This document shows, in pieces, positions 1 to 64,000 of a DNA stretch of 64,000 nt. The stretch is from Candidatus Saccharimonadota bacterium (lineage in GTDB: Bacteria > Patescibacteriota > Saccharimonadia > Saccharimonadales > Saccharimonadaceae), in contig JAFWMR010000006.1 of assembly GCA_017513905.1 (NCBI GenBank), forward strand, positions 1 to 64,000. The letters are read 5' to 3'. How positions within the stretch are numbered: position 1 is the stretch's first letter; the number at the start of each line of letters is the position of its first letter. The notes beneath the pieces are model-generated. The model was not told the origin of the DNA. It was given only the letters and a program-made list of their open reading frames with translations, and searched no databases. The position numbers and the translations under genes were made by a program.

Positions 1-14
1 AATATATATTATAC

Positions 15-1298
15 ATGCATGACGCATTGAAGAAAAAACTTAAAACTCTCCCAGCCGCTCCCGGTGTCTATTTTCATAAAAACAAAGCGGGTGAAATTAT
101 CTATGTCGGCAAGGCAGCTGTACTTAAAAACCGCGTCCGCCAGTATTTTCAGAACCCTAAAGATCGCGATCCTAAGACTGCGGCGCTAGTCGACGAAATC
201 TATATGACGGATTGGATTGTTGTCGATACAGAGATGGATGCGCTTTTCCTTGAAAGTGAAATGATCAAGCGTTACATGCCTAAGTGGAATATCCTCCTAA
301 GAGATGATAAAAATGTTTCCTTTGTCCGCATCGATGTTAAGAGTGAAGTACCATATGTTTCTATGACGCGGAACCCTCTTGGCGATAACGCTCGTTACAT
401 TGGTCCATTTTATGCTAAAAACACCATAGCAACAGCGCTTCGGATTCTTCGCAAAATTTTCCCATATTACGACAAGCCATATACGGGCAAAAAGACGTTA
501 GACACCGATCTTGGTCTTACGCCTGGCATTGAAATCGGTAAAATGACCTCCAAAGATTACCACAAAATCCTAAGCTCGCTGATTCGATATCTAGAAGGCG
601 ATCGACAGAAACTCCTAAAGGACCTAGAAAAGGAAATGAAAGAAGAGGCGGCTAATAATAATTTCGAGCGCGCAGCAGAACTTAGGAATGAACTATTTGG
701 CCTAAAAGGCCTCAAGAAGAAAATTGTTTTTTCCGATAAAGAATTTCTTGATATTTCGTCCGACCATGCGCTCCGAGAACTTCAGTCTCTTCTACATCTC
801 CCTAATCCGCCACGCCGCATTGAAGGATATGATATTTCTCACCAATCCGGTCAGGACGTGGTTGCGTCTATGGTAGTTTTTACGAATGGTGTCTCCAATC
901 GATCAGAATATCGTAAATTCAAGTTGAGGAAACAACAAAACAACGACACTGCCAGCTTAAAAGAAGTTATCTCGCGCCGTCTCAAGCATCCAGTCTGGGA
1001 ATATCCAGATTTAATAATCTTGGATGGAGGGGAGACACAAGTATCTGCCGTTTTACCATTACTTGAACACGTCAAAGATGGTGCTACTATACCGGTCATT
1101 GGCCGTGATAAATCTGGCGACCATGCCAGATCAGCAATCGTCAAGATTGTTGTTCCAGCAGCAAGAGGGTTCGATATTGTCGAGCTAGCAAGCGACTCTC
1201 ATATTTCTCGCCTCATTGCCCGTATAGATGAGGAAGCCCATCGTTTTGCTATTACCTATCATACACTTTTGAAGCGCAAGCGCCAGCTTAGCAGCTAA
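15..1298 (+). CDS. uvrC: UvrC-like excinuclease subunit, C-terminally short
   Basis: UvrC makes both incisions in UvrABC nucleotide excision repair in the cytoplasm. The 427-residue product shows an N-terminal GIY-YIG nuclease (GVY at 17-19, IYVGKA at 29-34), a UVR motif with NNNFERAAELRNEL near residue 220 for UvrB contact, and the RNase H-like second nuclease (GYDISH, ILDGGETQ, DEEAHRFA). UvrC is usually about 600 residues; this one stops just after the DEEAHRFAITYH segment, so the C-terminal tandem helix-hairpin-helix DNA-binding part is absent. The stop is followed at once by a good promoter for secG, so the shortening looks natural rather than a frameshift. The start is the first ATG in the window, and an earlier in-frame start outside it cannot be excluded. 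Confidence 0.9.
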   Translation: MHDALKKKLKTLPAAPGVYFHKNKAGEIIYVGKAAVLKNRVRQYFQNPKDRDPKTAALVDEIYMTDWIVVDTEMDALFLESEMIKRYMPKWNILLRDDKNVSFVRIDVKSEVPYVSMTRNPLGDNARYIGPFYAKNTIATALRILRKIFPYYDKPYTGKKTLDTDLGLTPGIEIGKMTSKDYHKILSSLIRYLEGDRQKLLKDLEKEMKEEAANNNFERAAELRNELFGLKGLKKKIVFSDKEFLDISSDHALRELQSLLHLPNPPRRIEGYDISHQSGQDVVASMVVFTNGVSNRSEYRKFKLRKQQNNDTASLKEVISRRLKHPVWEYPDLIILDGGETQVSAVLPLLEHVKDGATIPVIGRDKSGDHARSAIVKIVVPAARGFDIVELASDSHISRLIARIDEEAHRFAITYHTLLKRKRQLSS

Positions 1299-1304
1299 AA
1301 ACAC

Positions 1305-1333
1305 TTGTCAGCTGTACCAAAATCACCTATAAT
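1305..1333 (+). promoter_or_regulatory. Promoter of secG, leaderless
   Basis: TTGTCA (1305-1310), a 17-bp spacer and TATAAT (1328-1333). The secG ATG begins 9 nt after the -10 box with no Shine-Dalgarno, so the mRNA should start within a few bases of the start codon. Confidence 0.75.
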
Positions 1334-1342
1334 AGAACCATT

Positions 1343-1570
1343 ATGAATCTGATTTCTGTTTTCCAAACCGCAATTATAATTTCCGCCGTCTTGGTTATTT
1401 TACTAGTTTTGCTTCAACAACGTGGGGCGTCTCTCGGTGCTGGCCTCGGTGGCACTGGTGAACTCTACACTACACGACGTGGTCTTGATAAATCTCTCTT
1501 TAATGCGACTATTATATTTGCAGTCATATTTATTCTTTCGATTCTGGGGCTATTATTAATTCCAGCATAA
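1343..1570 (+). CDS. secG: Preprotein translocase subunit SecG
   Basis: SecG is the small accessory membrane subunit of the SecYEG channel. The 75-residue product has the two expected transmembrane helices (about residues 7-25 and 52-73) and the conserved loop with LLQQRGASLGAGLGG followed by a TTRRGLDK segment. Length is normal for the family. It begins without a ribosome binding site 9 nt after a TATAAT box. One base separates its stop from the next gene, so the two are probably co-transcribed and translationally coupled. Confidence 0.93.
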   Translation: MNLISVFQTAIIISAVLVILLVLLQQRGASLGAGLGGTGELYTTRRGLDKSLFNATIIFAVIFILSILGLLLIPA

Positions 1571-1571
1571 T

Positions 1572-3299
1572 ATGAAACTATTTTCAAAAAAGAGTGGGCA
1601 AAAAGCAATCAAGAGATTTTCTCGTCTCTCTGAAGACGCGGTGATTTCTGGAGAAGCACACATCAAGAAGAACTTCTTTCGTCGGCTTTCTCATATTAGC
1701 GACGTGCGCCTGTTCATTCTAGAGTGGGGCTTGTTAGTATTTGCGCTATTTATGCTCGCATTGACTCAAAGCTTTTGGTTTACGGACTCTTATTCGGTCC
1801 CTAGTTTTACTAGCGGGGGCACATATACTGAAGCGACATTAGGCAAAGTTAGCTCATTAAATCCACTTTTTGCAATCACTAATAGCGAAAAAACCCTCTC
1901 GAAGTTGATGTTTCTAGGCCTTACGGCCTCTGACTCATCTGGCCACATAGGCAACGTTCTTGCGAAGTCAGTCAATTCTGACTCTACAGCCAAAGTTTGG
2001 ACGGTTAAACTAAAAGATAATTTAAAATGGTCAGACGGAGAACCTATTACCGCAGACGACGTTGTATTCACAGCGAAACTTATCAGCGGCCTTGGTCAAG
2101 TCTCCTCATATTATTCCAATCTTAATAATGTGAATGTCGCCATAAATGATGATGGAGATTTGGTCTTCGAGCTACCAGCCGTCTATTCAGAATTTGCCTC
2201 GGCGCTTGATTTTCCAATTCTCCCCAAGCATGCACTTGAAAATGTCGACTCAATGACTCTTCTAGAATCGAGCTTTTCTACCAACCCAATTTCTTCTGGG
2301 CCATTCAGCTTCAATGCGCAACAAGCAGTAGGCACCAATGGTGAGTCGATTATTTATCTAGCGGCCAACCAATACTATTATAAGGGAACACCCAAGATCA
2401 GTAGCTTTGTTGTACATGCCTATCTTTCGGTTGATGACATTAAAACCGCAATCACCACGGGTGCAGTCTCTGCTACAGCCGAACTACTACCGACCGATGC
2501 CGAAGAGATCACTTCTCGAGTTATTTACGAAAAACAAACTGCTATTAATTCTGGCGTATATTTATTTATGAATGCAAAGTCAGGCGTATTTAAAAACCGT
2601 GATGCGCGTAAGGCCGTTCAGACCGGAATCGACATCGCTGAAGTGCGTACGCTGATTGGCGATGAGCTCCCACTTGATTACCCAATCCTAAAACACCAAT
2701 TAGAGCTAGAAAACTGGCCAGCACTTCCAGAACGCAATATCGAAGCCGCAAAAAATACAGTGGCTAGCTTGGAGAATAAAACTATTCGACTTGTCACAAT
2801 TTCCACCGGGTATTTCCCGACAATTCTAGAAGATGTAGCCGAACAGCTTGAAAGTTTAGGTTTCGAAGTTGTTCGCGCAGTTGAAGACCCAGGTCAGGAC
2901 TTCCTTATTAATACCATTGCGAGTCGTAACTACGACATGCTTATCTACGAGGTTGAGCTCGGCGTAAACCCAGATCTATTAGTCTATTATCATTCTTCTC
3001 AAGCTACTCAAAACGGGCTCAATCTCTCAAACTATAACAATTCTATTGCTGATGATTTGATTATATCTGCCCGCGAAACGATTGATGAAGGTGTAAAGAA
3101 ACAAAAGTATGAAGCGTTCTTAAATCGCTGGATCGAAGATGCGCCAGCTATCGGTCTTTATCAGGTCAATCTCAGTTACTATTTTGATAAAAATGTCAAA
3201 CCGTTTTCGGAGGATGTTTCTCTTGTTGTGTCGACCGATCGTTTTGTCGATATACGTTTCTGGGGTGCAGAAAAAGTTATCAGAAATCGCACACCATAG
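1572..3299 (+). CDS. Family 5 extracellular peptide-binding protein, membrane-anchored
   Basis: This resembles OppA/DppA-type (SBP_bac_5) binding proteins of peptide ABC importers. It has 575 residues: a basic cytoplasmic N-terminus, one hydrophobic helix at about 49-67 that should act as an uncleaved anchor, then the binding domain from about residue 85. The family pattern SLNPLF and a WTVKLKDNLKWSDGEPITAD segment followed by DVVFT are clear. No lipobox is seen, so anchoring is by the N-terminal helix. No oligopeptide permease or ATPase gene is adjacent, so its partner must be elsewhere or it acts as a stand-alone receptor. It starts 1 nt after secG. Confidence 0.85.
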   Translation: MKLFSKKSGQKAIKRFSRLSEDAVISGEAHIKKNFFRRLSHISDVRLFILEWGLLVFALFMLALTQSFWFTDSYSVPSFTSGGTYTEATLGKVSSLNPLFAITNSEKTLSKLMFLGLTASDSSGHIGNVLAKSVNSDSTAKVWTVKLKDNLKWSDGEPITADDVVFTAKLISGLGQVSSYYSNLNNVNVAINDDGDLVFELPAVYSEFASALDFPILPKHALENVDSMTLLESSFSTNPISSGPFSFNAQQAVGTNGESIIYLAANQYYYKGTPKISSFVVHAYLSVDDIKTAITTGAVSATAELLPTDAEEITSRVIYEKQTAINSGVYLFMNAKSGVFKNRDARKAVQTGIDIAEVRTLIGDELPLDYPILKHQLELENWPALPERNIEAAKNTVASLENKTIRLVTISTGYFPTILEDVAEQLESLGFEVVRAVEDPGQDFLINTIASRNYDMLIYEVELGVNPDLLVYYHSSQATQNGLNLSNYNNSIADDLIISARETIDEGVKKQKYEAFLNRWIEDAPAIGLYQVNLSYYFDKNVKPFSEDVSLVVSTDRFVDIRFWGAEKVIRNRTP

Positions 3300-3335
3300 T
3301 AGAATTAATTATTTTAGACACAGGCAAGTAAAAAA

Positions 3336-3363
3336 AGATATGCCCTCGAAAGGCATATCTATT
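3336..3363. terminator. Bidirectional terminator
   Basis: A 9-bp perfect hairpin (AGATATGCC at 3336-3344, GGCATATCT at 3352-3360, 7-nt loop). An A-run on the left gives a U-tract to minus transcripts from tRNA-Leu, and ATTTT on the right serves the plus-strand secG operon. Confidence 0.8.
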
Positions 3364-3380
3364 TTCATTTGCTTTATTAT

Positions 3381-3470
3381 TGGTGCGCCTGACTAGACTC
3401 GAACTAGCACAGCACTAAAATGGCCACTACCACCTCAAGGTAGCGTGTCTACCAATTCCACCACAGGCGC
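3381..3470 (-). tRNA. tRNA-Leu(GAG), CCA encoded
   Basis: Read on the minus strand it folds as a class II tRNA of 90 nt: acceptor GCGCCTG pairs with CAGGCGC, discriminator A, encoded CCA (3381-3383), long variable arm, and anticodon loop TTGAGGT giving anticodon GAG (Leu, CUC/CUU). It has its own promoter. Confidence 0.93.
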
Positions 3471-3492
3471 AAATCTATAAAAGTACCCCACA

Positions 3493-3522
3493 ATTATATC
3501 ATACTTTTCTGATTTTTTGCAA
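3493..3522 (-). promoter_or_regulatory. Promoter of tRNA-Leu
   Basis: On the minus strand TTGCAA (3517-3522), an 18-bp spacer and TATAAT (3493-3498), about 22 nt before the tRNA 5' end. Confidence 0.65.
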
Positions 3523-3541
3523 ACACCAGCATATATTTTCC

Positions 3542-3570
3542 TTGTCAACAACACTCATGTCGTATATAAT
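3542..3570 (+). promoter_or_regulatory. Promoter of the ABC/FtsX fusion gene
   Basis: TTGTCA (3542-3547), 17-bp spacer, TATAAT (3565-3570), the same hexamers as the secG promoter. Here a short leader carries AGGA (3587-3590) before a GTG start. Confidence 0.75.
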
Positions 3571-3594
3571 AGAATATAAGTATAAAAGGATAGG

Positions 3595-6500
3595 GTGTTA
3601 GAGTTAAGAAAAATCACTAAGGTTTATGATACTGGTGACTTTAAGCAAAAGGCACTTGATTCTGTTTCTCTTAATTTTAGAAAAAGTGAATTTGCATGCA
3701 TTCTCGGACCTTCCGGCTCTGGCAAAACTACCCTTCTTAATATTATCGGTGGACTCGATAGCTACGATAAAGGTGACCTACTTGTTAATGGTATTTCGAC
3801 CAAGCGCTTCAATAATGCGGCGTGGGATTCCTACCGAAACCATCGCATAGGCTTTGTCTTTCAGAGCTACAATTTGATCCCGCATCAGAGTGTGCTTTCG
3901 AACGTCCGTCTTGCACTTACCGTCTCGGGGCTAGGTAAGCGAGAAGCTACCCGCCGCGCTAGAAAAGCATTAAAAGATGTTGGACTAGAAGAGCACATAC
4001 ATAAACGTCCGGCTCAGCTCTCTGGTGGCCAGATGCAACGTGTGGCTATAGCTCGCGCGCTTGCAAATGACCCGGAGATTATTTTAGCCGACGAGCCAAC
4101 AGGGGCCCTTGATTCAGAGACTAGTATCCAAATTATGGACATCCTTAAAGAGATATCAAAGGACCGTCTAGTTATTATGGTAACTCACAATCCCGATATA
4201 GCTCAAAAGTACTCTACCAGAATTATCAACCTTAAAGACGGAAAAATTATCTCCGACACTAATCCATTTTCGGATATATCCGCAGAGAGGGAACCAATCG
4301 CAGTAAAAAACAAAAAGCACGGTAAAACGTCGATGTCAATGCTGACTGCTTTTTCGCTGTCGGCGAATAACCTTCTGACCAAGAAAAAACGCACACTCCT
4401 CGTTTCTATTGCCGCGTCAATCGGTATTATTGGCATCGCATTAATTATGGCTGTGTCGACCGGATTCCAAAATTATGTCGATTCGATTCAAGAAGAAACC
4501 CTGAGCTCTTATCCGCTCGCTATCACTGAAGAAAGTTTTTCATTTGCCAGCCTCTTCACGTCTGACGCTGATTTATCCGACGGATCAAATAAAAATAGCG
4601 GAAAATCTTATGAAACCATACTCGAAGAATCGGGAAAAGATCTAATTGAATTTCCAATTTTAGGTAACACTTTAAAATCTGTTGCCACTAACGATCTTAA
4701 AAAGTTTAAAAAACATTACGAGGCCCATCAAAACGATTTAAAAGATGCATTGACTAATGTCGCCTACAGTTATTCCATTGACCCAATTATCTATACAATT
4801 GATGCAACTGATAAAGTTGCAAAACTAAACCCATCAGACCTTTTTTCTACTATGTTTGGTGGCAACAATATGATGTCGAGCTTTTCTAGCTTTACGTCAA
4901 TGTATTCCCAGATAAACGTTCCGCCGGATACTTATAAGGCTCAGTACAACGTTCTTAAAGGACGTTGGCCTGAAAGATATGACGAAATAATTATCGTCTT
5001 ACAAAGTGATAAAGTTTTTTCCGATCTTATTGCTTATGAACTTGGCTTAAAAGATACGAGTGAACTCACCTCATTCGTCACTAAGCTCATGCAAGGGGAA
5101 CACGTTGATGTTAAGAATGATCCGATAACTCTAGACTACGACGACTTGCTGAACCTTGATCTTCGTCTTGTCCTCCCGAGTAATGTATATAGATATAGTG
5201 AAAAGTATGGCGTATACGAAGATATGTCTGAAGATAAAGAATATATCAGAGATATTTACAAGAATAAGTCCGAAAAACTTAAAATAGTCGGTGTAGTATC
5301 GAAGAAAGACGGAGTCACTTCTTCCGCATTAAACCCAGGAATTAACTACACCCCAGGTTTGATTGATCATATTATTGAAGAATCGAAAGATGCAAAAATT
5401 GTTAAGAAACAACTCGACAAACCCGAAGTAGACGTCTTTTCTGGCAACCGTTTTGATCAAGAAACAAATAGGTTTAACTACGCATTTGAAGATCTTGTTT
5501 CGGTTGACGAAGAAAAACTAAAGAAAGCGTTTAATGTCGATATCGACCAGGCCGCTCTTCAAAACTCCGTTACGAGCCAGATTGCTGACATTGTTGAGAA
5601 TATTAAAATTGACCCAGAGCCTGCTCTAAACGACTTTGATACAGCCCTTTCTAGTCTAGCTGATGGATTTAAGAAATACATCATGGATTACATGGCTAGT
5701 TTAGCAGAGAAAGGTGAAATATTTATTCCTACCGAAGAGAAAATTAATGAACTCCTAGAATCATATTTAGAAACATACGAACCAGGCGAAAAGCTATCGA
5801 ATCTGGAGGCAACATACAAAATCCCCAAAGATAACTTTAAGGCGGCTTTTAGGAGCCTCGTACTTGCCATAAATGCAGGTATTCCCCTAGATGCTGCAGA
5901 GATTCTTGCAGCGCGCGAAGGTTTTGCTAAGATTATGACCGAAGCTAAGCTCAAAGTTGAAACCGCCGAAAAAGTCGCAAATGTAGTCGCGACAGTTTCA
6001 AACACTTTTGCTAAAAGTTTTAATATTGATCCGTCGGCAATAACTAGTGCTTTTAAGCTAAATTTTAGCGAAGATGAATTAATGCGTATTGTTTCTAGCA
6101 TGATGAACAATACCAAGAAGACGCAGAAATCGAATCTCTTGTCACTAGGTTATCAAGATGAGGAGTCACCTACATATATCTCGTTCTACTTTGCAAGCTT
6201 TGAAGGAAAAGAACAATTCCTTGATTTTATTGACAGCTACAACAACTCCGTCGATGATGAATACGTTATAAACTATACAGATGCAACTGGGATCCTTATG
6301 GACAGCGTACGTACTATTGTCGATGCCGTTTCTTACGTGCTTATCGCCTTTGTGTCTATTTCGCTCATCGTTTCTAGCTTCATGATTGGTATCATCACGT
6401 ATATTTCGGTTTATGAGCGCAAGAAGGAAATCGGTATCCTACGTGCTATAGGTGCCTCTAAGCGCAATGTTAGCAACATTTTCAACGCAGAGACATTCAT

Positions 6501-6732
6501 CATTGGCTTCCTCGCAGGAGCCTTTGGCATCGGCATATCTTACGCGCTCATTCCAGTGATCAATACAATTCTTGCTCATTTCATAGGTAGCGTCAATATT
6601 CGAGCTGCGCTCGATCCGACTTCGGCATTAACTCTTGTTGCTTTAAGTATAGTCCTTACTTTAATTGGCGGTCTGATTCCTGCCCGCTCCGCCTCTCATC
6701 ATGACCCGGTTGAGGCTCTCCGTTCAGAGTAG
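3595..6732 (+). CDS. ABC ATPase-FtsX permease fusion with large extracellular domain
   Basis: A MacB-like one-chain ABC transporter half of 1045 residues. The N-terminal ATPase has Walker [10 protein letters not shown] at 38-46, signature [14 protein letters not shown] near 142 and Walker [13 protein letters not shown] near 165. One transmembrane helix follows at about 272-292, then about 600 residues predicted outside the membrane, then three helices near the C-terminus with the FtsX-type motif [16 protein letters not shown]. MacB-type proteins usually have a far shorter outer domain (about 230 residues). The GTG start is supported by AGGA four bases upstream. It is monocistronic; the substrate is unknown, and mechanotransmission or export of a peptide or lipid are the family roles. 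Confidence 0.85.
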
Positions 6733-6762
6733 AATAATACTTAAACTCCAATATTTTAACGC

Positions 6763-6791
6763 TTTACTTTATTGGCGAAATAATATAAAAT
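6763..6791 (+). promoter_or_regulatory. Promoter of tuf
   Basis: TTTACT (6763-6768), 17-bp spacer, TAAAAT (6786-6791). A leader of roughly 70 nt follows that contains the palindrome CTCCGGAG and a strong AAGGAG (6851-6856) 10 nt before ATG. Confidence 0.55.
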
Positions 6792-6866
6792 AATCCTGTA
6801 GAGTCTCCGGAGCTGGTTTTTATTAGTGCTTCCGAGAGAATTATAATAAAAAGGAGAAAATAACGA

Positions 6867-8051
6867 ATGGCAAATTTTGACCGTTCCAAACCGCACATCA
6901 ACGTCGGTACTATGGGTCACGTCGACCACGGTAAGACCACTTTGACTGCTGCGATTACTACCGTTTTGGCGAAGAAGCTTCCATCGGAAGTCAACAAACC
7001 TGTTGCTTACGATCAGATCGATAACGCTCCTGAAGAGAAAGCTCGTGGTATTACCATCGCTACTTCTCACCAAGAGTACGAATCCGAGAAGCGCCACTAC
7101 GCTCACGTCGACATGCCTGGCCACGCCGACTACATTAAAAACATGATTACTGGTGCCGCTCAGGTTGATGGCGCCATCCTCGTCGTTGCTGCGAATGATG
7201 GTCCGCTTCCACAGACTCGTGAGCACGTTTTGCTTGCTCACCAGGTGAACGTTCCAAAAATCATCGTCTTCCTCAACAAGATGGATCTCGCTGACCCAGA
7301 ACTCGTTGAGCTCGTCGAGATGGATGTTCGCGAACTATTGAACAAATACGGCTTTGATGGCGATAACGCCCCAATCATCAAGGGCTCCGCTACTAAGGCT
7401 CTCGAAGGCGATCCAGAGAATGAACAAGCTATCATGGACCTCGTTAAGGCCATGGATGAATATTTCGACATTCCTGAACACGATCTCGACAAGCCATTCC
7501 TCATGCCAATTGAGGACGTCTTCTCCATTAAGGGTCGTGGTACCGTTGCTACTGGTCGTATCGAGCAAGGTGTTGTCAAGCTTAACGACGAAGTTGAAAT
7601 CGTTGGTCTTAGAGAGACTCAGAAATCTGTTGTTACGGGCATCGAAGCTTTCCATAAGACTCTCGACCAAGGTCAAGCTGGCGATAATGCTGGTCTTCTC
7701 CTCCGCGGTATCGAGCGTGAACAAATCGAGCGTGGTCAGGTTATTGCTAAGCCTGGTACCATCACTCCACATACTGAGTTCGAGGCTCAAGTCTACATCC
7801 TCAAGAAAGAGGAAGGCGGCCGTCATACTCCGTTCGCTAAAGGTTATAAACCACAGTTCTACTTCCGTACCACTGACGTTACTGGCGAAGTTGAGCTCCC
7901 AGCTGACAAGGAAATTGTCATGCCTGGCGACCAAGTTACCTTTAATGTCAAGCTCCTTGCTCCTGTCGCTATGAACGAGCAGGATCGCTTCGCTATCCGC
8001 GAAGGTGGCAAGACTGTTGGCTCCGGTGTCATTACCAAGGTCATCAAGTAG
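6867..8051 (+). CDS. tuf: Elongation factor Tu
   Basis: EF-Tu brings aminoacyl-tRNA to the ribosome as a GTP complex. The 394-residue product has G1 GHVDHGKT (17-24), the DMPGHADY switch II motif, NKMD near 138 and GSATKAL. Domains 2 and 3 are complete, ending in [13 protein letters not shown], and the length is standard. The switch I region reads RGITIATSH where many EF-Tu proteins have RGITINTSH. It stands alone, without fusA, rpsL or rpsG beside it, and has its own promoter, Shine-Dalgarno and terminator. Long minus-strand open frames across it are shadows. Confidence 0.98.
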
Positions 8052-8066
8052 GTTTTATCACTTACG

Positions 8067-8096
8067 AAAAATAACCCCTCACGGGGTTATTTTTTA
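8067..8096 (+). terminator. Terminator of tuf
   Basis: Hairpin ATAACCCC (8071-8078), loop TCAC, GGGGTTAT (8083-8090), extended by A/T pairs and followed by a T-run. Confidence 0.9.
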
Positions 8097-8107
8097 TGTT
8101 TTAACTC

Positions 8108-8136
8108 TTGCTTTTTGGTAAACATGTTGGTATTAT
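8108..8136 (+). promoter_or_regulatory. Promoter of the pilin gene
   Basis: TTGCTT (8108-8113), 17-bp spacer, TATTAT (8131-8136) preceded by TGG, making an extended -10. Confidence 0.6.
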
Positions 8137-8173
8137 AAGAATAAGCATAAAACCAGAAAGGATAAAAACCAAT

Positions 8174-8710
8174 ATGCAAGATATCAAATCTAAGAAGGGC
8201 TTCACCATCATTGAGGTCGTCTTGGTTCTCGCTATTGCGGGTCTTATCTTCCTTATGGTATTCATTGCGCTTCCAGCCATGCAGAGAAGCCAACGTGATA
8301 CCCAGCGTAGGAATGACTACTCGCAGCTATCGGCGGCCATGACTAGCTACATGACCAACAATAATGGTTCGCTACCCGCAGTCAATGCTACATTGGCCCC
8401 GGATAAATACATCAATAGCACCGGTAAAGACCCAAATGGGATTGCCTACACGCTAAAAGTTATTGAATGTAAAGCTTCTGGTACGGTCAACGTTAATAAC
8501 GTAGCGGGCATGTGTCAGCTAACCTCTGGAAGCTGGCCTACTGGTATCGGCACGAACATTCCAAATACTGATACAGCAACATCGGTTGTTGTCGTAAGGA
8601 ATGGAAAGTGCGATAACGGTGTAGTCAAGTATGCCAAATCGACCCGTGCCTTTGCCATCTTCGGTAATCTCGAATCTGGTAACGGTACTTACTGCAACTC
8701 TAGCAACTAG
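8174..8710 (+). CDS. Type IV pilin-like prepilin
   Basis: A 178-residue type IV pilin or pseudopilin. The prepilin leader reads KSKKGFTIIEVV, with the peptidase site between Gly9 and Phe10 and the conserved Glu at mature position 5, followed by a hydrophobic helix of about 20 residues. The C-terminal half is Thr/Asn/Gly-rich with four cysteines (near residues 99, 115, 150 and 174). The start at ATG 8174 is chosen because AAAGGA (8157-8162) lies 11 nt upstream and it places the leader correctly; a longer in-frame start at 8108 would sit on the promoter. No assembly ATPase or prepilin peptidase is in the window, so it depends on genes elsewhere. Confidence 0.87.
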   Translation: MQDIKSKKGFTIIEVVLVLAIAGLIFLMVFIALPAMQRSQRDTQRRNDYSQLSAAMTSYMTNNNGSLPAVNATLAPDKYINSTGKDPNGIAYTLKVIECKASGTVNVNNVAGMCQLTSGSWPTGIGTNIPNTDTATSVVVVRNGKCDNGVVKYAKSTRAFAIFGNLESGNGTYCNSSN

Positions 8711-8729
8711 AATATAGCCTAGTTAGTTT

Positions 8730-8759
8730 AAATCCCCCGACGCAAATCGGGGGATTTTG
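8730..8759. terminator. Bidirectional terminator between convergent genes
   Basis: A 10-bp perfect stem AATCCCCCGA (8731-8740) with TCGGGGGATT (8747-8756), loop CGCAAA and a short T-run. It lies directly between the pilin gene and the stop of the minus-strand 66-residue gene. Confidence 0.85.
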
Positions 8760-8960
8760 TTATTTAGAACTCAAGTGCCAGTGGTCACCAAATTCGCATT
8801 TATACACAGTCAAATTATGTGCACCATGATCGTGTTCCGCCACTCTTGCTGCAACTTCTGCTTCTTCTTCGGTTTTATAGCTAATCTTATGCGTGTCACC
8901 CACCCAGCAACGCTCGGGTTCGATCTTGCTCAGACGGTTAACGTCGAAACTTCTACTCAT
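8760..8960 (-). CDS. Small 66-residue protein, unknown function
   Basis: I do not recognise the family with certainty. The product has a short conserved-looking C-terminal block YKCEFGDHWHLSSK, reminiscent of small proteins ending in a Cys-x-His-type metal-binding patch, plus a His cluster EHDHGAHN just before it and one further cysteine at position 18. Its ATG lies inside the end of the giant adhesin gene with an 8-nt overlap (ATGAGTAG), so translation is probably coupled. The shared operon and the terminator directly behind it suggest it is a real gene rather than a shadow. Confidence 0.65.
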   Translation of the reverse strand: MSRSFDVNRLSKIEPERCWVGDTHKISYKTEEEAEVAARVAEHDHGAHNLTVYKCEFGDHWHLSSK

Positions 8961-11900
8961 TTCGAGCGATTATATCATGTCTTTTTGCTCGAATCAAACC
9001 ACGTAGGTTCTTGTTACTAATAAGACCCAACAAGATTCCAAATAGGAGCATTAGGCTAACAGTAGTACCGTATGTAACTTCGCTAGCGCCATCATCACTC
9101 TCGATTGTGAATCGTCCAGTATCTGGAGTCTTAGGTTCTTTATGAGGCTCATTATAGACGTTAGTGAATACTATTACTTCAACCTCTTCGTCGCCGCCGA
9201 GAATCTTCGTCACTGTTGACTCAACCTCAAGCTGACCATTTCTATCGATAACCTTAACAGTGATGTCATAGATTGCCGGATCGTACTCGTAATATTCGGC
9301 ACTGCCAATTACTTCGGAGACGGTATATTTATAAGTACCGACCTTCTTAAATGTGATAGGGGTAAACTCACCTTCGCCTTCACCAGTAATAACTATAGTC
9401 TCGAGTATCTTACCACTTCTGTCTGCTAACTCAAACTCAAAGTCCTCGTCAGTCGTATTCTTCTGGTCGATGATATCTATAACTTTCTCAACGCCGAATT
9501 GAGCTTCCGTCTCAGCCGCCTGGTACTTGTTTTCAAACTCGAAGGTGTATTCATCTCCGTCAACTTTCTCACCATCAACTGTTATTGTTGCTCTTAGTTC
9601 TGCCGCTGCGTAGTCGTCACGTACCTTTATCGAGACTTCGTATACTGTATCGTCGTACTTGAAGCCAGCCTGCTTATCATTGATTTCATAGACTTCAAAC
9701 TCTAGAGTTTGTTCTTCGCTAAAGGATAGTTCGATGTATTCGTCCAACTCTCCCTCGAGATTATTGGTTTCAATAGCATATTCAGCGTCATTGAATGCAA
9801 ACCTGAATGTAGCATCTTTCTTTGAGTTGGAAAGATCTTTTATGATCTTCTTGATATTGAATCTTACATTAGTCGGAGCGGTAGTATATTCGTTCACGAT
9901 CGTCTGATCTTCAACAGAATACTCAGCCGTCGCTACCAACTCACCATCTTTATCTTCTACGTTAACAGTTACTTCGATCTCACCAGTGATATTCATCATT
10001 CCGGATGGCATGCTGCCAGTCTCAGAAATAGTATAGTAATAAGCGCCAACTTTAGTGTATTTGATTTCTTTAAATGTTACAGTCTTTGCATTTTTTGTTG
10101 CGGTAGCAGTTTGAGCTTCAATCTCATCACCGGAAAGTGTAAAATCAAACTTATCGTTATCTAACCATTCGCGCCCTTCAATAGCCTTGGTTGCGGACAG
10201 CTTGAGTGATGTTTCCTTTGCCTTATAATCATTAGTGATCTCTACTGTGGCCTCATTAATATCTTCTACTTCTTCACCATCGATCTTGATACTATCAATA
10301 TAGAGCTTCGCTTTGTCGGTATCGTCTTTTACGACAATTTCAACTTCTTTTGGCGTAGTGTCATAGCTAAAGCCAGCCACTTTACTATCCTGCTCTGTAA
10401 CCGTAAATGCGTAGGTGCCGGCCTCATCGAACTCGATTGCTTTAAAGCTTCCTGCACCTGACAAACTTTGTGTATTAATCGTGATAGTATCAACGACTTT
10501 ACCCCTAGAATCTTTCAAGTCAAATGTAAAGCTACCATCCTTATTGGAATTGCTCAAATCGTTGATTGCTTTCTCGACATTGAGTATAGCGCTCGTTGAG
10601 CTGGTATTATATTCATTTACGATTGTTTGGTCATCAACAGAATATTCGGCTGTTGCTACTAATTTACCATCTTTGTCTTCCACCATAACTGTCACATTGA
10701 TTTCGCCAGTCAAGTTTCTCATACCAGCCGGCATAGTACCCGTTTCAGAAATTGTGTATTGATAAGTGCCAACCTTCGTGTATTCGATTGCGTCGAACGT
10801 TACTTTCTTTGCGTTTTTAGTGGCATTTTTAGCTTGAGTTTCAATTCCATCGCCAGAAAGGGTAAACTCGAATTCGTCGGTGTCTAGCCAGCTACGACCG
10901 TCGATATCTTTCGTAGCAGATAGTTCGACAGAAGCTTTCTTAGCCTCGTATGTATTTTCTATTTCTATCTCGATTTCGGACGTGTTAACCTCTACGCCGT
11001 CAATCTTAACACTCTTAATGAATAATTGAGCTTCTTTCTTATTGTCTTCTACAACAATTTCCACTTCTCTAGGTGTAGTATCGTAGCCGAACCCAGCCTC
11101 GTTACCTTCGCGCTCGGAAACCGTATATTTATATGTACCTTCTTTGGTAAATTCTATAGCACCAAAGCTATCTTCGCCAGTTAAGTTGCGTGTAGAAATG
11201 GTAACCGTGTCTTCTATACTTCCGTCAGCCTTCTTAAGATCAAAGGTGAAGCGTCCATCTTTCTTGGAATTAGATAGATCGTTAATAGCTTTCTTGACCT
11301 TAATCGTAGCGTCTACTGGTTTGGTGTCATACTTATTCTCGATGGTTCCTGTAGCACCCTGTGTAACAGTGGCGGTCAATGTGCCATCATTATTATCTAT
11401 TACGGAGATCTTAACGGTTATTGGTTCGGTCGTAACCTGTGAAATACCTGGGCGAGTGAATTGAATATCCTCAGTGATAGTATACTCATATTCTCCAGGA
11501 GCGTCATATTCAAGTGTAAATGTTGCAGTTGGGCTTAATTGATTTACAGACTTGATAATCTTTGTTTTGCCATCCTCGCTTTCAAGCGTAAATGTAAACG
11601 AATCGCCCTCGTACCAATAATCCTTGAAGTCCTTAGTAACTTCCACTGTTGCAGAAGTAGACCCGACACTGTATTCGTTTGTGAAGTCAGCAGTGTCGAT
11701 CTCTTTGTTGTCGATGGTCATTTTCGACGAAAGCAATGCGGTTGTATAATCTTCGGTCACTTCGATCACGACATTATGAATAGTATCATCATAATCCCAA
11801 CCACCTTTTTCGGATATTTTTTCAGAAACAGTGTATCGATAAGTGCCGGCCTCGTCAAAGGTCAAAGCTTTAAAGCTACCCTCACCACTTAAATTATTTG

Positions 11901-14900
11901 TAGTAAATGAAACTGTGTCAATTACATTTCCGCTCGCATCTTTGAGCTCAAACGTAAATCTATCATTGTGGTTACCGGTGACTTCATCGATGACTGTCTT
12001 CGTGACTCCAATTGTCTCAGAGACAGTGTTTTGTGTCTTGTAAGTATTATCAATTGTCACACTATCTTCATCGACATTCGAAGAGTTCTTGGTATAGGTT
12101 TTTTCAATTTTAAGAGTACCGTCACCGTTATCAGTAGCCTTAACTGTCAAAGTAATTTTTTCGTTTTCGGTCAATGGAGAAACACCTGGATGATTGTACT
12201 CCTTCTCCGTAATTTCATAGGTCCAAGTACCTTCATCTAAGACCTTGAATGTCCAGCTAGCTGGTAGTACCTGTGTTGCGGTGGTATTGCTTGAAGTAAT
12301 TTCTGGGTATGTACCGGTTGAAGAAGATTTTGGAGTAAGCTCGAAATCAAAACCGTTGATACGAGTCAAGTCCCAGTAGTTGCCAAACATCTTAGCCACT
12401 TTAGCCTGAGTATTGTTTGGTTCAACTTTATAAGTATTAGTAAAGTCAGCCTTTGAAGTATTATTCTTGACGATAGATCCGTTTTCACCGGTCGAAGCTG
12501 TCACGAATCCATTCATGCCAGTTTCTGCCACTTCGTAGTAAGCTCCTGCTGGAATATCCGAGATTGTTTCACTTTGACCAGTCTTAAGCTTTACTGTTTT
12601 AGAATAATTGTCTAATTTTTCAGTCTTATTTTCGTCTGTATAGACGTTGATGGTAAATTCAAATTCTTTTGCTTTAGCCTGTGCTTCATTGCCACTTTCA
12701 ACCTCTACGGTCTTTGAAATTTTAAGATCACCAGTGATATAGTTATTTACAACAGTCGCTCTTGATGAAGAGTTAGCTTGAACAGCTCTGTAGTCTCCAT
12801 CTATCTCAGATTCCTTATAAGCTCCATAGTTGTCTTGCTCGCCTCTAGTAATGTCGTGTTTAACCTCTTTAAGCTCGTACCAGCTCTTCATTCCGTCAGT
12901 GACCTCTTCGACCTTGAATTTAGTTCCAGTATCAACATCGACAATCATAATCTCATCACCAACATAGATATCGCGTTCGAGCACGCCAGTGCCGGTCATC
13001 TTATTGGTACGGCCATGGTTCTTTGGATCAAAGTTACAAGTTGTTGTGTCCGCGCCATCCTTACTACAAGGGTTATTATTACCGTAATAAACACGATAAG
13101 TATATGGATAATTCGAATTCTCAAAAGATAGTTTTACTTTAAAAGTCTCGTCGAGCTCATTAATCGCATTATTGTTCTTATCTAGAACTTCCTTAAAAAT
13201 CGAAATGCCGCCCTTGAGTGTGTTGGTCGCCGAAAGAGTGTTAAGGCTTTCGATTTTTTCGATTCCTGTTATCTCGCCATTTGTGTATTCAAACAATACG
13301 TTCTTAATTTCGCCATTTACGACCATTGGATGGTATTCGTACTTCGTGAGATAGTAATGGCTCGTAATACCTTGTTCGTCTAGATGATATTTATGGCCCT
13401 GTTCGAGAATCACATAATCATGGCCATCATAACTTAAGGTTGTATAGTCTTCATCCTGGAGAGCCTTACTGCTAGAATAGACCATTACGCCTGGGGCGAT
13501 TGAATAATCTTTTTCAGACTCCCAACCGTCGCTTCTTGAGAGCTCATATGTCTTAACGACTTTGTTGTCTTTGTATAAGTCGAGTGTTACTTTTCCGTTG
13601 TAATCATCTTGCTGATCTGGGTCTAGGCCATCTTCCCACTCTTTCTTTACGGACAGTTTACTAGAATATAAATCGACCGGATCTGGATTCTCAATTCTGG
13701 CTGTCATAGGATCAGATACCACAGTGGTCGTCTGGCCGTTTATATTGGTCGTAGTGACGGTCGAATATGTGACCATTGGATAATCAGTATTGGTCTTGAG
13801 CGTATAGTTGCCGTCCGAACCAGCCACCTGTTTTTTCTCGTCTTCTGTAAGACTACTATAAGATCTTATTCCGTTATTTAGATCAGACACTAGATCTAGA
13901 GAACTTTGTTTCGGCCAAACCGCAAAAGCAACAGTATAAGTCACACCATCTTCAAGCACTAAGTCACCTAAATCCCAATCAACCTCACCATTAGCATTGA
14001 TTGTGGCATGTGGAGCTTCGGTCCATTCGTCACCCAATCCGTCATTTGTTGTTGTACTATAGGCTCCTCCGCTACGATAATACTTCAGGCCTCTAACTTC
14101 TCCGGTTGTGCTTGCTTTAACGCTAGAACTCGTCATCTCTGTAACACCGTCAGTTAATTCGACATTGGTATACCCAACGCCAGTCGTAATGTCATTGACG
14201 ATTTGATTCAAAGCGGCGACTAGTGCGTCCGTGCTATCTGCATTCGTATAATACTGCGCATACTCTGGACTAAGCGTTGCATTTGAGTTGCTATTACCAG
14301 TGGTATAAGCGTATTGGACTAAACTAGAAAGATAATGAGCTCGGTTGGATGCTCCCCAAGTAAATAATGCATAAAACTTATATCCGGCAGTCACAATGTC
14401 GCGCGCATCATCTCTTGCAGCTGTCCATTCCGTATCGATATTCTGCCAGTTTACAGTATAACTGTTATAGTGCGTGGTCGGCTCACCGTCTGTCATAAAA
14501 ATAATATATACATCCTCATCGGCCTGACGCGCCTTTATTTCGTCGGCTTGAGATTTAGCATATCTCAGACCTTCCTCCCAGTTTGTACCGCTTGAAGTGG
14601 AGAGGCCATTAATCGTGCTTTTCAAAGTTGTGCTATTCGTAGTCCAAGACTGCGCAACTCTACCCTTATTCCCGAACTGTACAACAGAGACTTCTATAAT
14701 ATCATTTTTTATTGGATCACCTGGAACATTTTGTCTAAGAAGATTATCAATTATTCCATCGTTTTTCGTTAAGGCATCTTGTTCAAGAGCAAGACGAGTT
14801 GGGGTACCAGGCCCACCAGGTCTGTTATCTACCATAGAGCTTGATGTGTCTACGACTAAGACGACATTTGCTTTGGTTACAGAAGTTGTCGAACTACTTG

Positions 14901-15090
14901 CTGTTTCGCCGGTGACACTTAGTGCAATCGTATAGGTGCCATCACCGTTATCGATTAAGCGTTTGTTTGCTGTTGGTGCGGATAAACTTGCGTCATCCGC
15001 ATATGCATTATTGGCAAAGTTGAACGGGACCGATCCAAAGATCACGGTCAATGCTGCCAAAAAGTTAAAAAGTTTCTTTTTGAAATTCAT
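8953..15090 (-). CDS. Giant surface adhesin: vWA plus tandem isopeptide pilin modules
   Basis: A 2045-residue secreted protein. A signal peptide ends near residue 31 (AYA-DD). A von Willebrand A domain follows at about 73-305 with MIDAS residues DTSSS (81-85) and TDGEP (200-204). Next come CnaB-like domains, then about nine modules of 115-130 residues resembling the streptococcal pilin isopeptide (FctA/Spy0128) fold. Each starts with a lysine strand (VTK, VKK, SATK), has Glu in TVSE/TISE, and closes with Asn in N-[ETKD]-Y, the Lys-Glu-Asn triad of intramolecular isopeptide bonds. The C-terminus has TPDTG, a hydrophobic helix and a basic tail, like a sortase signal with Thr in place of Leu. 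Architecture matches Gram-positive pilus-tip adhesins. Start: ATG with AAGGG (15097-15101). Confidence 0.88.
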   Translation of the reverse strand: MNFKKKLFNFLAALTVIFGSVPFNFANNAYADDASLSAPTANKRLIDNGDGTYTIALSVTGETASSSTTSVTKANVVLVVDTSSSMVDNRPGGPGTPTRLALEQDALTKNDGIIDNLLRQNVPGDPIKNDIIEVSVVQFGNKGRVAQSWTTNSTTLKSTINGLSTSSGTNWEEGLRYAKSQADEIKARQADEDVYIIFMTDGEPTTHYNSYTVNWQNIDTEWTAARDDARDIVTAGYKFYALFTWGASNRAHYLSSLVQYAYTTGNSNSNATLSPEYAQYYTNADSTDALVAALNQIVNDITTGVGYTNVELTDGVTEMTSSSVKASTTGEVRGLKYYRSGGAYSTTTNDGLGDEWTEAPHATINANGEVDWDLGDLVLEDGVTYTVAFAVWPKQSSLDLVSDLNNGIRSYSSLTEDEKKQVAGSDGNYTLKTNTDYPMVTYSTVTTTNINGQTTTVVSDPMTARIENPDPVDLYSSKLSVKKEWEDGLDPDQQDDYNGKVTLDLYKDNKVVKTYELSRSDGWESEKDYSIAPGVMVYSSSKALQDEDYTTLSYDGHDYVILEQGHKYHLDEQGITSHYYLTKYEYHPMVVNGEIKNVLFEYTNGEITGIEKIESLNTLSATNTLKGGISIFKEVLDKNNNAINELDETFKVKLSFENSNYPYTYRVYYGNNNPCSKDGADTTTCNFDPKNHGRTNKMTGTGVLERDIYVGDEIMIVDVDTGTKFKVEEVTDGMKSWYELKEVKHDITRGEQDNYGAYKESEIDGDYRAVQANSSSRATVVNNYITGDLKISKTVEVESGNEAQAKAKEFEFTINVYTDENKTEKLDNYSKTVKLKTGQSETISDIPAGAYYEVAETGMNGFVTASTGENGSIVKNNTSKADFTNTYKVEPNNTQAKVAKMFGNYWDLTRINGFDFELTPKSSSTGTYPEITSSNTTATQVLPASWTFKVLDEGTWTYEITEKEYNHPGVSPLTENEKITLTVKATDNGDGTLKIEKTYTKNSSNVDEDSVTIDNTYKTQNTVSETIGVTKTVIDEVTGNHNDRFTFELKDASGNVIDTVSFTTNNLSGEGSFKALTFDEAGTYRYTVSEKISEKGGWDYDDTIHNVVIEVTEDYTTALLSSKMTIDNKEIDTADFTNEYSVGSTSATVEVTKDFKDYWYEGDSFTFTLESEDGKTKIIKSVNQLSPTATFTLEYDAPGEYEYTITEDIQFTRPGISQVTTEPITVKISVIDNNDGTLTATVTQGATGTIENKYDTKPVDATIKVKKAINDLSNSKKDGRFTFDLKKADGSIEDTVTISTRNLTGEDSFGAIEFTKEGTYKYTVSEREGNEAGFGYDTTPREVEIVVEDNKKEAQLFIKSVKIDGVEVNTSEIEIEIENTYEAKKASVELSATKDIDGRSWLDTDEFEFTLSGDGIETQAKNATKNAKKVTFDAIEYTKVGTYQYTISETGTMPAGMRNLTGEINVTVMVEDKDGKLVATAEYSVDDQTIVNEYNTSSTSAILNVEKAINDLSNSNKDGSFTFDLKDSRGKVVDTITINTQSLSGAGSFKAIEFDEAGTYAFTVTEQDSKVAGFSYDTTPKEVEIVVKDDTDKAKLYIDSIKIDGEEVEDINEATVEITNDYKAKETSLKLSATKAIEGREWLDNDKFDFTLSGDEIEAQTATATKNAKTVTFKEIKYTKVGAYYYTISETGSMPSGMMNITGEIEVTVNVEDKDGELVATAEYSVEDQTIVNEYTTAPTNVRFNIKKIIKDLSNSKKDATFRFAFNDAEYAIETNNLEGELDEYIELSFSEEQTLEFEVYEINDKQAGFKYDDTVYEVSIKVRDDYAAAELRATITVDGEKVDGDEYTFEFENKYQAAETEAQFGVEKVIDIIDQKNTTDEDFEFELADRSGKILETIVITGEGEGEFTPITFKKVGTYKYTVSEVIGSAEYYEYDPAIYDITVKVIDRNGQLEVESTVTKILGGDEEVEVIVFTNVYNEPHKEPKTPDTGRFTIESDDGASEVTYGTTVSLMLLFGILLGLISNKNLRGLIRAKRHDIIARNE
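9880..12050 (-). repeat. Tandem repeats of about 720 bp encoding module pairs
   Basis: Two alternating module types are repeated in tandem with boundaries near 9890, 10612, 11330 and about 12050. The first two units are the most alike, for example 9892-10010 against 10612-10730. They encode alternating NDLSNSKKDG-type and SATK-type pilin modules. Confidence 0.75.
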
Positions 15091-15131
15091 TTTATACCCT
15101 TGGTTTGCTTAACGTTAAATATATTACCTAA

Positions 15132-15160
15132 TATATACCAAATACGAGGTCGATTTGCAA
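15132..15160 (-). promoter_or_regulatory. Promoter of the adhesin operon
   Basis: Minus strand: TTGCAA (15155-15160), 17-bp spacer ending in TGG, TATATA (15132-15137). A leader of about 35 nt carries AAGGG before the ATG. Confidence 0.55.
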
Positions 15161-15209
15161 ACTTAAGCAAAATATTTTATAACATAAGCATGATTCAGAG
15201 CGAAAAGCA

Positions 15210-15218
15210 TGGTATTAT
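15210..15218 (+). promoter_or_regulatory. Extended -10 of the DUF362 gene
   Basis: TGG then TATTAT (15213-15218), about 20 nt before the start codon. No clear -35 is seen. It is divergent from the adhesin promoter. Confidence 0.5.
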
Positions 15219-15237
15219 AGATATAAGAAGGAGGAAA

Positions 15238-16119
15238 ATGAAACCAAAAGTATACTATTCAAAGGAGATTTCCCCAGAAAGCCTATTGGGCATTTATAAG
15301 GCACTAGGTGTTGAACTTACTGGAAAAGTTGCAGTCAAAGTTTCTTCAGGCGAAAAAGGAGCAAAAGGATATCTCAAGGCAGATCTCATCGCGCCACTTG
15401 TAAAAGAAATTAATGGAACCATTGTTGAGTGTAATACTGCCTACCCAGGCGCACGAAACAATGCTAAGGAGCATCTAGAAGTGGCCAAAGAACATGGGTT
15501 TGACTTTGCCCCTATTGACATCATGGACTCAGATAGCGACATAAAACTTCCCGTAAAAAACGGCAAACATCTCGAATATGATTTGGTTGGCTCGCATATA
15601 CAAGAATATGATTCGATGTTGAATCTAGCACATGGCAAGGGGCACGCTATGGGTGGATTTGGTGCTAATCTAAAAAATCAAAGTATAGGCGTCGCGTCAA
15701 GAAAGGGAAAAGCATATATTCACTCCTGCGGTAAAACCGAAAGCCCAAGATTATGCTGGATGACGAAATTCGAACAAATTGATTTTATCGAATCAATGGC
15801 CGAAGCCGCTAAAGCTGTTGCTGACTACTTCAAGGAACAAAACAAGCCCATCCTCTATATCACAGTTATGAACGCCATCTCCGAGGATTGCGATTGCGAC
15901 GCGCATCAAGGTGATCCAGTGATGAAAGACCTAGGCATTATCGGATCTCTAGATCCAGTCGCCAACGATCAAGCTTTCCTTGATTTGATTTGGAATTCTG
16001 AGGATCCGGGCAAAGATAAGATTATCGAACGCATTACAAGCCGGGAAGGAGAGAAGATTACCAAGTACGCCGAGAAACTTGGACTTGGCTCTACCGATTA
16101 CGAACTGGTTATGCTATAA
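15238..16119 (+). CDS. DUF362 family Fe-S centre protein
   Basis: A 293-residue cytoplasmic protein of the DUF362 type. Its recognisable C-terminal pattern is [20 protein letters not shown] followed by [15 protein letters not shown], and earlier cysteines occur in [13 protein letters not shown]. The family is annotated as an uncharacterised iron-sulfur protein; its reaction is not known. ATG 15238 is chosen over an earlier frame-open start because AAGGAGG (15228-15234) precedes it and the conserved part begins there. The -10 box of potA is embedded in its last codons, so it may be read with or separately from the polyamine operon. Confidence 0.8.
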
Positions 16120-16120
16120 T
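16112..16120 (+). promoter_or_regulatory. Extended -10 of potA inside the upstream stop codon
   Basis: TG-C-TATAAT (16112-16120) is formed by the last codons ATG CTA TAA plus one T of the DUF362 gene. The potA ATG is 6 nt downstream with no Shine-Dalgarno, so a leaderless start is likely. Confidence 0.65.
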
Positions 16121-16126
16121 CAAACT

Positions 16127-16900
16127 ATGGATAAAAGGGTGCTGGTACGTCTAGAAAACGTAGACAAATCTTTTGGCGATAAGACAATTATTAAAGGCCT
16201 TAATTTAGAAATATACGAGGGCGAATTCTTGACCCTGCTTGGTCCGTCTGGCTGTGGCAAAACCATCACGCTCCGCATGATTGCCGGTCTCGAATCAGTC
16301 ACGAACGGCCGAGTTATTTTGGACGGAATTGATGTAACTAATGTACCGGCAGCAAAACGCGCCGTTAATACTATTTTCCAGAACTTTGCACTCTTCCCGC
16401 ATCTTACCGTTTGGGACAATATTGCTTTCGGCTTAAAGATGCGCAGAACCCCCAAAAAAGAAATTGCCAGACGTGTTAAGTCCGCACTCAAGACTGTGCA
16501 TCTTTCTGGGTTCGAAGATCGTTTCCCAGCTCAGCTTTCTGGCGGACAACAACAACGTGTCGCAATCGCTCGCGGGATCGTCATGAATCACAAGGTTCTC
16601 TTGCTTGATGAATCACTTGCTTCGCTTGACCTAAAACTCAAAAGGGAAATGCAGACCGAGCTGAAAAAGCTTCAACGCAAGCTCGACATGACTTTCGTTT
16701 ACGTCACCCACGATCAAGACGAAGCTCTCACTATGTCTGATCGTATTGCCATTATGAATGCCGGTAAAATAGTCCAGCTTGGTACGCCGGAAGAAATCTA
16801 CGCGCATCCAAAGAATGACTTTGTAAAGAGCTTCATCTCGGACATAGACTTGATCAACTTCAGAAAGACTCGTTTAAAGAGGTATCATGACGAAAAATAG
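16127..16900 (+). CDS. potA: Spermidine/putrescine ABC transporter ATPase PotA, short form
   Basis: PotA hydrolyses ATP for polyamine import with PotB, PotC and PotD. The 257-residue product has Walker A GPSGCGKT (39-46), signature [14 protein letters not shown], Walker B VLLLDES and the switch motif [16 protein letters not shown]. coli PotA has 378 residues; here the C-terminal regulatory (TOBE-type) domain is missing and the chain stops soon after the ATPase fold. ATG 16127 is preferred over an in-frame start at 16079, which lies inside the DUF362 gene, because the longer N-terminus is not conserved-looking and 16127 sits 6 nt after a -10 box. It overlaps potB by 14 nt. Confidence 0.9.
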
Positions 16901-17789
16901 TTCTAATGTGTCCATCACTGACCAATTAGAACCCAATAAACGCTTCGATTTTTTCAAAGCTGTTTTTACTTTGCCAGTTATTATATACGCGCTCCTTCTA
17001 GTCTTTATCCCGCTCATCTACATTCTTTTTCTATCTTTTCTAAAATCGGACAACTATGGTGGTTATCTTTATGAATTCAATCTAGAAAACTATGGCGAAA
17101 TCTTCGATTCGACTTATCTCTCAATCTTTCTAAAATCTGCTGTTATCGGTCTAATAACGACGTTTATTTGTTTACTGATTTCTTATCCATTCGCGATTTT
17201 CTTGCGTGACCTGCCAGAAAAGCGCCGTAATCTCATCATGAAGCTTGTTATGGTTCCATTCCTCACAAACTCGCTAATCCGCACATATGGACTCATCACC
17301 CTTTTGCGCAAAAATGGCGTAATTAATTCTGTTCTACTCGGCGCAGGAGTAATCTCCAGCCCGCTCGCGCTCATGTATAACAATCTTGGCATCATTATTG
17401 GTATGGTCTACACGCTACTGCCGTTTATGCTCTTACCGGTCTGTTCTGCCGTAGCTAAAGTCGACCAGAACCTTCTTGACGCTTCCGAAGACCTAGGCGC
17501 TGGCAAATTAGCGAAGTTCTTCAGGATTTATCTACCACTCACTTTGCAGGGTGCGTTCAATGGCTCACTCATGGTGTTTATTCCGGCTATCGGCTATTTC
17601 TTCATCGCTGATATCCTCGGTGGTGGCAAAGCTATGATTATAGGCAACCTTATAAAAAACCAATTTCTCACCGCTCGTAACTGGCCGCTAGGCGCAGCTT
17701 TTTCTATTCTTCTCCTACTCTTCACCTTTGTTCTCGTTAAGATTTATCAGAAGATTGGTGGTAATCTCGACGAACTAGGAGGCGGCTAA
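16887..17789 (+). CDS. potB: Polyamine ABC transporter permease PotB
   Basis: A 300-residue inner-membrane permease with about six helices. The ATPase-contact EAA loop is clear as [20 protein letters not shown]. It begins inside the end of potA and is followed by potC after one base, so the subunits are probably translationally coupled. The assignment to PotB rather than PotC rests on gene order and the longer N-terminus. Confidence 0.9.
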
Positions 17790-17790
17790 A

Positions 17791-18591
17791 ATGGCATCAT
17801 TGAAGCGCGGACGGAATTTGCGAAAAATTTACATAGCTTTTGTGCTACTTTTGCTTTTTCTCCCTATATTTATCCTTATTGCATTCAGTTTTAATGAATC
17901 AAAATTGAACGTTATTTTTACAGGATTTACGTTTGATTGGTATATGCGGTTATTCGAAAATACCGATCTCCTCGATGCCTTCAAAAACACTATTCTTATT
18001 GCTGTGCTCAGCACAACAATCTCAACTGTTATTGGTACTATTTCCGCAGTTGGCTTAAAAAAATTCCGTTTCAAAGGTCACGGTTTTATCGACAAGCTCA
18101 TTTACATTCCAATCGTCATTCCGGAAATCGTTCTCGGTATCGCCCTACTTTCCGTCTTTACACTTGCTAAGCTTGAGCTAGGTTTCTGGACTGTCCTTCT
18201 CGCTCATATTTCCTTCTCCGTGCCATTTGTTATTACTTCCGTCCGCTCTACGCTCTATGCCTTGCCAAAGCATGTCGAACTTGCTGCTTCAGATTTAGGT
18301 GCATCTAGGTGGCAGACTTTCTGGTATGTTATTCTGCCACTTATTTGGCCAGGCATCGTTTCCGGCGCACTCCTAGCCTTTACACTTTCTATGGATGATG
18401 TTGTAATATCATACTTCTCCGCTGGACCCGGCACTAACACTCTCCCACTCTATATTTACGCCAACATTAAGACTGGCATTAGCCCAGACGTGAACGCTCT
18501 TACGTCAATTATGCTTGTCGTTACAGTAATTACTTTAGTATTGAGCGCTCATTTTCAATCTAAGAAGACTGCAAACAGGAGTCTAAGATGA
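17791..18591 (+). CDS. potC: Polyamine ABC transporter permease PotC
   Basis: A 266-residue second permease with about six helices and an EAA loop ELAASDLGASRWQTFWYVIL. The N-terminal pattern IPIFILIAFSFNESK is typical of PotC. Its TGA stop overlaps the ATG of potD (ATGA). Confidence 0.9.
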   Translation: MASLKRGRNLRKIYIAFVLLLLFLPIFILIAFSFNESKLNVIFTGFTFDWYMRLFENTDLLDAFKNTILIAVLSTTISTVIGTISAVGLKKFRFKGHGFIDKLIYIPIVIPEIVLGIALLSVFTLAKLELGFWTVLLAHISFSVPFVITSVRSTLYALPKHVELAASDLGASRWQTFWYVILPLIWPGIVSGALLAFTLSMDDVVISYFSAGPGTNTLPLYIYANIKTGISPDVNALTSIMLVVTVITLVLSAHFQSKKTANRSLR

Positions 18592-19634
18592 TGAATCGGT
18601 ATTCTGCACTCATAAAAAAAATAGTTTTCTCCGCCATCGTCATAGTACTTGCTATTGTGACAATTTTGCTCGCCGTTCGCCCTCACGAAAGCGAAGATTC
18701 TAACCAGAAGACCTTAAACGTTCTTAACTGGACGAGCTACATTCCGACCGAAGTTGTTAAAGATTTCGAAGAAGAGTTCGGTGTTAAAGTCAACTACGGC
18801 ACTTACTCGTCAAACGAAGAACTTCTTGCTAAGCTCACTAGCAGTCGAGAGGGAACATACGATCTAGTTTTCCCAAGCGACTACATGGTCAACTTAATGA
18901 TATCGCGTAATCTTCTCGAGCCTCTCGATCACGGCAAGCTAGAAAACATTAACAATCTCAATCCGCTCTTCTTGAATCAACAATACGATTCGGACAACGT
19001 CTATTCGCTTCCGTTTCTCATGGCGACAACTGTTTTTCTCTATGACACAACGGTGGTCGACCGACTTACGTCCTATAAAGATCTCCAAAATCCAGCGCTA
19101 GAAAACAACCTCGTAATGCTTGATGACCAGCGTATTATCATCGGCGCCATGCTGAACGCTTGTGGATATGATATGAACGATGTCCACGAAGATCATCTCG
19201 AATCCAGTCTAGAGTTCTTCAACAAAATCAAGCCCAACATCAAAGCCTTCGATTCAGATTCCCCTAAGACATTCTTTATCACTAAAGAAGTCGACGCTGG
19301 CATTGTATGGAACGCTGAAGCTATCCTTGCGCGTGAAGAAAATCCAGACCTTAAAATTTCCTATCCAGCCGAAGGTTTTGCTCTTTCAATGGATAATTAC
19401 ACCATAGTAAAGGGTGCCAAGAACGTAGATTACGCGTACTTATTTATCGACTACCTCCTCCGTCCAGAAGTCGCTCAAAAAATCGTCGATGAGTATCCAT
19501 ACATCTCGACTAACAAATATGTCGAATCTTTACCGGAAGCTGAACTGAGACAAATATTAGAGAATGGGTCGTACGTAGAAAACGTTGGTGCCGATATTAA
19601 ACGATTTGACAAACTCTGGGCAAAATATAAGTAG
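18588..19634 (+). CDS. potD: Polyamine-binding protein PotD
   Basis: A 348-residue substrate-binding protein. It has one N-terminal hydrophobic helix (about 10-30) without a lipobox, suggesting membrane tethering, then the family opening LNVLNWTSYIPTEVVKDFEE and the pattern YDLVFPSDYMV. The distal ITKEVDAGIVWNAEAI segment matches the ligand-binding lobe of PotD/PotF proteins. It is last in the potABCD operon. Uptake of spermidine or putrescine from a host or community would suit an organism lacking polyamine synthesis; specificity is inferred from the family. Confidence 0.9.
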   Translation: MMNRYSALIKKIVFSAIVIVLAIVTILLAVRPHESEDSNQKTLNVLNWTSYIPTEVVKDFEEEFGVKVNYGTYSSNEELLAKLTSSREGTYDLVFPSDYMVNLMISRNLLEPLDHGKLENINNLNPLFLNQQYDSDNVYSLPFLMATTVFLYDTTVVDRLTSYKDLQNPALENNLVMLDDQRIIIGAMLNACGYDMNDVHEDHLESSLEFFNKIKPNIKAFDSDSPKTFFITKEVDAGIVWNAEAILAREENPDLKISYPAEGFALSMDNYTIVKGAKNVDYAYLFIDYLLRPEVAQKIVDEYPYISTNKYVESLPEAELRQILENGSYVENVGADIKRFDKLWAKYK

Positions 19635-19660
19635 TCAAAACCAATTGGCTCATATATAAT
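19632..19660 (+). promoter_or_regulatory. Promoter of the thyA-folA-glyA operon
   Basis: TAGTCA (19632-19637), 17-bp spacer, TATAAT (19655-19660). The -35 overlaps the potD stop codon. A short leader with GGAGG (19676-19680) precedes the ATG. Confidence 0.6.
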
Positions 19661-19684
19661 AGAAATTAACTAAACGGAGGAAAT

Positions 19685-20650
19685 ATGAGCCGATTCGACG
19701 AACAATATCTTGATCTTTGCGACAAGATTCTGCGCGAGGGCGAACGTGTTGTGAACTATAAAGATAAGACCGACACTGCGCGTTCCAAGAAAACATCCAA
19801 TACAATGCCAAACCATATCGTTCAAGCCAAAGAAGCGTCGGCAACTATTCGTATTCCGCACTACATCTTGGAATTTGATCTTGAAGAGGAGTTTCCGATT
19901 TTAACCACTAAGTTCGTAGCATTCAAGACTGCAGTCCTAGAAATGCTTTGGATTTGGCAAGTTCAGAGTAACGACGTTAAATGGCTCCATGACCGCGGTG
20001 TTAAGATTTGGAATGAATGGGAGGTTCCAGAATCTGGCATCTATATGGGTCGCGATTTCAAGAAGCTCTACAAAGAAAAAGGCCTCAAAGAAGATCCAGT
20101 CGGAACGATTGGCACTGCATATGGCTGGGTGGTGAACCGCTATCAGCTCACCCAGAGCCTTATTGAAACTTTAAAACAAGACCAGACGAATCGCCGTATG
20201 GTTATGTCACTCTGGCAGAACGAATGGATTCCAACTGCTACTTTGCCGTCCTGCGTATGGAGCAATGAATGGATTGTTTCTGGCGAACGCCTTAATCTCA
20301 TGGTTCACTCGCGCAGTAACGATGCGCCGCTCGGGCTTCCGTTTAACATTTCTCAATATGCTGTCTTGCTCTCTATGGTCGCCCAGAGCGTAGGTCTCCG
20401 TCCAGGCAAGATGACCTTCACCATCAATGATGCTCATATTTACGAGAACCAAATTGCCGGTATTAAGGAACAGCTCGAACGTCGCGACGCAATTATTAAA
20501 GAACGCGGCAAAATGTATGACGCGCCAAAGCTTTGGCTCAATCCAAAAGTCAAAGATTTCTTCAAGTTTGACAACTCTAGAGAGCTTAAGGACATCAAGC
20601 TCATCGATTATCAGCACCAAGGCCGTATTAACATGCCTATTACGGCTTAG
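19685..20650 (+). CDS. thyA: Thymidylate synthase family protein, divergent active site
   Basis: Thymidylate synthase methylates dUMP using methylene-tetrahydrofolate. The 321-residue product keeps the core pattern RSNDAPLGLPFNISQYA with the Asn that selects uracil, the NDAHIYENQ ligand motif and the catalytic cysteine near residue 189. The cysteine context is unusual: LPSCVWSNEW where canonical enzymes have a Pro-Cys-His triad followed by Gln-Phe. The phosphate-binding Arg of the N-terminal loop appears replaced by Lys (KKTSNT). It heads an operon with DHFR and SHMT, which supports a true thymidylate role. A related nucleotide hydroxymethylase is the main alternative. Confidence 0.85.
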   Translation: MSRFDEQYLDLCDKILREGERVVNYKDKTDTARSKKTSNTMPNHIVQAKEASATIRIPHYILEFDLEEEFPILTTKFVAFKTAVLEMLWIWQVQSNDVKWLHDRGVKIWNEWEVPESGIYMGRDFKKLYKEKGLKEDPVGTIGTAYGWVVNRYQLTQSLIETLKQDQTNRRMVMSLWQNEWIPTATLPSCVWSNEWIVSGERLNLMVHSRSNDAPLGLPFNISQYAVLLSMVAQSVGLRPGKMTFTINDAHIYENQIAGIKEQLERRDAIIKERGKMYDAPKLWLNPKVKDFFKFDNSRELKDIKLIDYQHQGRINMPITA

Positions 20651-20659
20651 GGAGTAGAT

Positions 20660-21151
20660 ATGGCTTTTTCTATCATCGCTTGTATCGGAAAAAATCTTGA
20701 ACTAGGGAAGGATAATGACCTGATTTTTCATTTCAAATCAGACATGAAGTTCTTCCGCGAAACCACTCGCGATCATACTGTTGTCATGGGGGCAAATACC
20801 TGGGTGTCACTTGGCGAGAAGCCCTTGCCGAATCGCCAGAATCTTATTCTTTCGCGCAGTAAGCTGAATAATCTTCCAGAAAACACCACGCAGATTTCAA
20901 ATCTAGATGAGTTTATCAAGAAGAATGAGGACTCAGACGAAGAAATCTTCATTATCGGTGGCGCCTCCATCTATCGTCTCTTCTTGCCACACGCGCGTAC
21001 GTTATATCTCACTGAAGTTGACGCTAACAAAGATGCCGATGTTTTCTTCCCGGAATTTAACAAGGAAGAATATGATTTAACCACCCTACAATCATTAACG
21101 GAAAACGAAATCAAGTTTAATATCAATAAATACACAAGAAAGGAAAACTAA
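20660..21151 (+). CDS. folA: Dihydrofolate reductase
   Basis: DHFR regenerates tetrahydrofolate from the dihydrofolate made by ThyA, using NADPH. The 163-residue product starts FSIIACIGKNLELGKDND and keeps the acidic substrate-binding residue in HFKSDMKFF, the VVMGANTW motif, the dinucleotide stretch IFIIGGASIYRLFL and a terminal TLYLTEV strand. The usual Leu-Pro-Trp before the acidic helix reads Leu-Ile-Phe. Length is standard. A GGAG site lies in the 9-nt gap after thyA. Confidence 0.92.
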   Translation: MAFSIIACIGKNLELGKDNDLIFHFKSDMKFFRETTRDHTVVMGANTWVSLGEKPLPNRQNLILSRSKLNNLPENTTQISNLDEFIKKNEDSDEEIFIIGGASIYRLFLPHARTLYLTEVDANKDADVFFPEFNKEEYDLTTLQSLTENEIKFNINKYTRKEN

Positions 21152-21152
21152 C

Positions 21153-22526
21153 ATGTCTAAAGATCCTGTTTTTAGCCTTATTAAATCCGAGGAGAAGCGC
21201 CAAGAAGAAGGCCTAGAGCTCATTCCTAGTGAAAACTATGTATCAGCAAATGTCCTAAAAGCGGCAGGCTCAGTACTTACCAACAAATACTCCGAAGGCT
21301 ACCCAAGTTTTGACGGTATTTCTGGTGAGCCTAAAGATTTCTGGCCAGAAGACAAAATCGTAGAAGAGAAATTGCCGAATTTCCGCTATTATGGTGGTCA
21401 AGATAATGTCGACAAGATAGAGCGTCTAGCCATTTCACGCGCTTGTAAGCTGTTCCATGCCGATCACGCCAACGTTCAGCCGCATTCTGGAGCCAACGCT
21501 AACGAAGCTGTCTACTGGGCTTGGTGCGAGCCGGGCGATACCATCTTGGCCATGTCGCTTCCAGCTGGCGGTCATTTGACCCATGGCGCTAAGGTCACTC
21601 GTTCTGCTCACATATACAATTTCATGGGCTACGGAGTAGACGAATCTGGCGATATCGACTATAAAGAGCTCGAACGCATTGCTCTCGAGGAGCAGCCTAA
21701 GATTATCCTTGTCGGCTATTCCGCTTTTATGAAAATCCCCGATTTTGATCGTGTAGCTAAGATCGCAAAGAAGATACCTGGATGTCTTCTTATGGCAGAT
21801 ATGGCACACGTAGCTGGACTTATTGCTGGTGGCGTACATCCGAACCCACTAGATCACGGCTTCCATGTTATGACTACTACTACTCATAAGACACTTCGTG
21901 GTCCTCGCGGTGGTCTCATTCTGTCCAAGGGCAATGTTGATTCACCTTTAAGAAAACCAGAACACACTATCGAAAACATTCCTATTCTTATCGACCGTGC
22001 TGTCTTCCCGGGTACTCAAGGTGGTCCACTAGAGCATATCATTGCCGCTAAGGCAGTCGCATTTGGTGAGGCTTTACAGCCGGAGTTCAAGGACTATACC
22101 AAGTCTATTGTTAAGAACGCTAAAACCTTAGCAGATGCTCTTAAGAAAAACGGTTTCGTACTTCAAGGCGACGGTACAGAAAACCACCTTATACTCGTCA
22201 ATATGATTAAGAGTGCTGGCATCGATGGTAAGTTCTTCGAGCGCGCGCTCGATATGGTAGGGCTAAACCTCAATGCTAACTCTCTTCCGACTGATAAAGG
22301 CGCCGCTTTTCGTCCGTCCGGCGTTCGTCTTGGCACTCCGGCCATCACCACTCGTGGTCTTGGTCAGGAAGAAATGAAACAAATTGCAGATTGGATGCAC
22401 CGTGTCGCCAACATCTGCACTGGTCTCGGCACCGAAGAACGCCTGCCCGAAGCAGCTGAAGAGCTAGACAAGATTCGTACAGAAGTTCGCACTCTCGCTC
22501 TCAAATTCCCAGTTCCAGGAATCTAA
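21153..22526 (+). CDS. glyA: Serine hydroxymethyltransferase
   Basis: SHMT converts serine and tetrahydrofolate to glycine and methylene-tetrahydrofolate, completing the thymidylate cycle with thyA and folA. The 457-residue product opens with the family motif LELIPSENYVS, has VQPHSGANAN, and carries the PLP-binding lysine in TTTHKTLRGPRGG (Lys246). It is about 40 residues longer than E. coli GlyA, partly through an insertion near residues 50-70 (GISGEPKDFWPEDK). One base separates it from folA. Confidence 0.95.
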   Translation: MSKDPVFSLIKSEEKRQEEGLELIPSENYVSANVLKAAGSVLTNKYSEGYPSFDGISGEPKDFWPEDKIVEEKLPNFRYYGGQDNVDKIERLAISRACKLFHADHANVQPHSGANANEAVYWAWCEPGDTILAMSLPAGGHLTHGAKVTRSAHIYNFMGYGVDESGDIDYKELERIALEEQPKIILVGYSAFMKIPDFDRVAKIAKKIPGCLLMADMAHVAGLIAGGVHPNPLDHGFHVMTTTTHKTLRGPRGGLILSKGNVDSPLRKPEHTIENIPILIDRAVFPGTQGGPLEHIIAAKAVAFGEALQPEFKDYTKSIVKNAKTLADALKKNGFVLQGDGTENHLILVNMIKSAGIDGKFFERALDMVGLNLNANSLPTDKGAAFRPSGVRLGTPAITTRGLGQEEMKQIADWMHRVANICTGLGTEERLPEAAEELDKIRTEVRTLALKFPVPGI

Positions 22527-22532
22527 GGATTA

Positions 22533-22541
22533 TGTTACAAT
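22533..22541 (+). promoter_or_regulatory. Extended -10 of tRNA-Ala
   Basis: TG-T-TACAAT (22533-22541), 9 nt before the tRNA 5' end; TTCCAG at 22513-22518 inside glyA could be the -35. Confidence 0.5.
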
Positions 22542-22550
22542 AAGGTGGTT

Positions 22551-22626
22551 GGGGTAGTAGCTCATCTGGTAGAGCGCAGCATTCGCATTGCTGAGGTGGT
22601 CGGTTCGAGTCCGATCTACTCCACCA
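22551..22626 (+). tRNA. tRNA-Ala(CGC), CCA encoded
   Basis: A 76-nt cloverleaf: acceptor GGGGTAG with CTACTCC giving the G3-U70 alanine identity pair, anticodon loop TTCGCAT giving anticodon CGC (codon GCG), T-loop TTCGAGT, discriminator A and encoded CCA. Confidence 0.95.
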
Positions 22627-22632
22627 TTTTTG

Positions 22633-22661
22633 TTGCATAAGTACAATAATTATGTTACAAT
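22633..22661 (+). promoter_or_regulatory. Promoter of the structured leader and orphan gene
   Basis: TTGCAT (22633-22638), 17-bp spacer, TACAAT (22656-22661) with an upstream TG. The -10 block is the same as that before tRNA-Ala. Confidence 0.65.
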
Positions 22662-22866
22662 ATCCAAGCCAATGCCAGAGGCCGATCTGGCAAGTTTTTT
22701 AAAAAGGAGAGTGACAGCTTTGATCCGTACAAAAGCTAAACTGACGGTACTAGCCGGCAGCGTTTCTGCTAGGGGTTCACCCTAGGATCTGACAAGATCA
22801 GTAGAACGTATTAACACCGTTGATACCATCAGTTTGCGTGCTAAGTACAAAAGGGAGGGAACAAAG
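22662..22866 (+). promoter_or_regulatory. Long structured 5' leader with possible leader peptide
   Basis: About 200 nt separate the promoter from the next start codon. Perfect small stems are visible: GCCAGA (22674) with TCTGGC (22686), AGCTTT (22716) with AAAGCT, CTAGGG with CCCTAG ending at 22785, and GATC pairs after it. A 21-codon frame starting at TTG 22720, 10 nt after AAGGAG (22704-22709), ends at the TAG inside the CCCTAG arm. This is suggestive of an attenuator or cis-regulatory RNA; I match it to no known riboswitch. Confidence 0.4.
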
Positions 22867-23448
22867 ATGGTTGAAAACGCTCGATTCGGTAAAATCGGTA
22901 ACTGGTGGACTTCGCTCGAGAAGATTCGTACGTCGCCCACAACAGGAGCAGAGAGTCTTTATGTCTATGAATGGGCCGAACGCCCGGTCATCCTCTCTGA
23001 GGGCTTTTACTCTGATCAGTATCCAGAAAGTTCGAAGTTTACGGATGGGCCTACAATTATCCACAATCTCTTGTGTGGTCTCGACTCTATGTTCCTGCAT
23101 GAATTCACCAATCTTAACCGTGAATATTTATCGGAAAACGGCTTCCGCGCTCACCTGATTGATAGATTGAAGGACCCGGGTCTTTTACATCATTTTGTCT
23201 TCTGGGACTTCAACAAGGACCGCACTGCCGTAACGTTCGAGTGGCACCATTACCATGGCGAAAGCAAAATCTGCCTCGAAATGCTTCATGGACAGAATTA
23301 TGACATTTACGGTAGGCCATGCCTGGCTAACGCTATTCGTCTCCCGTGGAACCATCTGCAGGATTTATATCATGACGAACTGAAATGCCACCGCAGCGCA
23401 TACGCTCAGAAGCTGTTCAATGAGGTCATCGGCTGGCCACTCTCCTAA
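22867..23448 (+). CDS. Protein of unknown function behind a structured leader
   Basis: I do not recognise this 193-residue protein. It has no signal peptide or membrane helix, is rich in aromatic residues and histidine (GNWWTSLEK, FEWHHYHGE, LLHHFVFWDFN) and looks like a compact soluble fold. ATG 22867 is chosen because GGGAGGG (22852-22858) lies 8 nt upstream; a TTG at 22834 in the same frame has no such site. It is monocistronic, with its own promoter, long leader and terminator, so it may be conditionally expressed. Confidence 0.75.
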   Translation: MVENARFGKIGNWWTSLEKIRTSPTTGAESLYVYEWAERPVILSEGFYSDQYPESSKFTDGPTIIHNLLCGLDSMFLHEFTNLNREYLSENGFRAHLIDRLKDPGLLHHFVFWDFNKDRTAVTFEWHHYHGESKICLEMLHGQNYDIYGRPCLANAIRLPWNHLQDLYHDELKCHRSAYAQKLFNEVIGWPLS

Positions 23449-23456
23449 CCCACAGC

Positions 23457-23487
23457 AACCTCAAGTTTTCATACTTGAGGTTTTTTC
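23457..23487 (+). terminator. Terminator sharing sequence with the next promoter
   Basis: AACCTCAAG (23457-23465) pairs with CTTGAGGTT (23474-23482), followed by a T-run. The 3' arm supplies TTGAGG, the -35 of the following promoter. Confidence 0.85.
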
Positions 23488-23503
23488 TTGCGTTTTGTAT
23501 AAT
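23475..23503 (+). promoter_or_regulatory. Promoter of the CAP-domain gene
   Basis: TTGAGG (23475-23480), 17-bp spacer, TATAAT (23498-23503). AAAGGAGG lies about 6 nt before a TTG start. Confidence 0.7.
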
Positions 23504-23528
23504 AAGTATAAGTAAAAAGGAGGTAAAT

Positions 23529-24482
23529 TTGACAGCTGCGACGATAAAACAGACTCGTATTACGATTCTTTTGTCTATCAATGCTGCTGCCATTCTTATC
23601 GCCGGGATTTTGATTGCTGCCGCTATCTGGGGAGGCGACATCGAGTTTCGCGCAGTTTCTGAACGTTCCGACGAAATTACAGATTCCATCGAAGAGCTCG
23701 AGATGCTCGGATCAGTTTCTGACACTTCTAATGGCAAGACTATATCCGGAGCCGATGGTACAGTTTATCAAGTTGCTCCCAACGGATGGATTTCTTCAGA
23801 TCCAGTAGGAGGCGGAGAGCTATGGAACGAGACCTCCCTTACCATCTATCGGTCAGCCGATATCGATATTTGTGTAGGCGGTAATCTGTCTCAACTTGGC
23901 AGTATGTATTGGCAATCGTCGAACCAAGATGTCATTTCTGGTTTTTACTCCTCAGCGCGTACATGGTTAGGTTACTCATCTGAAATTTGCCGTTATCCAA
24001 TTATTAAGGGAATCGGTACAACTACGGTCACCGCCGGTACTTATGATGGTCGTCGTCATGATTCTATTACCGTAACAGTAGTCGAAGTCCCAGACGAACA
24101 ATGGAAGCGAGATGTTCTGACATTAGTTAATGAAGAACGCAAGAAAAACGGTATTGACCCACTCGAATGGGGTGTCACGTGTGAAGCTGCTGCCGAAATT
24201 CGCGCTCGCGAACTAATGACTACCTACGCCCACACCCGTCCAGACGGATCATCATGGGAGACAGCTTGTCCGATCCCAGATTCTGGCGGATCGAGCGGAG
24301 AGAACCTTATGGCAGGAAATGCCGCAGTTTCACCAAAGACCGTCGTCGCCGCATGGATGAATTCACCAGACCACCGTGCAAACATTCTGAGTACTAACTA
24401 CACCAAACTCTCTGTCGGTTTTGTTTTTGACCCAGACACCCAATACAAGACCTACTGGTCGCAGTTCTTCTCGACCTACTAG
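23529..24482 (+). CDS. Membrane-anchored CAP/SCP-domain protein
   Basis: A 317-residue protein with an N-terminal transmembrane helix (about 14-35), a middle region with beta-rich, Ig-like character, and a C-terminal CAP (CRISP/Antigen 5/PR-1) domain from about residue 190. CAP signatures are LTLVNEERKKNGIDPL, YAHTRPDGSSW, GENLMAG and WMNSPDHRANIL, including the two family histidines. Bacterial CAP proteins are extracellular with poorly known activity. The TTG start at 23529 is preferred to the ATG at 23475, which lies upstream of the -10, because AAAGGAGG precedes it at proper spacing. Confidence 0.87.
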   Translation: MTAATIKQTRITILLSINAAAILIAGILIAAAIWGGDIEFRAVSERSDEITDSIEELEMLGSVSDTSNGKTISGADGTVYQVAPNGWISSDPVGGGELWNETSLTIYRSADIDICVGGNLSQLGSMYWQSSNQDVISGFYSSARTWLGYSSEICRYPIIKGIGTTTVTAGTYDGRRHDSITVTVVEVPDEQWKRDVLTLVNEERKKNGIDPLEWGVTCEAAAEIRARELMTTYAHTRPDGSSWETACPIPDSGGSSGENLMAGNAAVSPKTVVAAWMNSPDHRANILSTNYTKLSVGFVFDPDTQYKTYWSQFFSTY

Positions 24483-24487
24483 GTTAA

Positions 24488-24706
24488 CTAGTCTTCTTCG
24501 GTTGTTCTGTTATCTAGTGGAACTTTGTTTACGACGTTAGGATTATTTATTTCTTGGTTTTCAGGCCTTAGCAGTGTCAATCTAAAAAATGCAAATGTTG
24601 CAGCTGCTACAATTATCATTACTAATGCATCGAACAAAATATTAGCCAAACGACTGTGTTTGTGTTCTTCCTTCATCTCGCCTGATTGAGTCGGCTGATC
24701 AGCCAT
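24488..24706 (-). CDS. Small single-span membrane protein
   Basis: A 72-residue protein with a charged N-terminus rich in Glu, Lys and His, one hydrophobic helix at about 23-45 and a polar tail ending in acidic residues. I do not recognise a family. It overlaps the end of the CapA-like gene by 34 nt and has AGAGGAG 6 nt before its ATG, so it is probably the second gene of that operon. Confidence 0.6.
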   Translation of the reverse strand: MADQPTQSGEMKEEHKHSRLANILFDALVMIIVAAATFAFFRLTLLRPENQEINNPNVVNKVPLDNRTTEED

Positions 24707-26124
24707 TCTATCTCCTCTGTGTTCATTATTCTTGTTTGATAACTAGCGTCATATATAGTTCCGAATCTCCTAGTTTGTAATAACTTACCATTCCAGAAAT
24801 AATGCGTTAGTCCCAAACTTCGTGTAGTGCCTGGCCACCAAATTTGATCGAAGAATATATTACCAAGTCCATAATATATCTCGCCACCGTTGTACTGCTC
24901 GAAAGTCTGCGTTTGATGCGCACTAGTACCAACGACAACATTCGCGCCCATATCAATCAAGCTTCTAAACAAGCCAACTTGATCTCCAGGCGCCGAATCA
25001 GCTCGATCGCAAGTCGTGTCCTCATTTACATTATCATAAAAATTGCATTCGTTAAACTGTATATCGACAATTACGAAATCTCCGCGTTCTTTAGCTTCTG
25101 CAATTCTAGTTGCGGCATTTTCTCTATAGTATTGATTTGCTCCTGGAGTTTCGCCATATGTTGCTCCACCGGTGCTCTGGTTATAAGCGAGCATAGTAAT
25201 ATTTGTTCCTTTTTGTGAAATCATCAGTGGTATTTCTGCCTCCACTGCTGTTCTACCACCGCCAACAGTCTTAATTCCGAGTTCTTGGTATTTTTCAAAA
25301 GTTGCTATTGCATCGTTTGCGCCACAATCAACATTGTGATTACCGGTTAGCTCGACGATATCTAGCCCTATATCCGTCAATGTGTCCAGAAAACGCCAAT
25401 CCGAACATATATTGCCAGAACTCGCATAGTTAGAAAAGCTACTCTCGTTACTAGTATGTGTCAAATCAAACTTCTTTAAATAGTCTGCGAGATTTGCGGA
25501 GAAATATTTGCCATCCCCAACTTGAAACATCTTAGTATTCATATTTCGACTGAGCGCAGTTACACCAGTTTGTGCGAAAGACAGAACGCTCGATTTGTCT
25601 GGGAATGTTTTCATCAATGGTTGCAATTTTTCCGCTACCCTCGTGACATCTTCTGGATTCTCACCATCGATCTTTAATAGTTTATATTTCGCTCCACCAG
25701 CAAAAGATTCAAGCCAATAATCTCCGTCTACAGCCAAAAGTTTTTGCGTCGTATTAAGATTCAACACGGAGGCTATCCCTTCATTGGTATTTATTCTCTC
25801 GTCAAACTCAGCTTTCGTGATAGACTCTTTTGGCTCATAGAAATCTGCCACCGGAACCAAAATATCAACCAAGAAGTTTTTGGAATTCTCAGTCCCATCT
25901 ATTTTATTCTTATCATCAAAGAATTCGGAAATATTTACATTCTTATCCAATTCTATATCAGCCAAAGCGGCCACGTAGGCCTCTTTATTAGAGATATTCT
26001 CATCAAACACTATTTCGCCAGGAATCTTAAAAATACCTGTTTTTAGAAAAAACTGGACTCCAAAAAAAGACAAACACCCACCTACGACGAGACAAAGCCC
26101 ACCAACCATTATCTTTTTCATCAT
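24673..26124 (-). CDS. CapA-like metallophosphatase-fold protein
   Basis: A 483-residue protein with an N-terminal hydrophobic anchor (about 5-27), an extra region of about 170 residues resembling a binding-protein lobe, and a C-terminal PGA_cap (CapA-type) domain. Signatures are VELTGNHNVDCG, NQSTGGA, VVVGTSAHQTQTFE and IYYGLGNIFFDQIWWPGT. CapA proteins belong to the calcineurin-like phosphatase superfamily and act in poly-gamma-glutamate or capsule assembly, but no capBC genes are nearby, so the substrate is unknown. The start is ATG 26124 (ATGATG), 8 nt after an extended -10, with AAGGTG overlapping. Confidence 0.82.
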   Translation of the reverse strand: MMKKIMVGGLCLVVGGCLSFFGVQFFLKTGIFKIPGEIVFDENISNKEAYVAALADIELDKNVNISEFFDDKNKIDGTENSKNFLVDILVPVADFYEPKESITKAEFDERINTNEGIASVLNLNTTQKLLAVDGDYWLESFAGGAKYKLLKIDGENPEDVTRVAEKLQPLMKTFPDKSSVLSFAQTGVTALSRNMNTKMFQVGDGKYFSANLADYLKKFDLTHTSNESSFSNYASSGNICSDWRFLDTLTDIGLDIVELTGNHNVDCGANDAIATFEKYQELGIKTVGGGRTAVEAEIPLMISQKGTNITMLAYNQSTGGATYGETPGANQYYRENAATRIAEAKERGDFVIVDIQFNECNFYDNVNEDTTCDRADSAPGDQVGLFRSLIDMGANVVVGTSAHQTQTFEQYNGGEIYYGLGNIFFDQIWWPGTTRSLGLTHYFWNGKLLQTRRFGTIYDASYQTRIMNTEEIEWLISRLNQAR

Positions 26125-26132
26125 ACACCTTA

Positions 26133-26141
26133 ATCATAGCA
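26133..26141 (-). promoter_or_regulatory. Extended -10 of the CapA-like operon
   Basis: Minus strand TG-C-TATGAT (26133-26141), 8 nt before the ATG. Confidence 0.6.
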
Positions 26142-26195
26142 TTTTTGTCGGCTCAAAACTAGCTAAAATAACTAGAAAAAACGACCACAATTATA

Positions 26196-26201
26196 TATAA
26201 T
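26196..26201 (+). promoter_or_regulatory. -10 box of the GH97 gene, leaderless
   Basis: TATAAT (26196-26201) lies 6 nt before ATG 26208, so transcription should begin at or beside the start codon. The ATG at 26202 directly abuts the box and should not be transcribed. Confidence 0.65.
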
Positions 26202-26207
26202 ATGCTT

Positions 26208-28229
26208 ATGGCAAACATGTTTCAGGCCTTTTTGGACTGGGTAAATGGCGTCAAACCAGCTGTCACTGATACTGAGAAAATCATTGCCTCTCCTGATGGT
26301 GCCGTCAAACTCAAGCTCACCCTGCGTCAGGGGCATGTTTCTTATTCTGTTCTAAAAGGTGAAACTACACTTATTCGCGAATCGAAACTCGGTATAAAGG
26401 TCAAAGGTTCACCCGCACTTTCTGATCATCTATCTATTGTCCGTTCTACCGAAAAATCCGTCGGTGAAACATGGGAAACAGTCTGGGGCGAAGAACATTT
26501 CATCACCAACGCATACAATGAGTCCGCTTTCTACATGTCAGAGACTTCGAGCACCAAGCGTCTATTTACTTTACGTTTCCGCGTCTTCAACGATGGTGTC
26601 GCTTTCCGCTACGAGCTTCCGCCACAACCGGCGTTCTCACGCGTAGAGATCGAAGACGAGCTTACAGAATTTAATATCGATCTAAATGCCAATTCTTGGT
26701 CTATCCCGGCCTATCAGCCGGACCGCTACGAATACAATTACGAGAAAAAACCAGTATATGAGCTGGAAAAGTCCGTTCATACCCCCCTCACGATTGTTCT
26801 ACCCAATAAATATCACCTAGCTATTCATGAGGCCGCACTCTATAATTACGGCGAAATGTCTCTCAAGCTTGACGAGTGGAAGGCTTTGAAAAGCGATATC
26901 ACTCCTTTGTCGGACGGTATTAAAGCGCGTGTCGAGCTTCCATTCAATACACCGTGGCGTTTTGTCATGATTGCCGGCTCTCCGATTGGCCTCACCAAGA
27001 ACCATATGATGCTAAACCTCAACGACCCACCTTCAGAAGATTTCTCATGGGTCAAGCCAATCAAATTCCTCGGTATTTGGTGGGCAATGTATGTTGGCGA
27101 GTGGACCTGGGCATCTGGCCCACGTCACGGTGCTACTACCAGCCACGCTATCGAATACATCGACGCTTGCCGTCGTCTTGGTATAGGTGGCCTACTTCTC
27201 GAAGGTTGGAACGGCGGCTGGGATGGCGACTGGCTATTAAACGGCAAAACTACAGACTTTGTTCACCCTATGCCAGACTGTGATCTTCCAGGCATCGCTG
27301 AATATGCTCGCGCAAACGATATTGAAATCATTGGCCATCATGAGACCGTTGGTTTCGTCGACAATTATGAGTCCCAGCTAGAAGCCAGCTATAAGTATTA
27401 TTCCGATCTTGGGATCCATTATATCAAGCCTGGCTATGCCGGATCCATGATGTCCATCCAAGGCAAGAGGGAATTCCATCATTCTCAGCTTGGTGTCGAG
27501 CACTATCAAAAAGCACTCGAACTTGCCGCCAAATACCACATCTGTTTGGATGTTCACGAACCAATCAAAGGTACTGGCATCGAACGGACCTTCCCGAATC
27601 TTCTCACGCGCGAAGGTGCTCGCGGCCAAGAATATGAAGGAGGCGCACTCAGCCCATCCCATGCTTGTATTATCCCGTTCACCAGACTTCTTTCCGGACC
27701 TATGGACTATACGTCGGGTATTTTCGATATCACAAACACCACCAAGCGCATCGCGTCCACGCTTGCTCGCCAACTAGCTTTCTTTGTTACAATTCCTTCC
27801 GGTATGCAAATGGCAGCCGATCGTCCTCGCTTCTACGAAGAAGTTAACCCAGGTGCATACAAATTTATCCATGACGTTCCGGTCAACTGGGAGCACTCAG
27901 TTCCGCTCATGGGCGCCATCGGCGAATACTATGTTGTCGCTCGTGAGGAACGTGGCGGTCATAACTGGTTTGTTGGCGGGGTTACCAACGAAAACGCTCA
28001 CAAAGTCCGCGTCACTCTCGATTTCCTTGAAGAAGGGACCACCTACGAGGCTGAGATCTATCGCGATTCAGAGACCGCTCACTACCGCGACAATCCTCTC
28101 GACATTCGTATCGAAACTACAGATGTTACGAATAAGAACTTCATCGATATCTGGATGGCTCCTGGCGGTGGCTTCGCCATCTCCCTAAAGAAGATTGCTG
28201 ACGCGAACGACGAATCCAGACAGCAGTAG
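26208..28229 (+). CDS. Glycoside hydrolase family 97 enzyme
   Basis: A 673-residue GH97 protein, a family of alpha-glucosidases and alpha-galactosidases. The N-terminal beta-sandwich opens with IIASPDGAVKLKL, followed by the FRVFNDGVAFRYE pattern, the TIM barrel and a C-terminal beta domain (PSGMQMAADRPRFYEE). Catalytic-site motifs visible are GHHETVG, DVHEPIKGTG and TREGARGQEYE. The segment where retaining members carry an Asp nucleophile reads IKPGYAG, as in inverting SusB-type enzymes, so an inverting alpha-glucosidase is inferred. There is no signal peptide, so it should act in the cytoplasm on imported or stored glucan. Start 26208 is chosen from the -10 spacing. Confidence 0.88.
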   Translation: MANMFQAFLDWVNGVKPAVTDTEKIIASPDGAVKLKLTLRQGHVSYSVLKGETTLIRESKLGIKVKGSPALSDHLSIVRSTEKSVGETWETVWGEEHFITNAYNESAFYMSETSSTKRLFTLRFRVFNDGVAFRYELPPQPAFSRVEIEDELTEFNIDLNANSWSIPAYQPDRYEYNYEKKPVYELEKSVHTPLTIVLPNKYHLAIHEAALYNYGEMSLKLDEWKALKSDITPLSDGIKARVELPFNTPWRFVMIAGSPIGLTKNHMMLNLNDPPSEDFSWVKPIKFLGIWWAMYVGEWTWASGPRHGATTSHAIEYIDACRRLGIGGLLLEGWNGGWDGDWLLNGKTTDFVHPMPDCDLPGIAEYARANDIEIIGHHETVGFVDNYESQLEASYKYYSDLGIHYIKPGYAGSMMSIQGKREFHHSQLGVEHYQKALELAAKYHICLDVHEPIKGTGIERTFPNLLTREGARGQEYEGGALSPSHACIIPFTRLLSGPMDYTSGIFDITNTTKRIASTLARQLAFFVTIPSGMQMAADRPRFYEEVNPGAYKFIHDVPVNWEHSVPLMGAIGEYYVVAREERGGHNWFVGGVTNENAHKVRVTLDFLEEGTTYEAEIYRDSETAHYRDNPLDIRIETTDVTNKNFIDIWMAPGGGFAISLKKIADANDESRQQ

Positions 28230-28277
28230 GTATTTTTCGGTTTTTGTGGTAATATATTTATGTTGTACTTTTTCTAT

Positions 28278-28353
28278 ACGGGTGTAGCTCAGTTGGTAGA
28301 GCACTGGTCTCCAAAACCAGGTGTCGGGAGTTCAAGTCTCTCCACCCGTGCCA
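28278..28353 (+). tRNA. tRNA-Trp(CCA), CCA encoded
   Basis: A 76-nt cloverleaf: acceptor ACGGGTG with CACCCGT, D-arm GCTC/GAGC, anticodon loop CTCCAAA giving CCA, T-loop TTCAAGT, discriminator G and encoded CCA. TG-G-TAATAT (28247-28255) may be its -10. The last 17 bases plus TTA recur 141 bp downstream. Confidence 0.95.
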
Positions 28354-28356
28354 TTA
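28337..28356 (+). repeat. Direct repeat, copy 1: tRNA-Trp 3' end
   Basis: TCTCTCCACCCGTGCCATTA, comprising the T-arm 3' strand, acceptor 3' strand, CCA and three further bases. It is identical to 28478-28497. Confidence 0.95.
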
Positions 28357-28361
28357 GAATA

Positions 28362-28438
28362 GGCGGAGAGACGCAGAACTCGTAGAGTTCAAACCGCCAA
28401 GGAGGCGAGAGAATATCTAGAACTCGTTATAGATATTC
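28362..28438 (+). ncRNA. Structured repeat element, copy 1
   Basis: A 77-nt element about three-quarters identical to 29490-29564. Closing pairs GGCGG (28362-28366) and CCGCC (28394-28398) are GGTGG and CCACC in the other copy, a compensatory change. Inner hairpin GAACTC-GTA-GAGTTC and a second hairpin GAATATCTA with TAGATATTC are perfect here. It lies between the tRNA-Trp 3' end and its duplicate and would be transcribed with the tRNA. Function unknown. Confidence 0.6.
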
Positions 28439-28477
28439 CGAGACGACGCAGGCGAGAAGTTCGCGAAGCGAACGCCT

Positions 28478-28497
28478 TCTCTCCACCCGTGCCATTA
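28478..28497 (+). repeat. Direct repeat, copy 2: duplicated tRNA-Trp 3' end
   Basis: Exact 20-bp copy of 28337-28356. Its TCTCTCC can also pair with GGAGAGA at 28365-28371, enclosing the whole intervening element. Confidence 0.95.
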
Positions 28498-28518
28498 TAG
28501 CCATTTAGGCTATTTTTT
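28497..28518 (+). terminator. Terminator after the tRNA-Trp region
   Basis: ATAGCC (28497-28502), loop ATTTA, GGCTAT (28508-28513), then a T-run to 28518. Confidence 0.8.
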
Positions 28519-28526
28519 GTTATAAT
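28518..28526 (+). promoter_or_regulatory. Extended -10 of the 28557 gene
   Basis: TG-T-TATAAT (28518-28526) begins in the terminator T-run. The leader is about 25 nt, with AGGA (28543-28546). Confidence 0.6.
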
Positions 28527-28556
28527 AATCTTAACCATAAACAGGAACACTTTCTA

Positions 28557-29300
28557 ATGCAACAGATAAACCAAGAAGACATGGATATGGAAATGGCCAA
28601 CACCTCCACATCCGCCGGTAAAAAAGAATCAAAAGGCATGATGATGGGCATGATAATGTGCTCTGTGCTTGCTATTGTCGGTATTGGCTTCGGCGTCTAT
28701 GGCATGACTAGAAAACCAGAAGAAAAACCGGCAGGTGACATAGCTAATGCAGAGCTAGAGACCGAGCTTTCCAATATTAAACAAAAGTATGCCGTACTTC
28801 AAGATTATATTAAAAAGCTCGAAGCCTCTGGAACTGAAACTCCGGAAGAAGCTAAATCCGCTTCTGAATCTAGATCGACGAACGACATCGAATATGCGGA
28901 CAACAGATACATTTATATTAATGACTGGGGCATTAAAATTAAACTTCCGGAAGAGTTATCGCTGGTCACCTATTCATACGATTATGGTGATAATACAGTC
29001 AATGAAGCAGGCGATAATGCCAGCCTCTGTATATCTGGTAGTGAAGATAACAGTCTTTATGCCTTTTCATCAGTCAGAAAGGCTGGCCCTGGCTTAGTTT
29101 GCATTACGCGTAACTCTCGGCAAAGAGAGCATCTCGTAGACGCAGTAGAGATCTTCCATAACGATAGTGGTTGGTACTATCTCTCTGGAGCCCAAGCGTT
29201 CCGTACTGAAGAAAATACAATGGCTAGAAGTTACGAAATCAATATCATGGATTTATTTAATAAGCATTTCTCTGATCCGTCTAACTATTCTGCCATATAG
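28557..29300 (+). CDS. Single-span membrane protein, unknown function
   Basis: I do not recognise this 247-residue protein. It has a short methionine-rich cytoplasmic N-terminus, one hydrophobic helix at about 29-50 and a likely coiled coil at about 64-92 (ELETELSNIKQKYAVLQDYI). An extracellular domain of about 140 residues follows, with two cysteines (CISGSED, CITRN). This layout (tail, anchor, coil, small outer domain) recurs in the 37469 gene of this window. It lies between the two copies of the structured repeat, with its own promoter and terminator. Confidence 0.75.
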   Translation: MQQINQEDMDMEMANTSTSAGKKESKGMMMGMIMCSVLAIVGIGFGVYGMTRKPEEKPAGDIANAELETELSNIKQKYAVLQDYIKKLEASGTETPEEAKSASESRSTNDIEYADNRYIYINDWGIKIKLPEELSLVTYSYDYGDNTVNEAGDNASLCISGSEDNSLYAFSSVRKAGPGLVCITRNSRQREHLVDAVEIFHNDSGWYYLSGAQAFRTEENTMARSYEINIMDLFNKHFSDPSNYSAI

Positions 29301-29312
29301 AAAATCTAGAGA

Positions 29313-29338
29313 GAGGAGCCTCACGGCTCCTTTTTTTG
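29313..29338 (+). terminator. Terminator of the 28557 gene
   Basis: AGGAGCC (29314-29320), loop TCAC, GGCTCCT (29325-29331), seven T's. The TCAC loop is the same as in the tuf terminator. Confidence 0.9.
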
Positions 29339-29447
29339 ACTTTTTCTACGCATCTTACAAATCGCACCGCCGCTACCTAAACCATTAAGAATATATCGGA
29401 ACGAATTATAGTTGCAACTTCTTTCACTATGGTGTGCCAATTAGAAC
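29339..29447. other. Intergenic segment with no gene recognised
   Basis: No coding frame, tRNA or clear promoter is seen in this stretch. It ends at a terminator-like hairpin, so a short transcript could end there. Confidence 0.4.
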
Positions 29448-29472
29448 AAAAATACCATTCAAGGTATTTTTT
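29448..29472 (+). terminator. Terminator-like hairpin before repeat copy 2
   Basis: AAAAATACC (29448-29456), loop ATTCAA, GGTATTTTTT (29463-29472). Confidence 0.7.
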
Positions 29473-29480
29473 GTTTTAAT
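29472..29480 (+). promoter_or_regulatory. Possible extended -10 upstream of repeat copy 2
   Basis: TG-T-TTTAAT (29472-29480) about 9 nt before GGTGG of the element, in the same T-run-plus-promoter arrangement as at 28513-28526. Supports independent transcription of the element. Confidence 0.35.
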
Positions 29481-29489
29481 AAGTCATTC

Positions 29490-29564
29490 GGTGGAGAGAC
29501 GCAAGACTATAGAATTCAAGCCACCAAGAGAACGAGAGGATGGCTGAACTTGGTATAGATATTC
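29490..29564 (+). ncRNA. Structured repeat element, copy 2
   Basis: A 75-nt relative of 28362-28438. The outer GGTGG (29490-29494) and CCACC (29521-29525) pairs are conserved with covariation, as are GGAGAGACGCA, TTCAA, CGAGAG and the terminal TATAGATATTC. The 5' arm of the second hairpin is not conserved (GGATGGCT). No tRNA adjoins this copy. Confidence 0.55.
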
Positions 29565-29581
29565 TTATATGAAGCTTGTTA

Positions 29582-32056
29582 TTACCAACTAATACTAGTT
29601 TCCCCAATGATGCTAGTTATTATTCTTCTTGCATCTCTCACATTTACTCCGCCGCTTCTGTCCACATCCGCCAGCTTTTGTTCAAGACCGCTTAAAGTAT
29701 CTCCTCCGATAATCGAATTTATTACCTTCCTTGCATCCCGCACATTCACACTACTATCCGTATTCGCATCTCCAGCATACGCCAAAACAATCACTGCTCC
29801 ACTTGTTTCATTTAAGGTATATCCTCGATGGTTAGTTCCAACCGCCGTACTCGGATCAACTAGCGTCCAAGTTGTTCCGTTGTCCGTCGAAACCAAAACC
29901 TTGCATGCTAGTTCGCTCATTACAGTAAATGAGTTATCTGAAACGATATTGATCGTCGCACCACCACCAGTCAAATCCGTAATCTCAAGCTGCGGTTCTG
30001 GCTCCGGATCGGGCTCCGGTTCTGGTTCACTCGTGTCGATCGTGAAAGATGCAACTAGAATCTTTAATGGCCACGTATATATATTGTATGTCAATCCGGA
30101 TTGCTCACCAACACCGTTAGTTACTATAATTCTTGAGGTATCAAACGAGGCCCCATTGGTCTTTATCGTCGTCCCAGAGACCGTATAATTAGAAGTCGAA
30201 GCAGAGATTATGGGCAAATTTTTCACTTGCTGTCCATTGGAATTATATTTCAACGCTACATAATTATCATCAAGCTTTGTAAAACTGAGCAGATTACTAT
30301 TTGTCGAGAATCCGCATTCAGAGAAACTCGTATTAAACCCAGTAAATACAAATGCTGGCCGGACGACACATCCCGCAGATGATGAAGGATAGAGGATGTT
30401 GTAAGTTCCATCCTGTAGCGTGATTGTTGTTCCATTCTGCGTTTTAGTCGTTGAAGTTATGTTGTCGGCCACATTATTTAGATCAGAAGAATAAGAAACG
30501 ATCCGTTTGCCTTCCTTGTCAATCATCACTCCTGTATTTTTCGCTGATACGCCGGAAGCCAGATGTAATAAAACATTCGAGCCCACCGGTAATATCACAG
30601 TATTCGCAGAAGTATTAAATGATGCTAAATCATACTGTATTCCGTCAGAAATATTCTGCCATACATTATTATATGCATCAAAGTATTCCATGTTTGACAA
30701 CGCTATTCCATCAAAATAAAAACTCACTACGCTATTCGGTTCACCATTCGCGATCATGAACGTAGCATCATCGAATGAAGTTAAAATTGCCTCTGCGTCA
30801 TTTCCGTTGCTTTTTGCTGAGACATTCCCCAAAAAGCGCACATTATGTACGGTATTTGTATCTTGATAAATCAACGGCTTCATCGAACCACGAACTTGGT
30901 AAATTTCATCTACTTCCTTCGAATATAACTCATTGCCAAGATTGAACGCCCAGGAATTAATGTCGCTGACGATATTATAGAATGAAGACTTAGTTACTGC
31001 GTCGGAGTTAACTAACCAGCCTGAATCCCAACTCGTCCCAGTAGATGGATGCATATAAGTAAAATACGACAGCCGCTTCATCCCAAATGCAAGGTTGTTA
31101 GATACTTGATACATCACCTGTGATTTTGAATTAGCATCAACATACCAGTCGTGTAGCGCCACAATATTCATTGGCACAGCTTCGATGTTTTGATTGCGCT
31201 TTGCTTTGTAATGATATAAGAGCGAGCGCAGATTCGCATAATACAAATCACGGTCAGTATAATCATTGTAAGTTACATTTAATGAATCTTTTGCCTTTGG
31301 ATAATAATCAACCGACAAAGTTCGTACGGCGGAACTGTCTAAAAATAACGATAAATAATCTTCGTAAGCCGTTAAGTCTAAATTACCCTGCGCATCGCAC
31401 CCGCTCGCAGACTTGTATTCAAGACAATCCACTGGTGCATAATTTGGGAATAAGTTCACATAAGTGTCTCGCATCGGGTCAACCGAATAAAAGTTCGCCA
31501 CTGCTGGCGTCGTAATATCAAGACCAACGGAAACTCCTGTAATTGAATGTTTTGCTGGTTCGTCGGTAATATCGTAGCCAATGACGTTTTTAAAATCCAT
31601 GTTCGGTTTTAAATATGTATCATAAAAACTTTTTACCGTACTAATACCCGATTGGCGTCCCAACTCAGCATTGTTGCCATGAAAAATATAAGTTTTTAAA
31701 TTATAAGAATCCAAAATTGATGCTGCCGATGAATTCGAATCCGCTGTCCACTGGCTATCATAAGAATCACGAAATGGCGCAATTGTAAAACCAGAATTTG
31801 CAATTATACTCGCAATATTTGACGGATTTGCAGTAATTTGTTGGCCTGATGGACCCCAATAATACTGTATTTCAAAATGTTTTCCGTACTTATCTAGCGC
31901 CGCAGATTTTGCCGCATTAGTTGACGCTGCTCTTGCTATACGATGACTATCAGCAGCGGTTAATGCCAGAACGGTTGCCACCGCACCAATAACAATCAAC
32001 CCAGATAATAATCGTTTTTTTCTAAACGAAGTATTATTAATATTTTCAAAAGGCAT
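29582..32056 (-). CDS. Secreted TIM-barrel-like protein with type I dockerin
   Basis: An 824-residue exported protein. A signal or anchor helix lies at about 15-34. The N-terminal catalytic-type region (about 55-390) resembles a glycosidase-like barrel with DITDEP near residue 165 and SVDYYPKAKD; I cannot assign a GH family. Beta-rich regions follow, then an acidic Pro-Glu linker near 675-688. The C-terminus (about 759-820) is a type I dockerin: GDANTDSSVNVRDARKVINS and ADVDRSGGVNVRDARRIITS are the two calcium-binding F-hand repeats, each with the Asp/Asn ladder. Dockerins bind cohesins in cellulosome-type complexes; no cohesin is seen in this window. The ATG lies 6 nt after a -10 box and is leaderless. 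Confidence 0.88.
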   Translation of the reverse strand: MPFENINNTSFRKKRLLSGLIVIGAVATVLALTAADSHRIARAASTNAAKSAALDKYGKHFEIQYYWGPSGQQITANPSNIASIIANSGFTIAPFRDSYDSQWTADSNSSAASILDSYNLKTYIFHGNNAELGRQSGISTVKSFYDTYLKPNMDFKNVIGYDITDEPAKHSITGVSVGLDITTPAVANFYSVDPMRDTYVNLFPNYAPVDCLEYKSASGCDAQGNLDLTAYEDYLSLFLDSSAVRTLSVDYYPKAKDSLNVTYNDYTDRDLYYANLRSLLYHYKAKRNQNIEAVPMNIVALHDWYVDANSKSQVMYQVSNNLAFGMKRLSYFTYMHPSTGTSWDSGWLVNSDAVTKSSFYNIVSDINSWAFNLGNELYSKEVDEIYQVRGSMKPLIYQDTNTVHNVRFLGNVSAKSNGNDAEAILTSFDDATFMIANGEPNSVVSFYFDGIALSNMEYFDAYNNVWQNISDGIQYDLASFNTSANTVILPVGSNVLLHLASGVSAKNTGVMIDKEGKRIVSYSSDLNNVADNITSTTKTQNGTTITLQDGTYNILYPSSSAGCVVRPAFVFTGFNTSFSECGFSTNSNLLSFTKLDDNYVALKYNSNGQQVKNLPIISASTSNYTVSGTTIKTNGASFDTSRIIVTNGVGEQSGLTYNIYTWPLKILVASFTIDTSEPEPEPDPEPEPQLEITDLTGGGATINIVSDNSFTVMSELACKVLVSTDNGTTWTLVDPSTAVGTNHRGYTLNETSGAVIVLAYAGDANTDSSVNVRDARKVINSIIGGDTLSGLEQKLADVDRSGGVNVRDARRIITSIIGETSISW

Positions 32057-32062
32057 ACCCTA

Positions 32063-32091
32063 ATTGTAAGCTTAATCGTATTGTTATACAA
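32063..32091 (-). promoter_or_regulatory. Promoter of the dockerin protein gene, leaderless
   Basis: Minus strand TTGTAT (32086-32091), 17-bp spacer, TACAAT (32063-32068), 6 nt before the ATG. Confidence 0.6.
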
Positions 32092-32196
32092 GCCCATTGC
32101 TAGAAAACAAAGCAAAAATATAATGGAGATAACTTCACTGTACATCTCTGTAAGTAGCAAGTATTTTTAGATAAACTCAAAACAAGGAGTAGTAGC

Positions 32197-32604
32197 GTGG
32201 ACGAGGCAAAAATTGAACAGCATCTCCTAGACGAAATACACGTCAAGAGTACAGTGTTCGCTAAACTTTTTTCTAAAGTTGTTAAGTACGAAGATATAAA
32301 GAACGAGTTTTGCAAGTGGCTAGATTCGAGAAGCTACGATTATGATAACCAACTTGCAATAAATGGTTTCTCTGTAAAAAAGATACACGAAATGGCGCCT
32401 TTTTTGGAAGGAATAGGAGTCTATGACTTTCTTGCCACGCTACGCGACGATCCAGAAGAAGCAGAAAATAATAATGAAGGCAAAGTTCAAACAATAATAA
32501 TATTTTTTGCACGAAAATTTGCCAAAAAGCTAAGAATATGTCAAACGAAAGATGTTTTAGTATTTTTTACAACAATAGCAAAAAAGTGTTCTAAAAAAAA
32601 ATAA
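32197..32604 (+). CDS. Small soluble protein, unknown function
   Basis: I do not recognise this 135-residue protein. It is highly charged and probably helical, with a hydrophobic stretch TIIIFFARKFAKKL and a lysine-rich C-terminus (KKCSKKK). The GTG start at 32197 is supported by AAGGAG about 8 nt upstream. It lies 20 nt before the GT4 gene, whose own -10 box begins 5 nt after this stop. Confidence 0.65.
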   Translation: MDEAKIEQHLLDEIHVKSTVFAKLFSKVVKYEDIKNEFCKWLDSRSYDYDNQLAINGFSVKKIHEMAPFLEGIGVYDFLATLRDDPEEAENNNEGKVQTIIIFFARKFAKKLRICQTKDVLVFFTTIAKKCSKKK

Positions 32605-32608
32605 ATAG

Positions 32609-32617
32609 TGCTAAAAT
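32609..32617 (+). promoter_or_regulatory. Extended -10 of the GT4-GH57-CotH operon
   Basis: TG-C-TAAAAT (32609-32617), 7 nt before ATG 32625; no Shine-Dalgarno. Confidence 0.6.
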
Positions 32618-32624
32618 AGATGTA

Positions 32625-33863
32625 ATGAAAATACTAATGCTCGGGTGGGAACTTCCACCGCACAATTCAGGAGGTTTAGGCGTGGCATGTTTAAACCTTG
32701 CTCGTGCTCTTTCGAAAGACGGCGTTAATATTGATTTCGTTGTACCGTATGAGGCCAGCCATGAAAACATCAAATTCATGAATATTCTCTCCGCCTCGCA
32801 TATTGATCCGCTTTTCCGTTTCGGTATCGGAGCTTACGATTCTGAGAAAGTCGAAGATTTGATTATTCCTGATGTTCATATTCCAGGAGCCATTTCTAAA
32901 GATCAGATTTCCATTCGTCAGATTCAAAAGACCTATTGTGATTTTGTTGACAAATACCTCATGGAATTCAAGCCTGATCTCGTCCATGCCCACGATTGGC
33001 TTACTTTCGAAGCTGGTATTTTAGCTAAAAAGAATTACGGCATCCCACTAGTTGCGCACGTCCATGCCACAGAATACGACCGCGCTGGCGGCAACGGAGG
33101 AAACCCATTAGTCCACGATATCGAACGCGAAGGTCTCATGCTTGCAGACAAGATTCTCGCCGTATCGAACGCTACCAAAAACATCATTCATGAAAAATAC
33201 GAAATCCCGTTAGATAAGATCGATGTAGTTTATAACTCGCTTGACGAAGATTTCCTGAAGCAAGTTTATCGTCTCGACAAGGCACAGTATAAATACATCG
33301 AAGCGCTCAAGGCTAAAGGTTACACTATCGTCAGCACAGTCGGCCGCTTCACTATCCAGAAGGGTTTAACGCATCTTCTTCACGCCGCTGCCAAAGCTAT
33401 CCGCAAGAACCCTAAGCTCATGTTTGTGTTTGCCGGCGACGGGGAAGAGAAACACGAGCTCATCAACCTAGCCGCCGAGCTTGGCATCAGCAAGAACGTC
33501 ATCTTTACTGGCTTTGTCCGCGGCAAACAGCTCCGCGATGTCTATGAACTTTCCGATATCTTCGTTATGTCTAGCATCTCCGAGCCATTTGGCCTCACTG
33601 CTCTTGAAGCAGCACACCATGGTGACGTACTCATCATTACTAAGCAATCTGGCGTTGCTGAGGTCTTAAAGAGTTCGTTCCGTTACGACTTCTGGGATGA
33701 GAACAAACTCGCGAACGAGATTCTAGCTATTGCTAAATCTCCTGCACTCAAGGATACTCTGACTAACTCCATCCAAAACGAATATCGCAAAATATCATGG
33801 GATGATGTTGCACAAAAATGTATAAAGGCTTATAATGATATCGATAAACATAAGCAGAGATAA
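32625..33863 (+). CDS. GT4 glycosyltransferase, glycogen-synthase-like
   Basis: A 412-residue GT-B glycosyltransferase. The N-terminus MKILMLGWELPPHNSGGLGV resembles glycogen/starch-synthase-type and archaeal GT4 enzymes, LVHAHDWLTFEAG is the family acceptor-side motif, and EPFGLTALEA carries the E-x7-E sugar-nucleotide signature. There is no membrane helix, so it is cytoplasmic. It is followed after 9 nt by a GH57 gene. Adjacent GT4 and GH57 enzymes often build or remodel alpha-1,4-glucan, so a glycogen-like product is inferred. Confidence 0.85.
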   Translation: MKILMLGWELPPHNSGGLGVACLNLARALSKDGVNIDFVVPYEASHENIKFMNILSASHIDPLFRFGIGAYDSEKVEDLIIPDVHIPGAISKDQISIRQIQKTYCDFVDKYLMEFKPDLVHAHDWLTFEAGILAKKNYGIPLVAHVHATEYDRAGGNGGNPLVHDIEREGLMLADKILAVSNATKNIIHEKYEIPLDKIDVVYNSLDEDFLKQVYRLDKAQYKYIEALKAKGYTIVSTVGRFTIQKGLTHLLHAAAKAIRKNPKLMFVFAGDGEEKHELINLAAELGISKNVIFTGFVRGKQLRDVYELSDIFVMSSISEPFGLTALEAAHHGDVLIITKQSGVAEVLKSSFRYDFWDENKLANEILAIAKSPALKDTLTNSIQNEYRKISWDDVAQKCIKAYNDIDKHKQR

Positions 33864-33872
33864 CAAGGGAAA

Positions 33873-35078
33873 ATGCGCGGAATCTGTCTATACCTACACA
33901 TCCATCAACCATGGCGCTTTCGCGCCTACTCAATATTCGACGTTTCTGTAAACGATAATTATTTTAACGATCCAGATTACAATTCAAAACAGTCTAACGA
34001 ACGTATTTTTCGCAAGGTAGCAGACAAAAGCTACCTGCCAATGTTTGATCTTCTAGAAAGAAACCTCAAGAAGCATAAAGATTTCAAGTTTTCACTCAGC
34101 ATCACTGGTGTTTGGCTAGAACAAGCCGAGCTTTGGATGCCAGAACTAGTTACTCGTCTACAGAAAATGGTCGCCACTGGTCGCGTTGAGCTCGTTGCTG
34201 AGACTTACTATCACTCCATGGCCTTCTTCTATTCTCGCGAAGAATTCGAGGCCCAGGTCAAACAACAAGTTGAGACCTTCAAACGCATCTTCGACTTCAC
34301 ACCTACAGTTTTCCGCAACACAGAGTTCTCTTATAACGACGCTGTCGGTGCCGCCGTAGAGAAGCTCGGTTTTAAGGCTTGCCTCTGCGAAGGCTGGGAC
34401 AAGATTCTCGGCTGGCGCAGTCCAAATTTCGTATATAAGGCTTCCGGTACCAAGAAGCTCAAACTTTTACTCAAGAACTATCGCTTGTCCGACGATATCG
34501 CTTTCCGTTTTAGCGACAAATCTTGGAAAGATTGGCCGCTTACAGTCGACCGTTACGAGTCTTGGTTGGAGAGCTCATGTAATGACGGCGAGACAGTTAA
34601 TCTCTTCATGGACTTTGAAACCTTTGGCGAACATCAATGGCGAGAAACCGGCATCTTTGACTTCATGAATCATCTTATCGACTCATGGCTCTCAAAAGAA
34701 GATCACAAGTTCCTCACCGTTGCAGAACGCGCCAATGAAACGCCTATTGGCGAGCTTTCCTATCCATGGACAGTCACTTGGGCTGATACCGAACGCGATC
34801 TTTCCGCCTGGATGGGAAACAAGCTCCAGGACGAGTCTATGTCTGCACTTTATGCGATGCGCGATAAAGTAATTGAGACCGCCAAGGCCCACAAAGACGA
34901 GCGACTTCTCGAAGATTTCCGCCGCCTTACTACTTCCGATCATGCCTACTACATGTGTACTAAATACTGGAACGACGGCGACGTCCATGCCTACTTCTCT
35001 GCCTATGATTCGCCATATGATGCATTTATGTATTTCCTAAATGTCCTTCGTAGTCTAGAATATAAACTAGACTCATGA
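33873..35078 (+). CDS. Glycoside hydrolase family 57 protein
   Basis: A 401-residue GH57 enzyme (alpha-amylase, 4-alpha-glucanotransferase or branching type). Conserved regions are LHIHQPWRFR at the N-terminus, the nucleophile Glu in FRNTEFSYND, the acid Asp in FMDFETFGEHQW and the C-terminal helical TSDHAYYM. It is close to the short cytoplasmic alpha-amylase class with a GT4 partner. AAGGGA precedes the ATG. Its TGA overlaps the next ATG (ATGA), so three genes are coupled. Confidence 0.9.
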   Translation: MRGICLYLHIHQPWRFRAYSIFDVSVNDNYFNDPDYNSKQSNERIFRKVADKSYLPMFDLLERNLKKHKDFKFSLSITGVWLEQAELWMPELVTRLQKMVATGRVELVAETYYHSMAFFYSREEFEAQVKQQVETFKRIFDFTPTVFRNTEFSYNDAVGAAVEKLGFKACLCEGWDKILGWRSPNFVYKASGTKKLKLLLKNYRLSDDIAFRFSDKSWKDWPLTVDRYESWLESSCNDGETVNLFMDFETFGEHQWRETGIFDFMNHLIDSWLSKEDHKFLTVAERANETPIGELSYPWTVTWADTERDLSAWMGNKLQDESMSALYAMRDKVIETAKAHKDERLLEDFRRLTTSDHAYYMCTKYWNDGDVHAYFSAYDSPYDAFMYFLNVLRSLEYKLDS

Positions 35079-36493
35079 AACGTTTTTTCTACGCAATATG
35101 GGAACACATAGAATACCTTTTTATCCTGGTCCTTTTTGTAGGAGTTTTTTACTTATCGTTTACCAGCAATTCTTACGCTGGGCCAGATTATCATACCTCT
35201 CCAGAATACGCCAATAGGCTCTTTGACGAGACGAGAGTTCATCGAATCGATGTCCAGATCGACGAAAAAAAACTAGCCTCGCTCCGTGAAAACCCAAAGG
35301 ACAAGACCAAGTACAGGACCACGGTTACAATCGACGGAGAAAAGTTAGAGAATGTTTCATTCTCGACTCGTGGCAATGGATCACTTAGCGCGGTTGCGGA
35401 ATTGGATTATTCTGATCGCTACAGTTATACACTCAACTTTCACAGATACAACGAGGCAGGTTCGTACTACGGGCTCGATAGACTTTCGTTGAATAGTCTT
35501 GCTGCTGACCCTAGCTATCTCAAGGATTATCTAGCCTATCGTATCGTAGCAGCAATTGGATTGGATTATCCTTTGACATCTTTCACTGAGCTATATATTA
35601 ACGGGGAGCCAAACGGTCTTTACTTAGCGACGGAGGGTATTGACAATACATTCCTTAAACGTACTAACTCTAGCCCAGATGCGGCGCTTTTCCACCCCAT
35701 ACCATATAGTTTTAATCACGACAAAATCAATCAAAACAGCAAGACGTCGTCGGTAAAAGAAGTCGATAGTGAAATGGAATGGATGGGGTATGGTGGCTCC
35801 GACTTAGTTTATGTTGGAGATGCTATAGAAGATTACAACGCAATCTTTGATAATGCTACAACTAAATATTCTCGCGCCGACGAAGTATTCGTTATCGATG
35901 CTATAGAATCACTCTCTGAATTTTCTTTAAAGTCCCCAGAAGATTATTGGGATATAGATTCTGTCATTAAGTTTTTTGTGGCAGCTAGCCTAATACCAAA
36001 TAGTGACAGTTATCTAGGGGGTACCTCGCAGAATTACTATCTTAAGCTTTCCAACGGCAAGCTCTCACTCATGCCGTGGGATTACGATTGCGCCTTCCAT
36101 CTGGAAAAGGAGTCTTATGATGATAATTACTCCTCAAATAGAAACAACGCTATTGGCTGGCCGATCGATTCGTTACTTATTGGTCCATCCAAGGACGAAC
36201 GCCCACTTTGGCGTCTCTTAGCAGACAACCCAGATTATTTAAACCGCTATCATGCTATTCTTCAAACTGTACTAGACGAATATATATTTAGCGGTGAATA
36301 TTTGCAAAGCTTAGAATCTGCATCTAGACTTATTCGTGGCTATGTCTATTCTGATCCAACTAAGTTAACCACAAACGAAGGATTTGAAGAAGAGGTTGAA
36401 TACTTACATCACTTCATTCCTGCTCGCGCAGATGCCATCCAACGTCAACTTTGGGGCATCGATTCGAGCACAAAGCCTAACAAGAAGGAATAA
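35075..36493 (+). CDS. Membrane-anchored CotH-family kinase-like protein
   Basis: A 472-residue protein with one N-terminal transmembrane helix (about 14-31) and an outer CotH domain. CotH proteins are atypical protein kinases first known from spore coats. Signatures are VSFSTRGNGS, the YINGEPNGLYLATEGID block, the active-site-like FFVAASLIPNSDSYLGGTSQ followed by NYYLK, and LMPWDYDCAF with the metal-binding Asp. Placement outside the membrane means it could phosphorylate surface proteins, as inferred for other exported CotH proteins. Its coupling to cytoplasmic glucan enzymes is unexplained. Confidence 0.85.
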   Translation: MKRFFYAIWEHIEYLFILVLFVGVFYLSFTSNSYAGPDYHTSPEYANRLFDETRVHRIDVQIDEKKLASLRENPKDKTKYRTTVTIDGEKLENVSFSTRGNGSLSAVAELDYSDRYSYTLNFHRYNEAGSYYGLDRLSLNSLAADPSYLKDYLAYRIVAAIGLDYPLTSFTELYINGEPNGLYLATEGIDNTFLKRTNSSPDAALFHPIPYSFNHDKINQNSKTSSVKEVDSEMEWMGYGGSDLVYVGDAIEDYNAIFDNATTKYSRADEVFVIDAIESLSEFSLKSPEDYWDIDSVIKFFVAASLIPNSDSYLGGTSQNYYLKLSNGKLSLMPWDYDCAFHLEKESYDDNYSSNRNNAIGWPIDSLLIGPSKDERPLWRLLADNPDYLNRYHAILQTVLDEYIFSGEYLQSLESASRLIRGYVYSDPTKLTTNEGFEEEVEYLHHFIPARADAIQRQLWGIDSSTKPNKKE

Positions 36494-36503
36494 AACTCAT
36501 TAA

Positions 36504-36534
36504 AACGCCCCCGCGCTTAGCGGGGGTTATTGTT
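36504..36534. terminator. Terminator between convergent genes
   Basis: CCCCCGC (36508-36514), loop GCTTA, GCGGGGG (36520-36526), flanked by A's on the left and TTATTGTT on the right; probably works in both directions. Confidence 0.8.
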
Positions 36535-36539
36535 GGGGG

Positions 36540-37376
36540 TCATAGATACAGTTGTTGCAATCCGGGCGGGACCTTTCCAGGGTCACAATCCGGTACTCTC
36601 GGATCAAACTTGTTGTACACGATGGCGTAGATGGCTTCATTGATACCCATAAAGAATGGCAGGAACGGATGCTTGCGGTACTTGACCAGCATATCTGCAT
36701 ACACCAAGTCGAAACACCGATCTGTTCTTACTAATCTACGGTATTTGTTGTCCTGTGCACTCAAGTTGGTACACAGGAAAATGGAGCCATTAATTCCGTG
36801 CGAATTAAGGTAAGCAATTCCGTTCAGAAAACCTTGCTTATCAAACAGTTTGCCGATATCAGTACCATCCCGTACTGCCGCGAATTGCTTCTGATGCTTC
36901 ACCTGTGCTGCTTCCGGAAAACCCACCATGAACTCGTCGAAGACCTGCTGCTCTTGCTCATCCTTTTTGGCGGTATCTCTACTGCCATCATCAGGCAAGT
37001 CGCCAATACTCGTCTCGCCGATCTCATGGAATACCACTTGCTCCACGATGTCTAACCATTGCGGTTGGAATCCATAGAGCCAAGGTATGAACTGTCCGAA
37101 GTAATCTTTAAACAGGATTACCGCGTTGACTAGATGGAAAATATGGTCGGCGTCTGTGACAGGATTATCCCAAGGCAGGAACGGATCCAGCACTGTAGGA
37201 TAGAATCGGAGCTTGTTATAGCCCACTCTCAGAACACGCCTCTGCTCTCCCATAAAAAGCATCTTTTCAACGTAATGAGCACAGCGTTCATCAAAGTCAG
37301 AAATAGCTTGTCTCAGGTAATCAAGTCCTTCTTTGGGTGTTTTTGCGGTATTCTTCATCCCATTCGCTTCACTCAC
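36540..37376 (-). CDS. HD-domain-like phosphohydrolase
   Basis: A 278-residue cytoplasmic protein. The HD-type metal site is visible as HIFHLVNAV followed by VVFHEIGETSIGDLPDD, similar to YfbR-like HD_3 nucleotidases but with His-Glu in place of His-Asp. A distal Asp (DLVYADMLVKYRKH) could complete the site. The substrate is unknown, with 5'-deoxynucleotides as a family guess. GTG 37376 is chosen because a near-perfect GGAGGTGAT sits 5 nt upstream; the longer open frame would start inside that Shine-Dalgarno. Confidence 0.75.
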   Translation of the reverse strand: MSEANGMKNTAKTPKEGLDYLRQAISDFDERCAHYVEKMLFMGEQRRVLRVGYNKLRFYPTVLDPFLPWDNPVTDADHIFHLVNAVILFKDYFGQFIPWLYGFQPQWLDIVEQVVFHEIGETSIGDLPDDGSRDTAKKDEQEQQVFDEFMVGFPEAAQVKHQKQFAAVRDGTDIGKLFDKQGFLNGIAYLNSHGINGSIFLCTNLSAQDNKYRRLVRTDRCFDLVYADMLVKYRKHPFLPFFMGINEAIYAIVYNKFDPRVPDCDPGKVPPGLQQLYL

Positions 37377-37421
37377 GTCTATCACCTCCAAACTCTCAAA
37401 GTCCGACCCACCAACCCAATC

Positions 37422-37430
37422 ATTCTATCA
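37422..37430 (-). promoter_or_regulatory. Extended -10 of the HD-domain gene
   Basis: Minus strand TG-A-TAGAAT (37422-37430), about 45 nt before the GTG start. Confidence 0.5.
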
Positions 37431-37468
37431 CAAATAGATAGGGAAGTACACGGATAAAACTACGCCAG

Positions 37469-38215
37469 TTATTTATAAATGACGTAGAACTTCGTCGACT
37501 CAGAGAGCTGGTTAAACAACTCTGATCGTGACAAATAAATAGCCATTTGTTCGGGGAAGAGCCAATCATCTTTCCTTGAGCCATCAGCATTGAAATCGGA
37601 TGGGATGAAGCCGACAAAATCATATTCCGAAGGCAAACTCGCATATACAATCAAAGTGTCTGTCTTTTTGTCCTCTTGTACGGTAATCTCGACTGGATCA
37701 ACTATGATAACAATCGCTTCTTGATCAAGATAATAATTCAATATATTGGAGTTCATAGCGGGAACGCCGTCAGCAGAAGAATAATTTAGATCATCGATGT
37801 TAATACTGAATTCATCTATAATTTCTGATGGAGCTGAACCATAATAATAGGATTGCTCGTTCTGTGATATATAATCTCGATGAGGATCGTCTTCTATTAA
37901 TTCAGCCAACGTCTTGTTCAATACTTCCACTTGCTTATGGTCCTCAGCCGTAACAATATCTGCGCTACCCGGTTCCTCTGGAGCCTCATGATCACCCCTA
38001 TCACTAATTACCACCACTATAGCTGTTATCAGAACTATAATTAACGCTACTGACGTAGTCATAAACGCAAGCAGCCCTTTTTTGCTTGAGCTGGATGTCG
38101 AATTTGAGCGTGAACTAGTTGGTCGAGGAGAGGTACTAATAGAATTCAGATAGTCCATGTTGGACATTCCTGACGTAGGGCGAGAGCCATGGTTATAGTT
38201 TTGATTTGTTGTCAT
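37469..38215 (-). CDS. Single-span membrane protein with Ser-rich tail
   Basis: I do not recognise a family. The 248-residue protein has a cytoplasmic N-terminus rich in Ser, Thr, Arg and Asn, one transmembrane helix at about 52-72, an acidic stretch, and an outer domain of about 150 residues containing ITVQEDKKTDTLIVYASLP. ATG 38215 lies 2 nt after the stop of the upstream gene; a TTG at 38224 in the same frame would overlap that gene. The two form one operon. Confidence 0.7.
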   Translation of the reverse strand: MTTNQNYNHGSRPTSGMSNMDYLNSISTSPRPTSSRSNSTSSSSKKGLLAFMTTSVALIIVLITAIVVVISDRGDHEAPEEPGSADIVTAEDHKQVEVLNKTLAELIEDDPHRDYISQNEQSYYYGSAPSEIIDEFSINIDDLNYSSADGVPAMNSNILNYYLDQEAIVIIVDPVEITVQEDKKTDTLIVYASLPSEYDFVGFIPSDFNADGSRKDDWLFPEQMAIYLSRSELFNQLSESTKFYVIYK

Positions 38216-38217
38216 GC

Positions 38218-39300
38218 TCAGCAATCCATTCTCGACCCACCAGTTTGAGAAGTAGGCACGTAATAATAATTATCATATGGGAATCTATTCTGATTCGTTA
38301 CTTTTCTGCAACCACTCCCGCTGCTATTCGTTCGCCACCCGCCAGTCACTCCAGGTATATTATTCCAAAGAACGCCATCGCCCCATGTTTCTAGAAATAG
38401 AAAATCAGAAGCGCTGAGATTACTACGGTTCGCACTCTTTTTCACGCCGACAATAACAGCAAAATGCCGTCGTATGTTGCTTCCGCCATCATTTATAGTA
38501 ACGCGATGTACTACTGGCTTACCAGCCATAATTTCGTCGTATGTGCCTTGGAATTTACTTTCGTTCTTGGAAGAGAATCCGGCACTTCGACCACGTCCGC
38601 CAGCGCTACAAGCATCAGCGGTGATAGTGTCGTAGTACATATCATAAGCTAAGTTCTTAGAAACGACGTCGCAATGTCCATTTTGAGCCGTAGATATACT
38701 ATAGTTACCGGCTAGATCGTACACTCTGCCATCGCTCTGGTTGATGTGATATCTCGCAACCTTATCCCGAATAAACTTGTTCAGTCCCGTATTGGCAGTA
38801 CCGTCATCTCTGACGCCATCGACTGTAATCTTGATCACATTGAAGTCCATATTGCACATCGTAAAATCGCGAACTCCGTGCTCTTCCTCACTAGCGGGTG
38901 GCTCTGTTGGTTCTTCTCCTGGTGGAGTAGTAGAAGGAGGAGGCGTAGGCGATTCAGGCGGTTCCTCCGGGCAAGAAGTTGTAGTGGTGTCCAGTGTTGA
39001 ATTAAGCACTCCCCCAGGAATCAAAAATTCGAGCATACCAAAGAATACTCCCCAGAAAATTATGCCAACGACTATATCGAACAATCGACGCTTCGCCTTA
39101 GTCTGACGCGCTACGTCCCCGGCTGCAGTCATATACATAATCCCGACTACGATAATCCCTATTACAGCAGCTGCGCCAATAAGAATAGTCAGTATATCTA
39201 TGCACTCTGCGATGACTTTATATATAGCGCCACCATCACAATAGTCACAAACTCTACCGAAGAGAGCAGTATCTACGCATTGCTCAATTCTAGCGGCCAT
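38218..39300 (-). CDS. Two-span membrane protein with cysteine-peptidase-like outer domain
   Basis: A 360-residue protein. The N-terminus has two hydrophobic helices (about 34-60 and 73-97) in a layout like VirB2/TrbC-type small pilin proteins (ILIGAAAVIGIIVVGIMYM). A Pro/Thr/Glu linker follows at about 110-140 and then a domain of about 220 residues. Within it NGHCDVVSKNLAYDMY, RRHFAVIVGVKK and FLFLETWGDG place Cys, His and Asp in the order of papain-fold (C39-like) peptidases. Catalysis is inferred from these motifs only. Its promoter is TG-C-TAAAAT at 39339-39347 and it is co-transcribed with the following gene. Confidence 0.65.
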   Translation of the reverse strand: MAARIEQCVDTALFGRVCDYCDGGAIYKVIAECIDILTILIGAAAVIGIIVVGIMYMTAAGDVARQTKAKRRLFDIVVGIIFWGVFFGMLEFLIPGGVLNSTLDTTTTSCPEEPPESPTPPPSTTPPGEEPTEPPASEEEHGVRDFTMCNMDFNVIKITVDGVRDDGTANTGLNKFIRDKVARYHINQSDGRVYDLAGNYSISTAQNGHCDVVSKNLAYDMYYDTITADACSAGGRGRSAGFSSKNESKFQGTYDEIMAGKPVVHRVTINDGGSNIRRHFAVIVGVKKSANRSNLSASDFLFLETWGDGVLWNNIPGVTGGWRTNSSGSGCRKVTNQNRFPYDNYYYVPTSQTGGSRMDC

Positions 39301-39338
39301 ACAAATCCATGTCGGTTATTGTCTTTTTCACTAATTAT

Positions 39339-39347
39339 ATTTTAGCA
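39339..39347 (-). promoter_or_regulatory. Extended -10 of the 39300 operon
   Basis: Minus strand TG-C-TAAAAT (39339-39347), with a leader of about 30 nt. Confidence 0.55.
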
Positions 39348-39478
39348 CAATTAAAATAAAATATTTGGCTCGCGAGCAATACCGAAAATATATATGGCGC
39401 AACATCGAATATCATGCTATACTAAGCATAAGTAGAGTAGTATTACTACATATAATTCGAGAGGTCATAAAACAAACT

Positions 39479-41149
39479 ATGCAAAACCATAAAATAACTA
39501 CCGTAGGAGGTATGCTATTATCTCTTACTCTTCTTTCTGGAGCCATCCTTTCTGCTCCAAAAGCTAATGCTGATACATCTGCTACGGTAGATCTCACAGT
39601 TAATGTTCCTGCTGCTTGTTCTCTCACTCCAGCTAATACTAGTCTAACTAAGACCATTAATCCTGGTACAAGTGATACTATTGGTACCAGTAATCTCAAA
39701 GCTGTTTGTAATGACCCAGAAGGTTTTGCTATATATGCTATTGGCTATACTAACAATACTCATGGCAATACTGACCTTATTACTGATCTAGGTACTGACT
39801 ATAGCATCCATACTGGAACTGGCACTTCTGCCTCCAACTGGAATATGACTATTACTAATGCAGAAACTACTGGGAACTATACTGCTACTATAGAAAATGG
39901 ATTCAACGAGCCTCATGTAGTTCCTGACGTTAATACAAAAATTGCCACTGTCGCTTCTGCTACCGATCAGGCAATCGGTACAAACTTAACCGCTACTTTT
40001 AATGCTTACATTGCTCCCAATCAAGTTGCTGGTACTTATGAGGGGAAGGTGAAGTTTACGTTGGTGCATCCGGCTGACGCACAAGCCCCCGCTAGTAGAC
40101 CAGCTACACTCGATGCTGGAGTAAACATTAATATCAAGATGAAGAACATGGCTAATGGGACTTCTAATGCTACATATAATACCATCGACAGCAGAATTAA
40201 ATCTATTGCCATGGCGGACACTCTTCCGGACGGCTTCGTAATTTCCGATGCTAACACGATTTCTTCAGCTAGTTCAGAATATCCTATTTATATTTTCTTC
40301 GACAATACCAACAACGCTGGCATTATGAATATTTACACCGAGGGAGCTGGAGTTTCCCTTAATACAGATTCGTCGCACTTATTCGGCTACATGCGATATC
40401 TTTCTGATTTACTGAACATCGGGGATTGGAGCACGTCTGAAGTGACAAGTATGCGCGAAATGTTTGAATCCACGGGCGACTTAGCTTCAACATTTTCTCT
40501 GGATCTCTCTAATTGGGATACTTCTAAAGTGGTGGATATGGGTTATATGTTTAACGCTGCCGGTCAATCCGCTTCCACTTGGTCTATTGGCGATCTCTCT
40601 AATTGGGATACGTCTAGCGTGACTAATATGGACCACATGTTTACTGGTACAGGCAGGAATATTTCCAACTTTTCTCTCGATCTTTCTAATTGGGATACTT
40701 CTAATGTGACAAATATGAATCACATGTTCTATGCAGTTGGCTACTCTGCTTCCACCTGGTCTATCGGTGATCTCTCTAATTGGAATACTTCCAGTGTAAC
40801 TAATATGGGCGATATGTTTGATCAAGCTGGCTACTCTGCTTCCACCTGGTCTATCGGTGATCTCTCTGATTGGGACACTTCAAACGTGACGAATATGGGC
40901 TCGATGTTCTACTATGCTGGCTACAACGCTTCCACCTTCTCCCTTGATCTCTCTTCTTGGGATACTTCTAATGTGACGAACATGAACTGGATGTTCTATG
41001 GTGCTGGTCACGACGCATCAAACTGGTCGATAACTATTCCTCGAACAAACGGAAACGGAATCAATAATACAGCTAGTCGTATATACGGAAAGACTTCATC
41101 AACCTACGTTGAACCAGACAGCGGCAAATCCTTTACGATAGCGCAATAA
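39479..41149 (+). CDS. BspA-like (DUF285 repeat) surface protein
   Basis: A 556-residue exported protein. ATG 39479 starts a clear signal peptide ending near APKANA; the longer open frame adds 38 residues without signal character. The first 200 residues are Thr/Asn-rich and beta-like. From about residue 310 there are seven repeats of 29-30 residues with the core LSNWDTSNVTNMNHMF, typical of BspA/DUF285 surface proteins of oral, gut and mollicute bacteria, implicated in adhesion. No C-terminal anchor is seen, so it is secreted or held non-covalently. TG-C-TATACT at 39415-39423 and TATAAT at 39451-39456 are candidate -10 boxes. Confidence 0.87.
   Translation: MQNHKITTVGGMLLSLTLLSGAILSAPKANADTSATVDLTVNVPAACSLTPANTSLTKTINPGTSDTIGTSNLKAVCNDPEGFAIYAIGYTNNTHGNTDLITDLGTDYSIHTGTGTSASNWNMTITNAETTGNYTATIENGFNEPHVVPDVNTKIATVASATDQAIGTNLTATFNAYIAPNQVAGTYEGKVKFTLVHPADAQAPASRPATLDAGVNINIKMKNMANGTSNATYNTIDSRIKSIAMADTLPDGFVISDANTISSASSEYPIYIFFDNTNNAGIMNIYTEGAGVSLNTDSSHLFGYMRYLSDLLNIGDWSTSEVTSMREMFESTGDLASTFSLDLSNWDTSKVVDMGYMFNAAGQSASTWSIGDLSNWDTSSVTNMDHMFTGTGRNISNFSLDLSNWDTSNVTNMNHMFYAVGYSASTWSIGDLSNWNTSSVTNMGDMFDQAGYSASTWSIGDLSDWDTSNVTNMGSMFYYAGYNASTFSLDLSSWDTSNVTNMNWMFYGAGHDASNWSITIPRTNGNGINNTASRIYGKTSSTYVEPDSGKSFTIAQ
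40415..41010 (+). repeat. Tandem 87-90 bp coding repeats
   Basis: Seven units encode the WDTS-x-V repeats. Neighbouring units are nearly identical in places: 40739-40777 and 40829-40867 match over 39 bp, implying recent duplication or gene conversion. Confidence 0.85.
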
Positions 41150-41163
41150 GTAGTTCTCGCAAG

Positions 41164-41191
41164 GCCGGCAGACGCAACGCTGCCGGTCTTT
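41164..41191 (+). terminator. Terminator of the BspA-like gene
   Basis: CCGGCAG (41165-41171), loop ACGCAACG, CTGCCGG (41180-41186), then TCTTTAT. Confidence 0.75.
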
Positions 41192-41204
41192 ATCGAGTAG
41201 CCAA

Positions 41205-41225
41205 CAAAAAAGGCCCTTACGGGCT
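41205..41225 (-). terminator. Terminator of tRNA-Ala(GGC)
   Basis: On the minus strand AGCCC, loop GTAA, GGGCC is followed by a T6 run, 14 nt beyond the tRNA 3' end. Confidence 0.65.
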
Positions 41226-41238
41226 ATTTTGACTTGAA

Positions 41239-41314
41239 TGGTGGAGTGCAGGAGATTCGAACTCCTCACCTCTTCCATGCCATGGAAGCGCTCTACCAAA
41301 TGAGCTAGCACCCC
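41239..41314 (-). tRNA. tRNA-Ala(GGC), CCA encoded
   Basis: A 76-nt cloverleaf on the minus strand: acceptor GGGGTGC with GCACTCC including the G3-U70 alanine identity pair, anticodon loop ATGGCAT giving GGC, T-loop TTCGAAT and encoded CCA. Confidence 0.95.
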
Positions 41315-41329
41315 ATTGGATGTGTTTAT

Positions 41330-41338
41330 ATTTTAGCA
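41330..41338 (-). promoter_or_regulatory. Extended -10 of tRNA-Ala(GGC)
   Basis: Minus strand TG-C-TAAAAT (41330-41338), 15 nt before the tRNA 5' end; back-to-back with the trpS promoter. Confidence 0.6.
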
Positions 41339-41344
41339 CGAGTA

Positions 41345-41353
41345 TGCTAAGAT
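41345..41353 (+). promoter_or_regulatory. Extended -10 of trpS, leaderless
   Basis: TG-C-TAAGAT (41345-41353), 6 nt before ATG 41360. With the divergent box it forms the inverted repeat TTAGCA-N6-TGCTAA. Confidence 0.6.
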
Positions 41354-41359
41354 GTAAAC

Positions 41360-42373
41360 ATGAAAAGGACAATTCTCACCGGTCTTCGCGTCAATAGCGA
41401 GCTCACTTTAGGCAACTATTTGGGTGCATTACTTCCCATGGTTCGCCTTGCAAATAAATACTCTAAGGAATACACGGTTAACATTTTCGTGCCAGATCTT
41501 CACTCTATTATCTCCAGTGTCGACGGTACGCTTCGTGACAATACTATCAGAAGCATCAAATACTATCTTGCGGCCGGCCTAGAATTAAACGAGAATGTCC
41601 ATATCTATCGCCAGTCTCATGTCCCTGCCCATACGGAGCTAGCCTGGGTTCTGAACTGTATCGCTACCATGGGTGAGATGTCTCGTATGACTCAGTACAA
41701 GGAAAAGTCCGAGGGTAAGTCTTCGACCAACGTTGGCATCTTTGACTACCCAGTTCTCATGGCTGCCGATATTTTATTGTACGATGCATCATTTATTCCG
41801 GTCGGCGAAGATCAGTTCCAGCACATTGAGCTTACGCGCAATCTTGCTGAGCGTTTCAATAATCGCTTCGGCGAGACGTTTGTTGTGCCAGAAGAGACCA
41901 GGAAGCAAGCTGAGTTTATGGGCGTAGATAATGGCATCCGTATCCGTGACCTCGTCAATCCTGACAAGAAGATGTCCAAGTCTACAGCAGGGGAGAACTC
42001 CAAGATCATGCTTTCTGATATTCCAGAACAAGCCGCCAAGAAGATTATGGGAGCAACTACCGACTCTCTAGGAAACATCAATTTCGACCTCACGAATCAA
42101 CCTGGCATTTCTAATCTTCTCCAGATCGAAGCTTTGATCAACGACCGTCCGCTAGGTGAAGTTATTCGCGAATGGCAGGGTAAATCTCGCTATGGTGACC
42201 TCAAGAAACAAGTCGCCTCTAGTGTCCAGCAGCTTCTCACTGATTTTCAGGCCAAATTCTCCGCTATTTCCGATTCTGATATCGAGAATCTTCTTCCAGA
42301 AGGCGAAGCTTACGCTAACGATATCGCAAACAAGAAGCTCGCCGAGGTCTACCAGAAGGTAGGTTTACGTTAA
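41360..42373 (+). CDS. trpS: Tryptophanyl-tRNA synthetase
   Basis: TrpRS charges tRNA-Trp, whose gene lies at 28278 in this window. The 337-residue class I enzyme has the HIGH-equivalent LGNYLGA near the N-terminus, the tryptophan pocket region FDYPVLMAADILLY, VGEDQFQHIELTRNLAERFN and the KMSKS loop DKKMSKST. Length is standard. It starts leaderless and is followed after one base by the RluD-type gene. Confidence 0.97.
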   Translation: MKRTILTGLRVNSELTLGNYLGALLPMVRLANKYSKEYTVNIFVPDLHSIISSVDGTLRDNTIRSIKYYLAAGLELNENVHIYRQSHVPAHTELAWVLNCIATMGEMSRMTQYKEKSEGKSSTNVGIFDYPVLMAADILLYDASFIPVGEDQFQHIELTRNLAERFNNRFGETFVVPEETRKQAEFMGVDNGIRIRDLVNPDKKMSKSTAGENSKIMLSDIPEQAAKKIMGATTDSLGNINFDLTNQPGISNLLQIEALINDRPLGEVIREWQGKSRYGDLKKQVASSVQQLLTDFQAKFSAISDSDIENLLPEGEAYANDIANKKLAEVYQKVGLR

Positions 42374-42374
42374 T

Positions 42375-43283
42375 ATGATTATTATCGGCAAGAAATTCTC
42401 CAAGCCAACTATGTCTCGCGTTATCAACGGCGACATTGTTTTGAGTGGAGACGAAGAAAAGCCAGAAAAATTCCGCCTCGATCATTTACTGGTAGAGAAA
42501 TATCCAGACTACAATCGTTCAACTCTGCAGAAATTCATTCGCGCTGGGTACGTTACGGTTAATGGTCAAATCGCCGACAAACCTAACCTTCAGTTTGAAA
42601 AGTCTGCCACTATCGACCTCAACGTGCCAGAGCAACAATCTACACGTCAAGTGCCTGACCCCGTCGTTATCTACGAAGATGACCACGTCAAAGTCGTCGA
42701 CAAGCCTGCTGGCCTGCTCTCTATCGCTAAAGGCGACTACTGTAGTGAACCGACCTTAGAAGATTACGGACTCTTAGTCCATCGTTTAGACCGTGACACA
42801 TCAGGTGTAGTTATTCTTGCTAAGGATGAGGAAACCAGGGGCATGCTTCGTCGTCAATTCCAGGAGCGTAAGGCTCACAAAGTTTACTACGCTGTCGTCC
42901 ATGGCCGTCCGAAACTTGATGAAGCCAAGATCGATCTTCCGATTGCGCGTGATCGCAACCATCACACTACCTTCCGCGTCGATCCGAACGGTAAACAAAG
43001 TACCACATTCTACAAAGTTGTCAAGTCTAACGATACCTATTCACTCATTGAGCTCCGCCCAGTTACTGGTCGCACGCACCAGCTACGCGTTCACCTTCAA
43101 TATCTCGGCGTACCTATCTTAGGCGACCGTGTCTATGGTGATAAAGATGACCAAACTCGCCTCTTCCTTCATGCGCACGAGCTAGAAATTACAATTCCAG
43201 GCCCGACATCAGAATCCGATAACATCCGTAAAACTTTCAGCTCACCACTTCCTGTAGAGTTTTCCGCTTTCTTCGAGGAATAA
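42375..43283 (+). CDS. RluA/RluD-family rRNA pseudouridine synthase
   Basis: A 302-residue enzyme with an N-terminal S4 RNA-binding domain (LDHLLVEKYPDYNRSTLQKF through AGYVTVNG) and a catalytic domain with HRLDRDTSGVVILAK, where the second Asp is the nucleophile. The C-terminal RTHQLRVHLQYLGVPILGD block is typical of RluD/RluC. It isomerises uridines in 23S rRNA; the exact site cannot be told. It lies between trpS and the delta-prime-like gene with almost no spacing. Confidence 0.9.
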   Translation: MIIIGKKFSKPTMSRVINGDIVLSGDEEKPEKFRLDHLLVEKYPDYNRSTLQKFIRAGYVTVNGQIADKPNLQFEKSATIDLNVPEQQSTRQVPDPVVIYEDDHVKVVDKPAGLLSIAKGDYCSEPTLEDYGLLVHRLDRDTSGVVILAKDEETRGMLRRQFQERKAHKVYYAVVHGRPKLDEAKIDLPIARDRNHHTTFRVDPNGKQSTTFYKVVKSNDTYSLIELRPVTGRTHQLRVHLQYLGVPILGDRVYGDKDDQTRLFLHAHELEITIPGPTSESDNIRKTFSSPLPVEFSAFFEE

Positions 43284-43967
43284 ATGTTTTTCGACTCTCC
43301 TACCCAAATTCCCGACATCGCTAAGAAGACAAACTTTTCGATTTTTGCTATCGATCCAGCAGAAGCCAGGAAAGTCTTAGAGAAAAAGTATAAAAGCGCA
43401 GCTCTGTTTCTTTCTCCAGACGAAAAAACTAACAAAATCTCCATCGACATGGTTCGTGATTTTACTGCTCTTACCGGCTCTCGAGACACTGTAGACCGAT
43501 TTTTCGTTGTTCTACATGCTGAAACTCTCAATCAACACGCCCAGAATGCTTTTCTAAAAAATCTAGAAGAGCCAAAGCCTCATCACCATTTCGTCCTCGT
43601 CACTCCTACTCCGTCCGCACTTCTTCCGACCATTCTTTCACGTGCGCAGGTGTTCTATCTTAAAGAATCAAACAGCCTCACTAAACCAGTCGCAGCGAAC
43701 GACAAGATTAAAGACCTAGCCAAGCGACTTATTACGGCAAATACTACCGAGCTCATCGATCTAGCCAATGAACTATCAAAAAAGAAGGACAACCCCCGTG
43801 AATACGCGCTCGAAGTTGTCGGTACGGCTATTGAGATTTTATACAAATCATATTTCGCTACAAATCAACAAAAGTTTCTGAAAAAACTCCCGAACCTCCT
43901 CACACTCTATGATAATCTCAGTAAAAACGGTCACGTTAAATTACATATCGTAGCAGATATGCTATAA
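43284..43967 (+). CDS. DNA polymerase III delta-prime-like (HolB-type) protein
   Basis: A 227-residue clamp-loader-like AAA+ fragment. It keeps the SRC-type region of delta-prime: HAETLNQHAQNAFLKNLEEP followed by FVLVTPTPSALLPTILSRAQ. The N-terminus is short, without Walker A, which agrees with delta-prime being a non-hydrolysing subunit but is also shorter than usual (about 330). Its last codons ATG CTA TAA contain the extended -10 of the TPR gene. It directly abuts the previous stop. Confidence 0.75.
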   Translation: MFFDSPTQIPDIAKKTNFSIFAIDPAEARKVLEKKYKSAALFLSPDEKTNKISIDMVRDFTALTGSRDTVDRFFVVLHAETLNQHAQNAFLKNLEEPKPHHHFVLVTPTPSALLPTILSRAQVFYLKESNSLTKPVAANDKIKDLAKRLITANTTELIDLANELSKKKDNPREYALEVVGTAIEILYKSYFATNQQKFLKKLPNLLTLYDNLSKNGHVKLHIVADML

Positions 43968-43968
43968 T
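43960..43968 (+). promoter_or_regulatory. Extended -10 of the TPR gene inside the upstream stop codon
   Basis: TG-C-TATAAT (43960-43968) is built from ATG CTA TAA T at the end of the holB-like gene, 8 nt before ATG 43977. The arrangement is the same as at potA. Confidence 0.7.
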
Positions 43969-43976
43969 ACAAACAT

Positions 43977-44756
43977 ATGATAGGTATACTCCTTATCGTT
44001 GCTTTCCTCATATTCCTAATTTTTGGCTATCCTGTCATCCTTGCGAAACGCAAGAAAGAACAAGAGAAGGAGAAGTCGCCTCATTTTGATGCTCAGATGA
44101 AAAAACTCTGGAGTATTGCTCAAGATTCCATGAAAGAACGCAAGCCTCTCCGCGCGGAGAAGGCCTTGCTTACCATCCTCAAGTTCGACGAGAAAAATGC
44201 CGCTGCCTACAACCGTCTAGGCATTCTATATGCTAAGGAGCAGAAGTTCGACGAAGCTATCGAATGTTTTGAGATAGCACAGAGTCTAGACAACAACCCA
44301 TCGTCTCTCCACAACGCCGGCCTTATCTATCTAGAGACTGGTGCCTACGAGAAGGCAGAGATGGCCTTTCAGCAAGCTCTCGAGCTAGAAGGTGGCGTCC
44401 CGGCACGCTTCATCGCCTTGGCCAAAGCCGAGGAGAAGCTCGGTAAGCGCAAAGAAGCTATTGATGCTCTTGAGTCTGCCTATGAGCTAGAGGCTAGCAC
44501 TACGACTCTTCGCCAGATCCTCGCCCTCTATGAAGCTTCCGGTGACGAAGAGGGAATCGAAGACACTACTCTCCGTATCAACAATCAACTCGCCGCCCTT
44601 GAACGCAAAAAGAAGGCATCCAAGAAGGCCCCACGCCGTTCTCTCCGTCGTGTCGTTAGACCAGTCAAGCCTATGAAACCCGGCTCCAAAGCTCCGCGCA
44701 CAGTCAAATCACCAGCTCGTCGTCTCACTCGCCCTAAGCCCAGCAAACAACAATAA
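43977..44756 (+). CDS. Membrane-anchored TPR protein
   Basis: A 259-residue protein with an N-terminal hydrophobic helix (about 2-21), then TPR repeats at about 42-200: AAAYNRLGILYAKEQKFDEA and SLHNAGLIYLETGAYEKAEM are clear units. The tail of about 45 residues is strongly basic (Lys, Arg, Pro), like a nucleic-acid-binding or disordered tail. TPRs mediate protein contacts; partners are unknown. The start is leaderless. Confidence 0.82.
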   Translation: MIGILLIVAFLIFLIFGYPVILAKRKKEQEKEKSPHFDAQMKKLWSIAQDSMKERKPLRAEKALLTILKFDEKNAAAYNRLGILYAKEQKFDEAIECFEIAQSLDNNPSSLHNAGLIYLETGAYEKAEMAFQQALELEGGVPARFIALAKAEEKLGKRKEAIDALESAYELEASTTTLRQILALYEASGDEEGIEDTTLRINNQLAALERKKKASKKAPRRSLRRVVRPVKPMKPGSKAPRTVKSPARRLTRPKPSKQQ

Positions 44757-44771
44757 GTTTTATATTTATTA

Positions 44772-45746
44772 TCAGACCATCTTGGCTCTGCGTTCGCGAG
44801 TCATTTTTATTTTTAAGTATCTGGCAACAATTACGCCAGCTACTATCAGCAGTAGAATCAGTCCCAGCCCGCCAGCTGGTATTACTATGACGACACGCTC
44901 GCCTTCTTCGACATCGTTTAACGCAATGACTTTATACTTCAAACGAAACAAACCAAAACCGGGCGCTTCTTCCCATTCGTCGTGTATAGTCTTTGAACTT
45001 CCCGGTAAAATCGTTTTTACAAATATATTGTGATATAGCTCTTTTCCAAAGATAGAGCTCACCGTCATGTCGTTTGATGCTTGAAAATCAATATTACCGT
45101 TATTTTTCACTGCATACTCGACGCCGATTTTGCGGTCAATCAGTACACCATCAACTTTAATATTGTCAACTTGTCCTTCGCGTATAATATCCGCACCGTC
45201 TACAAAGGCAAATAGTGACATTCCGAGTCGTGAACGCGCAACAAACGCCCCCTCCTCCTGCTTAGTAGGGGTTAGTTCTGCAAAAACAATTGCATACTGG
45301 CCACCACCCACTGCTTCCTTAGGAACATCCACCGAGTAACGTACTTCCCTAATTTGATTCGGATGCAAGGTAAAAGAAATTTTATGGTGGTACTCGTCAT
45401 TAGAGTCCTTAAACTTCATCCATTCGGCTAGCTTGGTGTATTCGCTGGCTAATTCTTCACCTTGATTTACATCGCTATCCTCAGGAGAATAAGCGGCCGC
45501 ATATACATCAACCACGACGGCCTTCCTACCAACGTTCTTGATCTGTAAACTTTCTTTTTTCTGCTCTCCGGATTTAAAAGACATACGCCTTGATGCCGGG
45601 CTTATCTCCAGTAAATAATCTTCTTGATTTGCGTTATCGTACAACGAATTATCTGCGAAGGCCTCAAAAGAGGGAAGGAAACTAACAATAGAGAAAAACC
45701 CCAAGATGCCAAATAAAACATACCTGCCACAAATTCTTCTTCTCAT
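44772..45746 (-). CDS. DUF916-like (WxL-interacting-type) surface protein
   Basis: A 324-residue exported protein: signal peptide (about 8-32, ending EAFA), a first Ig-like domain opening LLEISPASRRMSFKSGEQKK and containing VGGGQYAIVFAEL, a second beta domain, a C-terminal transmembrane helix near 290-312 and a basic tail. This order resembles DUF916/WxL-interacting proteins of Firmicutes; no WxL partner is seen. ATG 45746 is chosen over an upstream in-frame ATG at 45773 because a TATAAT box lies 7 nt before it and the upstream start would lie beyond the box. Confidence 0.7.
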   Translation of the reverse strand: MRRRICGRYVLFGILGFFSIVSFLPSFEAFADNSLYDNANQEDYLLEISPASRRMSFKSGEQKKESLQIKNVGRKAVVVDVYAAAYSPEDSDVNQGEELASEYTKLAEWMKFKDSNDEYHHKISFTLHPNQIREVRYSVDVPKEAVGGGQYAIVFAELTPTKQEEGAFVARSRLGMSLFAFVDGADIIREGQVDNIKVDGVLIDRKIGVEYAVKNNGNIDFQASNDMTVSSIFGKELYHNIFVKTILPGSSKTIHDEWEEAPGFGLFRLKYKVIALNDVEEGERVVIVIPAGGLGLILLLIVAGVIVARYLKIKMTRERRAKMV

Positions 45747-45753
45747 ACCAGTG

Positions 45754-45759
45754 ATTATA
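45754..45759 (-). promoter_or_regulatory. -10 box of the DUF916-like gene, leaderless
   Basis: Minus strand TATAAT (45754-45759), 7 nt before the ATG; TTTATT 17 bp further upstream is a weak -35. Confidence 0.6.
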
Positions 45760-45804
45760 TAAAATCTTGACAAAAAAATAAACCGCCAGTAGTCAGCTCA
45801 AGCA

Positions 45805-48800
45805 TCACTCCTGTTTAGCCATAGAATATATAACCCCACCAATAGTAGCCGCAGACATTATTGCGATGGTGGCGGCGGCGACAGCAGAAGGACTAGTAGC
45901 AGCATTTTTACGGGTGCCATTAGATGCAGAGGAAACGCCCAATGGGTCACCATAGGTCTCGCTAGTTTCGCCGTCGCTAGCATCATCCATGCTTACATTC
46001 TTGGTAGTCTCTTGCTCCTTTGAATCAGTATTGCCCGTATCGGTGTTATTTACCGCCAAACTACGCGTGCCGCTAAGACTTTGAATGCCGTTCGACATCG
46101 TATTACTCAAATTGTTAGACGGTGCGCTATTAGAATTATTTTGCTGAACAACTGGCGTAGTCATCGCAGTTCTGAATGATTGAATCAAGCTTGGATCCGC
46201 ATTTGGATTTGCCATATACCAATTGTAGATATCTTGCGTCGTTAAAACATAATCCATCATGTAGACAAATTTTTGAGTTGGGTCTTCGCTACCGCCAGTC
46301 TTTTGTTTATAGTATCTTGATCTATCGTACAGTCCAGATAGATGTGTTAGCTCATATTCTTCGTATCTATCTTCATCGGATACGCCTAGTAAACCCTCAA
46401 GCAAGTATGCTATTGTTCCGGTACGGTCGGCACCTACGCGGCAATGGAAATAGATATTCTTACCAGCGACCACGTCGCTCATGATAGCTGTCACTGCATT
46501 CCATGCTTTCATATAGTTACTAGAAGCATTATCTTCATCGCCAGTATTATAGTTGAAGCGATAATGAACTATAGGGTAGTTCTCATATTGTGATAGCTTT
46601 TTATCATTCGGATAATCAGTTGCCGGGCTACCCAGGTCATACTCTTTATCAATACCGAGGTTGGTAAGCTTAGTGGCGTTGGCTGTCTCACCCCATATCC
46701 TCTCACCACGGAATAGCCTACCGTATTCCAAGGTCGCAGATACAGTTTGGTTGTTGCCGTCCGTATAAGTAACTGGCAATCCTCCAAGGTCGCGCACATT
46801 ACGAATCTGACCTGCGTCTATAAAACGTCTGCCTTTTACCGATCCCGCTGTCACATAACCATATACCGTGCTATCGTCGCTTTTTTCCCATTTATATGTT
46901 TGACCAGGTATCATATTATGTATTACGCCATCATTTGCTTCCGCATAGGCGATCTGCGCGCCCTTTGTGGAAGTATCAAGGTCGTATAGATAGACATTGA
47001 GCGGAGCATCAATCAGAGTATCGTATGCTGCTGGTTTCGAGCAATCTACAGCGCCGCCCGTCCAAGCCGGTGTATTGACCGAAGTTGTTGTTGCGTCACC
47101 ATAAGACGGTATCATGCAATTATTCGTTGTAAAGTTATTCTTAAGACTAGACCAAAACTGGGTTTCGGACAACTCCGTAGTATCACCCCACGTAGAATCA
47201 TTAATCGGAGAAGTCTTATTGAAAGTTGTGATATTTGTCTGGCTCGCCACCCAACCATTAACTAGTGTCTGATATCCATCTAATGCGTCATTGGCAACGT
47301 TAAACGATACAGGCGTATTAGAAGACGCATAGTGCCAATGTGCAGTCAATACCTCGTCTCCGTCTGGGTAATATTGAGTTCCGTCACTAACTAGTTCACC
47401 TTGCTCGTTGTACCAACCATCAAAAGTATAGTTAGGATTCGGGTAGGTTGGTGTCGGCAAGACACCCACCGGATCTCCTACGTCTATATCTCGCCTTTCT
47501 TCACTAACCGATCCACCATTAGCGTTGAAATTAACCGTATAACCAGCTTTGAGCTTGATATACATATCAGTTAGAGTACCTACCATGTTTCGCTGCGGAG
47601 TGATACCGTCAATAGTCGATGCGGCACCAAACCAAACCGTCGTATCGAATCTCTGAGTATTGCTACTTGTATCAAACCAAGCTGTTAAGGCATTACTGTT
47701 AACGGAGTACTTGAGTACGCCATTTTCTCTCACAATCCGTATTCTCTTGGTCGTGCTAGCACCAGGAGCGTAATTTGGCGTACTGACGTTACTGAACCTA
47801 CCGGTGAATTGGATATTATTCCCATTTCTACGTATTACGAACCCAGGGTAATTTTCATCTGCATTCTCATATTTTGAGTTCATTAGCGTCGCCTGAGTAT
47901 TATTGTTGCCTTGATTAGTAGAATCATATTCTACAATCGTAAATCCAATCTCGAAATCTTTCTGGGAATTTGCAACAGAGAACAACGCTACGCCGGTATC
48001 AATATATGATTTATTCTTGTCTTGCGTACAATATACGCCTGAGATATTATTACCGACATTATTAGTAATTCCATTGAAGGTGCATGCGTTAATCTCCGAC
48101 CAAACAATCGGGAACACATCGGTATCTTCCACCCACTTTGCGTAATATGTAGCATTTGTATTTACTACAGTGTCCGGAGTAACCTCTTCATAGAATGTAT
48201 TGTTGTCTTTATACCAACCAAAGAACTTGTATCCTTCGCGCGTTGTTGTCGGTAATGCGCCTATTACGGTTCCAGTATCAACTTCGTCGGAAGCTACTTC
48301 CTCACCACCATTGGCATTATAGGTTATTGTCACCTTTGTCGGAGCTTCAACTACAAGAGACATATTTTCCATCGGTACTTCTATTACCGGACGAGTGCCA
48401 TTAGCTCCAGAATTGTTCGTAATGTTGCGGCTTGAAGTATGTAACCGAGAATTATCAGTGTTGCCAAGCCAATAACCATCTCGTATATAATTAACGGCAA
48501 AGTTGGCTGATTCTAGTAGATATAAACATTTTCCGTTTGTGCCAAAGCCACTCGTGCTATTGTTACATGCCTTATATGTTTCGTCACGCGTCATAAACCT
48601 CGTTGTTAATCCGGTGAACCAACCATTATAGTCATCATTAGTGAACGTTACGAGGTGGCTATTAGTCCAACCAGGTGTACTAGAAGTTGGAAGTAACGCC
48701 ATAGACTCAGCATATGTTTTTTCATCGTTATTAATATTCTTATAGTATATTAACTTCGCATTGGTGCCAGCTTCGTTCATGCCGAAGTAGTAGAACCGTT

Positions 48801-51195
48801 CTGTATCCTCATCGAAGTCACCATCATCGTTGATATCGCAGGTAAACGCATCACCGGGGATAGGGTTAGTTCCTGACACGGTAATTATAGAGCCATAGTA
48901 AATGTTTTGACCGCTCGAATAACCGGCCCCCTTACAACCACTAGAATCAGTTCTGTTGCATACCTCGACGTGCTGGATATTGCCAGGCTTACACACATAG
49001 CTTATCGCTTCCCATATCGCATAATACTTCTTTGGCGTTTCGCTATTAAACACGGTTCTCTCAGTAAGCGGCGTACCAGTGCCGTCAGCATTAGGATACC
49101 ATCCTAAGAACTTATAGCCACCTTTATTGGTAACTGGTACAGGATCAATCGATCCACCATCAGCAACTTCAATATCTTCTATAGTAGGTAGGCCACCCTG
49201 CGTATCGAACTCGACAGTATAGAACGTACCTTCGACAGTGACGGTTATGGTCTTCGTAGCACCCGAATTACCTGTCATTGTGATTGTAGCTGTACCAGGT
49301 GCAATCGCGGTGATCTCGCCGGTATCTGCATCTACGGTTGCTACGCTCGGGTTGCTAGAGCTAAACGTATATGGCTCAAGATCGGCAGCATTAGTCACGT
49401 TAATCGTTTCTGTATCCTCCGGATCAAGAGTAATCTCCGCATTGGTAATATTAGCCAAGTTGACGGTGAGTTTCCAATGTGCCCAGTAAGTCGTCGTACG
49501 ATCGGGTACAGTCGATGCGGATATCTTCGTGCCGTCGTGTTGACTTGTGTACCAACCATCAAATACGTGATCGCTATCATATGTCGGATCAGCCGGCAGT
49601 GTTGTTAAAGCATTCCCGTGTTTGACCATATAAGAAGTTGTCGTAGAATTGTCGCCAGTATTGGAGTTGAATGTGATTTCGTGAATATGCTCATCGGTGT
49701 ATTCGCCCAACCTAACATACATATTGCTGAGGGTAGCCTCAGGGATGCGCTTACCGTTAACGCACGGCCCATTATCGCCAGTGCAATCATCTCTAGGAGA
49801 AGCGCCAAACCAAGTCGTTAGTCCGAAGTATTGGCTAAACCCAGTAATGTCGTGCAAAAACTCTAAAGGAGCGCCATTGATGCTGTAATAAATCTTGCCA
49901 TCAAGCCTAAACACTGAGATATCTTGCATGCTAGCATGATTTCTCGCTTCTAGCTCATGCGTACTATTTAACTTAGAGTTAATTTCTATATCTGTGCCAT
50001 TCTCTCGCCTCACGACTATCCCAGGAGCCCTTTTATCTCCAGCGGTCGAGTTCAACTTGTCGTTCACGAAAGTTTGCTGACTATTATCTCCGCTGTCTCC
50101 ATCGGTTGCAGGATAGTAATCCGCTTGTTCAGCAGGATCATAATGAACAATTGTGAAATGAATCTCATAATCCTTCTGAGAATTCAGTTGGTTATAGAGC
50201 GCTACTCCAGTGTCTATGAACTTATCATTATGATATTTAGCACATTCCGTGCCGGTAATATTTCCGTTTGTCGCTCCATGGAATTCACAAGCGCCCATCT
50301 GGTTCCAGACGATAGGGAAGGGGTCATCTATCCAGATCGCATAAAGTGTAATATTCGTGTTAGCTGACGTTTGGTCTATTTCGTAGTTACTACCAGCTAT
50401 ATATGTGTCTCCGTTACATGTCTGATTCCCAGATACGGAATCGATAACCGGCACCTCGCTACACCATCCACCAAAATCATAACCATCTTTAACCGGCACA
50501 CTGCTACTCAGCGTTGCATAGCTATCCTCCTCGCCAGCATTTATAGACACCGGCTGCGGATTAGGAGTCGGCATGTTCGTAACGGCATCTTCATCGTCAT
50601 TATCATCATACGTGATATTAAACGCGGTTTCGTGCCCAACGGCAGAAATAATATATTCATAAGCATACGTTCCGGGCGGTTGATTCCCAGCAGGTTTGAC
50701 GCCATAAGAAATAGTGTACGTATTATCAACAGAATTTGGCGCACTAGTCTCGTCTAGTTTAATACCAGTAGTTGTTGGAACTGGCAAATAGTTCGAGTTG
50801 TCTGACACGACACCGCCGGTGCTAGAGTCTATATATTGGCTCGGTTTGAACCCGAACGTATTGTTGTAGGCGCTACTAGAAGTATAAGTAGACTGAGAAA
50901 TCGGCGCACCAGTCATTGATGGAATCACATCATCGTTTTCACTTACGAGATTCGCAGAATCTGCAGCAGCTACGGACAACGTGTACCCTGTGTAATTTGT
51001 CGTGTTGACAGAAATTGTCGCAGAGCTAGATATACCGAACGTTCCCGGTAAAGGCGATGCAGTCAGTGCATGATCAGAAACCAGAATCGTCAGTGTGCTC
51101 GGAACCGCCACCGCATGTGCTACATCGACACCAAACAAAACGGATACCACACCAGCCGTAAGTAGTCCAACAACAAAACTAGCGGATGAACGCAT
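45805..51195 (-). CDS. Giant surface protein with InlB-type repeats and tyrosine phosphatase domain
   Basis: About 1796 residues from ATG 51195. Order: signal peptide (GVDVAHA-V), Ser/Thr-rich beta region, several Listeria-Bacteroides (InlB B) repeats with GYKFLGWYP and GYKFFGWYKD cores, a duplicated region of about 190 residues (opening FPIVWNQMGACEF and FPIVWSEINACTF) that looks lectin-like, a Big_2 domain (SSNPSVATVDADTGEITAI), then a C-terminal IphP-type phosphatase. That domain has IRNVRDLGG, LFRGERIW and the P-loop HCRVGADRTG with catalytic Cys and Arg intact (genomic about 46415-46445). A C-terminal helix (AAATIAIMSAATIGGVIYSM) anchors it. The frame stays open to 51390, but the extended -10 at 51284 lies inside that extension and 51195 gives the best signal peptide. 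Confidence 0.87.
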   Translation of the reverse strand: MRSSASFVVGLLTAGVVSVLFGVDVAHAVAVPSTLTILVSDHALTASPLPGTFGISSSATISVNTTNYTGYTLSVAAADSANLVSENDDVIPSMTGAPISQSTYTSSSAYNNTFGFKPSQYIDSSTGGVVSDNSNYLPVPTTTGIKLDETSAPNSVDNTYTISYGVKPAGNQPPGTYAYEYIISAVGHETAFNITYDDNDDEDAVTNMPTPNPQPVSINAGEEDSYATLSSSVPVKDGYDFGGWCSEVPVIDSVSGNQTCNGDTYIAGSNYEIDQTSANTNITLYAIWIDDPFPIVWNQMGACEFHGATNGNITGTECAKYHNDKFIDTGVALYNQLNSQKDYEIHFTIVHYDPAEQADYYPATDGDSGDNSQQTFVNDKLNSTAGDKRAPGIVVRRENGTDIEINSKLNSTHELEARNHASMQDISVFRLDGKIYYSINGAPLEFLHDITGFSQYFGLTTWFGASPRDDCTGDNGPCVNGKRIPEATLSNMYVRLGEYTDEHIHEITFNSNTGDNSTTTSYMVKHGNALTTLPADPTYDSDHVFDGWYTSQHDGTKISASTVPDRTTTYWAHWKLTVNLANITNAEITLDPEDTETINVTNAADLEPYTFSSSNPSVATVDADTGEITAIAPGTATITMTGNSGATKTITVTVEGTFYTVEFDTQGGLPTIEDIEVADGGSIDPVPVTNKGGYKFLGWYPNADGTGTPLTERTVFNSETPKKYYAIWEAISYVCKPGNIQHVEVCNRTDSSGCKGAGYSSGQNIYYGSIITVSGTNPIPGDAFTCDINDDGDFDEDTERFYYFGMNEAGTNAKLIYYKNINNDEKTYAESMALLPTSSTPGWTNSHLVTFTNDDYNGWFTGLTTRFMTRDETYKACNNSTSGFGTNGKCLYLLESANFAVNYIRDGYWLGNTDNSRLHTSSRNITNNSGANGTRPVIEVPMENMSLVVEAPTKVTITYNANGGEEVASDEVDTGTVIGALPTTTREGYKFFGWYKDNNTFYEEVTPDTVVNTNATYYAKWVEDTDVFPIVWSEINACTFNGITNNVGNNISGVYCTQDKNKSYIDTGVALFSVANSQKDFEIGFTIVEYDSTNQGNNNTQATLMNSKYENADENYPGFVIRRNGNNIQFTGRFSNVSTPNYAPGASTTKRIRIVRENGVLKYSVNSNALTAWFDTSSNTQRFDTTVWFGAASTIDGITPQRNMVGTLTDMYIKLKAGYTVNFNANGGSVSEERRDIDVGDPVGVLPTPTYPNPNYTFDGWYNEQGELVSDGTQYYPDGDEVLTAHWHYASSNTPVSFNVANDALDGYQTLVNGWVASQTNITTFNKTSPINDSTWGDTTELSETQFWSSLKNNFTTNNCMIPSYGDATTTSVNTPAWTGGAVDCSKPAAYDTLIDAPLNVYLYDLDTSTKGAQIAYAEANDGVIHNMIPGQTYKWEKSDDSTVYGYVTAGSVKGRRFIDAGQIRNVRDLGGLPVTYTDGNNQTVSATLEYGRLFRGERIWGETANATKLTNLGIDKEYDLGSPATDYPNDKKLSQYENYPIVHYRFNYNTGDEDNASSNYMKAWNAVTAIMSDVVAGKNIYFHCRVGADRTGTIAYLLEGLLGVSDEDRYEEYELTHLSGLYDRSRYYKQKTGGSEDPTQKFVYMMDYVLTTQDIYNWYMANPNADPSLIQSFRTAMTTPVVQQNNSNSAPSNNLSNTMSNGIQSLSGTRSLAVNNTDTGNTDSKEQETTKNVSMDDASDGETSETYGDPLGVSSASNGTRKNAATSPSAVAAATIAIMSAATIGGVIYSMAKQE

Positions 51196-51283
51196 TCTGG
51201 CTAAACCAAAACTATACCTCGCTCTAGTATTGTAAAACAACACTTCTAGTAAATACACTCCACAATTAATAATATACATAACG

Positions 51284-51292
51284 ATTATAGCA
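51284..51292 (-). promoter_or_regulatory. Extended -10 of the phosphatase surface protein
   Basis: Minus strand TG-C-TATAAT (51284-51292). Transcription would begin near 51277, giving a leader of about 80 nt to ATG 51195. Confidence 0.5.
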
Positions 51293-51411
51293 CAAAAAGC
51301 ATTAATGCAATACGTGAAATTCTTATATTTATCCACACACTGCTTAGCCATAAGTAATTCCAACAGCGTAAAATGTGTGTTTTTCGGCATATATAATATA
51401 TATGCACATGC

Positions 51412-51440
51412 TTGAACGAAACCGCATATTATGGTAGACT
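51412..51440 (+). promoter_or_regulatory. Promoter of the polysaccharide operon
   Basis: TTGAAC (51412-51417), 17-bp spacer ending in TGG, TAGACT (51435-51440). An ATG at 51450 lies 9 nt downstream. Confidence 0.55.
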
Positions 51441-51449
51441 TAACGAGTA

Positions 51450-51533
51450 ATGAGTGATGGAGTTGGGTTACTTTTTAAGGACGCAAATAATTCTTTTGTG
51501 AGATTAATCTCTCCATTTTTGGAGGGCTGTTAA
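51450..51533 (+). CDS. Possible leaderless leader peptide, 27 codons
   Basis: A frame of 27 codons runs from ATG 51450 to TAA 51531-51533, filling the leader and ending three bases before the main ATG. It starts 9 nt after the -10 box, the same geometry as the other leaderless genes here. The product begins MSDGVGLLFKDANN and ends FLEGC. The same stretch can fold: TGGGTTA (51464-51470) pairs with TAACCCA (51531-51537), which includes the first base of the start codon; TCCA-TTTT-TGGA covers part of the GGAGGG Shine-Dalgarno. It could be a regulatory peptide, a coupling device, or only an RNA switch. Confidence 0.4.
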   Translation: MSDGVGLLFKDANNSFVRLISPFLEGC

Positions 51534-51536
51534 CCC

Positions 51537-53543
51537 ATGATGAAACAAGTTAAGAGTCTAGTCAAAGATAAGTTGTTGAATATCTTCGGTTTCGTCGTGA
51601 TAGATTTTCTTATCATGGTCGCTTCGTCATTTCTAGCCATCTGGATTCGTTTCGACTTTTCTAAGGTCCCACAACAATATCTACAGAACTGCAATGACTA
51701 CCTTCTCTTTGATTTCTTAATTCTTCTAATCGTATTTTCCATTCTTAAACTCTACACTTCTGTCTGGAAATACGCATCCGTCTACGAGCTAATCAACATC
51801 GTCGCTGGCTGTATCATCACAGAAACCACCATGTACCTGTACAAGACTATTCTTGGCGCTAAGATGCCAACTAGCTATTACTTGCTACAGATATTTATTC
51901 TTACCGTTCTCGTTTGCTTCTCTCGTCTCGGCTATCGCATGCTTAGAACTATCTACAAGAAGTTCGCCAACAAAGGCAGGACCGTCAACACCATGCTGAT
52001 TGGCGCTGGCGATGCTGGACGCATGATCATCGACGAGATCTACAACAACCAGTCCGCATCTGACACCAGGATAGTCTGTATCGTTGACGACGACAAGACT
52101 AAGACCGGCTCTTACATCCGCGGCATCAAGATCAAAGGCACGTTAAAGGACATCAAGCTCCTAGCTATTAAGGACGAGGTCGAGAATATCATCATCGCCA
52201 TCCCATCCGCACCAAAGGACAAGATCGACCGTATCGTCACCGAATGCCACAAGACCGAATGTAAGAAGATCGAGATTCTTCCGTCTATCTATGCATCCAT
52301 GAACGACAAAGAAGGTGGCGTCCTCAACAAGATCCGCCCGCTTTCCTACGAAGATTTCCTTGGCCGTGATCAGATCGTCGTCAATAACGCAGAAATCAAT
52401 GACAACTTGACCAACAAAGTTATCCTCGTCACCGGCGGCGGTGGCTCTATTGGCTCTGAGCTTTGTCGTCAGATCGCCAAGGCGAACCCTGAGCTACTTA
52501 TAATTTTCGACATCTATGAGAACAACGCCTATGAAATCGAGCAAGAGCTACTCCGCGACTATCCAGACCTAAACCTCAGGACTATCATCGGCTCCGTCCG
52601 TGACTACGATCGTCTTGAGAAAGTATTCCAAGAATTCCATCCGAACCAAGTCTATCACGCCGCCGCACACAAGCACGTGCCACTCATGGAAGTTAGCCCA
52701 AACGAAGCTATCAAGAACAACTGTCTCGGCACCTTGAACGCTGCCAAGCTCGCTGATAAATACGGCGCGAAGAAGTTCGTTCTCGTCTCTACCGACAAGG
52801 CCGTCCGTCCGACTAACATTATGGGAGCCAGTAAACGCATCTGCGAGATGATCGTCCAAACCTACGACAAGCTTTCCAAGACCGACTATGTCGCCGTCCG
52901 CTTCGGCAACGTCTTGGGTAGCAACGGCTCCGTCATTCCACTTTTCTTGAAGCAGATCGAGCATGGCGGCCCAGTCACCGTCACAGACAAGAACATCACG
53001 CGCTACTTCATGACTATCCCGGAGGCCGTCAGTCTCATTCTCCAAGCCTCCGCTTACGCTGAAGGTGGCGAGATCTTCGTCCTCGACATGGGCGAGCCAG
53101 TCAAAATCTACGACCTTGCTAAGAAAATCATTCGCTACAAAGGCTTCATTCCAGGCAAAGACATCGAAATCAAAATTACCGGCCTCCGCCCAGGCGAGAA
53201 ACTCTACGAAGAAATGCTCATGGAAGAGGAAGGTCTCAAAGAGACTCCAAACAAGCTCATCCACATCGGTAGACCTATCGCTATCCGAGAGAACTTCCTA
53301 GAAGATCTCGACAACCTCATCACCGCAGCGAGAGATAACAGCGACGATATCAAGAAGCTCACCGCGAAGCTCGTCACCACCTACAAGCCAGGCAAAGAAG
53401 CCAAAGAAATCGAGCAAGCCAAAAAAGCCGAAAAAGCCAAGAAGCTTGATGAGCTCGTAGTCTTAGACGAAAAACCCAAACCAAATAAGAAGTTATCCAA
53501 GAAGCTCATCGCTACTTACGAACCGATAAAGGAAAATAAGTAG
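51537..53543 (+). CDS. Membrane nucleoside-diphosphate-sugar 4,6-dehydratase
   Basis: A 668-residue CapD/WbpM/PglF-type enzyme that starts synthesis of 4-keto-6-deoxy sugars, probably from UDP-GlcNAc. Four N-terminal transmembrane helices (about 18-145) are followed by a Rossmann-like domain (LIGAGDAGRMI) and the catalytic SDR domain with VTGGGGSIGSELCRQ, HAAAHKHVPLME, LVSTDKAVRPTNIMGASKR and RFGNVLGSNGSVIPLF. A Lys-rich tail of about 70 residues is extra. It heads a run of eight genes linked by overlaps or a 1-nt gap. GGAGGG (51521-51526) lies 10 nt before the ATG. Confidence 0.93.
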   Translation: MMKQVKSLVKDKLLNIFGFVVIDFLIMVASSFLAIWIRFDFSKVPQQYLQNCNDYLLFDFLILLIVFSILKLYTSVWKYASVYELINIVAGCIITETTMYLYKTILGAKMPTSYYLLQIFILTVLVCFSRLGYRMLRTIYKKFANKGRTVNTMLIGAGDAGRMIIDEIYNNQSASDTRIVCIVDDDKTKTGSYIRGIKIKGTLKDIKLLAIKDEVENIIIAIPSAPKDKIDRIVTECHKTECKKIEILPSIYASMNDKEGGVLNKIRPLSYEDFLGRDQIVVNNAEINDNLTNKVILVTGGGGSIGSELCRQIAKANPELLIIFDIYENNAYEIEQELLRDYPDLNLRTIIGSVRDYDRLEKVFQEFHPNQVYHAAAHKHVPLMEVSPNEAIKNNCLGTLNAAKLADKYGAKKFVLVSTDKAVRPTNIMGASKRICEMIVQTYDKLSKTDYVAVRFGNVLGSNGSVIPLFLKQIEHGGPVTVTDKNITRYFMTIPEAVSLILQASAYAEGGEIFVLDMGEPVKIYDLAKKIIRYKGFIPGKDIEIKITGLRPGEKLYEEMLMEEEGLKETPNKLIHIGRPIAIRENFLEDLDNLITAARDNSDDIKKLTAKLVTTYKPGKEAKEIEQAKKAEKAKKLDELVVLDEKPKPNKKLSKKLIATYEPIKENK

Positions 53544-54118
53544 TGTATCAACATTTTTTCAAACGTCTTTTGGACTTACTTTTATCGTCAATTGCGATTA
53601 TAATATTGATTGTGCCTATGTTTTTTATATCCCTCATTATTCTTATTACGGATCCAGGACCAGTTTTTTTCAAGCAAAAAAGATACGGCAGAAACAAAAC
53701 ATATTTCAACATCCTCAAGTTTCGTACCATGAAGGTTGATACTCCAGACGTCCCAACCGACAAGTTGGAGAATCCAGAAGAGTACATCACCGGTATCGGC
53801 AGAGTCTTGCGCAAGACTAGTCTCGATGAGCTTCCGCAGATTTTCAATATTTTTGTTGGCCAGATGAGCTTCATCGGCCCAAGACCTGCGCTATGGAACC
53901 AAAAGAATCTCATCAAGCTTCGTGACAAAGTTCATGCCAACGACGTCCGCCCAGGTCTCAGCGGTTGGGCGCAAATCAATGGCCGTGATGATATCAGCGA
54001 GAAGAAGAAGGCTAAGCTCGACGGTGAATATATGGAACGCCTCAGCTTCTTTTTCGATATAAAATGTTTCTTCGGAACCTTTATGAAAGTATTTAAGAGT
54101 GAAGGAGTAAAAGCATGA
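53543..54118 (+). CDS. Undecaprenyl-phosphate sugar-1-phosphate transferase
   Basis: A 191-residue monotopic phosphoglycosyl transferase of the PglC/WcaJ-domain type, which loads the first sugar phosphate onto undecaprenyl phosphate. It has the re-entrant N-terminal helix, KFRTMKVD, LRKTSLDELPQIFNI with the catalytic Asp-Glu pair, and RPGLSGWAQINGRDDIS. Small size matches the PglC class. The GTG start shares one base with the previous stop. Confidence 0.92.
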   Translation: MYQHFFKRLLDLLLSSIAIIILIVPMFFISLIILITDPGPVFFKQKRYGRNKTYFNILKFRTMKVDTPDVPTDKLENPEEYITGIGRVLRKTSLDELPQIFNIFVGQMSFIGPRPALWNQKNLIKLRDKVHANDVRPGLSGWAQINGRDDISEKKKAKLDGEYMERLSFFFDIKCFFGTFMKVFKSEGVKA

Positions 54119-54987
54119 AAAGAGTTTTGATTACTGGCGAGCATAGCTATATTGGCGAATCTGTAGAGAACTACCTGCACGAAAACTATCCGAAGAGTTA
54201 CAAAATTGATACTATCAGCGTCAAAGGCGATGATTGGAAAAACTATGACTTCTCAAAATACGACACTATTTTTCATGTCGCCGGCATCGCCCATTCCGAT
54301 AATGGTAAAATAACCGAAGAAAAGAAAAAACTATATTACGCAGTCAATACCGATTTAACCATTGACGTTGCAAAGAAAGCGAAGAAGGACGGAGCTAAAC
54401 AGTTTATTTTTATGAGCTCCGCCATTGTTTATGGAGAAAGTGCCAAAATCGGCAAAGATAAACTCATCACTAAAGATACACCAGTTTCGCCAAAAAATTG
54501 CTATGGTGACAGTAAAGTCCAAGCAGAAAACGGCATCAAAAAACTGGATTGCGATAAATTCAAGGTCGTCATCCTTCGCCCGCCAATGATTTATGGCAAA
54601 GGTTGCAAAGGCAACTTCCAATCACTAGTCGAAATAGCAGACAAACTGCCAGTCTTTCCATACGTCAATAACCAACGCTCTATGCTCTATGTTGAGAATC
54701 TTGCTGAATTTATCCATCTCGCAATCAAAAACAATGAACAAGGTACATTTTGGCCAGCGAACAACGAGTATAGCAACACAAGCGAGCTGGTCCAAAAAAT
54801 TAGCATAATCAAAGGTAAAAAAACTCGACTAATCAAAGGCTTCACGCCACTCATTAAACTTGCAGGACTGTTCAGCCAGTTCCCGAATAAGGCTTTCGGG
54901 AATCTTAGGTACGATTCAGAATTGACAAAGTATAAAACCGACTACAGAGTTAATACACTCGAAAACAGTATAGAGAAATCGCTATGA
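54115..54987 (+). CDS. NAD-dependent sugar epimerase/dehydratase
   Basis: A 290-residue SDR enzyme with a modified nucleotide-binding start LITGEHSYIGESV, FHVAGIAHSD, FMSSAIVYGES, and the catalytic Tyr-Lys in NCYGDSKVQAE. It is related to UDP-glucose 4-epimerase or 4-ketoreductase enzymes of polysaccharide loci and probably acts after the 4,6-dehydratase; the exact reaction is not determinable. ATGA overlaps join it to both neighbours. Confidence 0.82.
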   Translation: MKRVLITGEHSYIGESVENYLHENYPKSYKIDTISVKGDDWKNYDFSKYDTIFHVAGIAHSDNGKITEEKKKLYYAVNTDLTIDVAKKAKKDGAKQFIFMSSAIVYGESAKIGKDKLITKDTPVSPKNCYGDSKVQAENGIKKLDCDKFKVVILRPPMIYGKGCKGNFQSLVEIADKLPVFPYVNNQRSMLYVENLAEFIHLAIKNNEQGTFWPANNEYSNTSELVQKISIIKGKKTRLIKGFTPLIKLAGLFSQFPNKAFGNLRYDSELTKYKTDYRVNTLENSIEKSL

Positions 54988-56069
54988 AAAAGAAGGTTTT
55001 GTTCTTGGTCAATCACGATTTGGTAATCTATAACTTCCGCCTAGAAATAGTTGAAGCAATGCTAAAAAAGGGATACGAAGTGCACATTTCGTCACCATAT
55101 GGCGATAGGATAGATGAGCTAACAAAGATAGGTGCCATTTTTCATGATATAAAAATAAATCGTCATGGAATAAACCCAATTAAGGAAATTGCCATTTTAA
55201 GTAACTACAAGAAGTTACTTAAAGAAATAAAACCAGATATAATATTTGGCTTCACTATTAAACCAAATATCTATGGCGCGATCGCTTCGCGCAAACATCG
55301 CATACCATTTGTTGCTAATATTACTGGGCTTGGAACTGCTACCGAGAACGTTGGAATTACTCAAAAAATAATCATATCCATGTATAAATATGCTTTTAGG
55401 GATGTCGAAAAGGTATTCTTCCAGAATGAATCCAATCAAAACTTCTTTCTAGAACACAATATTATAAAAGGTAATTATGATTTACTTCCGGGATCAGGTG
55501 TGAATCTTGAAAGATACCCGTACAGAGAGTATCCGAAAGGAAAAACAATAAAATTCGCATTTATCAGCCGAATTATGAAAGAAAAGGGTATTGATTATTA
55601 TCTAGAAGCAGCAGAAAAAATAAAAAAAGAATACCCAAATACCGAATTTCACATATGCGGTTTTTGTGAGCAAGACTACGAAGATAAACTAAAAGAATAT
55701 CAGGGCAAAGGTATAATTATCTATCACGGCATGATTAAAGATGTCGCCGGTTTTATGGCTAAAATGCATTGCATCGTACACCCGACGTATTATCCAGAAG
55801 GAATGAGCAATGTGCTGCTAGAGGCCTGCGCAACAGGGAGACCAATTATTACAACAAACATCCCAGGGTGTAAGGAAATAGTTAATGATAACGTGAATGG
55901 TTTTATTATTCAAAAGGAAAATGTAGAAGAACTGGAACAAAAAATCAAAAAATTCATATTATTAAAACAGTCCGCAAGAATAAAACTTGGCTCACAAGCA
56001 AGACAAACGGTCGAAAACTCTTTTGATAGAAAAATAGTCATAAAGAAATATATGGAGTTGTTAACATGA
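54984..56069 (+). CDS. GT4 glycosyltransferase
   Basis: A 361-residue GT-B enzyme: the KKKVLFLVNHDLVIYNFRLE opening, KPDIIFGFTIKPNIYG, ISRIMKEKGIDYYLEA and the donor-site signature EGMSNVLLEACATGRPII. It resembles the second glycosyltransferases of capsule loci. From about here to 60.8 kb the sequence becomes strikingly A/T-rich compared with its neighbours. Linked by ATGA overlaps on both sides. Confidence 0.87.
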   Translation: MKKKVLFLVNHDLVIYNFRLEIVEAMLKKGYEVHISSPYGDRIDELTKIGAIFHDIKINRHGINPIKEIAILSNYKKLLKEIKPDIIFGFTIKPNIYGAIASRKHRIPFVANITGLGTATENVGITQKIIISMYKYAFRDVEKVFFQNESNQNFFLEHNIIKGNYDLLPGSGVNLERYPYREYPKGKTIKFAFISRIMKEKGIDYYLEAAEKIKKEYPNTEFHICGFCEQDYEDKLKEYQGKGIIIYHGMIKDVAGFMAKMHCIVHPTYYPEGMSNVLLEACATGRPIITTNIPGCKEIVNDNVNGFIIQKENVEELEQKIKKFILLKQSARIKLGSQARQTVENSFDRKIVIKKYMELLT

Positions 56070-57124
56070 GCAGAGATAACGACAAAAGAAAGTCTATATG
56101 TTTTTTCACGCTCTATACTGATAAAGGTGCTTCATCAAAATATCGTATTATACAATTTAGGGAAGACCTAGAAAAAAAATACGATACAAAATGGTTCAAT
56201 TTCTGGAATGACAAATATACGGAAGAATACATAAATAATAAAAAGAAATACATAGTCCAAATTGTAACAATTTACCTCATCTCTGCTATAAAAAGAATTT
56301 ACCAATTATTATTCATAGCGCCAAAATACGATATAGTATTCATACAGAAAACAATAATTCCAAAAAATAAAAACACATTCCTATCTCGTATAAAAAAAAG
56401 AAATAGAAGAATTATATATGACGTAGATGACGCCGTTTACGAAGAGCCATCAAGTAACTCAGATAATATTGCAGAAAAATCTGACCTAATAATATGTGGT
56501 AATCAAATACTTCGCAATCACTATAAGAAAATAAACAACAAATGTATTGTAATCCCAACAATTGATAATACAAAACTATACCCTAGGTATTGGAAAAATA
56601 CATTCGATAATAAAATAATAGGTTGGATAGGTAGCAAATCAACAATAAATAATTTAGACCTCATAATTAAACCACTGAAACAAATCATAGAGAATGACAA
56701 AAGAGTGCATCTTAGAATAATATGCAGCGACACATATGGTTACGAAAATAAAATTGATAATATAGAGTTTGTAAAATGGGACAAGACAAACTACTTAAAA
56801 TCCCTAAGCGATATAACAATAGGGATAATGCCACTATATGATACGAGCTTTAATCGAGGGAAATGCGGGTTTAAACTTATTCAATACTTAAGCTTAAAAA
56901 AGCCTGTTATAGCTAGCGATGTCGGCGTTAATAAAACAATAGTAAAAGACTGTGGCCTGATTGCGCATAATGAGTCGGAATGGGGTATGGCAATAAAAAC
57001 ACTGTTATATGATGAAAAGCAATATAATAAGATGTCAGATAATATAGAAAATAGTTTTCTATCAGTATACGGTTACGATGTGATATATGATAAACTAACA
57101 ACGGCAATAGAAGCGATTAAATGA
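56066..57124 (+). CDS. Glycosyltransferase (GT-B type)
   Basis: A 352-residue A/T-rich gene product. N-terminal KSICFFTLYTDKGASSKYRI and IIYDVDDAVYEEP, then IGWIGSKSTINNL and the C-terminal GKCGFKLIQYLSLKKPVIAS donor motif identify a group 1 type glycosyltransferase. Specificity unknown. Overlaps both neighbours by four bases. Confidence 0.82.
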   Translation: MSRDNDKRKSICFFTLYTDKGASSKYRIIQFREDLEKKYDTKWFNFWNDKYTEEYINNKKKYIVQIVTIYLISAIKRIYQLLFIAPKYDIVFIQKTIIPKNKNTFLSRIKKRNRRIIYDVDDAVYEEPSSNSDNIAEKSDLIICGNQILRNHYKKINNKCIVIPTIDNTKLYPRYWKNTFDNKIIGWIGSKSTINNLDLIIKPLKQIIENDKRVHLRIICSDTYGYENKIDNIEFVKWDKTNYLKSLSDITIGIMPLYDTSFNRGKCGFKLIQYLSLKKPVIASDVGVNKTIVKDCGLIAHNESEWGMAIKTLLYDEKQYNKMSDNIENSFLSVYGYDVIYDKLTTAIEAIK

Positions 57125-58338
57125 ATACAAAAGAGAAAAAATTAAATAATAGAAGCAAAATATCATTATATCTATATTTATTCTTTGTGCTATTCGGACC
57201 GAAACTATTCACAGTAATAGATACGTCAATCATTGCGAGCCTTATTATGATAGTAACCTGCGCATTCGGTGATAAGGAAAGGCGAACCATAGACAGAAAT
57301 CAATGCGCACTATTAATACTATTGGTTATTATTTTAGTATATGGCCTAATAATATGTTTAATAAACGGAAACTTTGATATAGTTTTTATTGGCAGAATGA
57401 CAAGAGCCTGTGCATCGACAGTAGCGTTATATTTTTTCGTAAAAACACACGACGACAAGGAAGAAATAGGAACGGCAATTATAAATTTATTAATAATGCA
57501 TGCAATAGTAGTTATACTATCATCCTTGATCTTTATAGATATACAAGATGCATTAAGATGGTTTACGGGTTTTGACAAAACGGCGAGGTATTTTAGATCG
57601 ACTGGTCTTATGACAGGTTTCGATATATCGGGTTTATTATGCGCAATAGGTACAATACTAGTCTTGCTTCAAAAGAAATTTAATCCTATAAAATATTTTA
57701 TATTTTTGATAGCATTATTATTTACGTCGCGATTTTCATTAATCATCTATGCTATAATGACGATTGAGTATTTAATAATTAAAAGAAAAGAGAAGAAAGC
57801 CAAAATTAAAAAAGCATGCATCTTGATTACTTTAACACCCATAGCGATAATAGGGATGCTGCTCATAATCTTAACAACCAAAAACGACATAACGTCAAAC
57901 GCGATCAACGGATTCTCAGAATCATTTCCAAGTATATATAAATTTGTAAAAAACATAGACATAGCATACGCGAACACGGACTTTAACGAGGCCGCTTCTG
58001 CAAATATAAGTATAAGCGACAACCACATAGAAGCTATATTTGGTAAGGGCATATATGGAGGAGGAGACTCGGGCTATACTAGAATAATAAATAGCATAGG
58101 CATAATAGGATTAATCGCAGTTGCTATTTGGCACATCAAACTATTCAGAGATTATACAAGCCGAGATGACAACACGATGCTCTTAACGGTATTATTCGTA
58201 ACCATTTTGGCTATACTTGATTTCAAAAACTCATATTTCTTTACGGGAACATTTTTCGAAATAATGCTATTGGAACTATCCATAAACAGTAATAAGAAAT
58301 TTAAGGAAAAAAATGAAAATATTATACGTTATATATAG
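57121..58338 (+). CDS. Wzy-type polysaccharide polymerase candidate
   Basis: A 405-residue integral membrane protein with about ten hydrophobic helices and a larger outer loop at about 265-310. Sequence motifs are few, as is usual for Wzy polymerases. The call rests on topology, position among glycosyltransferases and just before the flippase region, and A/T-rich composition. An O-antigen ligase-like protein is the alternative. Confidence 0.72.
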   Translation: MNTKEKKLNNRSKISLYLYLFFVLFGPKLFTVIDTSIIASLIMIVTCAFGDKERRTIDRNQCALLILLVIILVYGLIICLINGNFDIVFIGRMTRACASTVALYFFVKTHDDKEEIGTAIINLLIMHAIVVILSSLIFIDIQDALRWFTGFDKTARYFRSTGLMTGFDISGLLCAIGTILVLLQKKFNPIKYFIFLIALLFTSRFSLIIYAIMTIEYLIIKRKEKKAKIKKACILITLTPIAIIGMLLIILTTKNDITSNAINGFSESFPSIYKFVKNIDIAYANTDFNEAASANISISDNHIEAIFGKGIYGGGDSGYTRIINSIGIIGLIAVAIWHIKLFRDYTSRDDNTMLLTVLFVTILAILDFKNSYFFTGTFFEIMLLELSINSNKKFKEKNENIIRYI

Positions 58339-59485
58339 AGAAAACATTTTCAGCCCTATAGTAAAAAGTCAGGTAATAGACCTACTCTCAAAAAATAGCA
58401 ATAAAGAAGAAATTCACCTACTATGGATTAAGAGAATTGACAGCTATTTTCGCAATAGAAAGAAAATTACCGAAACAAAAAAGATATTAAAGAAAAACAA
58501 AATAATCCTTCATGAAATACCATTTATTGTCGGCAGATTCCCACTAACAAAAAGAGTATTCGATTTTGCATATCTACAAGTCAAACGCAGCATAGCAAAA
58601 ATAATAGGTAAATATAAAATACAAATAGTCCAGACAAGAGGTTATAACGCGGGGTTACTAATCACAAAGATCATAAAAGAATATAAATTAAAAAGAACAG
58701 CTCATATTTTTGACCCAAGGTCTCCGTATTTGACAGAAATCCAGAGTACATACGATATTACTACGGATAGCAAGAGATATAATTTTTGGAATAGTAGTGA
58801 AGAATATATATTTAGAGAAGCGACATATACAATTGCGACATCAAACTCGTTCAAAGAGTATGTTAATTCAAGAGGCGGAAAGGCTATATACATACCAAAT
58901 AACTCAGAAATAAAAAATATAAATATTGCTATAAACAAATCCCGACACAAAAGAAGAAATTCAATTTGTTATGTTGGAAGTATGGGGCATGGATGGAACA
59001 ACGTAGATACGTACATAAATTTTATAGAGAACATATATAAAATTGAAAAAAATATAAACTATGAATTCTACATACTGGAACAGTGCATCCCTCTAGTGAC
59101 GGAAAAAATCAATCAAAGCATAATACCAAACAGCAAAATTAAAATCAGTTCCGTTCCGCCAGAAAAAATTTCAGACGAAATTGCAGGGTGCTTAGCTGGA
59201 ATGCAAATAATGAGTAGCAAAGATACGAGGCTGGGGATTAAGACGGTAGATTACCTTTCGGCAGGGGTGCCAATTATCTGCAACAGAAACGCCATGGGAG
59301 CGTCAGACCTAGTGAATAAGACTGGGCTTGGTTGGAATATAGATAAAATCAAAATCGAAACAATAGTAGAATTAATGAAACAAAACAATTTATCCGAAAA
59401 ATGCATAAAATATGCGTACGATAATTTTTCTACCGATTCAATAGCGCTTAAATACGACAAATTGTATCATAACTTGACTAAGTAA
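58313..59485 (+). CDS. Glycosyltransferase (GT4-like)
   Basis: A 390-residue protein. IQIVQTRGYNAGLLITKIIK and AHIFDPRSPY in the N-terminal half, YVGSMGHGWNNVD at the hinge and RLGIKTVDYLSAGVPIICNR in the donor site indicate a GT-B glycosyltransferase. It starts inside the end of the polymerase gene (26-nt overlap) with AAGGA just upstream. Acceptor and donor unknown. Confidence 0.8.
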   Translation: MKILYVIYRENIFSPIVKSQVIDLLSKNSNKEEIHLLWIKRIDSYFRNRKKITETKKILKKNKIILHEIPFIVGRFPLTKRVFDFAYLQVKRSIAKIIGKYKIQIVQTRGYNAGLLITKIIKEYKLKRTAHIFDPRSPYLTEIQSTYDITTDSKRYNFWNSSEEYIFREATYTIATSNSFKEYVNSRGGKAIYIPNNSEIKNINIAINKSRHKRRNSICYVGSMGHGWNNVDTYINFIENIYKIEKNINYEFYILEQCIPLVTEKINQSIIPNSKIKISSVPPEKISDEIAGCLAGMQIMSSKDTRLGIKTVDYLSAGVPIICNRNAMGASDLVNKTGLGWNIDKIKIETIVELMKQNNLSEKCIKYAYDNFSTDSIALKYDKLYHNLTK

Positions 59486-59486
59486 C

Positions 59487-61010
59487 ATGAGAAAAAAAGA
59501 AGTCATCAATAATATAGTCGCAAATCTGGCATTACAGTTAGTAATTATTATTAATGGTTTCATAATACCGAAGATAATCATAGAATCATTCGGATCAACA
59601 ATAAATGGGCTCGTTACATCTATCACGCAATTCTTAGCATATATAACTCTCCTAGAATCTGGATTCGGTCCGGTCGTCAAGTCGTTATTATATAAGCCAA
59701 TAGCTAGCAAGAATAAAAAAGAGATAGAACAAATACTAAAATCATCAGAATCATTCTTTAAAAGAATATCCATCATATTTATATTGTACATTTTACTTCT
59801 GTGCATAATTTTTCCCCACATCACCAATGAAGCATACGACGTAATATATACCGGATCATTGATAATTATCATAGGAATTAGCACTTTTGCCGAATACTTC
59901 TTTGGAATTACGTATAAATTATTCCTCCAGGCGAAACAAAAAACATACATTTCATCAATAATTCAGGTATTCACCTATATATCATCCATAATAGCCGTAA
60001 TAATCCTTGCAAAAATAGGAGCAGGCATACATGTCATTAAGCTAATAAGCGGATTGATATTTGTGTTGAGACCTATTGCGCAAAATATATACGTAAAGAA
60101 AAAATACAATATCAAAATTGGTAAAAAGAAAGAAGAATACCCGATAAGGCAAAAATGGGACGGACTGGCACAGCATATAGCATATGTTATTCATACAAAT
60201 ACCGATATAACAGTACTTACGATATTCTCAAGTTTACCTGAAGTATCGGTATACTCCGTCTATCTTCTAATTATAAAAGGGGTTAAGGCGATTATAGCGG
60301 CAATATCGAACGGAACAGAGGCTACATTTGGAGACATGATAGCAAAAAAAGAAGTTGAAACTCTGCAAATAAGGTTTAACCAATACGAGTCACTATACTA
60401 CACAATATGCACTATGCTTTTTGGATGTTCCATAGTATTAATTACTCCATTAGTATCGATATATACCCATGGAATAACAGATGTAAACTATGTTAGGCCA
60501 ATATTCGGAGCCCTATTGGTAATAAGTGAATTTATCTGGGCTATCAGGCAACCATATAATGATTTAATAAAAGTAGCTGGACATTTCAAGCAAACGAGAA
60601 TCGGAGCATGGGTTGAGTGCATTACAAATATTATCATTTCAATTATATTAGTCCAACGTCTAGGCATAATCGGCGTAGCAATCGGAACTATTGTTGCAAT
60701 GACAATTCGAGCCACAGAGTTTATTTATCATACGAACAAATATATCCTTAAACGCTCGATTTGGGAAAGTATTAAAAAAATACTATTGGTGGTTGTTGAA
60801 ACTATTATCATTGTTTTGATTTGTAACCTCCTTCCGTACCGCGAAAATACAGATTATCTAAACTGGGGAATCAACGCATTAATGACGTTCCTCGTAGCCG
60901 CCGTGGTTGTCCTCGGCACTAATGCAATCTTCTTCCGCAAGGAACTCTCAGAGATCAAAACCCTCTTCAAGTCTCTCCTCCACCGCAAACCCCCCAAACC
61001 CGATAAATAA
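59487..61010 (+). CDS. Wzx-type lipid-linked oligosaccharide flippase
   Basis: A 507-residue MOP-superfamily membrane protein with 12 or more predicted helices and the N-terminal pattern NGFIIPKIIIESFGSTINGL typical of Gram-positive polysaccharide flippases. It should move the undecaprenyl-linked repeat unit outward for the polymerase. The last 150 bp or so return to G/C-richer, host-like composition, and the 3' end (60963-61013) is duplicated at 61949-61998, marking a recombination joint. Confidence 0.87.
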   Translation: MRKKEVINNIVANLALQLVIIINGFIIPKIIIESFGSTINGLVTSITQFLAYITLLESGFGPVVKSLLYKPIASKNKKEIEQILKSSESFFKRISIIFILYILLLCIIFPHITNEAYDVIYTGSLIIIIGISTFAEYFFGITYKLFLQAKQKTYISSIIQVFTYISSIIAVIILAKIGAGIHVIKLISGLIFVLRPIAQNIYVKKKYNIKIGKKKEEYPIRQKWDGLAQHIAYVIHTNTDITVLTIFSSLPEVSVYSVYLLIIKGVKAIIAAISNGTEATFGDMIAKKEVETLQIRFNQYESLYYTICTMLFGCSIVLITPLVSIYTHGITDVNYVRPIFGALLVISEFIWAIRQPYNDLIKVAGHFKQTRIGAWVECITNIIISIILVQRLGIIGVAIGTIVAMTIRATEFIYHTNKYILKRSIWESIKKILLVVVETIIIVLICNLLPYRENTDYLNWGINALMTFLVAAVVVLGTNAIFFRKELSEIKTLFKSLLHRKPPKPDK

Positions 61011-61013
61011 TCC
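60963..61013 (+). repeat. Direct repeat A: wzx 3' end
   Basis: About 51 bp covering the last 16 codons of the flippase gene and the stop. It matches 61949-61998 with about nine differences by eye (shared CTCTTCAA, TCTCTCCTCCACC, CCCAAACCC, AAATAATCC). Confidence 0.8.
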
Positions 61014-61100
61014 ATTTCATCCATTCACTTCCTCTCCTCCTCCGCCCTCGCTTCTACTTCCCGTCACATGCCCACCGCCCACACCACATCCCGCCTATAC
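61011..61100 (+). other. Pyrimidine-rich intergenic tract
   Basis: About 90 bases consisting very largely of C and T on this strand, with no frame, hairpin or promoter seen until TTGCAA at 61101. A similar tract lies at 63910-63980. Confidence 0.6.
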
Positions 61101-61131
61101 TTGCAAAGAGCGTAAAAATGGTTGATATAAT
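61101..61131 (+). promoter_or_regulatory. Promoter of the Abi-C gene, leaderless
   Basis: TTGCAA (61101-61106), 19-bp spacer ending in TGA, TATAAT (61126-61131), 8 nt before ATG 61140. Confidence 0.6.
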
Positions 61132-61139
61132 ATATAAAT

Positions 61140-61898
61140 ATGGACAACGAAGAATTACACCAGACTTTGAAAGATCTCGAGAGCCTCCTCATAGATTATT
61201 CAACAGGTGGACCAAGAGGGGAAGAACAAGAAGATAAGTATACAATACTCAGAGATAAGCTTTTAAAATACGCAACCACAAAAGACCAAGAGCTGAAGAA
61301 AAAAATTCCTGAATCCGTAACAACTTATCGCACCTTGAATTCATTTTGGAATTTCATAAAGAATAAATACAGCCATTATAGCGAACGGAGAGAACATATA
61401 TACATGGATTTCAGTTCGGTCTTTTCTTTAATAGAAAGCCGCCAGTTCGCAGCTCAAGACGACGTCATTGAAGATGACAAACTATTGGGCAAAAAGTTTG
61501 AAGAAGACGTAGCAAAGATAAAAGTTTTGTTAAGCGATGGCTTATACGATTCGGCAATAACCGCCTCGCGAACACTCGTTCAGAAAGTAGAAACTTGGAT
61601 ATTAGCACAAACGACAGGAGCCGATCCAGAATCAAATCTAAACGCAGATAATCTTCACAAAAAAACTATGGTGTTACTTAAACTAGATAGCTCAAAAGAC
61701 TATGACAAAAGGCTCAAAATGATAATCACGGGGCTTAACCAAGTAAATAGTGGCATTGCGCAAATTAGAAATGTTGCTAGCGATGCTCATACTCCAAAGT
61801 ACAAGGCAGAAAGACACCATGCGATACTCGCAGTCAATTCCGCAATTACAATGTGCAGGTTCTTATTAGATTCTATGAACTATCAAAAGAAAGAATAA
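61140..61898 (+). CDS. Abortive infection (Abi-C, HEPN-type) protein
   Basis: A 252-residue soluble helical protein. The C-terminal region TGLNQVNSGIAQIRNVASDA followed by HTPKYKAERHHA and AVNSAITMCRFLLDS fits the Abi_C domain pattern of abortive-infection proteins, and R-N-V-A-S-D-A-H is an R-x6-H HEPN ribonuclease-type motif. Such proteins stop phage spread by RNA cleavage in infected cells. No antitoxin gene is adjacent. It has its own leaderless promoter inside a polysaccharide locus and is bounded by a duplicated wzx 3' end, suggesting horizontal insertion. Confidence 0.75.
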   Translation: MDNEELHQTLKDLESLLIDYSTGGPRGEEQEDKYTILRDKLLKYATTKDQELKKKIPESVTTYRTLNSFWNFIKNKYSHYSERREHIYMDFSSVFSLIESRQFAAQDDVIEDDKLLGKKFEEDVAKIKVLLSDGLYDSAITASRTLVQKVETWILAQTTGADPESNLNADNLHKKTMVLLKLDSSKDYDKRLKMIITGLNQVNSGIAQIRNVASDAHTPKYKAERHHAILAVNSAITMCRFLLDSMNYQKKE

Positions 61899-61948
61899 CG
61901 ACGGACGAGAGTGCAGCAAAGAATTATCCCAACTCGTATCTATTTATT

Positions 61949-61998
61949 CTCTTCAAATCTCTCCTCCACCATAAAAACCCAAACCCAACAAATAATCC
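61949..61998 (+). repeat. Direct repeat B: displaced wzx 3' end copy
   Basis: About 50 bp matching 60963-61013, located 50 bp after the Abi-C gene. It is not part of any convincing gene here; it looks like a residual flippase gene end, including the position of the stop region. Confidence 0.8.
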
Positions 61999-62033
61999 AC
62001 CCATCAGGCTCACTCTGCATTTTAGCGAAATTA

Positions 62034-62042
62034 TGTTATAAT
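62034..62042 (+). promoter_or_regulatory. Extended -10 of the epimerase gene, leaderless
   Basis: TG-T-TATAAT (62034-62042), 8 nt before ATG 62051; CTGCAT at 62015-62020 could be a weak -35. Confidence 0.6.
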
Positions 62043-62050
62043 ATATCTCA

Positions 62051-63097
62051 ATGAACAACTTAAATTTTAATAACAAGACCATCCTTATCACCGGCGCAGC
62101 AGGCTTCATCGGAAGCTACCTTGCTAAACGCGTTTGCGCAGAAAACCCTAAGGCCAAAGTCATTGGCTTCGATAGTGTCAACGATTACTACGACACGCGT
62201 CTTAAAGACTATCGTCTTAAAGAACTTGAGAAGTATAAAAACTTCACTTTCATCAAAGGCAACCTCGCCGACAAGGAATTAGTCAATAAAGTCTTTGCCG
62301 ACAATAAGCCCGATATCGTCGTCAACCTCGCTGCTCAAGCAGGAGTCCGCTATAGCATCGATCATCCTGATGCCTATATAGAAGCCAACCTCATCGGTTT
62401 TTACAATATCCTTGAAGCGTGTCGGCACTACCCGGTCGAGCACCTCGTCTACGCATCTTCTTCTTCCGTCTACGGCGGGAACAAGAAAGTTCCATTCTCT
62501 ACAGATGATAAGGTCGACAACCCAGTCAGCCTCTACGCCGCAACCAAGAAGAGCAACGAGCTTCTCGCGCATGCTTACTCCAAGCTCTACAACATCCCAT
62601 CCACTGGCCTCCGCTTCTTCACCGTTTACGGCCCTGCTGGTCGTCCAGACATGGCCTACTTTGGCTTCACCGACAAACTTATTAAAGGCGAAACTATCAA
62701 AATCTTCAACTATGGTAACTGTAAACGTGATTTTACTTATATCGATGATATAGTCGAAGGCGTTATTCGTGTCATGGCCAAAGCTCCAGAAAAGAAGGAC
62801 GGGGAAGATGGCCTCCCACTTCCGCCATACAAGGTTTACAATATTGGAAATTCCAGTCCAGAAAATCTGCTAGATTTCGTACAGATTCTCCAAGAAGAGC
62901 TCATTCGTGCAAAAGTCCTTCCGGAAGATTACGACTTCGAAGCACACAAAGAGCTCGTTCCGATGCAACCAGGTGATGTTCCAGTCACCTTCGCAGATAC
63001 TAGCGAACTAGAAAAAGATTTTGGCTTCAAGCCTCACACTTCACTCCGCGACGGCCTTCGCAAGTTCGCCGAGTGGTACAAAGAATTCTATTGTTAG
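62051..63097 (+). CDS. UDP-glucuronate 4-epimerase-like enzyme
   Basis: A 348-residue extended SDR epimerase. NAD-binding LITGAAGFIGSYLAKR, the NDYYDTRLKDYRL stretch typical of UDP-glucuronate 4-epimerases, AAQAGVRYSIDHPDAY, ASSSSVYGGN with catalytic Ser/Thr, YAATKKSNE with Tyr-Lys, and FTVYGPAGRPDMAYF are all present. It would supply UDP-galacturonate for the surface polysaccharide. Composition is host-like, unlike the preceding A/T-rich block. Three bases separate it from the next gene. Confidence 0.87.
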   Translation: MNNLNFNNKTILITGAAGFIGSYLAKRVCAENPKAKVIGFDSVNDYYDTRLKDYRLKELEKYKNFTFIKGNLADKELVNKVFADNKPDIVVNLAAQAGVRYSIDHPDAYIEANLIGFYNILEACRHYPVEHLVYASSSSVYGGNKKVPFSTDDKVDNPVSLYAATKKSNELLAHAYSKLYNIPSTGLRFFTVYGPAGRPDMAYFGFTDKLIKGETIKIFNYGNCKRDFTYIDDIVEGVIRVMAKAPEKKDGEDGLPLPPYKVYNIGNSSPENLLDFVQILQEELIRAKVLPEDYDFEAHKELVPMQPGDVPVTFADTSELEKDFGFKPHTSLRDGLRKFAEWYKEFYC

Positions 63098-63100
63098 TAT

Positions 63101-63832
63101 ATGAAATGCATTATCCTCGCCGCTGGCTACGCTACTAGACTCTATCCTCTCACCGAAAACTTCCCGAAGCCACTTCTAGAAGTAGCAGGTAAGCCCATTC
63201 TTAATCACCTTGTCGGCGACATCGACGGAGACGGTTTCGTCGACGAATATATCATCGTCTCTAACCATAAATTCGCTAAAAACTTCAACGATTGGGCAAA
63301 AACACTCCCGCAGAGAATTACCGTGCTCGATGACGGAACTGAGACTAACGAAACACGCCTTGGAGCCGTTAAGGATATCCAGTTTGCCATACGTGAGCTT
63401 AATGTTGACGACGATTGTTTTGTTATGGCCGGTGATAACCTACTCGACTTTAGTCTTTGCAAATTCCTAGACTTTTCACGTGAAAAACAAACATCTTGTG
63501 CAATGTATTACAAAGAATCGAACACTGAAAAACTCACTAAGACCGGCATACTTGAAATCAAAGACGATATCGTTGTGGGTATGGAAGAGAAACCCAAGAA
63601 CCCAAAAAGCAACTACGTCTGCCCACCGTTCTACTATTATGTTGCTGAGGATATTGCTAAGATTAACGATGCGCTTGCCGACGGGTGCGAATACGACGCT
63701 CCTGGTTCATTCTTAGCTTGGCTTTGCCACAAATCTCCCGTTCACGTCCACGAAATGCCAGGGAATCGCTACGACATCGGCACTCTGGAATCGTACAAAG
63801 CGGTCAAGAAGCACTTCGAACAGGGCGACTAG
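63101..63832 (+). CDS. Sugar-1-phosphate nucleotidyltransferase
   Basis: A 243-residue RmlA/GalU-like nucleotidyltransferase that makes NDP-sugars from sugar 1-phosphates. The N-terminal signature AAGYATRLYPLTENFPKPLL (AAGY rather than the usual AGG-x-GTR) carries the catalytic Arg and Lys; VMAGDNLLDFS has the metal-binding Asp, and GILEIKDDIVVGMEEKPKNP is typical. The specific nucleotide and sugar cannot be told. It forms an operon with the epimerase. Confidence 0.87.
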   Translation: MKCIILAAGYATRLYPLTENFPKPLLEVAGKPILNHLVGDIDGDGFVDEYIIVSNHKFAKNFNDWAKTLPQRITVLDDGTETNETRLGAVKDIQFAIRELNVDDDCFVMAGDNLLDFSLCKFLDFSREKQTSCAMYYKESNTEKLTKTGILEIKDDIVVGMEEKPKNPKSNYVCPPFYYYVAEDIAKINDALADGCEYDAPGSFLAWLCHKSPVHVHEMPGNRYDIGTLESYKAVKKHFEQGD

Positions 63833-63977
63833 AAAAAAACTTGTATCTCTAGCCGGCGGTGGTTCTATATTGATCTTTCTCTAGCAACATCGCTCTCGAA
63901 ACTTCAACTCCTCTTCTACTTCTTCCTCCACCTTCTTTTTACGCCACCTACCGTTGTCCTCGCCAATCTTCATTCCT
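63833..63977 (+). other. Intergenic region, partly pyrimidine-rich
   Basis: No gene is recognised. The second half is mostly C and T with little G, like 61011-61100. Confidence 0.5.
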
Positions 63978-64000
63978 CTTATGCTTAAAATAAGCATAAG
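63978..64000. other. Perfect 10-bp inverted repeat at window end
   Basis: CTTATGCTTA (63978-63987), AAA, TAAGCATAAG (63991-64000). It could be a terminator-type hairpin, an operator, or overlapping divergent -10 elements; the flank is cut by the window edge. Confidence 0.6.

What the first reader, a model, noticed from the sequence alone, without database searches (positions are those of the whole stretch)
28362..29564. Two-copy structured RNA element with compensatory base changes
Elements at 28362-28438 and 29490-29564, same strand, share GGAGAGACGCA, TTCAA, CGAGAG and TATAGATATTC at fixed spacing. The outer stem is GGCGG/CCGCC in one and GGTGG/CCACC in the other, a pair-preserving change, which indicates selection on RNA structure. 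Copy 1 follows tRNA-Trp; copy 2 has a possible own -10 (29472-29480). The single gene between them has its own promoter and terminator. I match this to no known family with confidence; its first half recalls the glycine aptamer core but the rest does not. Only one stem shows covariation, so the evidence is thin.
Basis: partly seen in the sequence, partly recalled or inferred. Interest (0 to 1): 0.7.

Follow-up and report, generated by a model that had tools for sequence, protein, structure and literature searches.

The report
Folded-DNA insertion elements in tRNA genes
The supposed RNA element is one intact copy and one decayed copy of a large, apparently undescribed family of tiny gene-less DNA insertion elements of Saccharibacteria that fold as single-stranded DNA and mostly nest at the 3' ends of tRNA genes, each one tailored to the tRNA it sits in.

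Summary
The sequence similarity is real; the RNA reading is probably wrong. Copy 1 is the inner part of a 124-bp insertion (28354-28477) directly after tRNA-Trp, followed by a 20-bp exact duplicate of the tRNA's 3' end. Homologues occur in 148 of 174 genomes of the genus, up to 25 per genome. Of 130 examined, 109 lie directly 3' of a tRNA (17 isotypes); the downstream tRNA copy and the upstream arm match that element's own tRNA. The fold is a cloverleaf whose long arm holds two tandem G.A motifs; all 23 of its pairs covary. It looks like single-stranded DNA, not RNA: G.T is no commoner than A.C in its stems (18:18; tRNA stems 131:9), and loops are DNA-stable types (GNA, GNYA, TTTA, CTTG), almost never GNRA. 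Bare cores also sit in promoter -35 boxes. Copy 2 is a relic; the reported compensatory stem is not the conserved pairing. Best reading: non-autonomous elements moved as folded ssDNA by an unidentified enzyme acting in trans. They resemble REP/IS200-605 ends and integron attC sites but meet neither definition.

The parts
28278..28353 (+). tRNA-Trp (CCA), target gene of the insertion; intact, encoded CCA at 28351-28353
   Evidence: ARAGORN; Rfam RF00005 69.7 bits
28337..28356 (+). proximal copy of the 20-bp direct repeat (T-stem 3' strand to CCATTA)
   Evidence: the repeat finder D3
28354..28477 (+). intact cloverleaf element (copy 1), the unit inserted between the two tRNA 3'-end copies; unlike most family members it lacks the leading terminator-like hairpin P0
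28362..28371 (+). P1 5' arm GGCGGAGAGA, complementary (9 of 10) to the T-stem/acceptor 3' strand of tRNA-Trp; pairs with 28478-28487
   Evidence: sequence; own-tRNA test
28376..28390 (+). P2 hairpin GAACTC-GTA-GAGTTC (GNA loop); its 3' strand GAGTTCA copies the tRNA T-stem 5' strand and T-loop
28394..28454 (+). P3-core-P4-core-P3' arm: P3 (28395-28398 with 28451-28454), tandem G.A motifs (28402-28403 with 28445-28446; 28407-28408 with 28440-28441), P4 hairpin 28411-28423 / 28426-28438
   Evidence: R1 match 28392-28457, 78.7 bits; covariation; GA.GA columns 104/110 each
28458..28477 (+). P5 hairpin with GAA loop (GTTCGC-GAA-GCGAAC at 28459-28473)
28478..28497 (+). distal duplicate of the tRNA-Trp 3' end (P1 3' arm at 28478-28487), CCA at 28492-28494
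   Evidence: the repeat finder D3; own-tRNA test
28497..28519 (+). terminator-like hairpin plus T-run after the distal tRNA copy (ATAGCCATTTAGGCTATTTTTTG)
   Evidence: sequence, (D2)
29430..29475 (+). decayed tRNA-Trp 3'-end junction (gtGCCAATTAGAAC) followed by a P0-like terminator hairpin; left part of the relic unit
   Evidence: sequence comparison with 28349-28361; (D2)
29490..29564 (+). copy 2: relic of a second tRNA-Trp unit; its guide arm GGTGGAGAGAC is a perfect complement of tRNA-Trp GTCTCTCCACC, but P2, P4, P3' and P5 are degenerate or absent
28557..29300 (+). 247-aa ORF (one predicted membrane segment by eye, no Pfam match) lying between the intact element and the relic; no evidence that it is cargo

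Best explanation
Copy 1 is an intact, and copy 2 a decayed, member of a family of non-autonomous DNA insertion elements of Saccharibacteria that act as folded single-stranded DNA of the tRNA-sense strand. Shown: a conserved folding core (P3, two tandem G.A motifs, P4) followed by hairpin P5; insertion at tRNA T-loops (boundary near A58), at CC^ACCA of tRNA-Ala genes and at TTG^ACA of promoter -35 boxes; in the T-loop class the unit is preceded by an arm that is the reverse complement of that tRNA's T-arm and is followed by an exact duplicate of A58-CCA, so the tRNA stays intact; units stack at one tRNA, the intact one next to the tRNA and decayed ones distal. Inferred: the element is copied or excised as single-stranded DNA (replication fork or DNA taken up in transformation), folds into the cloverleaf, pairs its T-arm-complementary arm with the target, and is joined at the T-loop by an enzyme supplied in trans. 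The resident Xer-type tyrosine recombinase is the only candidate found in every genome examined (my estimate 0.4); a HUH enzyme of the TnpA-REP / IS200 kind is next (0.25).
For: Family: 148/174 genomes of the genus, up to 25 copies; other families and classes of the phylum. 109/130 elements within 260 nt 3' of a same-strand tRNA, 17 isotypes, distances clustered at 67-89 nt or exactly -3. Target matching: distal copy fits its own tRNA, mean score 32.2 against 13.8 +/- 3.3 for other isotypes (41/47 beat all); guide arm 14.9 against 10.0 +/- 2.2. Duplicated block starts at A58-60 and ends exactly at CCA in most. Covariation: 23/23 pairs, 538 double-change cells. DNA signature: G.T 18 = A.C 18 against tRNA 131:9; P2 loops GNA 77/97, P5 GAA 26, TTTA 18, GNYA tetraloops 24 against GNRA 1 over P2 and P5, P4 TTTA 42 / CTTG 38. 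Insertion: a related tRNA-Val locus without element (L450) beside filled loci L442-444 and L447; bare cores in -35 boxes with 17-nt spacers (L405, L415, L231, L485) and in a tRNA-Gln-like T-loop (L081). Stacking polarity.
Against: No transposition or excision was observed, and no autonomous relative was found. No dedicated integrase: 12 of 16 element-bearing genomes hold a single PF00589 protein, which element-free genomes also have. HUH Y1 family (PF01797) matches in only 3 of 26 genomes, partial or broken. Some elements persist at syntenic tRNAs (tRNA-Val), so many may be old or immobile. The DNA argument rests on substitution and loop statistics, not on an experiment. The guide arm could be a passive foldback duplication. 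The core alignment was fitted to its model, which raises the percentage paired (not the G.T/A.C ratio).
Confidence: 0.7

Rival explanations
1. A structured non-coding RNA or cis-regulatory RNA processed with tRNA transcripts.
For: Strong base-pair covariation; location next to tRNA genes; copy 1 has no terminator-like hairpin between tRNA-Trp and the element, so it could be co-transcribed.
Against: No excess of G.T over A.C in stems, unlike tRNA stems in the same loci; loops are DNA-stable types and almost never GNRA, never UNCG; most units follow a terminator-like hairpin; cores lie inside -35 boxes; stem P1 simply follows whichever tRNA is present; no Rfam match.
Confidence: 0.08
2. Integron-like cassettes: the cloverleaf is an attC-like folded site, the tRNA T-loop acts as the attI-like site, and a tyrosine recombinase (resident Xer) inserts units next to the tRNA. 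(A specific version of the best explanation.)
For: Unit geometry equals a cassette with its folded site; newest-looking unit is tRNA-proximal; T-loop-to-CCA identity block is typical of tyrosine integrases (T-loop integration known for phage Ms6, PMC1762012); one Xer in all 26 genomes.
Against: The Xer scores as XerA/XerD-like and well below the integron-integrase cut-off (130.8 against 265 bits); no fixed R/L boxes; nearly all units carry no gene; Xer is equally present in element-free genomes.
Confidence: 0.4
3. REP/IS200-IS605-like non-autonomous elements moved by a HUH single-strand transposase. (Another specific version of the best explanation.)
For: GTAG 5' of the imperfect hairpin in 89/110, as REPs carry GT[AG]G (PMC6006769); strand-specific fold with conserved mismatches and TTTA loops, as in REPs (PMC8266576); bare cores inserted after a short motif; dispersed REP-like relatives after terminator T-runs in G574/G534.
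Against: PF01797 matches in only 3 of 26 genomes, partial or broken; the Y2 family search was uninformative because its control rang nowhere; basal stem is interrupted by two tandem G.A motifs; REPs are not known to carry a ~17-nt tRNA-matched arm.
Confidence: 0.25
4. Passive products: template-switch or foldback duplications of tRNA 3' ends that accumulate by slippage and decay, without a dedicated recombinase.
For: Other, unrelated foldback duplications of the tRNA-Trp 3' end exist (L355, L357, L359, L366, L373, L375, L376); arrays and partial units are common.
Against: One conserved core shared across 17 tRNA isotypes, across classes of the phylum and at non-tRNA sites; sharp boundaries at A58 and CCA; strong selection on the fold.
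Confidence: 0.12

Closest known systems
REP sequences / TnpA-REP (RAYT) and IS200/IS605 subterminal hairpins
   Same: Strand-specific folded ssDNA hairpin with conserved mismatches, GTAG 5' of the hairpin (89/110), TTTA-type loops, non-autonomous dispersed copies, short insertion motif.
   Different: No TnpA-Y1 gene in most genomes; two tandem G.A motifs, P5 and cloverleaf arms; tRNA-matched arm and T-loop targeting.
Integron attC sites and gene cassettes
   Same: Folded single strand, insertion next to a fixed site, stacked units with apparent polarity, complementary outer arms.
   Different: No R/L boxes, no IntI (TIGR02249 below cut-off), site is a tRNA T-loop, conserved middle and variable ends (the reverse of attC), almost no cargo.
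tRNA-integrated elements of tyrosine integrases using the T-loop (e.g. phage Ms6)
   Same: Identity block from T-loop to the 3' end, tRNA kept intact, duplicated tRNA 3' end.
   Different: Units of about 125-190 bp without integrase; one element family uses 17 isotypes; carries a T-arm-complementary arm.
   Same: A GGAGAG-like word only.
   Different: No covariance-model match even at E = 10; the changes point to DNA.

Membership tests
REP sequences (TnpA-REP / RAYT) | GT[AG]G tetranucleotide 0-2 nt 5' of the hairpin foot (PMC6006769) | tested here: met
   GTAG in 89 of 110 cores, directly 5' of the imperfect G.A-containing stem
REP sequences (TnpA-REP / RAYT) | Fully paired basal stem of 7-20 nt, loop 2-5 nt, total 21-65 nt | tested here: not met
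   Basal part interrupted by two invariant tandem G.A motifs; core about 66 nt plus P5 and further arms
REP sequences (TnpA-REP / RAYT) | Y1 HUH transposase gene in the genome | tested here: not met
   PF01797: any match in 3 of 26 genomes, partial or broken
Integron attC | Folded single strand recombines, with strand preference | tested here: inconclusive
   Sequence statistics support a folded top strand; recombination not tested
Integron attC | R and L boxes with conserved AAC/GTT core | tested here: not met
   Outer stem sequence follows the host tRNA and has no constant box
Integron attC | Integron integrase IntI | tested here: not met
   Xer proteins score 74.5-130.8 bits against a cut-off of 265
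tRNA-integrated element of a tyrosine integrase | Identity block spanning T-loop to tRNA 3' end | tested here: met
   Starts at A58-60, ends at CCA
tRNA-integrated element of a tyrosine integrase | Integrase gene carried by the element | tested here: not met
   Units are about 125-190 bp without ORF; no extra PF00589 gene in 12 of 16 bearing genomes
Structured RNA family (Rfam, incl. RF00504) | Covariance-model match above the gathering score | tested here: not met
   Window and 15 homologous loci: tRNA only
Structured RNA in general | Helices tolerate G-U wobble | tested here: not met
   P3+P4 G.T 18 against A.C 18; tRNA control 131 against 9

The most novel reading that the evidence does not exclude
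A DNA-guided insertion system: the element carries a ~17-nt reverse complement of its target tRNA's T-arm that, in folded single-stranded DNA, bridges both sides of the insertion point and directs a trans-acting recombinase to that tRNA, so a single element family can be retargeted to every tRNA gene by changing its guide arm.
Probability: 0.25. Interest if true: 0.95.

Novelty: new variant of a known kind. Interest (0 to 1): 0.78.

Why it matters
Saccharibacteria have small genomes, yet 85% of the genomes of this genus carry these elements, up to 25 each, mostly at tRNA genes that they leave intact. If the reading holds, they are a new class of folded-ssDNA mobile element with arms tailored to their tRNA targets, they explain clusters of tRNA 3'-end duplicates and probably some assembly breaks at tRNAs in these genomes, and they offer natural landing sites for genetics in an experimentally difficult phylum. 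They also show how helix covariation can mislead: without checking wobble tolerance and loop type, a DNA fold looks like a riboswitch.

Tried and rejected
Glycine riboswitch or another Rfam family: no match, also permissively. Phage or plasmid origin: no covariance-model hit in pattern-matched viral contigs, no blastn match in phage or plasmid collections. Dedicated tyrosine integrase: absent in most bearing genomes. Y1 HUH transposase: absent in most; Y2: uninformative, as the control rang nowhere. Reverse transcriptase: in 9 of 20 genomes, with and without elements, and absent from G000, G184, G211, G164 and G193, so not required. ORF 28557-29300 as cassette cargo: no Pfam match, no support. 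Four paper searches on tRNA integration, CPR or Saccharibacteria mobile elements and palindromic repeats found no description of such elements; subscription journals and preprints were not searched. An autonomous version in the other Patescibacteria loci: only ordinary genes seen in the one locus where ORFs were listed (L468).

Full report
OBSERVATION. The two similar stretches exist, but the unit is larger. After tRNA-Trp (28278-28353) there is a 124-bp insert (28354-28477), and then an exact 20-bp duplicate of the tRNA 3' end (28337-28356 = 28478-28497). The duplicate is part of the fold: GGCGGAGAGA (28362-28371) pairs with TCTCTCCACC (28478-28487). Copy 2 has a guide arm perfectly complementary to tRNA-Trp, but its P2 and P4 arms no longer match and the rest is lost; the covariance model does not report it even with filters off, and the own genome has a single intact element.

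FAMILY. A DNA search of 100 relatives gave clear homologues, each beside a different tRNA gene. A 66-position model of the core finds it in 148 of 174 genomes of the genus, up to 25 copies each, in further genera of the family and, with weaker scores, in other families and classes of the phylum. In named public genomes the confident hits are Saccharibacteria, several of them from rumen or gut samples. Pattern-matched viral contigs held no true copy, and the phage and plasmid collections held no blastn match.

ANATOMY. Usual unit, 5' to 3': [CCA of the tRNA] - P0, a terminator-like hairpin (absent in the window copy) - guide arm, the reverse complement of that tRNA's T-arm - GNA loop - copy of the T-stem 5' strand ending TTCG or TTCA - core arm P3, GGAG-N-CGAG / CGAG-N-CGAC (two tandem G.A motifs), P4 - P5 hairpin - duplicate of the tRNA from A58 to CCA. 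Predicted folds are cloverleaves. Of 130 elements 109 lie within 260 nt 3' of a same-strand tRNA, with 17 isotypes represented; distances cluster at 67-89 nt (T-loop class) and at exactly -3 (tRNA-Ala class, site CC^ACCA). The remaining 21 are truncated contigs, array members and non-tRNA sites.

TARGET MATCHING. In 47 loci the downstream copy matches its own tRNA far better than other isotypes (32.2 against 13.8 +/- 3.3; 41/47 beat all others) and the guide arm complements its own tRNA better (14.9 against 10.0 +/- 2.2). L015 and L016, near-identical elements at tRNA-Val in two species with different acceptor stems, each carry their own version. The duplicated block starts at A58-60 and in most complete cases ends exactly at CCA.

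DNA, NOT RNA. All 23 core pairs show double changes, with 538 double-change cells and no shuffle reaching the observed values. Yet G.T pairs are no commoner than A.C mismatches in P3+P4 (18 and 18), while acceptor and T stems of tRNAs in the same loci show 131 and 9 (Fisher p = 9e-9). Most of the remaining G.T pairs lie at a single position beside a G.A motif. P2 loops are GNA in 77 of 97; P5 loops are GAA, TTTA and GNYA. Over P2 and P5, tetraloops of the GNNA type have a pyrimidine at the third position in 24 of 25, so they are not GNRA. P4 loops are TTTA and CTTG. GNA and GNNA loops closed by C-G are known stable DNA loops (own knowledge; the GCGAAGC mini-hairpin is treated as extraordinarily stable in PMC10527192). 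The motifs lie on the tRNA-sense strand, so that strand is the one under selection.

INSERTION. Compared with an element-free relative (L450, G151), syntenic tRNA-Val loci L442, L443, L444 and L447 contain the unit between the tRNA and its downstream sequence; L449 and L453 keep only a P0-like hairpin. Bare core+P5 units, without P0, P1 and P2, sit in a tRNA-Gln-like T-loop (L081) and in four -35 boxes (L405, L415, L231, L485), where TTG^ACN with a 17-nt spacer is restored on the right side. Where several units stack, the decayed or truncated one is distal (window, L102, L113, L126, L134, L447), as expected if new units enter next to the tRNA.

MECHANISM. Shown: fold, strand, target matching, boundaries, stacking. 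Inferred: mobilisation as ssDNA and joining by a trans-acting enzyme. All 26 genomes tested have a Xer-type tyrosine recombinase, and 12 of the 16 bearing genomes have no other PF00589 protein. The Xer is XerA/XerD-like, not an integron integrase. Y1 transposases are nearly absent and reverse transcriptases are not required. I favour Xer acting on the folded strand (about 0.4), then a HUH enzyme supplied by a mobile element (about 0.25); many copies may be immobile relics. Whether the guide arm directs insertion or only reflects it is open.

COMPARISON. REP sequences share GTAG (89/110), folded strand, mismatches and TTTA loops (PMC6006769, PMC8266576), but lack the partner enzyme here and have no tRNA-matched arm. 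Integron attC sites share single-strand folding and cassette-like stacking (PMC11641012), but neither boxes nor IntI are present. T-loop integration by tyrosine integrases is known (Ms6, PMC1762012), but those elements carry an integrase. No paper found describes this family; the library lacks most subscription journals.

VERDICT. A real, selected fold; DNA rather than RNA; a widespread element family that I could not match to anything described; enzyme and activity unproven.

Noticed in passing
L355, L357, L359, L366, L373, L375, L376 (downstream of tRNA-Trp, about 1577-1800): A second, smaller foldback type at tRNA-Trp: GGAACTCGCG-AACGTCCC-AAGGGG..CGCGAGTTC followed by a tRNA 3' copy, resembling a tRNA minihelix; tandem in L376.
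   Followed up: no
L405, L415, L231, L485 (around the R1 match): Bare core elements inserted exactly at TTG^ACN of promoter -35 boxes, restoring the box, with a 17-nt spacer to the -10.
   Followed up: partly
L081:1910-2080 (G038:C5): Core inserted in the T-loop of a tRNA-Gln-like gene with an 8-nt anticodon loop, followed by an intact tRNA-Gln(CTG)-like copy in tandem.
   Followed up: partly
L477:4015-4077, L478:4023-4085: In another family of the phylum the core overlaps, on the opposite strand, the 5' acceptor of tRNA-Ala or tRNA-Trp.
   Followed up: no
L467-L474 (G574, G534): Dispersed REP-like relatives (ATTTGCGAAGTGAGTGAG...) directly after terminator T-runs in another patescibacterial family.
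   Followed up: partly
G208:C3, G042:C16, G191:C17, G033:C13, G180:C23: Contigs end inside tRNA-Trp, as if repeats at tRNAs break assemblies.
   Followed up: no
window 29582-32056 (-): 824-aa secreted-looking protein ending in a dockerin-like repeat (DANTDSSVNVRDARKVINSIIGG...DVDRSGGVNVRDARRIITSIIG).
   Followed up: no
window 26202-28229 (+): Glycoside hydrolase family 97 gene directly upstream of tRNA-Trp (PF10566), unusual for a reduced genome.
   Followed up: no
L438-L441: Reverse transcriptases of about 330-410 aa in 9 of 20 genomes, possibly of diversity-generating retroelements; not linked to the elements.
   Followed up: no

Follow-up and report, generated by a model that had tools for sequence, protein, structure and literature searches.

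The locus

The window, by which we mean the whole stretch of 64,000 nt that was analyzed, comes from a Saccharibacteria genome of 919,513 bases. Four forward-strand genes lie in its last 5 kb: an ORF for a flippase-like (Wzx-type) membrane protein of 507 aa (59487 to 61010); abi, which encodes a 252-aa AbiJ-like Abi_C/HEPN protein, the predicted RNase effector (61140 to 61898); a gene for an NAD-dependent sugar epimerase (62051 to 63097; PF01370, 9.8e-58); and a gene for a nucleotidyltransferase (63101 to 63832; PF00483, 7.6e-26). The first and third of these are the upstream and downstream borders of the gap, or slot, that abi occupies. The 507-aa protein itself has no significant match in Pfam, NCBIfam or the PDB sequences, and it is labeled a flippase indirectly, from its homologue and from the genes found at the same place in relatives, where homologues adjoin the epimerase. 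The homologue at locus L082 has 24% identity, and the genes at this position match Polysacc_synt (PF01943) at 2e-11 in L082 and 2e-10 in L094.

Codon usage varies along this region. The glycosyltransferase, polymerase-like and flippase-like genes between 54984 and 60866 probably form an imported block: their GC3 values are 0.28 to 0.33, whereas earlier ORFs average 0.44 and the gene that opens the polysaccharide block has 0.63. The window epimerase is 75 to 84% identical to proteins whose contigs bear the names of gut Clostridia, Bacilli and Bacteroidales, a likeness that suggests exchange of polysaccharide genes across phyla. Beyond the epimerase is a second variable gap, which ends at a conserved gene that by eye is UDP-sugar 6-dehydrogenase-like in 20 of 27 loci. 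Here (63101 to 64000 and beyond; 13102 to 14743 of L045), the nucleotidyltransferase gene and a 225-aa gene precede the sugar-dehydrogenase-like gene; the nucleotidyltransferase was not found in the relatives' loci, and genome G051 has a PemK gene in this second gap.

Both abi and the epimerase gene appear to have promoters of their own. A spacer (61015 to 61139) with a predicted abi promoter separates the flippase-like gene from abi, and a TATAAT -10-like box at 61126 to 61131, 8 nt before the ATG, predicts a leaderless start. A second such box lies at 62037 to 62042, again 8 nt before the ATG, in front of the epimerase gene, and as a raw count, an exact TATAAT occurs no more than 30 nt from a candidate epimerase start in 18 of the 27 loci. 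Both genes are probably leaderless, and their expression probably does not depend on the upstream operon. With a promoter belonging to the epimerase itself, an insertion in front of it would break no operon, which may be why the gap tolerates cargo; independent promoters would make it a safe landing place.

The Abi_C/HEPN protein

The sequence-only reading of this DNA had ascribed Abi-C features and an R-x6-H HEPN motif to the abi product, and profile searches bear this out. Abi_C (PF14355) matches at E 4.9e-15 with 55.8 bits and, in a second scan that places the match at 61650 to 61871, with 58.1 bits, against a gathering cut-off of 24. The PADLOC AbiJ model matches at 1.8e-23 over model positions 154 to 275, which is the C-terminal half of the model only, and PHROG 23253, a family whose function is unknown, matches at 2.6e-23 over nearly the full length. 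The motif spans codons R210 to H217 (61767 to 61790), and R210, N211, D215 and H217 are invariant in alignments of 9 and of 16 sequences. The arrangement R210-N211-x5-H217 has the form that defines HEPN proteins in the available text of PMC3710099, R-x4-6-H with a polar residue after the arginine.

An AlphaFold model built from the 16-sequence alignment is all helical (pLDDT 81, pTM 0.49). In this predicted structure, residues 110 to 248 superimpose on 2hsb with a Z of 11.9 (3.6 Å, 122 residues). All 11 PDB entries with a Z of at least 8 align within residues 109 to 252; five are titled HEPN (2hsb, 3o10, 1o3u, 1wol and 4nqf), and the remainder we take to be HEPN, Csm6 or toxin-antitoxin MntA-HepT-type chains. 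Helical folds inflate Z, and unrelated entries start near 7.4, below the HEPN entries. Foldseek alone found nothing better than E 0.2 for the model among PDB structures, and the single sequence had no relative among the PDB sequences at E up to 1. A profile search brought up FliS and a transport chimera as the best PDB relatives, at E 0.056 to 0.058, and these were not believed. The C-terminal half of the protein is thus predicted to adopt a HEPN helical fold. The N-terminal half has no Pfam match at E up to 1, nor has any part of residues 1 to 170, and the protein has no match in NCBIfam.

In itself, abi encodes an ordinary Abi_C protein. It aligns over its full length, at 27 to 33% identity, with the stand-alone Abi_C proteins of about 250 aa annotated as "abortive infection family protein," and it has in common with them the invariant R-x6-H and HA.L.VN.A motifs; unlike them, it is located in a Saccharibacteria polysaccharide locus rather than on a plasmid or in a prophage. 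AbiJ, as described in the available text of PMC3710099, is a HEPN family whose N-terminal domains are exchangeable and may serve to sense phage, and AbiJ proteins without the named N-terminal domains 1 to 5 are described as well. The abi product has the AbiJ-type C-terminal HEPN; its N-terminal half differs in matching no Pfam family at E up to 1.

Distribution and probable function

Relatives of abi travel. In tblastn searches of plasmid records, 42 match abi, and in 14 of these the alignment spans 80% or more of the protein, with identities of 27 to 33%, in hosts that include Pseudomonas, Vibrio, Paracoccus, Roseomonas and others. Among IMG/VR viral contigs, 23 loci encode relatives, and the phage records hold one partial match. 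GTDB contigs scanned with the abi protein gave 20 pattern matches, none of them a relative. Since full-length relatives are found on plasmids and viral contigs, abi itself was probably acquired horizontally, as judged from these sequence comparisons. Its GC3 of 0.38, compared with 0.44 (sd 0.05) for the 33 ORFs before 51.5 kb, is not decisive alone.

Within the lineage, 4 of the 174 genomes of the genus and 8 of 392 from the order contain Abi_C. The whole abi protein has matches in 3 of 99 relatives, two of these at the C-terminus only, and in 2 of 379 phylum genomes, the other one over residues 111 to 251. This scatter points to sporadic acquisition. The genus has three further Abi_C genes (L096, L097 and L098), which differ in their N-terminal half and are located elsewhere; by eye, the neighbors of those in L096 and L097 are DNA-methylase-like genes. 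As the sequence-only reading had anticipated for a variable locus, the gene is not constant among relatives, and only here does an Abi_C gene lie in this slot. All sequences compared are draft contigs, and no strain of the same species without abi was seen among them.

The predicted role of abi is in phage defense. The helical N-terminal half (residues 1 to 106) would sense infection and otherwise hold the HEPN RNase inactive, the C-terminal HEPN RNase (residues 109 to 252, with R210 and H217) would cut RNA on infection, and the cutting of RNA would stop the cell before the phage spreads. The argument of the sequence-only reading, that such a gene suits a surface-polysaccharide locus since the polysaccharide is a phage receptor, is plausible. 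The likeliest of the alternatives is that this Abi_C protein is not directed against phage and acts instead in a stress response or, like a toxin-antitoxin system, in conflict between bacteria. The same gap in relatives does carry toxin-type PemK and CdiA_C genes, as would suit such a role; however, plasmids and viral contigs carry members of the abi family, in one instance next to methyltransferase and helicase genes, and we regard a role other than phage defense as rather unlikely.

Cargo in the gap of related genomes

An epimerase match is present in 32 of the 174 genus genomes. A survey of the gap, defined as running from the flippase gene (or the last polysaccharide gene) to the epimerase, used the 27 in which this match is long and excluded the other five (G022, G122, G124, G149 and G174), their matches being of 21 to 34 bases only. 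Up to about 15 kb upstream was included, as contigs allowed. The contigs with the closest epimerases carry the name Candidatus Saccharibacteria, and sheep, goat and rumen samples are the source of most of them. The gap contains defense- or toxin-type genes in 6 of the 27 loci, sugar-modifying genes in 7, an unassigned gene in 1, a decayed toxin gene in 1 and no gene, meaning no ORF of at least 70 aa, in 12.

The six of the first class are varied. Besides the Abi_C gene of the window (G000), the slot holds a full-length PDC-S56 gene (1.1e-171) with CdiA_C in G048, a protein kinase gene (its PADLOC matches fall mainly over the kinase domain) with CdiA_C in G166, CdiA_C with an ATPase gene in G110, PemK in G010 and, in G133, a 6.5-kb insert in which GajA-like (7e-22) and GajB-like (9e-14) genes, that is, a Gabija-like pair, lie with other genes. 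Sugar-type genes (acyltransferase, glycosyltransferase, DUF6625, DUF1919) occupy the slot in G151, G134, G192, G036, G201, G160 and G153. The single gene of G025 (L039) belongs to no Pfam family and was counted as unassigned, and G039 has a decayed CdiA_C. An opposite-strand ORF of 85 aa that overlaps the epimerase start in L038 was disregarded, contig ends truncate L035 and L040, and for L092, in which no flippase was found and the upstream border is therefore undefined, the slot content is less certain.

Unrelated defense cargo of at least five unrelated kinds is thus found in this one gap, in 6 of 27 loci, and the flippase-epimerase gap of the genus is a swap slot. Two expectations of the sequence-only reading were both realized: in some relatives the flippase adjoins the epimerase with nothing between, and in others the place is taken by different cargo. 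It could be argued that polysaccharide loci vary throughout and that defense genes come to lie there by chance, in which case the slot would be no hotspot. In line with such an argument, CdiA_C (PF18451) and PemK genes are common elsewhere in the genus, being present in 118 and 60 of its 174 genomes, and G048 and G166 have nearly the same CdiA_C stretch and consequently do not represent two independent events. Against it stand at least five unrelated kinds of defense or toxin gene in a single defined gap among 27 genomes, and we consider this explanation unlikely.

Toxin genes and candidate RNA partners in relatives

The small CdiA_C ORFs of the genus, of which a genome can carry up to nine copies, and its PemK/MazF-like genes are followed by candidate RNA elements. 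In L257 to L276, L044, L081, L092 (in the slot), L218, L223, L224 and L226, a TTGAC-N17-TATAAT-like promoter overlaps the last codons of CdiA_C and is followed by a structured RNA of about 50 nt, often ending in a T-run, of which there are several classes. Of the first 20 CdiA_C loci in the list, 12 have at least 10 of the 12 promoter positions, compared with 5.9% of 289 control ORF ends, and the 58 nt after the promoter have a mean folding energy of -17.1 kcal/mol, compared with -7.3 kcal/mol for controls. One RNA class, with five sequences, has 14 predicted pairs, 6 of them changed on both sides; a second, with four sequences, has 15 pairs, 8 of them changed on both sides. From these sequence features, the RNAs look like candidate RNA antitoxins of candidate toxins.

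The PemK/MazF-like genes have a convergent 3' element with a TATAAT-like box in front, which reads on the opposite strand TTCGGGRATACCCG, followed by a variable hairpin and a T-run. It was seen in L228 to L231, L233, L234, L236, L237, L239, L240, L242, L247, L250, L253, L255, L256 and L035; a strict pattern finds it in 7 of 10 loci and in 9 of 20 further loci. This element is a candidate antisense or RNA-antitoxin gene. Orphan copies lie near the epimerase in L044, L081, L087, L090, L091 and L092. Rfam at its gathering score has no match in nine of the relatives' loci and, in the window, finds four tRNAs only. The window's own genome contains neither a CdiA_C or PemK match nor a copy of the PemK-linked element. 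Within the open-licence literature, including the available portions of PMC13059738 and PMC12455944, no description of the slot or of the RNA-toxin pairs was found.

The repeated flippase end and a proposed history of the insertion

The 3' end of the flippase gene is repeated after abi. Copy 1 (60963 to 61014) comprises the last 16 flippase codons, the stop and 4 nt beyond, and copy 2 (61949 to 61999) is separated from the end of abi by a junction of 50 nt (61899 to 61948). In a local alignment of the two, which has one gap, 44 of 52 columns are identical; its score of 62 was reached by none of 2000 dinucleotide shuffles (largest shuffle score 37). Among 418 real control pairs at the same offset in the window, the best unrelated score is 57. 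Across the whole genome of 919,513 bases, the stretch has one second copy only (E 2e-9, 85%) and no third, and a 22-nt core with up to three mismatches occurs in the window at these two places only, with 0 expected. Copy 2 stays in frame (LFKSLLHHK...) until a 1-nt deletion removes its stop, and it is therefore non-coding debris. The repeat, which the sequence-only reading had placed correctly to 1 nt in both copies, is thus genuine, and low-complexity similarity is ruled out as its origin by the shuffles, the uniqueness of the core, the single second copy and the kept frame. The control pair that scored 57 is itself an imperfect direct repeat of about 73 nt (28362 to 28435 and 29490 to 29561), which flanks a segment of about 1 kb with one 247-aa gene and adjoins a tRNA gene (28278 to 28350).

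Copy 2 is most likely the stump of a resident flippase gene, left as a recombination scar. From its end to the epimerase start is about 56 nt, and in relatives with an empty gap (L041, L094, L042, L085 and L037) the distance from the flippase stop to the epimerase is 66 to 126 nt; copy 2 therefore sits about where a resident flippase gene should end. The flippase gene now in the window is a mosaic, as judged from its composition and its alignment: its last 48 codons (60867 to 61010) are host-like, with a GC3 of 0.65 compared with 0.32 for the rest, and nucleotide identity to its closest relative, in G151, is 0.55 to 0.73 over codons 1 to 400 and 0.72 to 0.78 over the last 107. In the proposed sequence of events, the ancestral flippase gene would have ended at copy 2, about 56 nt before the epimerase. 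A donor polysaccharide block with its own flippase 3' end and abi would then have recombined in from the left, and the donor's right end would have formed an illegitimate junction within the final codons of the resident flippase, leaving a stump of 51 nt. Grouping copies 1 and 2 with the allele of the nearest relative, G151, gives no clean result; a descent of copy 2 from that allele is no more than possible, donor and resident are consequently putative, and the repeat may be an old local duplication.

The sequence-only reading had taken the repeats to delimit a discrete mobile cassette, and this is not supported. Such a cassette would have entered by a Campbell-type single crossover of a circle or concatemer carrying a flippase tail and abi, and it could be excised again between the tails. 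Two copies in the same orientation do flank a segment of 934 nt with one gene. However, they differ by 15% over 51 nt, which gives excision little homology to act on, a comparable tail repeat is absent from the 18 other loci tested, and no recombinase gene was found nearby. The insert of about 1 kb contains only one ORF of at least 100 aa and no recombinase gene, and an insertion-sequence test found neither a transposase gene nor, at the settings used, a pair of inverted repeats bounding it. Flank duplication was tested in 22 loci, the gap being too short in the other 5: the tail of the upstream gene is clearly duplicated in 1 of 19 loci, the window, and the head of the epimerase in 1 of 22, G192 (score 58, 0 of 100 shuffles). 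Weak scores for the head in L038 (32) and the tails in L091 (31) and L086 (34) were not counted as duplications, the first two being above all 100 shuffles. There is thus no common border repeat, the flippase-tail repeat is ruled out as a general signature of insertion, and a mobile cassette is distinctly improbable.

Equally improbable is an arrival of abi by another route followed by a copying of the flippase tail downstream through replication error; the copies do have the bases of the stop codon and the next 4 nt in common, as this would predict, but they are 1 kb apart with abi in between, and copy 2 is located where the ancestral flippase end would lie.

Debris of another kind is seen in G192 (L084, oriented 3077 to 4079), in which a decayed second epimerase start lies between the cargo and the epimerase, together with what by eye are several orphan small-RNA elements without a CdiA_C gene. 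We read this stretch as recombination debris in which the RNA was retained after loss of the toxin gene.

Interpretation

The reading that we prefer, with a probability of roughly 0.65, is that abi is a horizontally acquired, stand-alone AbiJ-like defense gene and that its gap, with the end of the polysaccharide block on one side and a separately promoted epimerase on the other, is prone to recombination. It is a known kind of gene, and what is notable is its location. A parallel is with the core defense hotspots of Pseudomonas, as presented in the available text of PMC10250203, which likewise have one defined gap with exchangeable, unrelated defense cargo. Compared with what that text describes, one border here is the variable polysaccharide block itself, the cargo mixes defense genes with sugar-modifying genes, and no mobile-element gene is found at the window's insert.

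Saccharibacteria have very small genomes, and to our knowledge, little is known of their resistance to phage. A gap that repeatedly carries unrelated genes of the defense or toxin type is worth searching for further such genes, and the position of the slot beside the polysaccharide block suggests that a single step can alter both receptor and immunity. A broader and more tentative reading, possible though on balance doubtful, is that this gap is a standing exchange slot of ruminant-gut Saccharibacteria, in which surface-sugar genes are swapped together with intracellular immunity or addiction modules by recombination in the conserved flanks; the modules would be Abi, Gabija-like, PDC-S56 and kinase genes, and PemK and CdiA_C genes with their apparent small-RNA partners. 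If this were true, one transfer would change both the phage receptor and the intracellular defense of the cell.
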